NCBI GenBank assembly: GCA_022759035.1
Contig: JAEMQD010000043.1
Location: 1 to 43,151 of the forward strand
DNA: 43,151 nt
Direction of reading: 5' to 3'
Source: Thiotrichales bacterium
Lineage (GTDB): Bacteria > Pseudomonadota > Gammaproteobacteria > Thiomicrospirales > Thiomicrospiraceae
Shown here: piece by piece, positions 1 through 43,151 of the stretch
Layout of the letters: each line of letters begins with the position of its first letter
Position numbering within the stretch: position 1 is the stretch's first letter
The notes under the pieces: model-generated
Databases searched by the model: none
Seen by the model: the letters and a program-made list of their open reading frames with translations, nothing else
What the model was told of the DNA's origin: nothing
Position numbers and translations under genes: made by a program

Positions 1-88
1 CCGCGCTCATTAGTGAAGCATAGTGCTCGAAGTACTTTGGAAAGTCTTTTACGTTGAACTGTGCTAAGACAAACACTGGCTGTGACAC
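1..88 (-). CDS. DUF1330-like small protein, N-terminal fragment cut by window edge
   Basis: Reading the minus strand from a GTG at 88, an open frame runs off the left edge. The first residues are (M)SQPVFVLAQFNVKDFPKYF, followed by a further EHYASL. This resembles the start of DUF1330 family proteins, small ferredoxin-like-fold proteins of unknown function with an early beta strand and an FxxY motif. A strong Shine-Dalgarno sequence, AAGGAG (minus strand, positions 100-95), lies 6 nt before the GTG and decides the start. It follows the cupin gene in the same direction, so it may be the last visible gene of the minus-strand accessory run. Only 29 codons are visible, so the family call rests on a short stretch. 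Confidence 0.6.
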   Translation of the reverse strand, partial: MSQPVFVLAQFNVKDFPKYFEHYASLMSA

Positions 89-143
89 TAAAATCTCCTT
101 AAATGTAATGATCAAAAAATTAGCTATGACATTCATAGAGCAA

Positions 144-620
144 TTAATAAGGTGTTCCATCCTTATGTGAAAATTTCCAATTACCGTTTATAAATGACGC
201 CCTAAGATCATGATCAGGATAGACCACCTCATCTTCTGGCGCTCGATCACCAATTTCTAGATAGACGACTTCACTGGCTGTTTCATTACTTAAGCTATAA
301 GCCTGACCCGAGCCAGCTCGCATACCCGAACACATTCCCGGAGAGAGTTGAATCGGACCTTTATCAGTATGCAGCGTAGGATAACCTTGTAAAACATAAA
401 CAAACTCATCTTGTTTTGAATGAGCATGTCGGAGTGCAGAAATTGCTTTTGGAGCCAGATATGTAAGGTTAACGCCAAAATTTTTAAGACCAAAAAAATC
501 GCCAAGTCGACGTTTTTCTCTACCTACCATGAGCGAAGCAAAAGGCTCTGGATAAATAGTAGTGGTTGTGCATGGTAATACTTCAATAGCATTTACTGCC
601 AAAATGTTATTGTCCCGCAT
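144..620 (-). CDS. Cupin-domain protein
   Basis: A 158-residue single-domain cupin. Cupin motif 1 is clear as RHAHSKQDEFVYVLQG (two His, one Glu). Motif 2 is recognisable as the stretch around LSPGMCSGMRAGSGQAYSL, but the histidine normally found there appears replaced (QAY instead of a GxxH-type ending), so metal binding may be altered. Similar stand-alone cupins are annotated as sugar-binding or enzyme-like proteins of unknown substrate. I chose the ATG at 620, because GGAAAAG lies just upstream; an alternative TTG at 632 would overlap that Shine-Dalgarno. No signal peptide or membrane segment is visible, so it is probably cytoplasmic. It lies between DUF1330- and SnoaL-type genes on the same strand, which suggests an accessory cluster without a defined pathway. 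Confidence 0.75.
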   Translation of the reverse strand: MRDNNILAVNAIEVLPCTTTTIYPEPFASLMVGREKRRLGDFFGLKNFGVNLTYLAPKAISALRHAHSKQDEFVYVLQGYPTLHTDKGPIQLSPGMCSGMRAGSGQAYSLSNETASEVVYLEIGDRAPEDEVVYPDHDLRASFINGNWKFSHKDGTPY

Positions 621-724
621 ATACTTTTCCAATGAACTATTTATTAAAAACTAATACTGTGCGAGTTGAGTATCTGAAAAATCCAAATAATTTACCACAC
701 CATTTTTTGACCAAAGTGTCAAGA

Positions 725-865
725 TTATCGTATTTGATTCATCAACCCCAACAAGCTCACCACCAAACCAGCACCTACCCAACGCTTAAATAGTGCGTCA
801 TTATGGGTAATCATCTGGTGTGCTTTTAAGCCTGCAATATGTCGAATGGCTGCGCATTGCTCCAT
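725..865 (-). other. Possible gene remnant or 46-codon small ORF
   Basis: In the 256-bp gap between the cupin and SnoaL-like genes, the minus strand carries an open frame from an ATG at 865 to a TAA ending at 725. Its C-terminal half (FKRWVGAGLVVSLLGLMNQI) looks like the last membrane helix of a small transporter, for example the LysE type. There is no convincing ribosome binding site. It could be the 3' end of a decayed membrane-protein gene, a real small membrane protein or chance. I cannot decide between these from the sequence alone. Confidence 0.25.
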
Positions 866-888
866 AGACGCAAGTTAATATTAAAGCA

Positions 889-1242
889 CTATTCATAATG
901 TGCAAAAGCTTTTACTACTTTGCCATGCTCATTAAAAAAGAAAGTTTCTGCGGACAACCCTTTAGCACCCATATAATATAACGTTACGCTATCAACACCA
1001 ATCAAAGTCGTAATTAAATCAAAATGCAAGGTTGGCATTAACTTAAGCGCCGCTTCCCAATAATTCCTGACAGCCATTTTACCTGTAAGCTTTCCAGAGC
1101 CTTCGCCTGTAATACGGACAATAAACGGCGATTGCATTTCAAAATCATCGACATAATGAGATAGGACAGCATCTAAATCATGGTTATTCCATGCTGTGAT
1201 CCACGCTTCCGCAAAAGCTTCAGCAACTTGTTTTTCTATCAT
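889..1242 (-). CDS. SnoaL-like / NTF2-like nuclear transport factor 2 family protein
   Basis: A 117-residue protein with the pattern of the SnoaL/ketosteroid-isomerase-like NTF2 fold. An N-terminal helix contains the hallmark AWNNHDLDAVLSHYVDDFEM. This is followed by a loop with GKLTGKMAVRNYW and beta strands ending in FFFNEHGKVVKAFAHY. The family contains isomerases, cyclases and pure binding proteins, so the substrate cannot be named. GGAG lies 7 nt before the ATG at 1242 and supports the start. The gene sits 33 nt downstream of the methyltransferase gene, probably in the same transcript. Confidence 0.8.
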   Translation of the reverse strand: MIEKQVAEAFAEAWITAWNNHDLDAVLSHYVDDFEMQSPFIVRITGEGSGKLTGKMAVRNYWEAALKLMPTLHFDLITTLIGVDSVTLYYMGAKGLSAETFFFNEHGKVVKAFAHYE

Positions 1243-1275
1243 AAAATTACTCCAATTTATCGTTACAACTAAACA

Positions 1276-1947
1276 CTATTTAATACCAGCAAACACACTA
1301 AATCGAAACGAACGAAAGTAACAATCCACTTCGCGAAAACCAATTACTTCTAACCAATTAAGTTGTACTTGAAGTGATGTACAGCGATCATAGGTCATTC
1401 TTTGCATAGCCCGATTAATTTCATCATCCGAACTACCTAGCGCTCTAGCTCGTCTAAGGTGTACAGATTCAAACAACTGCTGCTGCCTTTGCGTATTCCC
1501 TAAAACCTGATCTGCGTTAATAAAAATCCCATTAGGCTTCAATAATGCATAAATGCTAGCATAAAGAGATTTTTTCTCATCATCTGACAAATGATGAATC
1601 GCCAGCGCCGAAACAATGGCATCATACGAACTCAAAGGCAATGGTTCTGTTAACAATTGAACCACTAAAGACTGCACGGAGCTCTTTTTCTGTGCATCCG
1701 AGAATCTATTATTCGCTTGAATTAGCATTTCTGATGAGGCATCTAATAAATGCAATTTCGCTAGAGGAACTCTCTCAAGAATAGCAGCAGATAAAATACC
1801 TGTACCAGCACCTAAGTCTAATACTTTGGGTTCTGTTGCGCAAAAATGATGTACAAGCTCGGCAGCTGTCCCATAAAACTCGTCAAAACAATAAACCAAC
1901 CGGCGTCTCTCAGCATCATAGTTGGTTGCATCCCAAATATCACTCAT
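1276..1947 (-). CDS. Class I SAM-dependent methyltransferase
   Basis: A 223-residue methyltransferase. SAM-binding motif I is VLDLGAGTGILSAAI, and the acidic motif II is LHLLDASSEML. The post-motif SYDAIVSALAIHHLSDDEK resembles ubiquinone/cobalamin-type small-molecule methyltransferases. The beginning (IWDATNYDAERRRLVYCFDEFY) is typical of these small cytoplasmic enzymes. The substrate is unknown. AAGGG lies 7 nt upstream of the ATG. The PEBP-like gene ends 15 nt upstream, so the two are probably cotranscribed. I considered whether it could be the missing BtaB-type enzyme for the lipid operon near 25 kb, but distance and lack of any specific resemblance argue against it. Confidence 0.8.
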   Translation of the reverse strand: MSDIWDATNYDAERRRLVYCFDEFYGTAAELVHHFCATEPKVLDLGAGTGILSAAILERVPLAKLHLLDASSEMLIQANNRFSDAQKKSSVQSLVVQLLTEPLPLSSYDAIVSALAIHHLSDDEKKSLYASIYALLKPNGIFINADQVLGNTQRQQQLFESVHLRRARALGSSDDEINRAMQRMTYDRCTSLQVQLNWLEVIGFREVDCYFRSFRFSVFAGIK

Positions 1948-1962
1948 AAATAGCCCTTAAAA

Positions 1963-2517
1963 CTAACGCCCATACTTTGCTTGCAGCTTAGAAGATCCTA
2001 AACTGTTCATGTGGATCATATAGCCTATTAAAGCAGGTGATGCATTTTCTGGTACTGCTATCCTCTCAACATTTAGCGCATAAATAGTAAATTGATAACG
2101 ATGCGGTTTATCTCCTACTGGAGGACAAGCTCCACCAAAGCCAACACTACCGAAGTCGTTTCTACCTTGAATAGAGCCTATTGGCAAATCTTTACTATTT
2201 GAATCGCCCGCATTTTCAACCAAATGGCTCACACTAGGCTGGATGTTATAAACCACCCAATGCCACCAACCTGAACCTGTTGGCGCATCAGGATCATACA
2301 TGGTAATGGCAAAGCTTTTTGTTCCCTTCGGTGGATTTTTCCAAGACAAAGCGGGCGATACGTTATCTCCTGAACATCCAAAGCCACTAAAAACTTGTTT
2401 ATTCGTTAACCTACCATTAGGCTTAATGCTATCACTCATCAAAGAAAAGTCTTTTGCATATACACTACAGTTCAACCCAATGATCAAAATAGCAACTTTT
2501 AATAGTATCAACTTCAT
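1963..2517 (-). CDS. YbhB/YbcL family Raf-kinase-inhibitor-like (PEBP) protein, exported
   Basis: A 184-residue phosphatidylethanolamine-binding-protein family member. The first about 21 residues (MKLILLKVAILIIGLNCSVYA) form a signal peptide, so it is likely periplasmic. The conserved ligand-pocket motif is seen as AITMYDPDAPTGSGWWHWVV, followed by GRNDFGSVGFGGACPPVG and HRYQFTIYAL, the standard order in the bacterial YbhB group. Bacterial members have no settled function, though some modulate proteases. AAGGAAA lies upstream of the start. It is first after the AraC-type regulator, separated by about 80 bp. Confidence 0.88.
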   Translation of the reverse strand: MKLILLKVAILIIGLNCSVYAKDFSLMSDSIKPNGRLTNKQVFSGFGCSGDNVSPALSWKNPPKGTKSFAITMYDPDAPTGSGWWHWVVYNIQPSVSHLVENAGDSNSKDLPIGSIQGRNDFGSVGFGGACPPVGDKPHRYQFTIYALNVERIAVPENASPALIGYMIHMNSLGSSKLQAKYGR

Positions 2518-2595
2518 CGTAGCGTTTCCTTTTTACAATATGCTAACAATGTAAATTGATTCAGCCTTAATCCGTTAACGAAAAACTGTCAGTTA

Positions 2596-3264
2596 CTAGC
2601 CTAATTCTTTCAATCGCGAACGTACCACACTTGGCGTTACACCCCAACGTTTTTGGAAACTATCTGTAAAACGACTATGGGATGACCAACCACAATAGTC
2701 TGCAACCTCACCAATTGATAATGGGGAAGTCTGTAATAAACCCAATGCAAGCTCAAGTCGTGTTTCTTTAATTAATGCGGCCACAGTAGTATCTTGCGGC
2801 ATTCGACGGCGCAATGTAGATTCGCTCATATGAAAATGATTTGCTAAAGATTTTACATCCCATTGTGAACTAGGGCGTTCCATAACAACTGAACGAATTT
2901 GTGTTACAAGAGATACATCTAAACTAGGAGAAAATATGTAACCCATTTCATGTAAGCACAGCAACACTTCTTGTATTCTATGTTGCAACATCATATCGGA
3001 AATACTTCTGCCCCCTGTGGAAGGCAATGTTCTTAACAATTGCTCAGAGAGTAGCTCACTTGCAAAAATTGTCATTGCGGTAGAAACAACTTGCTGAGAT
3101 GTATTTAATAGCTTCGAATAAAACGACGCAATCAGCTCATCGCTCATTGACAATGCAATCGCTTCATAGATATTTGAACCATTTGGATCATTGACTACAT
3201 CCCATTTAGTATCTTTAGCAATCATTACTGCTTGATCAGAATTAACGACAATCGTTTCATTCAA
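2596..3264 (-). CDS. AraC family transcriptional regulator
   Basis: A 222-residue protein. The C-terminal about 100 residues form the two helix-turn-helix units of AraC/XylS regulators: WDVKSLANHFHMSESTLRRR and then IGEVADYCGWSSHSRFTDSF, ending in KRWGVTPSVVRSR. The N-terminal about 110 residues are helical with no recognisable ligand domain. The start is uncertain. The longest version uses TTG at 3264 with a weak GATTGGG upstream, while an in-frame ATG lies at 3225; the frame is also open further upstream without a good start. It is likely to control itself and the downstream minus-strand accessory genes, but that is inference from position only. Confidence 0.85.
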   Translation of the reverse strand: MNETIVVNSDQAVMIAKDTKWDVVNDPNGSNIYEAIALSMSDELIASFYSKLLNTSQQVVSTAMTIFASELLSEQLLRTLPSTGGRSISDMMLQHRIQEVLLCLHEMGYIFSPSLDVSLVTQIRSVVMERPSSQWDVKSLANHFHMSESTLRRRMPQDTTVAALIKETRLELALGLLQTSPLSIGEVADYCGWSSHSRFTDSFQKRWGVTPSVVRSRLKELG

Positions 3265-3453
3265 CCCAATCAGTTTTTTTGCCCTTGTAAAACAAGAATC
3301 AATGAGGGACTACGAACAGTTATTGTCTTTAATTGGTAATACTCCGACGTAATGATACGGACACCATGCATTAAATTACCCATTAAAACCTCAATACTAT
3401 TTGTAATTTCATGGCAACCAATCCTCTGTCGATAAAAACACTTTGCGATAAAA

Positions 3454-3487
3454 AAAGCGGTGGTGCTTTGAATCGCGCCACCGCTTT
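3454..3487 (-). terminator. Rho-independent terminator downstream of htpX
   Basis: Inverted repeat with 13-bp arms (AAAGCGGTGGTGC on the plus strand, pairing with GCGCCACCGCTTT apart from minor mismatch at the loop side) and a loop of about 8 nt. On the minus strand the stem is followed by a run of T residues. It sits about 30 bp beyond the htpX stop and is correctly oriented for it. Confidence 0.85.
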
Positions 3488-3515
3488 AATTATGACCGGC
3501 TAGTTAAGCCAGCGA

Positions 3516-4412
3516 TTAAGCCAAACTAAATGACTGTTTTGCTTCTAATGCAGCAATACGCTCTTCTAATGGCGGATGCGTGTGGAACAACATAGATAAA
3601 GTGCCCGCACTGCTGATACCAAAAGCCGCCATTTGATCAGGTAATTGACCTGGTTGCATGGTCGCCAAACGACGCAATGCAGCGATCATTTTTTCTCGAC
3701 CCGCCAAATAAGCACCGCCTTCGTCGGCATGGAACTCACGGTAACGACTAAACCATGCAGTAACCATACTTGCCAAAATGCCAAGAACAATGTTCATTAC
3801 CAAGTCGACAACAATAAATACCCAGCTCGTACCGCCTTCATCATCTGCCGAACGGAAGAAGTTGTCTGCAATATTTGCGATAATTTTTGCGAAGAAAATC
3901 ACAAAAGCATTCAACACACCTTGCAATAAAGCCATCGTCACCATATCGCCATTCGCAACGTGTGCCACTTCATGGCCTAATACCGCTTCAACTTCATCTT
4001 GCGTCATGCGTTCAAGCAAACCTGTCGACACTGCAACAAGTGCGCTATTTTTTGTCATGCCCGTAGCAAAAGCATTTGGTTCTGGACTTTCGTATATGGC
4101 CACTTCTGGCATACCAATGCCCGCTTTTTGCGCTTGACGTTTTACCGTTTCCAGCAACCAACGCTCTGTTGGTGTTGCTGGATTAGTAATCACCACCGCA
4201 CCAACTGACTGCTTCGCCATCCATTTAGACATTGCTAAAGAGATAAAAGAACCTGCAAATCCCCATACCAAGGCAAACACAGCCAAACTGCCAAGATTCA
4301 TGCCACCATGACCATCACGCAGATTGCCTACACCCAACAAGTTCAATACCAGCATTGCCACAGCAATAACAAGTACGTTTGTTAATAGAAAAAGGAAAAT
4401 ACGTTTTCCCAT
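3516..4412 (-). CDS. htpX: Membrane-bound zinc metalloprotease HtpX
   Basis: A 298-residue M48B-family protease that degrades misfolded or damaged inner-membrane proteins. Two N-terminal membrane helices (IFLFLLTNVLVIAVAMLVL and a second near residues 40-60) precede the cytosolic catalytic site HEVAH (in VLGHEVAHVANGDMV). The third zinc ligand is in the FHADEGGAYLAG stretch, and two further hydrophobic segments lie between. Length and motif order match E. coli HtpX. I prefer the ATG at 4412 because AAGGAG lies 8 nt upstream; the GTG at 4421 would overlap this Shine-Dalgarno. The gene appears monocistronic, with its own terminator downstream. The family is often heat- or envelope-stress induced, but no such promoter is evident. 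Confidence 0.96.
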   Translation of the reverse strand: MGKRIFLFLLTNVLVIAVAMLVLNLLGVGNLRDGHGGMNLGSLAVFALVWGFAGSFISLAMSKWMAKQSVGAVVITNPATPTERWLLETVKRQAQKAGIGMPEVAIYESPEPNAFATGMTKNSALVAVSTGLLERMTQDEVEAVLGHEVAHVANGDMVTMALLQGVLNAFVIFFAKIIANIADNFFRSADDEGGTSWVFIVVDLVMNIVLGILASMVTAWFSRYREFHADEGGAYLAGREKMIAALRRLATMQPGQLPDQMAAFGISSAGTLSMLFHTHPPLEERIAALEAKQSFSLA

Positions 4413-4445
4413 TGATGTCACTCCTTAGTGATTGATTAAGCTACT

Positions 4446-4462
4446 ATCCTTACTATAAGGAT
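4446..4462. promoter_or_regulatory. Short palindrome upstream of htpX
   Basis: ATCCTTA-CTA-TAAGGAT is a perfect 7-bp inverted repeat 34 bp before the htpX ATG. There is no T-run, so it is not a convincing terminator for the gene at 4514. It may be an operator or a chance repeat. Confidence 0.3.
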
Positions 4463-4513
4463 TATTTATGACCTTTTCAAGACATTTATAACAAAGCACA
4501 ACATTAAACTTAC

Positions 4514-5182
4514 TCATTTACCATGGATATACTGTTCATCGGTAAAGGTACTTACCCACTCGACACGATTCACGACCAATACGGTCATAATAAAACCATT
4601 TACAAACGCTTCTGGCCCCATCATCATTGGCAGCATGGGTAAAAACTGGTAAGACAAGCGCGACCAGCTAATAACATCACCGCCAATCAAAATACCGCTC
4701 AATACGACCACGCTTACTAACATGGCAAAGGCAGCAACCAAAAAAGCATTAAGAAAAACATAAAGAAAGAAATTACGTGGCAAATAATGGTAAGACAAGC
4801 GTAACGCCCACCAAGTAACCATTACTGGGGTAATTGCCAAAGCAACAAAATTAGCGCCCCACGCATCCCAACCTGCCCCACCTAAAAACGTTGTTAAACT
4901 TAACACTAACGCCAAAGCCACTAGCGCAAATTGCCAACCAAACATTAGCGTTAAAACCGTTGCGCCCAAGAAATGAAAACCCAGCCCTGGACCAATAGAA
5001 GCCTTAATACTCCACAAGGCAAACACAACAAATACCGCTGCACCAAACACAGCCTGCGCTACCCAGTCTTTTCTGACTTTATGCCAAGGTGCGCTCGCTA
5101 TCGCCCATAACAAAGAGAGTGCAGCAATCGTCCAACATGCCCATACCCATACACTAGATAATACACCATAAGGGATATTCAT
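4514..5182 (-). CDS. CbiM-like energy-coupling factor (ECF) transporter permease, stand-alone
   Basis: A 222-residue integral membrane protein with about six to seven hydrophobic helices. The middle and C-terminal parts (GLGFHFLGATVLTLMFGWQFALVA, in pieces, and LPMMMGPEAFVNGFIMTVLVV) resemble the CbiM/NikM-like permease family, whose classical members bring Co or Ni across the inner membrane. Here the N-terminus is MNIPYG, not the metal-chelating M-H-I-x-(E/D)-G signature. No CbiN, CbiQ or ATPase partner is adjacent. Proteobacteria commonly have this solitary subtype with unknown substrate. It is divergent from the RDD gene, with a perfect palindrome in the 60-bp gap. Confidence 0.75.
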   Translation of the reverse strand: MNIPYGVLSSVWVWACWTIAALSLLWAIASAPWHKVRKDWVAQAVFGAAVFVVFALWSIKASIGPGLGFHFLGATVLTLMFGWQFALVALALVLSLTTFLGGAGWDAWGANFVALAITPVMVTWWALRLSYHYLPRNFFLYVFLNAFLVAAFAMLVSVVVLSGILIGGDVISWSRLSYQFLPMLPMMMGPEAFVNGFIMTVLVVNRVEWVSTFTDEQYIHGK

Positions 5183-5200
5183 CGCCCTAACCTAAATTAC

Positions 5201-5222
5201 ATTACAATGACCCTATTGTAAT
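5201..5222. promoter_or_regulatory. Perfect 8-6-8 palindrome between divergent genes
   Basis: ATTACAAT-GACCCT-ATTGTAAT is a perfect inverted repeat in the 60-bp space between the start codons of the CbiM-like permease and the RDD protein. Both genes read away from it. It is followed by seven T residues on the plus strand, but a terminator makes little sense between two start codons. A repressor or metal-regulator operator is more likely. Confidence 0.45.
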
Positions 5223-5242
5223 TTTTTTACTAGGATTGTGCC

Positions 5243-5656
5243 ATGCGCCTTTTTTTATGGGTTAACGCTGCCTTTATTTATGACATGCTCATTCTTGGTG
5301 CACTCAGTGTTGCCTTATCGGCACTTTTTTTAGTCATCGCAGGATCGCATTACGAACAAGATCAGACGCTTCGCCTATTTTTTCAAATTGCATGGGTACT
5401 CCTCATTAGCGCCTATTATTTAGTTAGTTGGAAAAAAGGTGGGCAAACAATCGGTATGCGCGCATGGAAACTTAGGGTGGTTGGTGTCGACTCTCAGACT
5501 TTGACAACAAAAGCGGTGTTAACCCGATTTATATTCGCCATCTTAAATCTTTTACTGCTGAATATTGGTTGGCTTGGCTATTTACTTCCCAGTCGCCTTA
5601 GCTTAACTGACAAGTTGTCGGCAACGCGCATAGAGCAGATCACAAAAAACGGGTAA
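5243..5656 (+). CDS. RDD family membrane protein
   Basis: A 137-residue inner-membrane protein with three predicted helices (about residues 14-35, 46-64 and 95-115). The RDD family is named for conserved Arg/Asp residues. Here the first Asp (FIYDMLIL) and the last motif (LTDKLSATRIEQ, corresponding to the usual D-x-x-x-G/A-T-R) are visible, but the leading Arg seems replaced by Asn (LWVNAAF). The linker WKKGGQTIGMRAWKLRVV is the standard family hallmark. The function is unknown; some relatives are Na+/H+ antiporter-like. AGGATTG precedes the ATG. It lies 39 bp upstream of serB on the same strand and may be cotranscribed. Confidence 0.88.
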   Translation: MRLFLWVNAAFIYDMLILGALSVALSALFLVIAGSHYEQDQTLRLFFQIAWVLLISAYYLVSWKKGGQTIGMRAWKLRVVGVDSQTLTTKAVLTRFIFAILNLLLLNIGWLGYLLPSRLSLTDKLSATRIEQITKNG

Positions 5657-5695
5657 AATAACCCTAACAAACTCGTCTTAAATAGGAAACAAGCT

Positions 5696-6532
5696 ATGGC
5701 AACGTTGGTTATTCATCGCCCAACATTAAGCGCACACGAACAACAATTATTAACGCACTATTTTGGACAAACGGCGCAGCCTATCGAACACCATCATCGT
5801 ATTGCGCTAGAAAGCAGTCCAAGCAATGAATTGTTAACAGCAGCGCGTGCCGCATCAAACTGGGATCTTAATCTCCTGCCAGACGGTTTCGATGGTAGCC
5901 AAATCAAATTAATTGTTTCAGACATGGATTCAACCTTAATTAACATCGAATGTATTGATGAAATTGGCGCACACTTAGGCATTAAAGACAAAATCAGCGA
6001 AATTACCGAAGCAGCAATGCGTGGGGAATTAAACTTTGAGCAATCGTTAACTCAGCGTGTTGCATTGCTTGCAGGTACGCCATTATCGGCATTAGAAGCC
6101 GTTTACCACGAACGCTTGCAACTGAATGAGGGGGCTGAACAGCTGATTGCCTATCTAAAACAACGAGAAATTAAATTCGCTTTAGTTTCTGGCGGCTTTA
6201 CCTTCTTTACCGATCGCTTGCAAGCACGTTTGGGGTTAGACTTTACCCGAGCGAATCAGCTCGACTTCGATCCCAATGCACACACAACCGGCAAAGTGCT
6301 AGGTGAGATTATTGGTGCTGAAGCGAAACGCACATTCTTGCTTGAGCTGTGTGATCAATTAGAAATTGGTAATAACCAGACTATTGCTGTAGGTGACGGC
6401 GCCAACGATTTACGCATGATGCAAGATGCTGGCTTATCTGTTGCCTACCACGCCAAACCAACGGTGCAAACGGCTGCCGACACCGTACTCAATCATCGCG
6501 GCTTAGACGCAATGATTGATTTTCTGGTTTAA
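5696..6532 (+). CDS. serB: Phosphoserine phosphatase SerB
   Basis: A 278-residue HAD-superfamily phosphatase catalysing the last step of L-serine synthesis (phosphoserine to serine). HAD motif I is SDMDSTLINIECIDEIG with the DxDxT nucleophile (about residues 77-81). Motif II is FALVSGGFTFF. The Lys of motif III is in GEIIGAEAKR, and motif IV is VGDGANDLRMM. The N-terminal about 70 residues are shorter than the N-terminal region of the 322-residue E. coli enzyme and do not show an obvious ACT domain. AGGAAACAAGCT precedes the ATG. The gene ends 3 bp before the convergent bolA stop. Confidence 0.96.
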   Translation: MATLVIHRPTLSAHEQQLLTHYFGQTAQPIEHHHRIALESSPSNELLTAARAASNWDLNLLPDGFDGSQIKLIVSDMDSTLINIECIDEIGAHLGIKDKISEITEAAMRGELNFEQSLTQRVALLAGTPLSALEAVYHERLQLNEGAEQLIAYLKQREIKFALVSGGFTFFTDRLQARLGLDFTRANQLDFDPNAHTTGKVLGEIIGAEAKRTFLLELCDQLEIGNNQTIAVGDGANDLRMMQDAGLSVAYHAKPTVQTAADTVLNHRGLDAMIDFLV

Positions 6533-6535
6533 CCC

Positions 6536-6844
6536 TTAATGCCCTTTGTGACCAGCGCATGTTGGGCTATCGGGCGCCACGCCGCCGCGTGATTGCCATT
6601 CTTCTGGCGTGTAAGTGTGAATCCCCAATGCATGAACAACGCCATCGGTAGTGGCTTTAATCACCGATTGCACCATGCGATGACGAGCAACCAGTGTTTT
6701 ACCTACAAAAGCGTCACTCACTAGGGTAATTTTGAAATGCGAATGACCACCCTTGCCACTTGAATGCAGGTAGCTTTCGTTATCGACTTCAATAAACGTA
6801 GGTAACAACGCTTGTGTAAGCAAGTCGGTTATTTGTTGCTCCAT
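6536..6844 (-). CDS. bolA: BolA family protein
   Basis: A 102-residue BolA protein. The signature is visible as SSGKGGHSHFKITLVSDAF, KTLVARHRMVQSVI and ALGIHTYTPEEW, which form the alpha-beta fold with the conserved helix-turn and the invariant His in the last motif. BolA proteins pair with monothiol glutaredoxins for Fe-S handling and can act as morphology or biofilm regulators. The C-terminal tail contains a Cys and His (CAGHKGH) that could be extra metal ligands. It starts 3 bp after the stop of the DUF302 gene upstream, so the two are probably one transcript. The serB stop is convergent. Confidence 0.93.
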   Translation of the reverse strand: MEQQITDLLTQALLPTFIEVDNESYLHSSGKGGHSHFKITLVSDAFVGKTLVARHRMVQSVIKATTDGVVHALGIHTYTPEEWQSRGGVAPDSPTCAGHKGH

Positions 6845-6847
6845 GTC

Positions 6848-7321
6848 TTACTCCGCAACACTTTGAATAATATCATCTAGCAAACGATGAATCGGTTGGT
6901 ATATTTTCATACTTGGCGGTATTTTATAGCTTAAAAATACTTTATTGGCCTCATTTGGCAAAGTATAAATAGAAATACCATAAGGACAAAGCGCGATATT
7001 ATGTGGGTTTTCTCGCATCATCGCCTGAGACAAGTCTGCCTTACAAAACAACAACGTCTCACCACCTGTGTCATAAACATTGGTTTTGTAACCCAAATCG
7101 GCACTCGTTCTATCTAACATGTCTTTAACATGCGAAACAGCACTAATTACCATACCACGCTCTTCAATGGCTGCGTTCAAATCTTCTCTTGCTTGCTGAT
7201 AGCTTTTACCGCTAATGGTGTACACCATCGCTTCATTTATTTTCTGTGGTTTAATGGGCGCAGCCATAGCCAACTGCACGGTCACAAGCGCTAGCGCCCC
7301 GACAAAGAAAGACACTTTCAT
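6848..7321 (-). CDS. DUF302 domain protein, exported
   Basis: A 157-residue protein with an N-terminal signal peptide (about 20 residues, ending near AMAA) and then a DUF302 domain. The features are YTISGKSYQQAREDLNAAIEERG, the middle cysteine in TLLFCKADLSQAMM, and the family motif HNIALCPYGISIYTLP. The two Cys and the exported location are typical of DUF302 proteins. Their function is unknown; they are often found in sulfur- or metal-metabolising bacteria. It is cotranscribed with bolA (3-bp spacing) and divergent from the ferredoxin gene. Confidence 0.85.
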   Translation of the reverse strand: MKVSFFVGALALVTVQLAMAAPIKPQKINEAMVYTISGKSYQQAREDLNAAIEERGMVISAVSHVKDMLDRTSADLGYKTNVYDTGGETLLFCKADLSQAMMRENPHNIALCPYGISIYTLPNEANKVFLSYKIPPSMKIYQPIHRLLDDIIQSVAE

Positions 7322-7418
7322 TCAATAAAACTCCTTAGGTGATGCAATTTTGATTCTAGCATGATCAACACTAACGCGTATAATAAGAAATTTCAAAAGC
7401 CATTTATACAGATCATTT

Positions 7419-7682
7419 ATGACGCAATCAATCAGCATTACCATTGAAGGGATAGGAACTATCCCCTGGAAAGGACAAGCGAGCTTGCTTGACGCATTAG
7501 AGGAAGCTGGTATCGATATGAATTATAGTTGCCGTGCTGGCGTCTGCGGTGCTTGCTGCGCCAAATTAGTCAGTGGACAAATTCAATGGCGAAACCAGCC
7601 TATTTTGACCTTACCTAAGCAAACGATTTTAACCTGCTCAGTTACTCCCACAACCGACATTACGCTTGCATTGCCAGACTAG
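7419..7682 (+). CDS. Plant-type [2Fe-2S] ferredoxin
   Basis: An 87-residue soluble electron carrier. The cluster-binding cysteines follow the plant-type pattern C-x4-C-x2-C in YSCRAGVCGACCAKL, with the fourth Cys in TILTCSVTP about 30 residues later. There is one extra Cys next to the third ligand. The N-terminal beta strands are ISITIEGIGTIPWKGQ. Such ferredoxins often serve oxygenase or reductase partners, but none is adjacent. It shares the 97-bp gap with the divergent DUF302 gene. Its last 23 bp overlap the 3' end of the convergent acyl-CoA synthetase-like gene. Confidence 0.93.
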   Translation: MTQSISITIEGIGTIPWKGQASLLDALEEAGIDMNYSCRAGVCGACCAKLVSGQIQWRNQPILTLPKQTILTCSVTPTTDITLALPD

Positions 7683-9186
7683 CTAATGCGGCTAAGTCTA
7701 ATTTACCGCTAGCCAATACGGGCAATTTTTCGACCACCAAGAAGGCGCGCGGTAACACAATTTCTGGCAACTGTTGCTGTTTCGCTACTTCTGCTAACAA
7801 GCTTCGAGACAAGTGTGGGTTTGTTGTCAGCAATACAATACGCTCACCGCGCTGAGGGTCGGCAACGGCTGCGGCAGCATGTTGTCCTTCTGGATCAAGA
7901 TGTTGCGCCAAACTTTCAGTTACCGCCAACGAAACCATTTCACCACCTACTTTAGCGAATCGTTTTTGTCTGCCAAGTATCGTCAACGTGCCGTCATCAT
8001 TCATACAAGCCAAGTCACCTGTGTCGTACCAAGGTGCCCCCAAAAGAGAGGGAACGGGCGACAGTCTTTGCGGTGCTTCCGCTAAATAATAACCGAGCAT
8101 AACATTAGGTCCAGAGACATGCAGCCGACCGCCAACCGCCAAGCCATCTACAGGAGAAAATGCGGCTTGCATCATTGGAATTAATTGCCCGACACTGCCG
8201 ACTTTATTATTTTCCAAGGTGTTTACGGCAATTACTGGTGCGGTTTCTGTAACACCGTACCCCTCTAAAATCGGAATTGAAAAACGATTTTGCCAATACG
8301 TGCGTACAGTTGGCTGCAGCTTTTCAGCGCCAGCAATAACATAACGCAATGATGCCATATCATCGTCATCTGCACTTCTACCCCATTGACTAAAAAAGGA
8401 GCTAGAGCCAAACAATACCGTGCACTGTTTAGCTTTAATGGCTTTAGGAATTTGCTTTACCAATAAAGGACTGGGATACAGCACGACATAATAGCCTTTT
8501 AATAAAGGCAACAAACATCCTACAGTTAATCCAAAAGAGTGAAACAATGGTAAGGCAATAAAGAAACGATCATTCGGCAAAAAATCGAGTTGTGCGCAAG
8601 TCTGCTCGATGTTAATAAATAAATTGTTGTGCGATAAAGCAACACCTTTCGGCGAGCCTTCCGAACCAGAAGTAAACAACACCACCGCTTCATCATCGGG
8701 AAGAATGGTTTGCGCAATTGCCATGTCTACTTCGATTAACTCGGGCTGTTGTTCTATGTCTTCAATAAATAACCACTGTACCTCTGGTAAAGTGCTCGGT
8801 AGTGCTTGCGCATTAACCGCCTCCAAGAATTTTCTTGATGACACCACCAATGTTAATCCGACTACCTGACATGCCGCTTGTATCCCGGCAACACCAGCAG
8901 TAATGTTTAATACTGCCGCGACGTGATGCTCTGACCAAGCAGCGAATAAAGCAGACAAGGTTTCTGGATGCGATGGTAATAAAAATCCAATCGGCGTGTT
9001 TTTCGGCTGACTTTGCCATAAAGTGCGTAGCGAAATGGCACGGTTGTACAAATCTCGATAGGTCCACACTTGTTCTGACATATCTTCGATAACAGCACGA
9101 GACCAACCGTGCGTTGCTCCAGCGAGTAAAAAAGCACGCCACAATCCCCCTTGTGGACATGAAGAAAGTGGCTTATCTTGTATCAT
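7660..9186 (-). CDS. AMP-binding enzyme: acyl-CoA / acyl-ACP synthetase-like
   Basis: A 508-residue adenylate-forming enzyme of the ANL superfamily. The P-loop-like signature is VVLFTSGSEGSPKGVALSH. The A5 motif is ILEGYGVTETAPVIAVN, and the A7/A8 region is PWYDTGDLACMNDDG, followed by LGRQKRFAKVGGEMVSL. The catalytic Lys near the C-terminus is in VLASGKLDLAAL. The overall style resembles the synthetase half of Aas (acyl-ACP synthetase/lysophospholipid acyltransferase), without the acyltransferase half. It therefore probably activates fatty acids for membrane-lipid recycling, though a CoA ligase of other acids is possible. It overlaps the ferredoxin gene tail-to-tail and follows the HD-GYP remnant by 18 bp. 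Confidence 0.85.
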   Translation of the reverse strand: MIQDKPLSSCPQGGLWRAFLLAGATHGWSRAVIEDMSEQVWTYRDLYNRAISLRTLWQSQPKNTPIGFLLPSHPETLSALFAAWSEHHVAAVLNITAGVAGIQAACQVVGLTLVVSSRKFLEAVNAQALPSTLPEVQWLFIEDIEQQPELIEVDMAIAQTILPDDEAVVLFTSGSEGSPKGVALSHNNLFINIEQTCAQLDFLPNDRFFIALPLFHSFGLTVGCLLPLLKGYYVVLYPSPLLVKQIPKAIKAKQCTVLFGSSSFFSQWGRSADDDDMASLRYVIAGAEKLQPTVRTYWQNRFSIPILEGYGVTETAPVIAVNTLENNKVGSVGQLIPMMQAAFSPVDGLAVGGRLHVSGPNVMLGYYLAEAPQRLSPVPSLLGAPWYDTGDLACMNDDGTLTILGRQKRFAKVGGEMVSLAVTESLAQHLDPEGQHAAAAVADPQRGERIVLLTTNPHLSRSLLAEVAKQQQLPEIVLPRAFLVVEKLPVLASGKLDLAALASLAMQA

Positions 9187-9204
9187 AATCTTTATTACTT
9201 TTAG

Positions 9205-9596
9205 TTAAGAAAAAACAAACTTATCCGCCACTAATTGGCGTAAAGTCACGCGATAATTATGAATATGCGTATCAGCATCGCGACGTGCAATCGCCTCGCC
9301 CATCACTTCTAATAGTTCGATATTACCTTGCAAAACCGCTTGAGATTGCCTTGCCAAATCTTGCGTTAACCGAACCAATAAGGGATACATAACTGCGCCA
9401 GTAATCAGGGTAGCGAGCACAACCATTAATACCGAAAAAAGTAGCGCATCTCGTAAACCTTGTGCATCATCGGCACTTAAAAAAATAACGTTAATTGATA
9501 AAAATACTGCGACGTTCCCAATAACAACGACATAAACAAGGTGATAATCGCTATGCGCCACCATGCTTTTTTCTTGATACTTTGAATCGATTGCAC
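9205..9596 (-). pseudogene. Decayed HD-GYP c-di-GMP phosphodiesterase-type gene (frameshift and 3' truncation)
   Basis: Two overlapping minus-strand frames together read like the beginning of a membrane HD-GYP protein. Frame one starts at a GTG (9596) with QSIQSIKKKAWWRIAIITLF and stops right after a T7 run (minus strand 9485-9479). The other frame continues as LSADDAQGLRDALLFSVLMV, a second membrane helix, then NIELLEVMGEAIARRDADTH and IHNYRVTL. That last part is the entry of an HD-GYP domain. One extra T in the homopolymer would join the two frames. The homology then breaks off after NYRVTL and the frame ends with RQLVADKFVFS, so the entire catalytic domain is missing. It starts 3 nt after the stop of the LuxR-type gene, so the two were an operon. 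Confidence 0.75.
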
Positions 9597-9599
9597 TTC

Positions 9600-10148
9600 T
9601 TAATTTCCTAATAAGTCTTCGAAAAAGTAGGCAGATAATGCGTGTCTTCCTGCCAATCCTGTCTTAGTATAAATGGCAGAGGCCTGTTGACGCACGGTTT
9701 TTTCTGCACGCCCTCTTACTTGAGCGATCTCTTCTAAGCTCAACCCCTTAAGCAATAGTAAGGCAACCTCTTTTTCGGTGTCGGTCAGTTGCCAATCGGC
9801 GAATTGTTGATGGATAATTTGCGACAATTCCCCCATTAAACGCGCAGCCTGTTGCGTTTGTTGTCCTAGGGTTTGTTTTATTTCGCTAATTTCTTGGTTG
9901 AGTTGTGCAATATCATCTTCTTTGTTACGCAACTGCCAAGCAAGCAACACGATACTAAAAAAAGACAATAGAGAAAGCGCCAAGTTATTCGTTAAATGTT
10001 CCCATGGTAAATGTTGGCGAATATCATCGTGCATATCCATCAGACTCATTGAAATTTGAATAAGCAACAATAAAACAATTAAGCCATAACGAGAAAATAA
10101 ACGTTGTAACAGCCCGTAAGCAGTAGAAAACATGTTGCAGCAATCCAT
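9600..10148 (-). CDS. Membrane-anchored LuxR-type helix-turn-helix regulator
   Basis: About 182 residues. Two N-terminal hydrophobic helices (YGLIVLLLLIQISMSLM and LALSLLSFFSIVLLAWQL) are followed by a coiled coil rich in Q/E (about residues 75-110). A C-terminal LuxR/FixJ-type HTH follows (LTDTEKEVALLLLKGLSLEE, then IAQVRGRAEKTVRQQASAIY). There is no receiver domain, so signal input must come through the membrane or coiled-coil part. The start is uncertain: GTG 10157, ATG 10148 and ATG 10133 are all possible and none has a strong Shine-Dalgarno; I took ATG 10148. The downstream partner is the broken HD-GYP gene, so this regulator has probably lost a partner of its pathway. Confidence 0.8.
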   Translation of the reverse strand: MDCCNMFSTAYGLLQRLFSRYGLIVLLLLIQISMSLMDMHDDIRQHLPWEHLTNNLALSLLSFFSIVLLAWQLRNKEDDIAQLNQEISEIKQTLGQQTQQAARLMGELSQIIHQQFADWQLTDTEKEVALLLLKGLSLEEIAQVRGRAEKTVRQQASAIYTKTGLAGRHALSAYFFEDLLGN

Positions 10149-10198
10149 CAGTAACACTTTGGCCTAATGATACCACGCATAGACTAGCGAACTAATAG

Positions 10199-10265
10199 AG
10201 GGAACTTCTAAAAACCTCGCTTCGCCAGTTTTTAGACTTCCCATTTTGTTTTTTAGAGGCACCCT
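10199..10265. repeat. MITE-like 67-bp element with imperfect terminal inverted repeats
   Basis: The left end reads AGGGAACTTCTAAAAACC. The right end, read on the other strand, is AGGGTGCCTCTAAAAAAC. The two ends share AGGG, an internal C and TCTAAAAA. A second internal inverted repeat (TCTAAAAAC with GTTTTTAGA, 12-nt loop) makes the whole stretch fold into a hairpin. Possible 3-bp TAG duplications flank it (10196-10198 and 10265-10267). There is no coding content. This looks like a small non-autonomous mobile element or the scar of an IS, but no second copy is present in the window. Confidence 0.4.
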
Positions 10266-10289
10266 AGACTTTTTGCGTACATTAAATGC

Positions 10290-10311
10290 AAAAACCCCAG
10301 CAAAACTGGGG
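10290..10311 (-). terminator. Rho-independent terminator of the fcc/bd-like operon
   Basis: CCCCAG-CAAAA-CTGGGG stem-loop (plus-strand reading) followed on the minus strand by TTTTT. It lies 25 bp beyond the stop of the last gene (10336) and ends the five-gene minus-strand operon. Confidence 0.88.
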
Positions 10312-10335
10312 CGTTGTAAAAGAAGCAAGAAAACA

Positions 10336-11055
10336 TCATTTTGCTTTTTTATTGTTGGGAATTGCTGCATAGTAATCAGCCAATCCCTTAATTTCCTCAT
10401 CTGTTAACTTATGCGCAAAAAACTGCATTGCACCATTCGTGTCTGCTTGTCGCGTTCCCTGCTTATAAGCTTTCATTGTCCGCTCAAAGTAATAAGCCTC
10501 TTGACCAGCTAATGATGGCGTTTCATTCACGCCGCCTTCACCTTTTGCACCATGACAACTCGCACAAGGCGTAATTAAACGACTGGGATCACCATGACGC
10601 ACCAATCGTTCAATACTAGCCGTCGTCAATGGTGGCGTAGCAGATCTTGCTGGAGCACTTTGCGTCGCATAATAAGCAGCCAAGTCAGCCATATCTTGTT
10701 TCGTCATTGGTTGTGTAATTGCCCACATGGCATCAGCTTTACCATTACCTTCATTGCGCAAACCAGATTGATAGTCGAGCAACGTTTTATAAAGGTAGTG
10801 AAGATTATTGCCTGCTAGCGTTGGTGCATTACGTGACTCAGCAATGCCTTTATCGCCATGACATGTTATGCATAAGGCATCGCCTTGCAGCTTCTCACCA
10901 CGAGCAATATCTCCCTTAGGCATTTCTTCTAAAGTTTGCTTTAACGCCGCCACACCCCAAGGCTTTACAGATACAGCCTCTTTATGCTCAGCATGTGCCG
11001 ATAGCGAAGCCCCTAATAGAACAGCCAACACAGCTGTTAATACAGAATATTTCAT
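10336..11055 (-). CDS. Diheme cytochrome c, probable FccA-like subunit
   Basis: A 239-residue exported cytochrome with a signal peptide (residues 1-22, ending in SAHA) and two c-type heme sites, CITCH (62-66) and CASCH (164-168). They lie in two similar cytochrome c domains of about 90 residues, each with a Met-containing loop (for example TQPMTKQDMADLAAYYA and HKLTDEEIKGLADYYA). Its place directly after the FccB-type flavoprotein matches the flavocytochrome c sulfide dehydrogenase arrangement, in which a small periplasmic cytochrome takes electrons from the flavin. It could also be a general diheme shuttle in this operon. AGAGG lies 5 nt before the ATG. It is the last gene of the operon, just before the terminator at 10290-10311. 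Confidence 0.85.
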   Translation of the reverse strand: MKYSVLTAVLAVLLGASLSAHAEHKEAVSVKPWGVAALKQTLEEMPKGDIARGEKLQGDALCITCHGDKGIAESRNAPTLAGNNLHYLYKTLLDYQSGLRNEGNGKADAMWAITQPMTKQDMADLAAYYATQSAPARSATPPLTTASIERLVRHGDPSRLITPCASCHGAKGEGGVNETPSLAGQEAYYFERTMKAYKQGTRQADTNGAMQFFAHKLTDEEIKGLADYYAAIPNNKKAK

Positions 11056-11064
11056 GTCGACCTC

Positions 11065-12363
11065 TTAGCTAAAAATATCTTTACGGAAAGTACGTTGCCA
11101 GTTCTTTGCTAGTTCAGCACGGATATGGCGAAGATAAGGATTTTCTGTTGGGTCAGACAGCACGTATGCCTCTTCATAAGGTTTATCATTTCCCGCAAAA
11201 CGGAAGGTTTCTGCCACCGTCATCCCCCAATCTTCTGCTGCCATCGCAACACAGTTATTGGTAATAAATGGGGTACCGACTTCCTTACCTGTTAATTCCG
11301 CTTGAATAGCTTGTGTCACTACTTTAGCTTGGTTGCTCGCAATATACCCAGTTTTTGGCATAGGGTCTGCGGCAGCAGAATCACCAATCACATACACATC
11401 TTTATCGCGTTTACTTGAAAAGTCTTTTGAGTTAACAGGACACCAGTCACCCTGTGCTAACCCATTCAAACGTGCAAATGATCCAGCCATTTCTTTAGGA
11501 ATAATATTAATGACATCACCATGATAGTGTTGGCCATCCGCGGTTTTGAGCGTACGAGATGCCGCATCTAACGCAACAACCTGCCCGCCAGCTTTACGTG
11601 GCACCCATTCGATACGCGATGTTGCTGACCCCATACCATGTTCTTTTTTCCAGTAATCTAAATAGATATCATGAAAAATAAAGTCATCTTTCGCGTCCAA
11701 AATGATAATTTTGGCTGTCGGATTCGTATGTTTTAGCTTATTAGCAATAAAAGAGGCACGTTCATAAGGTGCAGGTGGACAACGATATGGGTCTTCTGGT
11801 GAAGAAATCAAAATCGTTCCACCCTGGGGTAATGCGTTAATCTGATTACGCAAGGTTAGGGTCTGTGGACCTGCGTGCCATGCCGCAGGGAAGTCGCTTT
11901 CCGCTAACGCGCGATTAAAACCAGCGACAGCCTCGTAATTAAAATCAGGACCAGGAGAAACAATCAACTTGTCATATGCAACAACATCGCCTTTGGCAAG
12001 TTTAATGCTTTTTGCTGAATAGTTAATTTCAGTAGCTTTATCTTGAATCACATTCACACTATAACGGCTTTTAAGTGTGCTGTAATCTACCGTAAGACTT
12101 TCTAAGGTAGCAAAATCTGCTACAACTTCATTACTGCCTGGACAAAAAATATATTGCGGATTAGGTTCAATAATCGTGATACGTACATCGGCATTTTGCA
12201 AACGCATATATTTTGCTGCAGCTGCACCACCAACGCCACCGCCCACAATAACAATGTGGGCACTGTTACTGGCAAAAGCACGTCCACTTGCACCCAACAA
12301 CCCCATTGAAAGCGCCGATGCGCCAAATAATTTAATGATATCTCTACGCGTCATTTGTTTCAT
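11065..12363 (-). CDS. fccB: Flavocytochrome c sulfide dehydrogenase flavoprotein subunit (FccB-like)
   Basis: A 432-residue FAD protein that in characterised relatives oxidises sulfide to sulfur or polysulfide in the periplasm. The N-terminus is a twin-arginine signal (TRRDIIKLFG, then a hydrophobic stretch ending AFA). The FAD-binding motif is HIVIVGGGVGGAAAAKYM (residues about 36-53). Cys74 (FCPGSN) matches the position of the flavin-linked Cys, while Cys195 (DPYRCPPAPYERA) and Cys308 (GDWCPVN) match the redox-active disulfide pair of the family. A second nucleotide motif, VYVIGDSAAADPMPKTGYIA, follows. I chose the ATG at 12363 because it shares 1 nt with the upstream stop (TAATG) and has GGGGGAG 8 nt upstream; a longer frame to 12411 would cut into the cytochrome gene. 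Confidence 0.92.
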   Translation of the reverse strand: MKQMTRRDIIKLFGASALSMGLLGASGRAFASNSAHIVIVGGGVGGAAAAKYMRLQNADVRITIIEPNPQYIFCPGSNEVVADFATLESLTVDYSTLKSRYSVNVIQDKATEINYSAKSIKLAKGDVVAYDKLIVSPGPDFNYEAVAGFNRALAESDFPAAWHAGPQTLTLRNQINALPQGGTILISSPEDPYRCPPAPYERASFIANKLKHTNPTAKIIILDAKDDFIFHDIYLDYWKKEHGMGSATSRIEWVPRKAGGQVVALDAASRTLKTADGQHYHGDVINIIPKEMAGSFARLNGLAQGDWCPVNSKDFSSKRDKDVYVIGDSAAADPMPKTGYIASNQAKVVTQAIQAELTGKEVGTPFITNNCVAMAAEDWGMTVAETFRFAGNDKPYEEAYVLSDPTENPYLRHIRAELAKNWQRTFRKDIFS

Positions 12364-12776
12364 TAACGTGCTCCCCCAACAACTGAGTGGTTCCAATTTT
12401 CTTGCGTCCATTCTTCCGCTTTTTGAGATGCAAAATAATCTGCCATTGCTTCAATTTCTGCGTCAGAAAAGACATAAGCAACATCGTGCATCACAATTGA
12501 AGGATGTACATCTGCGCGATAATTTTTCATCAATTTGATAAAACTATCCTTACTCATACCTGCTAAAGGTGGCATGCCCTCGTTAAATTCAGCACCCAAA
12601 GTACCATGACACGCCGAGCAATTATCGGCCAACATTTTGCCTGATACCGCAGGATATTCAGCACGTAGTTTGTCATTTTCTGGCAAGGTAATACCACCAG
12701 AAACAGCATAAGCACTAGACAGGCTAAAAACTGAAAGCAGCGATAGGGATACAGAAACGAATATTGTTTTTTTCAT
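12363..12776 (-). CDS. Monoheme cytochrome c, exported
   Basis: A 137-residue class I cytochrome c. Signal peptide residues 1-24 (MKKTIFVSVSLSLLSVFSLS then SAYA), one heme site CSACH (53-57), and the later GMPPLAGMSKDSFIKLM with the likely Met axial ligand. The C-terminal helix DAEIEAMADYFASQKAEEW is typical. Two adjacent ATGs exist (12779 and 12776); I took 12776, which has AAGGAG 6 nt upstream. It is placed between the bd-like membrane pair and fccB, so it probably passes electrons between the sulfide dehydrogenase and the membrane complex. Its stop overlaps the fccB start by 1 nt. Confidence 0.88.
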   Translation of the reverse strand: MKKTIFVSVSLSLLSVFSLSSAYAVSGGITLPENDKLRAEYPAVSGKMLADNCSACHGTLGAEFNEGMPPLAGMSKDSFIKLMKNYRADVHPSIVMHDVAYVFSDAEIEAMADYFASQKAEEWTQENWNHSVVGGAR

Positions 12777-12786
12777 CATTAACTCC

Positions 12787-14025
12787 TTATCGCATCCACA
12801 CATAAAAACCGATAGCAAAGAACTGCACCATAAACAGTACAATCGACCAAAGTGCATAACGACCCACTTTAGTAATTGCGGCTGATGGTGTGTACACCCC
12901 CTTAGTTTGCCCTGCATGCCAAGCGACCAAAACGATGTAAGTTATTGTTAACCCACCAACAACCAAGAATGTAACAAAGAACATAATGGTACTATACCAG
13001 TCCATGTTAATTTTGTAGTCCATCACATTGTAGCCATGTACCCCATAGAGCACCCCCCAACGCAATGCCTCTTTAGCAATGGCTAAGATAATCACCAACA
13101 CTGCGCCTACAGGCAATACTGCATACGCCCAACCTGTGTTCATATGGCTACGCACCCATTGTGCAAATGCAACGAACAACAGCATACTGACTAAGCCAAT
13201 CCACATCCAAATTGAGCCTGCAAAAAAGGTCATAGTTTCTGGCAGCGTTAACATCCACCAAGCACCTAAGGCAACGCTTAACACACCACCAAAAGTAATT
13301 AGCTTCATGCCTAATGCACCGACCCAATCTAAATAGGCAGCAGACATATTGGCCGTTTCATCGCCCAAACGTGGACGATAATAACGTTGATAACCAACCA
13401 AAACCGCACCCACAACTGGCGCACTTAAGCTAATGAAAAACAAGAAACGTGGCAAGCTATAAGCGTGCAATACTTTACCTGAGGTATCTAATTGCCCATT
13501 AGGCGCATACCAACTCATCCATTGTTCTGGTAACAGCATTTGGTAAGTCAGCACATGCATAATAAAGCCCACAACCAGTAACAATACGATCGACAAAACC
13601 ATCGCGCCTGGGCATGTTGTTTTCAATGTAGTACCTAATGATTTGTTATTGTTATAAAAAACCATATTTAGCAATGCTGCAACAGTCAAAATAACAATAA
13701 AGCCAATTACCCACCATGCCGATAGCACGTTACTGGTGTACCAAAAAGGGTCATAAATCACCTGCACAAATAGTAAAGGCGCAACACCCAAAAATACGGC
13801 CAACGACAACATGAACTTAGATACTGGCAACATCGACTGTGCTAAACGGCGACGTTTCGCATCTTGACTTAACGCCCCCCACAAAGTTAATGCCGAAGCA
13901 CCCATCATGATTTGAACGGCTGCAATGTGCAACGCCCAAGTCACCACGCCTAAAATTAAAAATACGACTGGGTGTGTCGGCACACCCGCCACATCACGCA
14001 ATGCGTATAAAGCTTGAACATCCAT
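12787..14025 (-). CDS. Polytopic membrane subunit paired with bd-superfamily subunit I
   Basis: A 412-residue integral membrane protein with about nine to ten hydrophobic helices. The N-terminal helix contains ALHIAAVQIMMGASALTLWG, with a His and Met in the membrane, and a second candidate His lies in FIMHVLTYQM. There is no c-type heme motif. It has no close resemblance to the classical CydB that I can recognise. Within the cytochrome bd oxygen reductase superfamily, the non-quinol families have divergent partner subunits, so that role is inferred from position. It starts by 1-nt overlap (TAATG) with the stop of subunit I and has AGGAGG upstream, so synthesis is tightly coupled. The product is followed by the cytochrome c gene 10 bp later. 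Confidence 0.65.
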   Translation of the reverse strand: MDVQALYALRDVAGVPTHPVVFLILGVVTWALHIAAVQIMMGASALTLWGALSQDAKRRRLAQSMLPVSKFMLSLAVFLGVAPLLFVQVIYDPFWYTSNVLSAWWVIGFIVILTVAALLNMVFYNNNKSLGTTLKTTCPGAMVLSIVLLLVVGFIMHVLTYQMLLPEQWMSWYAPNGQLDTSGKVLHAYSLPRFLFFISLSAPVVGAVLVGYQRYYRPRLGDETANMSAAYLDWVGALGMKLITFGGVLSVALGAWWMLTLPETMTFFAGSIWMWIGLVSMLLFVAFAQWVRSHMNTGWAYAVLPVGAVLVIILAIAKEALRWGVLYGVHGYNVMDYKINMDWYSTIMFFVTFLVVGGLTITYIVLVAWHAGQTKGVYTPSAAITKVGRYALWSIVLFMVQFFAIGFYVWMR

Positions 14026-15368
14026 TAATGTGCTCCTCCTAATTGAGCTAAGTAAGCTGCTAAAGCTTCAGCTTCATCATCTTTCAGCGGAATCTGCGGC
14101 ATATACAAGGTATTACCTGTTGCTAAAGCACCCAACAAATATCGTTTTATTTCAGACACATTTTGATTACCACCAAAATAACGCGCCATTGGGCGTACAC
14201 CTGTATTCGTTAAGCTATGACAGTTGGTACACAAAATTGTTGCTAAAGTTTGACCGACTTCAATCTTGTTTTCAGGTGTCACCTGACGTAAACGATCTGG
14301 AATAAAGATGTGTGTTTTCAAAATACCTTTATCTTCCAATACAGGCAACTCACTCTTAATGCCTAAGCCCGGCACATCCCGCGCAATAACTTGGTTAGAG
14401 TAAACATACTGACCCGCCACAAAAGGCTTACGCATAGATTCACGAGCGACTTCTTCTGGCCACAAACCAAAAACCAACATTGAAATTGTCGCTGTGACAG
14501 CAACGAGGGTTGTAATCAGTCGCGGCGTTATTAACATCGCAACAAAGTAAACCAACATACCACCAAGCGTTGCATATAAACTTGGCGCAAACCAAACGGG
14601 TAAACGGTTTTCCATTACCAAGTGTGCGTAGTTAGGCAAGGTATTCAGATACCATTGGAATAAGGCACCACCAGCAACGACACCCACAATACCAATCGCT
14701 GCTAACCAACGATTCATACGACGACGGAATTCGATATCAGTAAAGCCTGCGGTAACGATACTACCCACAACTGCAGTTATCGCGAACATAAACATCGTGC
14801 GCATCGCTAGCTGAGCAAAGGTGTTCGCTCCATAGAAGCCATTCAGGTAACCGCCTTCAACAAACCACTCTGGCTTACCTGGCCACATCATGAACGACAA
14901 AATACCCAAAATAATCAACATAGTAGCATAAGCAGCCAAACCCAAAATGATCGTCATGCGTAAGTGCGTACGCTGATCGACTTTGCCTACCATATAAACG
15001 ACAGCATAAACACCAACGACTTCGATCATAAAGAAGACCCACTCTGTCGCCCACTTCCACACAAAACTGTGAATTAACGCCGAGATGCCCCGCGGACTGG
15101 CAACGGTAGTTGAGAACCAAATACCAGGCCCTGTAATAGACCCGAGAATGTAAGAAAACACAAGCAAGAACAAACCATATCGTTTAACGAACTCTAACAA
15201 CTCGGGTTTGTTTTGACGGTAAGCAATCGTCGCTAACGCCATAAAAAATACGGCTGCCCCAACAGAGGTGTGTGAGAATAATACGTGAACGGTTGACATA
15301 ATGCCCACCACCCAAGCACTTCCCACGCCTGGCTCATACCATGTCGGGAAAAGACCAACTATGTCCAT
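14025..15368 (-). CDS. Cytochrome bd-superfamily subunit I (CydA-like) with C-terminal heme c domain
   Basis: A 447-residue fusion. The N-terminal about 330 residues are multi-helical and CydA-like: His28/His33 in STVHVLFSHTSVG resemble the high-spin heme ligand helix, Glu109 and Glu116 in ATEWVFFMIEVVG resemble the paired CydA glutamates, and GPGIWFST resembles the GxP/GT region. The usual second-heme His helix instead reads QLAMRTMFMF, and no quinol loop is apparent. Residues about 350-447 form a cytochrome c domain with CTNCH (380-384) and a likely Met ligand in LYMPQIP. Such heme-c-bearing bd homologues (called OR-C in comparative work) are thought not to use quinol directly. I chose ATG 15368 (GGAG 7 nt upstream) over the 15431 start. 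First gene of the operon. Confidence 0.75.
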   Translation of the reverse strand: MDIVGLFPTWYEPGVGSAWVVGIMSTVHVLFSHTSVGAAVFFMALATIAYRQNKPELLEFVKRYGLFLLVFSYILGSITGPGIWFSTTVASPRGISALIHSFVWKWATEWVFFMIEVVGVYAVVYMVGKVDQRTHLRMTIILGLAAYATMLIILGILSFMMWPGKPEWFVEGGYLNGFYGANTFAQLAMRTMFMFAITAVVGSIVTAGFTDIEFRRRMNRWLAAIGIVGVVAGGALFQWYLNTLPNYAHLVMENRLPVWFAPSLYATLGGMLVYFVAMLITPRLITTLVAVTATISMLVFGLWPEEVARESMRKPFVAGQYVYSNQVIARDVPGLGIKSELPVLEDKGILKTHIFIPDRLRQVTPENKIEVGQTLATILCTNCHSLTNTGVRPMARYFGGNQNVSEIKRYLLGALATGNTLYMPQIPLKDDEAEALAAYLAQLGGAH

Positions 15369-15429
15369 TTCTTGACTCCAAAGTGAAAGTAATGAATTTA
15401 ATACCCTTGCATTATCAACAATTTTATTC

Positions 15430-15457
15430 AATATAGAAAATTCATTTTTTCTTACAA
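15430..15457 (-). promoter_or_regulatory. Putative sigma-70 promoter of the bd-like/fcc operon
   Basis: On the minus strand TTGTAA (15457-15452), a 16-bp spacer and TATATT (15435-15430) make a fair -35/-10 pair about 60 bp before the subunit I ATG. The rest of the gap up to the RND stop (15696) is AT-rich, with no gene and no clear FNR-type site. Confidence 0.45.
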
Positions 15458-15695
15458 GCTCTATAAAATAAACTTATTGCGGCGCGTTAAGACACCTGAA
15501 GGCGCGCTATGATAGGCTTTAACAAAATGAAAGCATTAAGTTATTGTGCTATATTCAAAAAATAGAAATGAACAGACTGCGTCAATTTGTCGCATGGATG
15601 ATGTGTTATGTGTAGTCAATCAAATAAATTAATTATTCGCAACCATACAAAAGCCCATCAAACTGGCGCTTAGCATGGCGCAAACAAACGATGTA

Positions 15696-18600
15696 TTAGT
15701 GATTATTGGTGCGCCACAAATACAGCATAGGTAAAAACAGCAGACTTAACACTGTACCCACCAGTAAACCAAAAATCGCTACATCAGACAAGGGAGACAA
15801 ACGCTCTAAACCGATCGAGCGTTCTAAAGCAATGGGAATCATGCCAGCGATGGTTGCCATTGCGGTCATTAAAATGGGACGAAAGCGCAACCCAATACTT
15901 TCTTGTGCCGCCTGAAGTGGCGATACTTGTTTTTCGCGACTATGAATGAACTCCATCAGCAAAATGCCATTTTTAACAATAATCGAGAATAAAAGGATTA
16001 TCCCCAATAATGCTGGTAAGGCGAATGATTTACCAAAAAACATTAACCCCCAAAATGCACCAATGACAGACAGCGGCAAGACAGCAACAGTCAATAACGC
16101 CATGCGCACACTACTAAATGCGGCAATCAAAATCACGGTTAACAACAAAACACCTACTGCCAACCCACGCATCATCCGTGCTTTTGCATCAGCACCTTGT
16201 GCATTATCTCCCGCTTCATACCAAGTAACACCTGTAGGTAAGGTTAGGGTTTGTAGTGACTGGTTAATATCTGCAAGCAAATGACTCAAGGGGCGATGAT
16301 CTCGATACACGAGCACGTCTAATGTGTATTTAAGCTGATCCGTTGCTAACAGCATCGGTTGCTGATTTATTTGCATATCCGCTAAAGCACTTAATGGTAC
16401 CGTACCGCCCGCTGGTAGTTGTACAGGATAAGCAAGCAGTCCTTGCGGCTGTTGGCTATAAGCGGGCGTTAAAACAACGCGCACAGCGAGTGCATCACTT
16501 GCTGGCCAACGACTCAGTGAAGCAACGTTGGTGCCTTGTAAAGGTAGTTGTGCTACCAGCTTGTCGGGTGTTAGCCCTAATTTAAGCATTTGCTCTGGCT
16601 TCAATATTAACTGTGCTTGCTGACTATAACCAGACCAGTTACTAGAAACAGAAGTAACACCGCGCACCTGCTGCACAGCAGCCAACACCGCATCGGCCGC
16701 TTGAGGCAAGTTATGCCAATCATCGCTAGACAAACGCAAGGTGATCGGGGCTTTAATGGTGCTATTCATGGTGTTACCAAAATCGTAGGTGTCTACAGCA
16801 ATCACCCCTGGTATTTGCGCCAACCGCTTACGCCAGGTATCAGCAATATCCCAACTCGTCTTATCGCGCTCTAAGCGCGACACAAAATGCGCAATAATGG
16901 ATACTTCCGATGCCAGAGCACCACTCCCCAACGACGTAACACCTGCTTCAGCGCCGATGGTAACGCCATAACGCACCATTAGCGGATCATGGTCTAGCTC
17001 AGACAAAACGGGGAGCAACTTTTGTTCAATCTCAGCGACTTTATCTTGCTCACCAAAGCGAACGCGCATTTGCACAATACCCATATCTGATGCTGGCAAG
17101 GCATCTTCACCAATGGTCGGCATAACGATTTTGGCACTAATAACCAGCAAAACAAAGGCAAGAACGACAGCGAACCATTTTCGCCACCGACCAACCATCA
17201 CCCAATTAAGCGCCCGCACATAAGTCGCACCTAAAGGCGCCCATCTCCGCTGATAATGCGTCTCTAAAGCAACTTCTAACTTAGTTTTTTTAGGGATACC
17301 ATTGCGATACCAAAACCAGACTAAGCGCGGAATAAACGTAATCGAAACCAAATAAGAAACAAACACTGCAACGACAACAGGGAAAACCAGGTGACTAAAA
17401 ACAGCTTGCGTATAATCACCCACAAACATAAGCGGTGCCAGCACGGCAACCGTAGCCAAGCTACCCACCCACACAGGAGAAACAATCTCTTTCATGCCAT
17501 TTGTGACAGCCAGGGTAATATCTTCGTGCAAATGAGCCAAATGTCGTTCGATATTTTCTAATACCACCACCGCATCATCAACTAACATGCCTAAGGCAAG
17601 AATGACCCCTGTGGTAACAAACAAATTTAACTCTTTGCCAAATAGCCACAAAATTGCCATAGTTCCTAGGAAAACCAGAGGTAGAGACAACAAAGCAGTC
17701 ACAACCGCACGCCAATTTGCTAAAAATATCAACATGACTAACGATACAAACAACACGGCCTCTAATAAGGCATGGAACATATTGTTGTTCGCTCGCACCA
17801 CGATATCCATTTGTGTATCTGTTAAGCTGATCGAAAGTTGTGGATACCGCGCTTGAATAGTGGGCAATACCTGCATGGCTGCCTCATAAGCTTGCGCGAT
17901 TGTGCCACCTGGTGGGCGTTGAATAGATAAAGCAATACCCGCAGCACCATTACCAATATAGCTGCTATATCTGTCTTGTTCTTGCCAAGCTATGTGTGCG
18001 ACCTGCCCCAAGTTGAGTTGCGCTGTTATGGGCAACATTGCCAACTGATCTACTTGCTTTTTCTCACCAGGAATGATTACCGTCCAAGACTGTTTATCAC
18101 CTAGCATCGTACCTAGTGGCCATTGCGCCTGCCATTGTTTTAACGCATCCATGACCTGGGTGATTGTTAAACCAAGCGCTGCCAACTTATTGGGATCAAT
18201 TTCTACCTGAATACCTGACTGCCAGCCACCGAAAACCTCAACATTGGCGATTGTAGGCTGTTTTAGGAACATAGGACGAATATCACTTTCGACAAGATAA
18301 CGTGTTTGTGCCAAATCTAAGCCAGAGCTCTGCTTAGGCGATACCGATAAAACCAAAGCAGGGGGCGTAAAATTACCCATAGGGTAAAGCGAATAAGGCA
18401 GCACACCTGAAGGTAACTTAGCACGAATACGATCCAAGGCATTCGTGACATCGGCTAACGCAGCACTTAAGCCTTTTTCATAACCAAATTCGGTACGAAT
18501 CACGGCGAAACCATCTCGATTGGTGCTTTGAACCAAACGAATACCACTCAAACTATACAATTCTCGCTCCATGGTGCGAGAAACTTGCTGTGCCATTATC

Positions 18601-18767
18601 TCGGCTGATGCACCTGGAAACTGGGTAATGATCATAACCTGTGGACGTTCGGCATCTGGATACAGATTGCGTGGCATAATCTGATAGCCGATCACGCCCA
18701 GAATCGACATCAACAATAGCATCGCGCCTGTTAACCAAGGACGATTGAAAAACCAGAGAAACATCAT
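15696..18767 (-). CDS. RND efflux pump inner-membrane transporter
   Basis: A 1023-residue resistance-nodulation-division permease. The N-terminus FNRPWLTGAMLLLMSILGVI begins the first helix, followed by the porter segment GASAEIMAQQVSRTMERELY. The proton-relay Asp pair is in LALGMLVDDAVVVLENIERH (TM4). The second half repeats the design, with LFSIIVKNGILLMEFIHSR, FRPILMTAMATIAGMIPIAL and GLLVGTVLSLLFLPMLYLW. Length and layout are typical of HAE1-type pumps; the substrate (drugs, solvents, metabolites) cannot be read from the sequence. Its first four bases overlap the adaptor gene's end (ATGA), which is standard coupling. It is the last gene of the tolC-mfp-rnd operon. Confidence 0.94.
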   Translation of the reverse strand: MMFLWFFNRPWLTGAMLLLMSILGVIGYQIMPRNLYPDAERPQVMIITQFPGASAEIMAQQVSRTMERELYSLSGIRLVQSTNRDGFAVIRTEFGYEKGLSAALADVTNALDRIRAKLPSGVLPYSLYPMGNFTPPALVLSVSPKQSSGLDLAQTRYLVESDIRPMFLKQPTIANVEVFGGWQSGIQVEIDPNKLAALGLTITQVMDALKQWQAQWPLGTMLGDKQSWTVIIPGEKKQVDQLAMLPITAQLNLGQVAHIAWQEQDRYSSYIGNGAAGIALSIQRPPGGTIAQAYEAAMQVLPTIQARYPQLSISLTDTQMDIVVRANNNMFHALLEAVLFVSLVMLIFLANWRAVVTALLSLPLVFLGTMAILWLFGKELNLFVTTGVILALGMLVDDAVVVLENIERHLAHLHEDITLAVTNGMKEIVSPVWVGSLATVAVLAPLMFVGDYTQAVFSHLVFPVVVAVFVSYLVSITFIPRLVWFWYRNGIPKKTKLEVALETHYQRRWAPLGATYVRALNWVMVGRWRKWFAVVLAFVLLVISAKIVMPTIGEDALPASDMGIVQMRVRFGEQDKVAEIEQKLLPVLSELDHDPLMVRYGVTIGAEAGVTSLGSGALASEVSIIAHFVSRLERDKTSWDIADTWRKRLAQIPGVIAVDTYDFGNTMNSTIKAPITLRLSSDDWHNLPQAADAVLAAVQQVRGVTSVSSNWSGYSQQAQLILKPEQMLKLGLTPDKLVAQLPLQGTNVASLSRWPASDALAVRVVLTPAYSQQPQGLLAYPVQLPAGGTVPLSALADMQINQQPMLLATDQLKYTLDVLVYRDHRPLSHLLADINQSLQTLTLPTGVTWYEAGDNAQGADAKARMMRGLAVGVLLLTVILIAAFSSVRMALLTVAVLPLSVIGAFWGLMFFGKSFALPALLGIILLFSIIVKNGILLMEFIHSREKQVSPLQAAQESIGLRFRPILMTAMATIAGMIPIALERSIGLERLSPLSDVAIFGLLVGTVLSLLFLPMLYLWRTNNH

Positions 18768-19915
18768 TCAACTGCCTTATAGTGACGTCCAGCCATAATA
18801 CGAATCAGCACATCCGAAGAAGCGCAGAGTAGCGTTTGCTGCTCTAAACGTGGATTAAGTGTTACCGCCCCTTCTTGTCCAACAGCTTCTAGCACAACTG
18901 GAACAACTTCAACCTGCCCTTGATGGTCGACTAATACTTGTGCATTTTTATCGGAATGTGGAATGAAACACTGTGAAGGCAAGGCGATACCCTGACCATC
19001 ATAGCGCGCCAAAGGCAAGGCTAGCTGCTGATTTGGAATCAGTTTCGCATCATGTACACGCGCTTCGTAGGTTAATAATCCCTGATTAGAAGCTCTGGGC
19101 CAAGCGACAAGCGGATAAAGTTTGTCTTGCCATACCAGGCCAACAGGCGATACGGCATCAACAGGCAACTGCACTAATAATCGTCGCGCATCGCCCTCAC
19201 CCACCAAGCGAATTAACGGGGTTCCTGCGGTAACAATATCCCCTTCTTGCACCAGTCGCTCGGAGACAACGCCCGGTTGTAACGCTTTAAGTTGCACATA
19301 ACTCAACGCACCTTGTGCAGCTTCAGCTTGTTTCTTACGCGCACTTAACAGCGCATCATAAGCTTTATATTGTGACTGCGCTGCGCTTAACCGCTGCTCG
19401 GCTTGCGCAACACGAACGCGTTGTTGCTGAATTTGATCTTCACTTGCTGCACGAATGGCAGCTAGCTTACTCAATCGCGTTAAGGTATCTTTTTGTGCTT
19501 GCACATCTAGCTTTGCCGCTTCGACCTGCTCTTTAATACTTACTTGATCCAATTTATATTGCGCCAATTGGGCATCCGCGGCCGACATATCAGCCCGAGA
19601 CGACTTATCGTCAAGTTGCGCTAATAAATCGCCTGTTTGCACATGATCACCTTCCCTTACAGGTAAAGCAACAACTTGCGCAGTCAAGCGCGCACTCAAT
19701 AACTGTTCAACTTCGGCACGAACGCTAACTTGCGCTGGCTGTGTTAACTGAACATGCGACAGCGTAGCATGAAACGCTTGAACCAAAATTGGTTCAACAA
19801 CAGGTGCAACAAAAGCGGCATTACTGGCTGCTTTCTTTGCTACAGCTAAGCCTGCAAGCAAAACGACAATCAACAATACAAAAATGATGCGCTTATTTTT
19901 AGAAAAAATATGCAT
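18764..19915 (-). CDS. RND efflux periplasmic adaptor (membrane fusion) protein
   Basis: A 383-residue MFP/HlyD-family adaptor. One N-terminal membrane anchor (RIIFVLLIVVLLAGLAVA) is followed by the half-lipoyl domain (VVALPVREGDHVQTGDLLAQ). A long coiled-coil hairpin (about residues 105-200, rich in Q/A/K) comes next, then the second half-lipoyl part (LQPGVVSERLVQEGDIVTAG), a beta barrel and a membrane-proximal domain. It links the RND pump to the TolC-like channel. It begins 3 bp after the tolC-like stop and overlaps the pump gene by 4 bp. Confidence 0.92.
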   Translation of the reverse strand: MHIFSKNKRIIFVLLIVVLLAGLAVAKKAASNAAFVAPVVEPILVQAFHATLSHVQLTQPAQVSVRAEVEQLLSARLTAQVVALPVREGDHVQTGDLLAQLDDKSSRADMSAADAQLAQYKLDQVSIKEQVEAAKLDVQAQKDTLTRLSKLAAIRAASEDQIQQQRVRVAQAEQRLSAAQSQYKAYDALLSARKKQAEAAQGALSYVQLKALQPGVVSERLVQEGDIVTAGTPLIRLVGEGDARRLLVQLPVDAVSPVGLVWQDKLYPLVAWPRASNQGLLTYEARVHDAKLIPNQQLALPLARYDGQGIALPSQCFIPHSDKNAQVLVDHQGQVEVVPVVLEAVGQEGAVTLNPRLEQQTLLCASSDVLIRIMAGRHYKAVE

Positions 19916-19918
19916 GAC

Positions 19919-21253
19919 TTACCCCTCTTCTCGCAAGTACGCTTCTAAGTCAGCTAAGTCATCTTTGCTTAGTTGGCCTTGTGCTGATTTTAGCTTTAAG
20001 CGATTTAACACGTCATCATATAAGGCATTGGCTAAATCCTGCTCTGCTTTTACAAACTGTGTACGCGCATTCAGCACATCAACTAAGTTTTTTAATCCGA
20101 CGCGATTTCCCTCTTCTGCCGCTTCTAAAAAAGCCGCATTCGATTTAACAGCGGCACGAAGCGCCTGCAAACGACTTTGTGCTAGTTGAATGGTTTTTGC
20201 TAAAGTAAGAATGTCTAAATTTGCCTGTTCTTGACTGTAACGCAACCCCTCTTGACTAGCTGTCCGTAAATACTCGGCTTTAGCAACTTGGCTACTTACC
20301 ATACCGCCCGCATATAAAGGCAAGTTTAAGGTAACCCCCACACTATTTGTTTGGTAAGGGTAAGGCGATGTACCACCCGGTACTGGCGTCATCACCCCAT
20401 CTTGGTTAACAATCGTTCCTTGTAATGCCAAGGTTGGGTAATGTCCCGCACGCTGCGCATCCACTTCATGTTCACTCACACTCAGTTTTTGACGATTTAA
20501 TAATACCGTCAAATTTTGCCCTGCATATTGCGTAGCCAATGAAGTTGGTGAAGCCGGCAAAGGCGGCAAGCTCGTATTGAGCGCCATATTTTTTAACACA
20601 GGAACCGTCTCAGCACGAATCACTCGAGCTAGAGCTTCTTTCGCTACACTCAATTGATTATTAGCATTAATCTCATCCGATTCAGCAAGATCATAACGCG
20701 CTTGTACTTCTAACAAATCCACTGGATTGGTTAACCCCACATGCACCCCTTCGGCAATTTGATCCCTTTGCTTGGCGGTTGATGCTTTTTGCGACACTGC
20801 CAGCGCCTGTAACTGCTGCGCACGCAAAACATCAAAATAAGCCTGCGCTAAGCGCAATACCAAGTCTTGTTCGCTTAGTTGGTACTGTAGGCTGGCTTGC
20901 GTTAATAAACTCTTGGCTTGGTCATAACGAGCCCAAGCACTCGCATCGAATAGCGATTGATTGACAACAAGCTTTTCTTGAATGTTTTCTTTTGCTGCCA
21001 TAAATACCGATTTAGAGTAATCGTTATGCACATAAGCGGCTTGCGCTGACACATTCGGCATTAAAATCGCCTTGGCCTGATTAATCACTTCTTGATCTGC
21101 CATTAACTGTGCCTTAGCCTGAGCCAACTTCGCATCTTGCGATTGTGCTTGGTCGTAAAGCGCAAGCAATCCCACCGCTGATTGTGCTGAACCAGATATG
21201 GCAAGCGCACAACACACCAACAAGTGAACTGCATATTTTTCTATTCGAGCCAT
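19919..21253 (-). CDS. TolC family outer-membrane channel protein
   Basis: A 444-residue outer-membrane efflux protein with a signal peptide (about residues 1-25, ending in SAQSA). The two internally repeated helical halves typical of TolC are visible: QDAKLAQAKAQLMADQEVIN and VNQSLFDASAWARYDQAKSL in the first half, and LPLYAGGMVSSQVAKAEYLR and GNRVGLKNLVDVLNARTQFV in the second. The latter matches the common TolC motif G-x-x-x-x-x-D-V-L. It forms the exit duct of the RND pump. AAGG lies 8 nt upstream of the ATG, and the operon order tolC-mfp-rnd starts here. Confidence 0.93.
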   Translation of the reverse strand: MARIEKYAVHLLVCCALAISGSAQSAVGLLALYDQAQSQDAKLAQAKAQLMADQEVINQAKAILMPNVSAQAAYVHNDYSKSVFMAAKENIQEKLVVNQSLFDASAWARYDQAKSLLTQASLQYQLSEQDLVLRLAQAYFDVLRAQQLQALAVSQKASTAKQRDQIAEGVHVGLTNPVDLLEVQARYDLAESDEINANNQLSVAKEALARVIRAETVPVLKNMALNTSLPPLPASPTSLATQYAGQNLTVLLNRQKLSVSEHEVDAQRAGHYPTLALQGTIVNQDGVMTPVPGGTSPYPYQTNSVGVTLNLPLYAGGMVSSQVAKAEYLRTASQEGLRYSQEQANLDILTLAKTIQLAQSRLQALRAAVKSNAAFLEAAEEGNRVGLKNLVDVLNARTQFVKAEQDLANALYDDVLNRLKLKSAQGQLSKDDLADLEAYLREEG

Positions 21254-21568
21254 AACACCAACCTTACAAAACGATTTTTTTTAATACTGTAGATTTTAAC
21301 GCCTTTTATGGTCTTAGAATGCATGATTTCTTTACGGTCAGCGCCTTTTCTTTAACATATTTATTTTTCATGGCAACTATAATATGCTGTCCATCATATA
21401 AAACAAGTGGTCGACTTAAAAAAGTGACGATATAGCACAAGTTCAATGCCAACTTTTCCATCACCCCTATTTCAATAACACCAATGGCAACAAGGCGATG
21501 ATCTCTGTCTTGCAACCTGCAATCAGGTGCTGGGCTTTTAGGTAATTGTAACTTATCCAATCAGTTGA

Positions 21569-21973
21569 TATCCGACAGGTATTCATTGGCTGGATAGTGC
21601 AATCAATTTAATTATTGCTGGCGTCGTTATTGCCGCTACTTGGTCGGTCTTTACCCAATCCTTACACCTTAGTTTTGACGGTGTACCACACGCAATTTCT
21701 CTTGAAGCCGTTAGAAAAGCTTTACTTAATCTGCCCCAAGTACACGCCATACACGACCTACACATCTGGGCGATGAGTACGCAAGAAAACGCCTTAACCG
21801 TGCACCTTGTCTATCTGCCTGAAACAGATACAGAAGCCTTACTGAGTGCAGCACACGAAGTGCTAGTGCATCATTTTGCTATTCAACACAGCACCATTCA
21901 GCTTGAACCAGAACATTATGCCGTGCAATGTGCCCAAAAAATGTGCAAAGAACACACCCTTGCAGAAACATGA
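21569..21973 (+). pseudogene. 3' remnant of a cation diffusion facilitator (CDF/CzcD-like) gene
   Basis: Plus-strand frame from just after a TGA (21566-21568) to TGA at 21971-21973. It reads TGIHWLDSAINLIIAGVVIA, then WSVFTQSLHLSFDGVPHAIS, then LPQVHAIHDLHIWAMSTQ. This is the final transmembrane helix and cytoplasmic C-terminal domain of a CzcD-type Zn/Co/Cd exporter, including the conserved HDLHIW metal-site motif. The first four or five helices are missing: upstream of 21569 there are stops in the same frame and no CDF-like sequence in the others. No usable start codon with a Shine-Dalgarno precedes it; the ATG at 21773 lies inside the domain. It looks like the leftover of a deletion next to the efflux operon. 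The gap 21254-21568 carries only an unrecognised 84-codon minus-strand frame. Confidence 0.8.
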
Positions 21974-21975
21974 CC

Positions 21976-22845
21976 TTAATCGACATCTTGCATCGATAAC
22001 GCTGAATTATGCGGGTGTTGCACCGAATCGCTGCGATATTTGAGCACTTCCAATCGACCGTCTTCATGCTCGACTAAGGCTGTGCAAGACTCCACCCAAT
22101 CACCACAATTACAATAAACAGCATTATCAATATAACGCATTTCTGCATGGTGAATATGCCCGCACACCACGCCGTCCATACCTTGTTTATGCGCATCGCG
22201 TATTAATAGGTTTTCATACTCATGAATGTACATAATGGCTCTTTTAACGCGATGCTTCAAATAAGCTGATAAAGACCAATAGCCAAACCCAAAATACTGG
22301 CGCAAGCGATTAAACCATCTGTTCACATGTAACATGCTTTCATAAGCCCAATCACCCAATAACGCCAACCAACGATGACAAGTCACAACGCCATCATAAG
22401 CATCGCCATGCAACACCCACAATCGTTTACCTAAATAGGTTTCATGAACAACTTCATCACACAACTCGATGTTACCAAAATGGATACCAGAATAACGGCG
22501 CAAAAAATCATCATGATTTCCCGTAACATAAACAATACGACTGCCACGCTTTGCTTTGGTAAATAATCTACGAATAACATCGGTATGACTTTGCGGCCAA
22601 AAGTGTCGTTTTTTCAAGCGCCAGCCGTCAACAATATCACCCACCAAATAAATAACAGGCGCATGATGAAACTTAAGAAACTCAGCTAAAGCTTCTGCTT
22701 GGCATCCCTTCGAACCCAAATGCACATCCGAAATAAATAACGCACGATAATAGCGGTGAACGCCATCGGCTAATTCATCGACTGGCATCCATGAAGGATC
22801 TGAAACATCGGATAACAAAAATGCTTGTTTTAAGGCCTCTGTCAT
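21976..22845 (-). CDS. PlcP-type calcineurin-like metallophosphoesterase (phospholipid-degrading candidate)
   Basis: A 289-residue metallophosphoesterase with every catalytic motif: D40-x-H42 (FISDVHLGSKG), GD70 (YLVGDIVDGW), GNHDD (109-113), H146 (VLHGDAYD) and GHIHHAE (229-235). It resembles LpxH superficially but more closely the PlcP group (Sinorhizobium type), in which the enzyme strips the head group from phospholipids to give diacylglycerol during phosphate starvation. The segment YLVGDIVDGWRLKKRHFWPQ is typical of that group. Its gene starts 3 bp after the GNAT-like gene and belongs to the operon led by the btaA homologue. That context supports the role of supplying DAG to BtaA. It converges with the CDF remnant. 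Confidence 0.85.
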   Translation of the reverse strand: MTEALKQAFLLSDVSDPSWMPVDELADGVHRYYRALFISDVHLGSKGCQAEALAEFLKFHHAPVIYLVGDIVDGWRLKKRHFWPQSHTDVIRRLFTKAKRGSRIVYVTGNHDDFLRRYSGIHFGNIELCDEVVHETYLGKRLWVLHGDAYDGVVTCHRWLALLGDWAYESMLHVNRWFNRLRQYFGFGYWSLSAYLKHRVKRAIMYIHEYENLLIRDAHKQGMDGVVCGHIHHAEMRYIDNAVYCNCGDWVESCTALVEHEDGRLEVLKYRSDSVQHPHNSALSMQDVD

Positions 22846-22848
22846 TAC

Positions 22849-24018
22849 TTATAGCCCTTGCTTAATCAAAAAAGAAGGCACGCTTTTTCCCAATAACCAA
22901 CCAGTTAAACGCATTGCGCCGTGCTGCCAAAAAGGCAAATGACGACTATAAAAAGCATGCCACTCGATTACTGGCCGACCACCACGCATTTTTTTAAACT
23001 TCGCAGAACCAGCCCCTAAATTGAGCACTTTATGTTGCTCTAAAGACAGTGCCAATACTTTTGCCATAAGCAAACGGTATAACGCCATGTTTTGTGGCAA
23101 ACAGGTGTCGTAACCAAGCATCGGCGTTGTCATTGTTGTCTCATTTTCAAAAACACCAATAAAAGCCACCAATCGCCCAGTTTCATCACGAAAACCGTAA
23201 AACGACAACCAGCCTAGGTCAATCGCCTGTGCAAAGTAAGTCGCGTTATAATGGGCATTCCATTGAGAATGTTTTTCTAAATACAATTGCGTATAAAGTT
23301 TTGCCATTGCATTGCTATCCAACTGGGTAAAATCCTTAGGCTCAACCAGCGTCAAATGCGTTGAACGCAGTAATTTTTGATCAATTTGATTATTACGACG
23401 ATTCGCCCAATCTGCCGCATGCTTTGGATCAAAAACATATACCTGTCTACTTGGCCACAATTGCCATCCCTGTGTCACAAGGCGAGACATCAACACGCCA
23501 TCACTCACTGTATTTAAAGTGCGCATCCACAAAGGTCTATCAGGAAAATTGGCGACCAAGGTGTCCGTCAATAAAGACAAACGATCTATCGTCCATTGCG
23601 GATACAAATGCGTTGAAACGCCCCATGCGTTGACACTCACTGCTCGATCTAACCCCAAGCCTTCAAACCATGGATCAGCAATAGATAACGCCAAATTAAC
23701 CCACCAACGCAAATGTGGTTGATCAATCTGATCAAGCTCGTCTTTAGCGTAATCAATATATCCATGATGTGGCGAGGCGATATAGGTTTGCCCATCACCA
23801 ACCCGACCAAGCGCTAAAGGTAGCAAACTGTCCTCTAGTTTTAACAAAGCAGTTTGTGCATACCAATTATCAATAAGCGACGTTGCAGAGAGTGCCTTGA
23901 CCCAATCAACCGAGACACCATGATAAGGCACATCCTGCAAAGCATCGCCACTAAAAATACGCGAGTGGCGTGACATACCGTCGTTAAACGGTACGTGTAT
24001 AGATAAAACATCCGCCAT
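22849..24018 (-). CDS. GNAT/FemAB-like acyltransferase-fold protein inside the btaA-plcP operon
   Basis: A 389-residue protein that I do not recognise as a named enzyme. The C-terminal part looks like a GNAT/FemAB-type acyltransferase fold: YTQLYLEKHSQWNAHYNATY, LVAFIGVFENETTMTTPMLG, LLMAKVLALSLEQHKVLNLG and AGSAKFKKMRGGRP. There is no signal peptide or clear membrane helix. The start is ambiguous: ATG 24018 overlaps the btaA 3' end by 35 bp without a good Shine-Dalgarno, while ATG 23976 lies 7 nt after the btaA stop. Being between BtaA- and PlcP-type genes, it may modify the amino group of the homoserine lipid or a related head group. That is inference. Confidence 0.6.
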   Translation of the reverse strand: MADVLSIHVPFNDGMSRHSRIFSGDALQDVPYHGVSVDWVKALSATSLIDNWYAQTALLKLEDSLLPLALGRVGDGQTYIASPHHGYIDYAKDELDQIDQPHLRWWVNLALSIADPWFEGLGLDRAVSVNAWGVSTHLYPQWTIDRLSLLTDTLVANFPDRPLWMRTLNTVSDGVLMSRLVTQGWQLWPSRQVYVFDPKHAADWANRRNNQIDQKLLRSTHLTLVEPKDFTQLDSNAMAKLYTQLYLEKHSQWNAHYNATYFAQAIDLGWLSFYGFRDETGRLVAFIGVFENETTMTTPMLGYDTCLPQNMALYRLLMAKVLALSLEQHKVLNLGAGSAKFKKMRGGRPVIEWHAFYSRHLPFWQHGAMRLTGWLLGKSVPSFLIKQGL

Positions 24019-25195
24019 ATATTGCCGACCTATCTGCTTGCCAAAATGCTGTATTTTTCTGTTGATCGGTTGTCCATGTTGCCAAGAGATGTGGCGACAA
24101 CATTGCTTCTAAGGGTGACTCAGCACCCGCGGCACGGAAAATAACACGAGCACCTAATCGTGCTGTTCTATTCACTTCCGTCCATAACGCATTGAGTTGC
24201 GATTCAGACATCCAATCTTGTGCATCTAAGAAAACAAAAACATCCACGCTCATTGCTGGACGCGTCGCCAAATAATCGGTAACAGATTGATGATAAATAG
24301 AAACACGATCCTGCGCTTGTTGCGTGTGAGCATAATGCTGTTGCTGTAAATACAAAGGCAAAGCTTGTTGATCTTCCGCATTAAAACGACGCGCGAAAGC
24401 CTGCCAAGCAAAATAATTATCAGCAAGTGGATAATCACAAGCCAAGTGACGCAAGCGTGCTTTAAGCACATCGGCCATATGGCTCGCATCACCTTTTAAT
24501 ACCTGATACTGACGTGGTGGAATACCCAAACCATACAATACCCATACTTGAGAGGACAACCAACGAACCACTTTATGATCAAAAAGTGGCGCAATACGCT
24601 GATCAAAAATCTCGGCCGCCTCTTCCTGTGTTTTAGCCTGCATGATCACCGATAAGTCATAACCAAGACGTTTTGCCAACCAATGACCAAAACCAATAAA
24701 GTTGCCTAACAAACCTTCCTTGTAAAAATCACGGCTAAACCAAGCTGCTCTTCCCTTATCCTGCACACTACCCCAATATTGTTGTGCATAAACAGGCAAA
24801 TGCGGCATAACCTTAGCCATTAATGCCTCATTACTTGGTAAGTTAGCTAAAGCGAATAAACGATGAAACTCATCATAAGTTAAGTGCGTGGCGGCTGTTT
24901 GCTTTAACGCTAGCAGCGCTAAATGTGCCTCGTTCAAATCAACCGCTGCAATATGTGCTGGCTGGCCAGACAAATAAGATAATACATTACAGCCGCCCGA
25001 AGTAAGACAAACCATATTTTGCCCAGAAATATCTCCCAATGCCGCCATATCGGAAACAGGGTCTTCCCAAATCAATGGATAAACAAGACGATTAAACCAA
25101 TGCACAAACAGCTTATCTAACAGACTTCTTCCCTCTCGTTGTGACTCATGAGAAGACAAGCCAACCGCGTTATCCAATAGTAATTTACTCGACAT
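23984..25195 (-). CDS. btaA: BtaA-like S-adenosylmethionine:diacylglycerol 3-amino-3-carboxypropyl transferase (DUF3419)
   Basis: A 403-residue DUF3419 protein, matching bacterial BtaA in length. In characterised members (Rhodobacter sphaeroides) it transfers the 3-amino-3-carboxypropyl group of SAM to diacylglycerol to give diacylglycerylhomoserine. The opening IWEDPVSDMAALGDISGQNM is followed by the SAM-site segment LTSGGCNVLSYLSGQPAHIA and AVDLNEAHLALLALK. GIPPRQYQVLKGD and VFVFLDAQDWMSESQLNALW are the usual later motifs. AAGGAATAACA precedes the ATG. It leads a three-gene operon with a PHO-box-like site 59 bp upstream. No BtaB N-methyltransferase gene is adjacent, so it may make DGHS or a new derivative rather than DGTS. 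Confidence 0.88.
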   Translation of the reverse strand: MSSKLLLDNAVGLSSHESQREGRSLLDKLFVHWFNRLVYPLIWEDPVSDMAALGDISGQNMVCLTSGGCNVLSYLSGQPAHIAAVDLNEAHLALLALKQTAATHLTYDEFHRLFALANLPSNEALMAKVMPHLPVYAQQYWGSVQDKGRAAWFSRDFYKEGLLGNFIGFGHWLAKRLGYDLSVIMQAKTQEEAAEIFDQRIAPLFDHKVVRWLSSQVWVLYGLGIPPRQYQVLKGDASHMADVLKARLRHLACDYPLADNYFAWQAFARRFNAEDQQALPLYLQQQHYAHTQQAQDRVSIYHQSVTDYLATRPAMSVDVFVFLDAQDWMSESQLNALWTEVNRTARLGARVIFRAAGAESPLEAMLSPHLLATWTTDQQKNTAFWQADRSAIYGGCFIYTRTV

Positions 25196-25253
25196 TGTTA
25201 TTCCTTACTAACTAATTTACAACGCTATACTAGAAAATAGATGTAAAAAACTC

Positions 25254-25271
25254 GTGACAGAAATATGACAA
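25254..25271 (-). promoter_or_regulatory. PHO-box-like PhoB site upstream of the btaA operon
   Basis: On the minus strand TTGTCAT-ATTT-CTGTCAC. The two 7-bp repeats are spaced with an 11-bp period, like the PhoB consensus CTGTCAT-AWAW-CTGTCAY. The only departures are the first C and part of the AT spacer. A weaker third repeat (TGTTCAT) lies 11 bp further upstream. It is 59 bp before the btaA start. Confidence 0.75.
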
Positions 25272-25340
25272 AATGATGAACACTAAAACGCGAATAAAAG
25301 CCAAATTATTTATAAATTTAATAGCTATATATAAAAAATC

Positions 25341-25346
25341 TATAAT
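25341..25346 (+). promoter_or_regulatory. Putative -10 box for the DUF4395 gene
   Basis: A perfect TATAAT lies 80 bp before the GTG start of the DUF4395 gene. The -35 region is poor (TTAATA at the expected distance). The btaA PHO-box site is about 70 bp upstream of it in this divergent gap, so the two promoters could influence each other. Confidence 0.35.
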
Positions 25347-25426
25347 AGAATCAGTCAGTAAATAATGGTTTACTGTTATGATAGGCAGTAAAAATAGACC
25401 GAAAAGTCTAAAAAAGGAGTAAACCC

Positions 25427-26161
25427 GTGCATAACCCAATTAGCCAACTATGGTTCAGAGATAAAAACGAACAACCTACCTATATTAACGAAGTTGCTGT
25501 GCGTATTCGTGCTGGCATTTTATTGGCAATCCCGCTTTATATGGGGCTAACGTTATTTGATGTTGGTTTCGGTTCGCATTGGATTGTCGATGGCAACACT
25601 GCCGTTGACTCTGGTGATACCGATTTTGATGGCCACATTGTTTACACAGCGGAAATGATTCGCCGCACTTACGATTACACCATACAAACATGGGTGCTTT
25701 TTTACGCCCTATTTGAAATGATCGCTGGCATGTTTGTTAGCACATCACACCTATCACCAACAATTTGGTTATCCAGCTACATTGCACGTAACCAACCCGA
25801 AGTTTTCAAGCCACTTAACCCAAAACGCATGGCTTGGTCTATTGGGGCAATTATGATCAGCACTTGTATTGTTTTCTTTAATCCTGTTCCTGTAGCTGAA
25901 GCATTAAACAGTCTTTTTCATTTTTCATTACCAACCGAATACAGCTTTATGCCCTTTTGGATTCCTGTTTATGGTGTGTGGATTTGTATTGGCTTTATGT
26001 GGGCAGAAGTGACCTTTGGTTTTTGTGTAGGCTGCAAACTACACGCTTTACTTGTAAAGCTTGGCATATTTAAAGAAGAATGCGAAGCATGTAACAACAT
26101 CGATTGGGAGGCAATCGCTGCAAGACATAAAGCAAAACTAGAAGCAGAAGCCACCAAATAA
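25427..26161 (+). CDS. DUF4395 family membrane protein
   Basis: A 244-residue inner-membrane protein. The hydrophobic segments (for example AGILLAIPLYMGLTLFDVGF, VLFYALFEMIAGMFV, IGAIMISTCIVFFNP) form about four to five helices. The C-terminal part carries the DUF4395 hallmark GFCVGCKLHALLVKLGIF followed by EECEACNNIDW, two Cys pairs that could form a redox or metal site. DUF4395 proteins have no established function and some are larger than this. GTG is the start, with AAGGAG 7 nt upstream. It is divergent from btaA and convergent with the olsA-like gene, and is the only non-lipid gene in the island. Confidence 0.75.
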   Translation: MHNPISQLWFRDKNEQPTYINEVAVRIRAGILLAIPLYMGLTLFDVGFGSHWIVDGNTAVDSGDTDFDGHIVYTAEMIRRTYDYTIQTWVLFYALFEMIAGMFVSTSHLSPTIWLSSYIARNQPEVFKPLNPKRMAWSIGAIMISTCIVFFNPVPVAEALNSLFHFSLPTEYSFMPFWIPVYGVWICIGFMWAEVTFGFCVGCKLHALLVKLGIFKEECEACNNIDWEAIAARHKAKLEAEATK

Positions 26162-26191
26162 TTTGGGCTAAAAAAGTTGATTGCGCGGGAC

Positions 26192-26929
26192 TTACACTTC
26201 CGCTTCAAGATTAGCACAAATCGCTGTTCTAGCAATTTGTGCTAGTGTATTTCTGTTACAACCCTCAACCGAAATTAACGACATAAAACTAACCTGCGCG
26301 ATTACCCGTTGTTGTTTTAGCAACTGCCATAAGTTTTGAATAAAGCTCTGCGTCCCTACATAAGCGATATCTGCCTTCTTATGCGCCGCTGTTAGATAAG
26401 TTAAGGCAATCGGTTGCACAGGTTTTTGCAAATCAATCGGTAGCGCAAACAACCGCGCATGAAACAGTTTAGGTACGCCATCTGTGGTTGTGCCTTCTGG
26501 GAAAAACAGTATCGCATCTCCCTGTTGCACCAACTGCCTTAACAACGCCATCGCCTCTGCCGTCTCACCTTGTCCTCTACGCAGAAAAACCGTACCACTT
26601 CGCTGTGCCAACCAGCCAATCAACGGCCAACTTGCAACTTCAGCTTTAGATAAAAAGCGACAAGGCATGACAGACATCAACACCACAATGTCTAACCAAG
26701 AAATATGATTCGCTACCCACACACTTCCCGTCGCGGCAGCACCACGTTGCCTGACATGAACGGCCAGAATCGTTAATAAACCACGAGCCCACCAACGAAT
26801 AATCCGTTGATGGCGTGGTGAATAAGCTTCGTGCTTGCGCACGTTAACAGCAAATAAAGCAACGCCAACCCCAACAAGCAACCAAACGGTTAAAGCAACT
26901 AAGCGAATCAGTGCATGGAAATAGCGCAT
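26192..26929 (-). CDS. 1-acyl-glycerol-type acyltransferase (PlsC family), probable OlsA
   Basis: A 245-residue membrane acyltransferase. Two N-terminal helices (LIRLVALTVWLLVGVGVALF) precede the PlsC motif H-x4-D in WVANHISWLDIVV. Motif II is SGTVFLRRGQG, and motif III is ILFFPEGTTTDGVPKLFHAR. In ornithine-lipid synthesis OlsA esterifies the lyso-lipid made by OlsB with a second acyl chain. Here the gene starts by 1-nt overlap (TAATG) with the olsB-like stop, which makes the OlsB-OlsA pairing much more likely than a general PlsC. It shares the PHO-box-controlled promoter of olsB. The 30-bp gap to the convergent DUF4395 stop has no clear terminator. Confidence 0.83.
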   Translation of the reverse strand: MRYFHALIRLVALTVWLLVGVGVALFAVNVRKHEAYSPRHQRIIRWWARGLLTILAVHVRQRGAAATGSVWVANHISWLDIVVLMSVMPCRFLSKAEVASWPLIGWLAQRSGTVFLRRGQGETAEAMALLRQLVQQGDAILFFPEGTTTDGVPKLFHARLFALPIDLQKPVQPIALTYLTAAHKKADIAYVGTQSFIQNLWQLLKQQRVIAQVSFMSLISVEGCNRNTLAQIARTAICANLEAEV

Positions 26930-27714
26930 TAGGCAGCCATTGCTAATGAAGCGCTATGCTCAACAACTGGTGGCATCGGCGCTGCACGCTGTAAAAAATG
27001 GCGCGCATAACGTGGGTTCAAATCTTGCACATCAAGCAGAATAAAGAAATCAGCGACGCCAAACTCTACATCTAAACAAGGATCACCACACACTTTAGCA
27101 CCTAAGCGCAAATAAGCTTTTAATAATGGCGGCCATACAATTTCTACTTCTGTGTTATGTGATAACTGAGGCATAGGCACACGCGGAGAAACACAACGCT
27201 CTCTATCGGCTAACAAGTTTTTATCTTGTAAATACTGACGAATAGCACTTACCTGCACGCCACCATCAGCAACTGGCACACTCGCACAACCCATCAAAAA
27301 ATCAAACCCTTCTTCTAACATAAAACCAGCCAAACCAGACCACAACACACTAATTGTAGCACCGTTACGGTAGTCAGCATCGACACAAGTTCGACCAATT
27401 TCCATTACTCGACCAGACATACTTCTAATTTTTGTTAAGTCAAACTCATGATCAGAATAATAATAGCCGCCGACTTCATTGGCTATCTTATCGGTCAGAA
27501 TACGCGTACAAGCAACGACTTTGTTCGTTACACAATCCTCGACTAACAAATGATCACACACCTCATCAAAACCATCTTTATCTAAGCCAAGATGACTTGT
27601 TGGCAACTTTGCTCCCATTTCCTGAGCAAACACTTCATAACGCAATCGCTGGCAAGCAATAACATCGTACTGGCTTTGAGCCAATCTTACGCGTAACATT
27701 TTTTCAGCTAACAT
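26929..27714 (-). CDS. olsB: OlsB-like ornithine N-acyltransferase (hemolysin-like GNAT)
   Basis: A 261-residue protein of the OlsB/hemolysin-like acyltransferase group, which acylates ornithine with a 3-hydroxyacyl-ACP as the first step to ornithine lipid. Family landmarks are LRYEVFAQEMGAKLP, CDHLLVEDCVTNKVVACTRI, EIGRTCVDADYRNGATISVL, MGCASVPVADGG and AYLRLGAKVCGDPCLDVEFG. The order and length match well. The ATG at 27714 has AAGGG about 9-10 nt upstream; an in-frame ATG lies five codons later. A PHO-box-like pair lies 65-82 bp upstream, in keeping with phosphate-starvation control. It is coupled to the olsA-like gene and divergent from the EAL-CBS-GGDEF gene. Confidence 0.88.
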   Translation of the reverse strand: MLAEKMLRVRLAQSQYDVIACQRLRYEVFAQEMGAKLPTSHLGLDKDGFDEVCDHLLVEDCVTNKVVACTRILTDKIANEVGGYYYSDHEFDLTKIRSMSGRVMEIGRTCVDADYRNGATISVLWSGLAGFMLEEGFDFLMGCASVPVADGGVQVSAIRQYLQDKNLLADRERCVSPRVPMPQLSHNTEVEIVWPPLLKAYLRLGAKVCGDPCLDVEFGVADFFILLDVQDLNPRYARHFLQRAAPMPPVVEHSASLAMAA

Positions 27715-27778
27715 GCTTAAACACCCTTATGTATTCAATTTAGACTGTCGCAGTTTAAAGGCAGGGTGTTAAAACGAG

Positions 27779-27796
27779 ATGACAAGAAGATGACAA
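27779..27796 (-). promoter_or_regulatory. PHO-box-like PhoB site upstream of olsBA
   Basis: On the minus strand TTGTCAT-CTTC-TTGTCAT: two identical 7-bp direct repeats with exactly 4 bp between them, an 11-bp period as in PhoB boxes. The spacer is less AT-rich than the consensus. It lies between olsB and the divergent EAL-CBS-GGDEF gene, 65 bp from the olsB start. Confidence 0.7.
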
Positions 27797-27899
27797 TTAC
27801 ATAACGCATTAATGATACTTTCATGTCATAAAGCAAATTTCATCATTTCTTCACAAATGCTTGTCTATACTTACCTGCCCAGATACAGGAGTTCATAAG

Positions 27900-29684
27900 A
27901 TGCTATCAACAATCGAATACCATGAAGCTACCGCAAAAACAGCCAGCACGATTGAAGATGCACGCTTAAAAGAATTGCACGACATCATTACTTATGAAAA
28001 AGTAAGCAGCGTTTATCAGCCAATTATTAACTTAAAAGATGGCACAATTCTAGGCTATGAGGCGTTATTAAGAGGCCCAGAAGACAGTTACTTTTATACA
28101 CCCATTCCCTTATTTCATTCTGCCGAATCTGAAGGAAGACTATTTGAGCTAGAGTGCATTGCCAGAAAAAAAGCGATTGAAGGATTTATTGAACAAGCAC
28201 TTCCTGGCAAGTTATTTATTAACATGAGCCCCATGAGCTTACAAGATCCTAAATTTAAATCTGGTCAAACCCTTTCATTACTCGAATCCTATCAATTTTC
28301 ACCCAAACGCATCGTTATTGAGTTAACTGAACACCATCCTATTCAAGACTATAGCCTGTTAATTAACGCAGTAGCGCACTATCGCAATATGGGTTTCACC
28401 ATTGCTTTGGACGATTTAGGAGAAGGTCATAGTGGGCTACGGCTATGGTCAGAAATCAGACCCGAATTTGTGAAGCTCGATAAACACTTTATTACCGATT
28501 TAAGCAGCGCCAACGGCAACAAACTGCAATTTGTTAAAATTATTACCGAATTAGCAAACTCGTTAGAAACACAAGTGATAGCAGAAGGCATAGAAGATAG
28601 CCAATGCCTAGAAATGTTGCAAAGCATTCAAATGCATTATGGTCAAGGCTATTATTTTGCACGTCCACAAAGAAATCCAGACACACCAGAACGCTACCCG
28701 CTCCCAACACCACCAGAACACAGCACTGTTAACTTATCACGCTATGCGCGTGATATTGTTAAACACTCACCACATATAGACAGCAACTTACTGGTTGCTG
28801 AAGCGGTAGACTTCTTTCTAAAACATCCGGAATTTCAAGCCGTTGCTGTCGTGATCAATCATCACGTGCTTGGCTTATTGGACAGAAAACAAATGACCGA
28901 TTTATTTTCCAGTCGTTATGGTCGAGAGCTTAATGCACGCAAACGCATCGACCAATTTATCGACAGACGCAGTCTCATCGTTAGCAGCAATACCCCATTA
29001 GAAATTATTTCTAAAATGATTACCCAACGCGACCATAACAATGCACAAGGCGTGTTTATTATCACTGATCGTGGGCGTTATGTTGGATTAGGCTATTTTA
29101 ACGACTTATTACGCGCCATTACCGAAACCAAAATATCGCTCGCTAAAGCAGCAAATCCTTTAACTGGATTGCCTGGTAATCAAGCTATTGAAAATGCAAT
29201 TCAGAAGCGACTTGCCGCACAAAAAAACTTTATGCTGCTTTATTTCGACATTGATCACTTCAAAGCCTTCAATGATTACTTTGGCTTCGAAAAAGGCGAT
29301 CAGGTCATTACCACGCTTGCCAAGATCCTAGAGCAAGCAACACATCATAGTGAATTTATTGGTCATATTGGTGGCGATGATTTTATTTTATTATGGAAAG
29401 AAAAAGATTGGCAGAAAAGACTCTCCAATCTCTTCAACACATTTACAGAATGTTACACACAATGGTACCTACCAGAGCAAATTGCCAAAAAAGGCTTTAC
29501 TGGTATAGATCGTTATGAAAAAACACAATTTTTCTCACTCATGACACTTTCTGTTGGCGTTATTCATATTCATGCAGGTGATTTTCATTTTTATCATCAA
29601 CTAGCAAGCATTTCGGGCGATGCCAAAAAGAAAGCAAAAAATATTCCGGGCAATTCCTGGTACCTCATTAATACAAACCACTAA
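27900..29684 (+). CDS. EAL-CBS-GGDEF cyclic-di-GMP signalling protein
   Basis: 594 residues in three parts: EAL phosphodiesterase domain (about 30-265), a tandem CBS pair (about 285-415) and a GGDEF domain (about 425-590). The EAL part is complete (YEALLRGP at 53-60, INMSPMSLQDP, VIELTEHH, DDLGEGHSGLRL, VKLDKHF, IAEGIE), so hydrolysis of c-di-GMP is likely. The GGDEF site reads GGDDF (491-495), an Asp in place of the usual Glu, so cyclase activity is doubtful; it may be a regulatory pocket. There is no membrane segment. ATG 27900 is preferred (AGGAG 8 nt upstream) over TTG 27861. It is divergent from olsB and shares its gap with the PHO-box-like site. Confidence 0.9.
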   Translation: MLSTIEYHEATAKTASTIEDARLKELHDIITYEKVSSVYQPIINLKDGTILGYEALLRGPEDSYFYTPIPLFHSAESEGRLFELECIARKKAIEGFIEQALPGKLFINMSPMSLQDPKFKSGQTLSLLESYQFSPKRIVIELTEHHPIQDYSLLINAVAHYRNMGFTIALDDLGEGHSGLRLWSEIRPEFVKLDKHFITDLSSANGNKLQFVKIITELANSLETQVIAEGIEDSQCLEMLQSIQMHYGQGYYFARPQRNPDTPERYPLPTPPEHSTVNLSRYARDIVKHSPHIDSNLLVAEAVDFFLKHPEFQAVAVVINHHVLGLLDRKQMTDLFSSRYGRELNARKRIDQFIDRRSLIVSSNTPLEIISKMITQRDHNNAQGVFIITDRGRYVGLGYFNDLLRAITETKISLAKAANPLTGLPGNQAIENAIQKRLAAQKNFMLLYFDIDHFKAFNDYFGFEKGDQVITTLAKILEQATHHSEFIGHIGGDDFILLWKEKDWQKRLSNLFNTFTECYTQWYLPEQIAKKGFTGIDRYEKTQFFSLMTLSVGVIHIHAGDFHFYHQLASISGDAKKKAKNIPGNSWYLINTNH

Positions 29685-29776
29685 ATGCTGCCTAGCCAAC
29701 AACGACCTTTGCTACAATAGCAACAAAACGCGTGCACTCAGCGCGCCATTATCGCAAAAGGAAGGTTGCATCCATC

Positions 29777-30634
29777 ATGACCAATCAAGTCAGTACATTC
29801 TTGTTCGAACACTTAGACATTCGAGGTCGGTATATTCGACTCGAAAGCGAATGGCAACAATGGCAAGAAGCGCGTCATACTACGCCAGCGGCAACCAGCT
29901 TGCTTGGGCAATGTGCCGCTTTTTTAGCGTTAGTTGCTATCGACGTTAAAGCCATTGGCAAGCTAACACTACAACTTCGTGGTAATGGCGAAGTTAAAAC
30001 ACTCGTTGTTCAATGCACCATAAAAGAACACACTCTGCAACTTCGAGGCATGATCGAAGCCCCTACGCTACAAACAACAGACAACCTAACAGCAAGTTTT
30101 GCCGATGGCGATTTGGCACTAACATTGCAAAATGACATCACCCAAAGCACTTATCAAAGCATCGTACCGATTGAAGCGAATCAAGCGAACCAAGTTTTTG
30201 CCCATTATCTTGCGCAATCGGTACAACACCCGACGACACTTTGGCTCAGTGCCGATGATCAAAAAATAACGGGGCTACTCATTGAAAAAATGCCCGAAAC
30301 AGACCTAAAAGACCCTGATGGTTGGCAACGGATTAATCACCTAGCCAGCACACTAACCAATGATGAACTGAATAGCATTAGCTTAGACGAGCTCTTACAT
30401 CGCTTATTTCACCAAGAACATATTATTCGCTATCAACCTGTTGCAATCACACATCACTGTCCTGACGAAAGAGCACACATCACCGAAGTGGTTAAATCGC
30501 TTGGCCAAAACGAGTGCGAACGCATTATTAGCGAAGAGGGAAAGCTCATCCTGAGCAATGAAATTTGTAACCGCACCTATGTGTTTACCTTGGCTGACAT
30601 TCAACGCATCTTCGGCACACCTGTATTACATTAA
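29777..30634 (+). CDS. hslO: Hsp33-family redox chaperonin with degenerate zinc site
   Basis: A 285-residue Hsp33. The N-terminal chaperone fold is recognisable (RGRYIRLESEWQQW, LLGQCAAFLALVAIDVKAIG, KLTLQLRGNGEVKTLVVQCT). In the C-terminal redox switch the family needs C-x-C and C-x2-C. Here the first pair is H226-H-C228 and the second is N261-E-I-C264, so two of the four ligands are replaced, with one extra Cys at 247. The surrounding segment (EVVKSLGQNECERIISEEGK) is otherwise standard. Zinc-based oxidative activation may therefore be lost or altered. ATG 29777 starts the conserved part, with AAGGAAGG upstream. Monocistronic or cotranscribed with the downstream small gene 80 bp away. Confidence 0.88.
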   Translation: MTNQVSTFLFEHLDIRGRYIRLESEWQQWQEARHTTPAATSLLGQCAAFLALVAIDVKAIGKLTLQLRGNGEVKTLVVQCTIKEHTLQLRGMIEAPTLQTTDNLTASFADGDLALTLQNDITQSTYQSIVPIEANQANQVFAHYLAQSVQHPTTLWLSADDQKITGLLIEKMPETDLKDPDGWQRINHLASTLTNDELNSISLDELLHRLFHQEHIIRYQPVAITHHCPDERAHITEVVKSLGQNECERIISEEGKLILSNEICNRTYVFTLADIQRIFGTPVLH

Positions 30635-30714
30635 TTTTACACTAACCCATTGCATTAACTAAAAAAATAGACTACGCTAAAGACATAAAAAGTAATTAGG
30701 ATAAAAGGGGAAGG

Positions 30715-30987
30715 ATGATGAACGTTAGTGCTACTTACGGCAATAGCTACGCACCCGCGCAACCCATTCTTGCGTCGGTGACAGATAGTAAAGAAAACAC
30801 TTCACCACAAGAAATTGCCTCAGAAACCAATCAGACACGCTCGCAAGAAACAGCCCAAGCTGTTCGTGAAACGCAGACACAAGAACGTGTCGCAGCGAAA
30901 GATCAACCGCAGGCAAGCACCACAACCAAATCAAACGATGCTTACAATGAGTATCAGCGAACTGGAAAGTTAGACACTTACGCCTAA
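30715..30987 (+). CDS. Small Q/T-rich hypothetical protein
   Basis: 90 residues (or 89 if the second ATG is used). The centre is dominated by Q, T, E, S and A (SQETAQAVRETQTQERVAAK), with no Cys, no Trp and no membrane helix, so it is probably disordered. It begins MMNVSATYGNSYAP and ends YNEYQRTGKLDTYA. That ending resembles short flagellum- or motility-associated putative proteins, but I do not recognise a family. A strong purine run (AAAAGGGGAAGG) precedes the ATG and a bidirectional terminator follows, so it looks like a real, expressed gene. Confidence 0.7.
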   Translation: MMNVSATYGNSYAPAQPILASVTDSKENTSPQEIASETNQTRSQETAQAVRETQTQERVAAKDQPQASTTTKSNDAYNEYQRTGKLDTYA

Positions 30988-31009
30988 TAGACCTAAATTA
31001 ATCGATAAT

Positions 31010-31036
31010 AAAAAACCCAGCAATGCTGGGTTTTTT
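31010..31036. terminator. Bidirectional rho-independent terminator
   Basis: AAAAAACCCAGC-AAT-GCTGGGTTTTTT: a perfect 12-bp arm inverted repeat with a 3-nt loop, giving a T-run on either strand. It sits between the small plus-strand gene and the convergent rhodanese gene and can serve both. Confidence 0.95.
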
Positions 31037-31088
31037 ATTATGCAATACAGATTAACACGACACAGGAAAACGCCTGCAACGCATTAAA

Positions 31089-31376
31089 TTAGCACTGGTT
31101 CCATGCCATAAATGAACCCATGTTGTACACTTCTGGGAAACCCTTCGACTTCAAAATTTGTAACGCCATTTGACTACGTTGACCCGAACGACAAAATACA
31201 ACCACAGGGCGTGTCTTATCTAAATTCTGATCACAAACTGCTTCAATAATGTGTAATGGAATGTTCACAGCACCAGGTAATTTACTCGATTCAAATTCTT
31301 CTGGTGTACGTACATCAACAAACTGCGCATTACGCTCTGAAAGTAATTTTTTAGTCTCTTCACAAGAAATAAACAT
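31089..31376 (-). CDS. Single-domain rhodanese-like sulfurtransferase
   Basis: 95 residues from the ATG at 31376 (a GTG at 31385 is possible). One rhodanese domain: FVDVRTPEEFESSKLPGAVN is the CH2A-type region, and the active-site loop is VVVFCRSGQRSQMAL, with the catalytic Cys. The C-terminus GFPEVYNMGSFMAWNQC matches the common end motif. It resembles GlpE/PspE-type small sulfurtransferases that move sulfane sulfur from thiosulfate or persulfide to acceptors, cytoplasmic here as no signal peptide is seen. A role alongside sulfide oxidation is possible but not shown. Confidence 0.92.
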   Translation of the reverse strand: MFISCEETKKLLSERNAQFVDVRTPEEFESSKLPGAVNIPLHIIEAVCDQNLDKTRPVVVFCRSGQRSQMALQILKSKGFPEVYNMGSFMAWNQC

Positions 31377-31419
31377 GGTGTGCACTCTCTATTAGTTATA
31401 TTAATAGTGTGATTGTATT

Positions 31420-31929
31420 TCAGCTTATTACGTACATCAAGCTAAAAAATCCTATAGCGGCATAAGTAAAAGCCAATAAGTCATCTAGCATCACCCCCCA
31501 AGGGGTATGCCAAGCATCGACCAAATAAATCGGCCAGGGTTTGACAATATCAAAAAAACGAAACAAACCAAAGGCGATGAGCAGGGTATACCAAGTTAAC
31601 GGCGCGTAAAAAGTCGTTAAAACCAATAACAACCACCCCATGGCAATCATTTCATCCCAAACGATACTGCCATGATCAACCTCACCAAGCCGATCACCGC
31701 CCGCTTTGCAAATCATTGCGCCAGCTAAGGTGCCGAGCACTAACAAACCGATGCTAGCGACCAAAGAATAACTGAGCAACGCCCAAAAAAGGAAAGCTCC
31801 CAATAGGGAGCCCCATGTGCCAGGCGCGGGCTTAATCAGCCCACTACCAAAGCCAACAGCTAACCAGTAGCCAATACGTTTAGCGAATTGGGCCATGTTT
31901 GCGTGCAGCCAAACGTAAGCGTAATGCAT
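31420..31929 (-). CDS. pgpA: Phosphatidylglycerophosphatase A
   Basis: A 169-residue integral membrane lipid phosphatase (PGP to PG). Motifs: [18 protein letters not shown] (residues about 27-44), [16 protein letters not shown] (the D-x3-V-x-D-E region), [12 protein letters not shown] and [16 protein letters not shown]. The start is unclear: the longest frame begins within argG's 3' end (31929), and an in-frame ATG at 31896 still overlaps argG by 17 bp. Neither has a clear Shine-Dalgarno. The overlap suggests translational coupling with argG, an unusual pairing that may just reflect gene packing. Confidence 0.93.
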
Positions 31930-33118
31930 TTAAGCGAATAAAGCCTTCTGCATCTTTCTGGTTATAAGCACCGGCATCGTCATCAAATGTCGCAATTGCT
32001 GCGTCAAACAAACTATCTTCCGACGAGCGTCCCATCACAATCACGTTACCCTTATAGAGTTTTAAGCGCACAGAACCATTCACATGGTGTTGACTCGCAT
32101 CAATAGCTGCTTGCAACATCAAACGCTCAGGACTCCACCAGTAACCATTATAAATAAGTTCTGCATAGCGTGGCATCAGCTCATCTTTGAGATGCGCACT
32201 TCCTCTGTCTAACGTAATCGATTCAATTGCACGATGCGCACGCAACAAAATCGTACCGCCTGGTGTCTCATAGCAACCACGAGACTTCATGCCAACGTAA
32301 CGATTTTCAACCAAATCTAAACGACCAATACCATTCGCACCGCCAAGTTTATTTAAGGTTTCTAGCATAACCGCTGGCGATAAACGCTGACCATTAAGCG
32401 CGACAGGATCACCTTTTTCAAAAGCAATATCGATAATCGTTGGACTATCCGGTGCATGCTCTGGAGAAACAGACCAACGCCACATATCTTCTTCATGTTC
32501 TGCCGCTGGATCTTCCAACACACCACCTTCATAAGAAATATGCAGCAAGTTAGCATCCATTGAATAAGGCGATTTTTTGCCTTTATTAAAATCTACGGGA
32601 ATATCATGCTGTTTAGCATAGTTCATTAGGCTTTCACGAGAGTTCAAATCCCACTCACGCCAAGGCGCAATCACTTTTACTTCTGGCATCAAAGCATAAG
32701 CGCCCAACTCGAAGCGCACTTGGTCGTTTCCTTTACCTGTTGCACCATGAGAAATCGCATCTGCGCCTGTTTGGCGAGCAATATCGATTAATCGTTTTGC
32801 AATTAATGGACGCGCAATAGACGTACCAAGCAAATACTCACCTTCGTAAATGGTATTGGCTCGAAACATTGGAAAAACGAAATCTCGAACAAACTCTTCG
32901 CGTAAATCGTCAATAAAAATATTTTCGGGCTTAATGCCCATTTTTAGCGCTTTAGCGCGTGCTGGCTCAACTTCTTCGCCCTGACCAATATCGGCAGTAA
33001 AGGTAACCACTTCGCATTGGTATTCTTCTTGCAACCAACGCAAAATAATCGAAGTGTCTAACCCACCCGAATAAGCCAAAACCACCTTATTAATTGACGA
33101 TTTATTTGACGACATCAT
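31880..33118 (-). CDS. argG: Argininosuccinate synthase
   Basis: 412 residues. It joins citrulline and aspartate with ATP in arginine synthesis. The N-type ATP pyrophosphatase P-loop is [17 protein letters not shown]. Later signatures are [53 protein letters not shown] and [21 protein letters not shown] chose ATG 33118 with TAGGG upstream; an immediately following ATG (33115) is equally possible and the 33136 start is less likely. It is divergent from psd with a gap of about 120 bp, and its 3' end overlaps pgpA. Confidence 0.96.
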
Positions 33119-33237
33119 CCACACCCTATACAGCATTCAAAAATAGAGGCTATTATACCGAATAAGAGCACTGCACGTTACTCTCAAGGCGTGATAAGAT
33201 AAGCAATCAACTCGTTTAACGGAAAAAACAACAAACC

Positions 33238-34095
33238 ATGACCGACTTTTTAAAAACTTTTTGGCAATATTTACTGCCAAAACACCTGTTATCTAGCGCG
33301 ATGCATTGGCTCACTACAAGAGAGACGCCTTGGTTCAGCACTTTCGTCATTCGCCAATTTGTTGCGTTTTACGATGTCAATTTAAACGAAGCGGAAAGAG
33401 TTAATCCAGAAGATTATCACAGCATTAATGATTTTTTTACCCGCAGCTTAAAACTCGATGCACGCCCTATTGATCCGAGCAGCAATAGCATTATTTCTCC
33501 CGCAGATGGAAAAATTAGCCAAACAAGTAGCATTTTACGCAATCAGCTGATTCAAGCGAAAGGCTTTCAATATACGGTTGAAGCACTTCTTGGCGGTGAT
33601 ATCCATCTTGCCGAAAAATTTTATGATGGCGAATTTGCCGTTATTTATTTAAGCCCAAAAGATTATCACCGTATTCATATGCCAATGGATGGCACTTTGT
33701 TAAGCATGATGTACATTCCAGGCGACTTATTTGCTGTTAACCCAGCAACAGTACGTACTGTTCCAGAGCTGTTTGCGCGTAACGAGCGCCTTGTACTCTC
33801 TTTTGATACAGCTGCTGGTCCTATGGTATTAGTCATGGTTGGGGCGATTTTTGTAGGGAGCATAGAAACGGTTTGGGCTGGAAAAATTACGCCACCTTAC
33901 AGCAATACGCTACAATACTGGGATTATCGAAAAGCGCCAATTCAATTCAACAAAGGCCAAGAAATTGGGCGCTTTAATATGGGCTCCACCGTTGTGATGC
34001 TTCATGCAAAAGATACCATCAACGGCCTAACTGCCCACGTAGAAAATACACCCGTGCTAATGGGACAAGCAATCGCCACACGTGCAGCCCATTAA
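33238..34095 (+). CDS. psd: Phosphatidylserine decarboxylase proenzyme
   Basis: A 285-residue proenzyme that makes phosphatidylethanolamine at the inner membrane. Conserved parts are VNPEDYHSINDFFTRSL, RPIDPSSNSIISPADGKISQ, VIYLSPKDYHRIHMPMDG and VGAIFVGSIETVW. Self-cleavage and pyruvoyl formation occur at the G-S-T of RFNMGSTVVML; the common leucine before GST is Met here, a conservative change. PE made by this enzyme would be a substrate for the PlcP-type enzyme in the lipid island. The glnK gene follows 38 bp downstream on the same strand. Confidence 0.95.
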   Translation: MTDFLKTFWQYLLPKHLLSSAMHWLTTRETPWFSTFVIRQFVAFYDVNLNEAERVNPEDYHSINDFFTRSLKLDARPIDPSSNSIISPADGKISQTSSILRNQLIQAKGFQYTVEALLGGDIHLAEKFYDGEFAVIYLSPKDYHRIHMPMDGTLLSMMYIPGDLFAVNPATVRTVPELFARNERLVLSFDTAAGPMVLVMVGAIFVGSIETVWAGKITPPYSNTLQYWDYRKAPIQFNKGQEIGRFNMGSTVVMLHAKDTINGLTAHVENTPVLMGQAIATRAAH

Positions 34096-34121
34096 AGCGA
34101 TAAAACAAGTTCGATCAGTAA

Positions 34122-35244
<1,123 letters not shown>

Positions 35245-35248
<4 letters not shown>

Positions 35249-36657
35249 TCATCCAGTCCTAGTGCTTGCGATTTACGTGTTAAGGTATTTCGTCCCCAGC
35301 CCAATAATGCGGCCGTTTCCTGTCGATGAAAGCGCGTAAAGGCTAAAGTTTCCTCAATTAATACACGTTCAAACAACGGCTCTGCTTCACCATGCAAATT
35401 TGTTCGTCCTTGCTGTAAAAACTGTTTCGCATAAGTCCGTAGCGGTGTTTGCCAATCAACACCACCATCCATTTGCGTATTTTGTACGGGATGACGCAGC
35501 TCTAGCGGCAAATCATCTATCGTCACCACTTTTCCAGGCGTCATAACCGTCAACCAAATACAAACACTGCGTAATTGACGAATATTACCAGCCCAATCCA
35601 ACTGGGTTAAATATTGTTCTACTTCATTGGATAAGCTCTTTTCTTCAATTCGCAAACTTTTGGCTTCCGTTTTCATGTAGAAACGAAGCAAAAGCGGAAT
35701 ATCTTCCCGACGTTCACGTAACGCTGGAATTTGGATACGAATAATATTAAGTCGGTAAAGCAAATCCTCTCGAAAGCGCCCAGCATTAACCAAATTATCC
35801 ATATTTTGATGTGTCGCCGCTAAAATACGCACATCTGCACGCAAGGGTTCATGTCCACCAACACGATAAAAACTACCATCGTTTAATACACGCAACAAAC
35901 GCGTTTGCAATTCAACAGGCATGTCACCAATTTCGTCCAAAAACAAAGTACCACCGTCCGCCTGTTCAAAACGACCTGAACGCTGTGTTAATGCACCAGT
36001 AAAGGCCCCTTTTTCATGTCCAAACAATTCAGACTCTAATAAATCGCGTGGAATAGCAGCAGTGTTAATCGCAACAAAGGGCTTGTCTTTTCGTGGTGAT
36101 AACTCATGCAATGCCTTAGCAATCAGTTCTTTACCTGTCCCTGTTTCACCGTTAATCAACACCGTTACATCTAGAGGTGCAACCCGCCCCATCACACGAA
36201 ACACTTCTTGCATTGCTGGTGCTGATCCAATGATGTTAAGCGGCTGTTTTTCTTCTTCTTTCTTGCGCCGACGTCGTACGGGAATGCGTTTCGCAATAGC
36301 ACGCTCAATTAAAGACAACGCCTCATCAATATCAAACGGCTTTGGCAAGTACTCAAACGCCCCCCCTTGATACGCTGAAACGGCAGCATCTAAATTAGCA
36401 AAAGCAGTCATGAGAATGACAGGCAAATTTTCATCTTGCTGATGCGCTGCCTTCATTAGCGTCAATCCATCAACATCAGGCATACGAATATCACATACCA
36501 GAACCGTTGGCACAGTATCAGCCAACGCAGATAAAGCGACTTTAGATTCAGAAAAGACTCGAATTTTCCAATTCTTTTCCGAGAGCGCTTGCTCTAATAC
36601 CCATCGGATAGAGGCATCGTCATCAACGACCCACACTTCTGCAATAGCTTCAGACAT
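35245..36657 (-). CDS. ntrC: Nitrogen regulation response regulator NtrC (sigma-54 activator)
   Basis: 470 residues from ATG 36657 (AGGA about 9 nt upstream); the longer frame to 36735 runs inside ntrB. The receiver domain has WVVDDDASIRWVLE with the phospho-Asp in VLVCDIRMPDVDGLTL and the Lys in EYLPKPFD. The AAA+ domain has Walker A INGETGTGKELIAKAL, the sigma-54-contacting GAFTGA in GHEKGAFTGALTQRS and Walker B GGTLFLDEIGDMP. The C-terminal Fis-type HTH is HRQETAALLGWGRNTLTRKS. It overlaps ntrB by 8 bp and the methyltransferase-like gene by 4 bp. Confidence 0.95.
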
Positions 36658-37702
36658 CTTCTGTTTCCTGTAACGCATGTCGATTATCAATCGGCAAGAA
36701 CACTTTAAATACGGTATGTTGTGGCTTACTTTCAACCAAAATTAAGCCATCATGTTGATGCACTATCGTTTGTGCAATGGGCAACCCTAGCCCTGTGCCT
36801 TCCGATTTATTGGTAATCATCGGTAAAAAAATGGCATCAATGAGTTCTGGTGGTATCCCAACGCCGGTATCGGTTATCTCTACAACAATCACTAACGGAT
36901 GGAGCTGATTTCCCAGCGTCATTTTATGGGCAATGCGCGTACGGATGGTTAGCTGACCACCATCGGGCATTGCCTGAATCGCATTACGCACCAAATTTAG
37001 AAACACTTGCACTAAGCGATCAAAATCCATCGTTAACTCAGGCAAACTAGGATCGTAATCTTTAACCAAACCAATCGCTTCGGGCATTTGTCCGCGCACA
37101 ACCTGCAATACATGCTCCAATACCGCATGAATATTGTGTTGTACCCAATTCGCTGTCTGTTGGCCACCGAGCATTTGGTCAAGCAAGCCATTCAAACGCG
37201 TCGTTTCACGAATAATGACCTCAACAAACGCTAATTGTCGTGGACTGGTTAACTGTCTTGCCAATAGCTGAGCAGAACCAGAAATACCCGCTAGTGGATT
37301 TTTAATTTCATGCGCTAAGGTGCGTGCAAGTAAGCTACTCGCCTCATACTGTGACCATAACGCTGCTTCTTGACTAATTCGCTCGTGACGACCATGGGGC
37401 ATCATTTCGAGCACCCAGCCTGGGGTTGGCGACTCAATGGGACTGAGCGAGCAGGTAAGATTAACCAACTTTTGATCAGCACGTTGCATAGCAACATCGT
37501 GCAACGTCAATGCTTGCTGCCCTTGGTGCGCCAATAATTGTTGATCAACCGAAGGGATCAATGCAGATAAAGGCGTACCAATAATACGTTTTGGACTGAC
37601 GCCAAGCAATGCCGCAGCGGCAGGATTCATGTAACGAAATACACGCTGCATGTCTAACAACGCCAAAGCGGTATTCATCGATTCGAGTATTTCTTGGTGC
37701 AT
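36650..37702 (-). CDS. ntrB: Nitrogen regulation sensor kinase/phosphatase NtrB
   Basis: 350 residues. An N-terminal PAS domain (ALLDMQRVFRYMNPAAAALL) is followed by the phospho-acceptor helix LARTLAHEIKNPLAGISGSA with its H box, the N box LVRNAIQAMPDGGQ, the G1 box EITDTGVGIPPELID and the G2 box EGTGLGLPIAQTIVHQHDG. There is no membrane helix, so it is cytosolic, as expected for a PII-controlled NtrB. No glnA is in front of it; the upstream 250 bp contain only AT-rich DNA and the tRNA promoter. Confidence 0.94.
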   Translation of the reverse strand: MHQEILESMNTALALLDMQRVFRYMNPAAAALLGVSPKRIIGTPLSALIPSVDQQLLAHQGQQALTLHDVAMQRADQKLVNLTCSLSPIESPTPGWVLEMMPHGRHERISQEAALWSQYEASSLLARTLAHEIKNPLAGISGSAQLLARQLTSPRQLAFVEVIIRETTRLNGLLDQMLGGQQTANWVQHNIHAVLEHVLQVVRGQMPEAIGLVKDYDPSLPELTMDFDRLVQVFLNLVRNAIQAMPDGGQLTIRTRIAHKMTLGNQLHPLVIVVEITDTGVGIPPELIDAIFLPMITNKSEGTGLGLPIAQTIVHQHDGLILVESKPQHTVFKVFLPIDNRHALQETEDV

Positions 37703-37912
37703 AATGCGCCTCTATTAAACAAGATGGTCATAATGCCATATTTAGCCGTCCTTGTCAGCTTTAAAATGTACTAAACTTTCCGCTTATTGCGCCGCTAACC
37801 TATTAAAAATAAAGCTCTTAATTAAGGAAAAAAATAAACAACTTACAGGCAAATATGAAGCAAGCGGGTATATTTTTATACGAGGATGGTCGTGCTAGCA
37901 GCATACAGAAAA

Positions 37913-37940
37913 TCGACATAGCCGCATAACATGATACAAT
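37913..37940 (+). promoter_or_regulatory. Putative promoter of tRNA-Ser
   Basis: TCGACA (37913-37918), a 16-bp spacer and TACAAT (37935-37940), ending 11 bp before the tRNA 5' end. The spacing and position fit a sigma-70 tRNA promoter. The rest of the 37703-37951 gap shows no gene. Confidence 0.55.
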
Positions 37941-37951
37941 ACCCGCACCTT

Positions 37952-38042
37952 GGAGAGGTGCCAGAGTGGTTGAATGGGCTCGCCTGGAAAGCGTGTATAG
38001 GCTAAACCCCTATCGAGGGTTCGAATCCCTTCCTCTCCGCCA
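37952..38042 (+). tRNA. tRNA-Ser (anticodon GGA)
   Basis: 91 nt with an encoded CCA. The acceptor arm GGAGAGG pairs with CCTCTCC, the discriminator is G and CCA follows. The anticodon loop CTGGAAA gives GGA (37986-37988), reading UCC/UCU. A class II long variable arm (TATAGGCTAAACCCCTAT) and the T arm GAGGGTTCGAATCCCTTC complete a serine tRNA, very like E. coli tRNA-Ser(GGA). Confidence 0.97.
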
Positions 38043-38049
38043 ATAAAAC

Positions 38050-38075
38050 TAGGCGCATACTAAGCGTTGCGCCTA
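38050..38075 (-). terminator. Stem-loop terminator of the sulP-pap-lysR operon
   Basis: TAGGCGCA-N10-TGCGCCTA, a perfect 8-bp stem. On the minus strand it is followed by GTTTTATT, a modest T-run, 12 bp past the lysR stop. It might also end the tRNA transcript on the other strand, where no T-run follows. Confidence 0.65.
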
Positions 38076-38086
38076 TCGTATAAATG

Positions 38087-39070
38087 CTACTGCGCTGCCT
38101 GATCACGCTGCTTACGCACTTTGGCTAACAGCGGCTTAATTTCAGCATCCAAAGCTAATGCTTGAAAACGTAACGTTTCTACAAAACGTGCTGCCGATAA
38201 AGACAAAGTTTTGCCTTTTGGCCAAGCCAAATACCAATGACGCTCAATAGGAAAACCACTAATCGGTAAAATACGAAGCTCTTTACGACGCAACTCATCT
38301 CTTACCGTGTGCATCGACACGACAGAAATGCCCAATCCAGACATAACCCCCATACGTACCGCCTCATTAGAACCCAATACCATACGAATATTTGGCTGGT
38401 AGCCCATTTCATGAAACACCTGCTCAATCTGTGCTCGGATGCCTGATCCAGGCTCACGCATTAAAAAAGGGACACCGTTTAGATCATCTATGGTTAACAA
38501 TCGCCCATCGGGTAAATTGAAATCGCGTTTTGCGACAAAAACCAACGGATTTAACGCTAATTTTTCAGAAGTTACGGGAATCGACTCAGACGGCTGGCCT
38601 AGAATGTAAATATCATCCTGATTATTTGCTAACCGTTCTAACAAATGCTCTTTATTAACGACCTCTAATAAAATACTAATATTAGGATGCTGCGTTAGAA
38701 AAGATTGCATAACCTGAGGCAAAAAGTATTGTGCAGTTGAAACGACGGCAATGCGCACCCGGCCACCTTCTAACCCCTTCAAATTGTTAACGCGCTCTTC
38801 TAAGTGCTCAAAAGTCGTTAATACCTGACGACAGGCTGCTGCCAACTCATGCCCAGCATCGGTTAAATAGACTTCTTTCCCCACTTGCTCCGTTAACGGC
38901 AATCCTACTGCTTCTGCAAGTTTTTTAACTTGCATAGAAATTGTTGGTTGCGTTAAATGCATCTCCTCTGCAACACGAGTAAAGCTATTTAATCGTGCCA
39001 ACGCTTCAAACACCTGCAACTGACGCAACGTTGCTGCGCGCGTAATTCTTCCTAAAATTGGTCTATGCAT
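38087..39070 (-). CDS. LysR family regulator, CbbR-like
   Basis: 327 residues. The winged HTH is at the N-terminus (ATLRQLQVFEALARLNSFTR, VAEEMHLTQPTISMQVKKLA), followed by a LysR substrate-binding domain (RVRIAVVSTAQYFLPQVMQS, EPGSGIRAQIEQVFHEMG, GLGISVVSMHTVRDEL). The HTH sequence and the STAQYFLP segment are those of CbbR/RuBisCO-operon regulators and the related group annotated YwbI/CbbR. No cbb genes are in the window. It begins 3 bp after the pap stop, so it is the last gene of the sulP-pap-lysR operon. Whether it controls carbon fixation or the operon itself is open. Confidence 0.87.
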   Translation of the reverse strand: MHRPILGRITRAATLRQLQVFEALARLNSFTRVAEEMHLTQPTISMQVKKLAEAVGLPLTEQVGKEVYLTDAGHELAAACRQVLTTFEHLEERVNNLKGLEGGRVRIAVVSTAQYFLPQVMQSFLTQHPNISILLEVVNKEHLLERLANNQDDIYILGQPSESIPVTSEKLALNPLVFVAKRDFNLPDGRLLTIDDLNGVPFLMREPGSGIRAQIEQVFHEMGYQPNIRMVLGSNEAVRMGVMSGLGISVVSMHTVRDELRRKELRILPISGFPIERHWYLAWPKGKTLSLSAARFVETLRFQALALDAEIKPLLAKVRKQRDQAAQ

Positions 39071-39073
39071 AAC

Positions 39074-40603
39074 TTAACTCTTCTTTTTACCAGCACCCAA
39101 CGCTAATGTAGCAGATAAACGCTCAACAACAGTCGTTAATACCTGAATACGCGCCATGTACTTATCTTCTGCCGACACTAAAGTCCAAGGTGCAACCTCT
39201 GTACCCGTTCTAAAAACCATCTCATTCACAGCTTCCGCATAAGCAGGCCATTTTTCACGATTACGCCAATCTTCATCGGTAATTTTATGTTGTTTATAAG
39301 CGGTCTGCTCACGCTCGTGAAAGCGTTTTAACTGTTCTTCCGGACTAATATGTAACCAAAACTTAATAACCTCGACGTCAGCGCTCGCCAGTTGTGCTTC
39401 AAATTCATTAATTTCATGATATGCTCTTGACCAAGCTGCTGTATCAGCAAAGCCTTCTACACGTTCTACCAATACCCGTCCATACCAAGAGCGATCGTAG
39501 ATTAACACTCGACCTGCACGCGGTACTTCACGCCAAAAACGCCATAAATAAGGAAAACAGCGTTCTGCTTCAGTTGGCGCCCCATAAGAAACCGCACGAT
39601 ACAAACGTGCATCCAACGCAGAGGCTAAGCGCCGAATTGCGCCACCCTTACCTGCCGCATCCCAACCTTCAAAAACAATGACTGTCGTTTTTTTAGCCTG
39701 CCATGCCTGCCAAACTAACGTTGATAAGCGCGCTTGCAACTGCGCCATCTGCTTTTTATAAGTCTCTTTTTTTATTGTCTGTGTTAAATCAACATGATCT
39801 AATACTGTAACACGCGAACTCTCTGCATCTGGCAAAGCAGGCGCACCACCACCATGAACGAAACCTTGCGTTGCATTTTTTAACAATGACTGATGCCAAG
39901 TCACTGCGTTACTCAGCGCACGCGATAAGGTTCGCCCTACCGTCATATCACGATAGTTAGCATCTGTGGCTTCAACTAAATACCAAGGAGCAACCGCCGC
40001 ATCTGTTTTACGCATAACATGTTCAGCAATCGTCAAAAAATTTTGTCGTTGTTTTAGCGCCTGTTTTTTACCATGTTCACCCCAACGATCGTCTGGCGTT
40101 GACTTTTCTTTTTCTAAACGTTGTTGCTGTGCTTTTTCTGGCAAATACAGCCAAAATTTCAAAATAACAATCCCTTCCAGCGCCAGCATATTTTCTAGCT
40201 CTTGACGTTGTGCTAAAGCCAAATCCAACTCGGCGGGGGTTATTTTTTCTTGGACTGCACTGGTTAGTAAATCACGATACCAGCCACCTAAGTGGATAGA
40301 AATGCTTCCTTTACTGGGTAAAGCACGCCAAAAGCGCCAAAAAAAAGGGCGCTCTCTCTCCTCGTCGGAAGGGTCCCAAAAGGTTTCTGTCGATAAGCCA
40401 CGCGGATCTAGCCAACTATATAGGCGATTCAGTAGCTCCGCACGCCCAGAGCCATCTAACCCCTCAATAATAATCAGTACCGCTTGTGACTTTTGCGCAA
40501 GCAATTGCATTTGCCCTTGCATGAGTGCTGCGCGTAAACCAGGTAACGCTGTGTCGAAGTCTTGCTTACTTAATGTTCTGCCTAATTCTGCTGCTTGAAA
40601 CAT
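39074..40603 (-). CDS. pap: Polyphosphate:AMP phosphotransferase (two-domain PPK2, class II)
   Basis: 509 residues with two PPK2 domains. The C-terminal domain is complete: Walker A VIVFEGWDAAGKGGAIRRLA, SYGAPTEAERCFPYLWRFW, the lid/Walker B region RVLIYDRSWYGRVLVERVEG, and KFWLHISPEEQLKRFHERE. The N-terminal domain is diverged (IIEGLDGSGRAELLNRLYSW; HLGGWYRDLL lacks the DRSWYG pattern), as in the known PAP of Acinetobacter, where only the second domain is catalytic. It makes ADP from AMP using polyphosphate. It lies 15 bp after sulP and 3 bp before lysR. Polyphosphate use fits the phosphate-stress theme of the lipid island, but no PHO box precedes this operon. Confidence 0.93.
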   Translation of the reverse strand: MFQAAELGRTLSKQDFDTALPGLRAALMQGQMQLLAQKSQAVLIIIEGLDGSGRAELLNRLYSWLDPRGLSTETFWDPSDEERERPFFWRFWRALPSKGSISIHLGGWYRDLLTSAVQEKITPAELDLALAQRQELENMLALEGIVILKFWLYLPEKAQQQRLEKEKSTPDDRWGEHGKKQALKQRQNFLTIAEHVMRKTDAAVAPWYLVEATDANYRDMTVGRTLSRALSNAVTWHQSLLKNATQGFVHGGGAPALPDAESSRVTVLDHVDLTQTIKKETYKKQMAQLQARLSTLVWQAWQAKKTTVIVFEGWDAAGKGGAIRRLASALDARLYRAVSYGAPTEAERCFPYLWRFWREVPRAGRVLIYDRSWYGRVLVERVEGFADTAAWSRAYHEINEFEAQLASADVEVIKFWLHISPEEQLKRFHEREQTAYKQHKITDEDWRNREKWPAYAEAVNEMVFRTGTEVAPWTLVSAEDKYMARIQVLTTVVERLSATLALGAGKKKS

Positions 40604-40618
40604 AATATGCTACTTCTT

Positions 40619-42814
40619 TTACTCTAATAATAAGGTTAATTCGCCATCGCTGCGACGCAGCCTTTGACCTAAACTACGCGCAATCGATTCCAACATAACA
40701 AAACCAAGTCGTGTATGCACAGTACTTAACCGATTAAACGCTGCACGTGTTAATACATACACATCAACATCCGTATCTGCTACTGCGGCATCTTGACGCA
40801 CATGATTATCTAAAAACGACAAACCACCAAAGAAATTTCCTGCGCCAATTGTGGCAATATGATATAAGCGTCTTCCGCCGCCAATTGGCGCAATAATTTT
40901 TACCCTACCTCGACGCAATAAATACAGCGCATCGCCAGCATCACCAACATCGTAAAGCTTATCGCCTTTAACATACTTTCTTTCCACCAAACTCGCCGTT
41001 AAATCTACCAAGGTATCTTCATTGCGCCCCTGGAACAACTCCATGTCATCGACCGTTAATAGTGGCAAGGTAGCGACATCTATTTCTTCATGCCCTAATA
41101 ATTTATTTTCTACCCATTCAATCGCTTCGTCTAACGTCATTAGCACTTTAGTGTCTATTGTTTCACCAACCACGCATAATTGCGTCAACAAACCGGTCAT
41201 GTCTGAAGTGTCATCGTCACGCAAATTACAAAGCACCAACCGACCGCCTTTTTTGGTTAACAACCCATGCACCTGCGCCAACACATGGGCAGCAGTTACA
41301 TCAATGGAGCTCACACGCAAGAAGTCGATAATAAGGTAATCACGCGACTGGGCTTCCTTAGCTAAAGCGTTATATAACTCCCGCGCCACGCCAAAGAACA
41401 AGCTCCCCTGCAATTCAAAAATAACCGTATTAGTACCATAATGCTCTAAGGTTTTAACTTCACTTTCTGTTCGATACCAGCTAGATGATCGCTGATTAAG
41501 AAACGTTTTACGATGAATCGCCGTATTGCCCACTTGTGCACGCAAAAATAAAACAATCGATAAAGCAACCCCAGCAGCAGAGGCCATAATCAAGTCAAAC
41601 TGCAAGCCGACAATGACCATCACGACCACCACACCAAAATCCATAGCTGTTGTGCGAGAGGTAATCAAACGGAGTGCATTCAAATCGATCATACGCACAC
41701 CAACAACAATTAACACTGCTGCCAATGTCGCCTTTGGTAACCAAGCCAACACACTAATAAACAATAACAACGCCAACAACGTAAATACTGCCACCAACAA
41801 CATAGAATAACGTGTTTGCGCGCCGCTATTAATATTCACCAAAGTAGCACCCATATTGCCCGAACCTGCAACACCACCAATACCAGCAGAGGCAATATTG
41901 GCTAAACCTTGTGCTACGAGCTCTTGGTTAGGTTCATGGCTTGAATTGGTAATTTGGTCTGCAACAATTGCTGTTTTTAAGGTGTCAATCGACAACACTG
42001 CTGCCAACGTCAACGCTGAACCAAACAATCCTGCAACTTGACCTAGCGTAATGCCACCAATTGCTTGCCAGCGACTCGTTAAGGTATCTAAATAGCCATC
42101 AAGCGACACCCCTAATGCCCCCAAAACAAACGGATTGTCAGATAGTGTTTGCAGACTCGGCAACCAAAAACTTAATAGCACATAACTGAGTAGTCCCAAA
42201 AAAATACCAACAATGGTGCTTGGTACACGCTGGGTAATCTGCCCAGAAACAATCATACCAGCCACAGTCACTAAACCAACCACTAGTGATACAAACTGCC
42301 ATTGTTGCGGATGCAACACACTTTGCCAAAAGCCTCCGCTATGAAGCACCCCCAACAAACTGGGCAACTGGGAAATAATGATGATCAAGCCTACAACCGT
42401 CATATAACCACTAACAACAGTGTGTGGGATGTACTTAATTAATGAACCAACGCGCGTAAAGCCAATCAGAATTTGAAAAAAACCAGTCAGCACACCCATC
42501 ATCGTCATCAATAAAATAACCATTTCAGGACTACTACCCTGATGCACCGAAGATAAGGCAAACGCAGCCAACACCGCTGTTGCAGGAGCACTAGGGGTTG
42601 TCATCAGGCGATCTGTTGCACCAAAAACTGCAGCAACAAACCCTAAAGCAATCGCTCCTAGAATACCAGCCAATGCACCCATCATTGCGTAGCTATTACC
42701 TAGCGGCGCATAAATTGTTACCCCAAATGCAACGGAAGATGGCAGCACCACCAACATCGTAGCAAATGCTGCCCAAAAGTCGGCAGTTAGAGAGGAGCGA
42801 CCGATGTTTGTCAT
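40619..42814 (-). CDS. SulP family anion transporter with STAS and cyclic-nucleotide-binding domains
   Basis: 731 residues. The N-terminal about 420 residues form the SulP membrane domain (WAAFATMLVVLPSSVAFGVT, GVLTGFFQILIGFTRVGSLI, GYMTVVGLIIIISQLPSLLG, GVAGSGNMGATLVNINSGAQ). A STAS domain follows (about 440-560: VIFELQGSLFFGVARELYNA, YLIIDFLRVSSIDVTAAHVL), then a cNMP-binding domain (about 600-720: LYDVGDAGDALYLLRRGRVK, IGAGNFFGGLSFLDN). Substrates could be sulfate, bicarbonate or others; the family cannot be assigned more narrowly. Effector binding to the C-terminal domain could gate transport. It is the first gene of the operon. Confidence 0.92.
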   Translation of the reverse strand: MTNIGRSSLTADFWAAFATMLVVLPSSVAFGVTIYAPLGNSYAMMGALAGILGAIALGFVAAVFGATDRLMTTPSAPATAVLAAFALSSVHQGSSPEMVILLMTMMGVLTGFFQILIGFTRVGSLIKYIPHTVVSGYMTVVGLIIIISQLPSLLGVLHSGGFWQSVLHPQQWQFVSLVVGLVTVAGMIVSGQITQRVPSTIVGIFLGLLSYVLLSFWLPSLQTLSDNPFVLGALGVSLDGYLDTLTSRWQAIGGITLGQVAGLFGSALTLAAVLSIDTLKTAIVADQITNSSHEPNQELVAQGLANIASAGIGGVAGSGNMGATLVNINSGAQTRYSMLLVAVFTLLALLLFISVLAWLPKATLAAVLIVVGVRMIDLNALRLITSRTTAMDFGVVVVMVIVGLQFDLIMASAAGVALSIVLFLRAQVGNTAIHRKTFLNQRSSSWYRTESEVKTLEHYGTNTVIFELQGSLFFGVARELYNALAKEAQSRDYLIIDFLRVSSIDVTAAHVLAQVHGLLTKKGGRLVLCNLRDDDTSDMTGLLTQLCVVGETIDTKVLMTLDEAIEWVENKLLGHEEIDVATLPLLTVDDMELFQGRNEDTLVDLTASLVERKYVKGDKLYDVGDAGDALYLLRRGRVKIIAPIGGGRRLYHIATIGAGNFFGGLSFLDNHVRQDAAVADTDVDVYVLTRAAFNRLSTVHTRLGFVMLESIARSLGQRLRRSDGELTLLLE

Positions 42815-43151
42815 AAGAACCTATGAAATATTAAGGTAAATCGAATCATTTTATGCGTGCTTTGATGTGATTAAAGCACCGACTTCATTGTAAAACATGT
42901 ATAGATAAAAGACTATGAAAATACAAACAACAAAATTTGATATTGATCAATAAACAGTCAATATTTCACCGACATAGATAGACACATTTAAATAAAATAA
43001 TAAACATAATCAATTAGATAACAACACTTAAAATTCACCAGAAAACAATAACAGGTCGACAGAGGGCAATGTATATGAAACTCCGTTAACAAGACTTAAC
43101 TCAATCAGTGAGTGCCGCTTGACGTGCTTTCAGGACGCTTAGGTAAGGAAA
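42815..43151. other. Upstream region of the sulP operon, no gene seen
   Basis: About 337 bp of AT-rich DNA with short frames only. It holds the FNR/Anr-type palindrome (42937-42950). The last bases (AGGTAAGGAAA) look like a ribosome binding site for a plus-strand gene starting just outside the window. No recognisable riboswitch or tRNA is seen. Confidence 0.5.
42937..42950. promoter_or_regulatory. Perfect FNR/Anr-type binding site
   Basis: TTGAT-ATTG-ATCAA matches the FNR/Anr consensus TTGAT-N4-ATCAA in all ten fixed positions. It lies 123 bp upstream of the sulP start and about 200 bp before the window edge, so it may control sulP-pap-lysR, a rightward gene outside, or both, in response to oxygen. 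Confidence 0.65.

Follow-up and report, generated by a model that had tools for sequence, protein, structure and literature searches.

The contig analyzed here (the window, 43,151 nucleotides) encodes an operon in which btaA is followed directly by MID, a gene for a predicted tandem-GNAT transferase, and then by a plcP-like gene, with no methyltransferase BtaB. In the known route to the betaine lipid DGTS, PlcP releases diacylglycerol from phospholipids, BtaA adds the homoserine group from S-adenosylmethionine, and BtaB methylates the amine of the resulting diacylglycerylhomoserine (DGHS). Our best reading of the operon, to which we give an even chance, is that PlcP and BtaA lead to DGHS and that MID forms an amide on the DGHS amine. 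Under phosphate starvation, PlcP would strip the phosphate headgroup off phospholipids to leave diacylglycerol, onto which BtaA would transfer the 3-amino-3-carboxypropyl group, generating DGHS; MID, in the place usually held by BtaB, would then build an amide on the α-amine, with no methylation by BtaB. The product would be either N-aminoacyl-DGHS, with aminoacyl-tRNA as the donor as in MprF and FemX, or N-acyl-DGHS made from an acyl thioester. The PlcP and BtaA steps follow from what is known of these families, and we infer the DGHS substrate, the amide formation, and the donor of MID from its position, its fold, its strict linkage to btaA, and the absence of BtaB.

A first-pass annotation had described three tightly packed minus-strand genes, and both coordinates and strand were confirmed (Table 1). 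The ends of btaA and MID share 35 bp and the gap from MID to plcP is only 3 bp, so the three genes are very probably co-transcribed. The first gene had been called DUF3419/BtaA, and its product indeed matches PF11899 with 329.8 bits (cut-off 28.2) and is single copy genome-wide. Rhizobial DUF3419/BtaA proteins are 41–45% identical to it at more than 90% coverage, and two of these matches adjoin an annotated class I methyltransferase (BtaB). The last gene, annotated as a PlcP-type metallophosphoesterase, keeps a PlcP-like assignment: its product is a Metallophos protein (PF00149, 42 bits) that stays far below both LpxH thresholds (37 bits where 134 are required, 32 where 190 are), and in another gammaproteobacterium (locus L143) btaA-btaB has a homologue (327 bits) as its neighbour. 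The window phosphoesterase has the context of a PlcP-type enzyme, being calcineurin-like and linked to phosphorus-free lipid genes. A PDB search (phmmer) with the BtaA, MID, and PlcP proteins returned no match for any of the three. Directly upstream of the operon, on the same strand, are olsB and olsA, placing two phosphorus-free lipid pathways side by side; the olsB product matches PF13444 with 108 bits and OlsB models with 153–158 bits, under the equivalog cut-offs. The olsBA and btaA neighbourhood is also kept in locus L040.

Table 1 Features of the btaA-MID-plcP locus and its surroundings in the window.
Feature	Position	Strand	Predicted role or remark
btaA (DUF3419)	23984-25195	minus	SAM:diacylglycerol 3-amino-3-carboxypropyltransferase, predicted DGHS maker
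MID	22849-24018	minus	Tandem-GNAT, PF13480-like; predicted to N-acylate or N-aminoacylate the BtaA product
plcP-like metallophosphoesterase	21976-22845	minus	Predicted diacylglycerol release from phospholipid
olsB-like ornithine N-acyltransferase	26929-27714	minus	Unit separate from the btaA operon; companion phosphorus-free lipid
olsA-like lyso-ornithine lipid O-acyltransferase	26192-26929	minus	OlsA models 108-125 bits, below cut-offs
DUF4395 gene	25427-26161	plus	Between the olsBA and btaA units; kept in locus L040
Pho box TTGTCATATTTCTGTCAC	25254-25271	minus	58 bp upstream of the btaA start codon; 0 mismatches to YTGTCAYNNNNYTGTCAY
Pho box TTGTCATCTTCTTGTCAT	27779-27796	minus	Upstream of olsB; perfect match to YTGTCAYNNNNYTGTCAY

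Perfect matches to YTGTCAYNNNNYTGTCAY, the standard Pho box, occur only twice in the window, upstream of btaA and of olsB; the expectation is 0.18 per window, allowing up to one mismatch, for a pattern picked after a consensus scan had flagged these two sites. Similar boxes lie upstream of btaA family-wide, with summed best scores of 217 versus 180 ± 2.9 in shuffles, and the host genome encodes PhoB with a score over the cut-off. Pho boxes occur in PlcP gene clusters, including those of the PlcP-BtaA-BtaB type, the known DGTS arrangement (PMC4796936). Judged from these sequence features, the operon is best explained as a lipid-remodelling pathway under PhoB control; the phosphate-starvation setting assumed at the outset is borne out by the boxes and the PhoB gene.

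The linkage between btaA and MID extends across the host family. btaA is present in 33 of its 63 genomes and MID in exactly those 33 and no others, directly downstream of btaA at every family locus examined. The two genes are gained and lost jointly, both between and within genera, and one genome (G794) contains two copies of each, distributed over two contigs that both carry the pair. The chance of this exact co-occurrence is ~1e-18 assuming independent genomes, a figure that serves as a guide only because the family genomes are related. As the pair is kept across a bacterial family, the arrangement is far above chance. In the rest of the phylum, all 29 btaA loci sampled have BtaB next to btaA. 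plcP is less tied: at most family loci it lies directly after btaA-MID or divergent nearby, following MID in some genera and standing apart or divergent in others, and where it shifts away btaA and MID stay paired. Among the named family hosts are Thiomicrorhabdus, Hydrogenovibrio, and Thiomicrospira. In some Hydrogenovibrio and Thiomicrorhabdus, a GT4-like gene (agt-like, by eye) is found near or divergent from plcP (L029, 7692–8723; L030, 8125–9213; L034, 7499–8584; L038, 8031–9062), which suggests glycolipids as a possible further product. We also considered MID as part of an efflux set beyond plcP and rejected this grouping because the RND/TolC neighbours are not conserved, even within a genus.

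A scan of a genome collection revealed MID relatives spread over many phyla. The MID tree separates the btaA-linked members from the other homologues with support of 100/95. The btaA-linked side includes Vogesella oryzae (Betaproteobacteria), where btaA lies directly upstream of MID; its exact position in the tree is unsure because of a long branch. This genome lacks BtaB (best profile match 27 bits) and encodes its PlcP homologue (52% identity) away from btaA-MID. The exception in the btaA-linked clade is a MID from MAG G780, labelled Synechococcaceae (locus L051), which stands alone beside efflux genes; a divergent btaA-btaB pair lies on a different contig of this MAG, whose purity is in doubt, and the case may reflect either a mixed bin or another use of MID. 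A single weakly supported branch (62/83) divides the BtaA tree into MID-linked and BtaB-linked proteins.

Outside the family, nearly all inspected MID relatives sit in a different conserved cluster, made up of a KAS III (PRK07204), an OleD-like reductase, an MBL-fold hydrolase near AHL lactonases, the adenylate-forming enzyme TIGR02304, the ATP-grasp protein PRK06849, and often a Rieske protein. Its loci (L067, L069, L078-L080, L083, L105, L109, L110, L113, L115, L122, L123, L125-L127) range over Pseudomonadota, Cyanobacteriota, Bacteroidota, Verrucomicrobiota, and Bacillota, in Ralstonia, Lysobacter, Calothrix, Runella, Clostridium, and other genera. Neither btaA nor plcP was found at the cluster loci examined, and we found no description of the cluster's product. 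The MID homologues there belong to the same family (~26–43% identity) on the other side of the tree. In Shewanella surugensis (L079), two of them (5917–7050 and 8162–9307) flank a Rieske gene within one cluster. Because the wider relatives work in this different cluster, family membership leaves the substrate of MID unfixed.

That MID relatives serve a pathway without BtaA lends some weight to an unlikely but serious alternative, namely that DGHS with its free amine, zwitterionic like phosphatidylethanolamine, is itself the final membrane lipid and that MID (amino)acylates, for instance, a different lipid of the same starvation response. After BtaA, no modifying enzyme is strictly required. 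What speaks against this alternative is the exact co-occurrence of btaA and MID in the 33 family genomes, their adjacency at all examined loci and in Vogesella, and the fact that MID remains with btaA in the genera where plcP leaves.

The reading of MID as an amide-forming enzyme acting on DGHS also draws on its fold. The first-pass annotation recognized an acyltransferase fold that it could place in no named family, and the fold assignment is supported. The window MID scores 20.3 bits against PF13480 (Acetyltransf_6), under the cut-off of 22, and 15 of 18 MID-family members match this family at E ≤ 1 (best 1.2e-7). The window MID has no NCBIfam match, no convincing name from that collection was obtained for MID or its 66 relatives, and a MID sequence profile searched against the PDB retrieved no Fem/MprF chain up to E 10. 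An AlphaFold2 model of MID (67 relatives; pLDDT 93.5, pTM 0.90) has a GNAT/Fem-type fold, whose nearest whole-chain structure is FemX (VIA Z 16.6, rmsd 4.4 Å over 279 residues), followed by Sbb17 (VIA Z 16.4, rmsd 3.9 Å over 259 residues) and the MprF synthase domain (VIA Z 14.7, rmsd 3.8 Å over 253 residues). All three are tandem GNATs that move amino acids from tRNA to amines or lipid headgroups. As modelled, MID has the tandem-GNAT fold of Fem/MprF transferases over most of its chain, at only 10–14% identity, and its length leaves no room for a transmembrane flippase part like that of MprF; MprF shares with the predicted MID activity the modification of a lipid headgroup. The fold leaves the MID donor unfixed, since tandem GNATs that use acyl-CoA also match, with a lower Z (12.4 for N-myristoyltransferase).

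CoA-using GNATs carry the loop motif Q/R-x-x-G-x-G/A. At the equivalent position, the alignment of MID reads roughly [KQ]-x-x-[GA]-L-Y, where the Tyr is invariant; this is a mild argument against an ordinary acetyl-CoA enzyme. Across 67 MID sequences, 18 residues never vary, R166, R191, D213, K342, and R345 among them. A C-terminal cationic amphipathic helix, clear in most MID relatives, is suggestive of membrane contact; we give it no weight because it is weak in the window MID. The first-pass annotation had also likened the product to ornithine lipid, a comparison that survives only loosely. OlsB and OlsA offer an acyltransferase-fold enzyme for a phosphorus-free aminolipid, encoded in the neighbouring unit, which has a separate Pho box; OlsB, however, belongs to PF13444 and acylates free ornithine, whereas MID resembles PF13480, is the longer protein with two domains in tandem, and is coupled to BtaA. 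PF13444 was found neither in MID nor among the families matched by 17 MID relatives, and on this difference of Pfam family we rejected MID as an OlsB-type enzyme. Bacterial ceramide synthase, a lipid-amine N-acyltransferase, was dropped as a precedent, its fold family not being stated in the passages of the source that we consulted. Because MID resembles PF13480 and has the Fem/MprF aminoacyl-transferases as its nearest folds, we rate the transfer of an amino acid and of a fatty acyl group as about equally likely; an acetyl donor is less probable, as MID does not show the usual CoA-binding motif.

The site of transfer could differ from the one we propose. MprF, among the fold relatives, aminoacylates the hydroxyl of phosphatidylglycerol, and by analogy MID might O-acylate the glycerol or carboxylate side, or act before BtaA by supplying or modifying the diacylglycerol acceptor. 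We consider this improbable: two of the glycerol oxygens of DGHS are esterified and one is ether-linked, which leaves its amine as the obvious nucleophile, and it is on this amine that BtaB, replaced here by MID, acts.

The absence of BtaB was assessed with a profile built from rhizobial class I methyltransferases encoded directly after DUF3419/BtaA and from 14 other btaA loci of the phylum. Authentic BtaBs score 231–337 bits, and in three positive-control genomes left out of profile building BtaB was recovered at 331, 314, and 277 bits. BtaB was not found in the host genome (a 99.5% complete draft in 174 contigs), where the best match reaches 42.4 bits, nor in the 18 btaA-bearing family genomes tested, where the maximum is 47.4 bits. 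The matches below 50 bits look like generic methyltransferases, and G053, a family member of genus g2 without btaA, has matches equal to those of the host. No methyltransferase is linked to btaA at the family loci examined. The two outcomes that would have spoken against the first-pass interpretation were not observed: no btaB turned up outside the operon in the host genome, and the linkage of MID to btaA is conserved, in a family whose tested btaA-bearing members have no BtaB either. Generic SAM methyltransferases such as the 42-bit match could in principle make ordinary DGTS as enzymes too unlike BtaB to be recognized, with MID as an accessory protein, but this is less probable still, given that true BtaBs reach at least 231 bits, that equal matches occur in G053 without btaA, and that none of these methyltransferases is btaA-linked in the examined loci.

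Compared with the PlcP-BtaA-BtaB pathway of Rhodobacter, Sinorhizobium, and Phaeobacter MED193, the operon shares BtaA, PlcP, Pho-box control, and a second enzyme encoded directly after btaA; it differs in that this enzyme is the tandem-GNAT MID and not BtaB. BtaA-MID is a variant of the betaine-lipid pathway, not a new kind of system. Neither a btaA-GNAT operon nor an acylated DGHS turned up in our searches of the open-access literature, nor in the homoserine, betaine, and acyltransferase passages of a review on bacterial aminolipids published in 2024 (PMC11631085).

Taken one step further, and held at slightly under an even chance, bacteria of the Thiomicrospira/Hydrogenovibrio/Thiomicrorhabdus type may make a new class of phosphorus-free lipid, N-aminoacyl- or N-acyl-DGHS, through a BtaA-MID branch of the betaine pathway, with MID founding a new family of headgroup transferases. 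btaA is commonly taken as a marker gene for DGTS. About half of the family genomes keep BtaA, and since all tested ones do so without BtaB as methyltransferase partner, btaA would mispredict their lipids. N-acetyl-DGHS, moreover, would be nearly isobaric with DGTS (relative to DGHS, +42.011 versus +42.047 Da), and the two could be confused. The gene set predicts, in a sulfur-oxidising family, a membrane lipid that nobody has looked for yet, and cultured hosts, among them Thiomicrorhabdus chilensis and T. arctica, make this prediction directly testable. If true, the new headgroup would widen the known phosphorus-saving routes of bacteria and would provide a function for one branch of an anonymous protein family that ranges from Clostridium to Calothrix.
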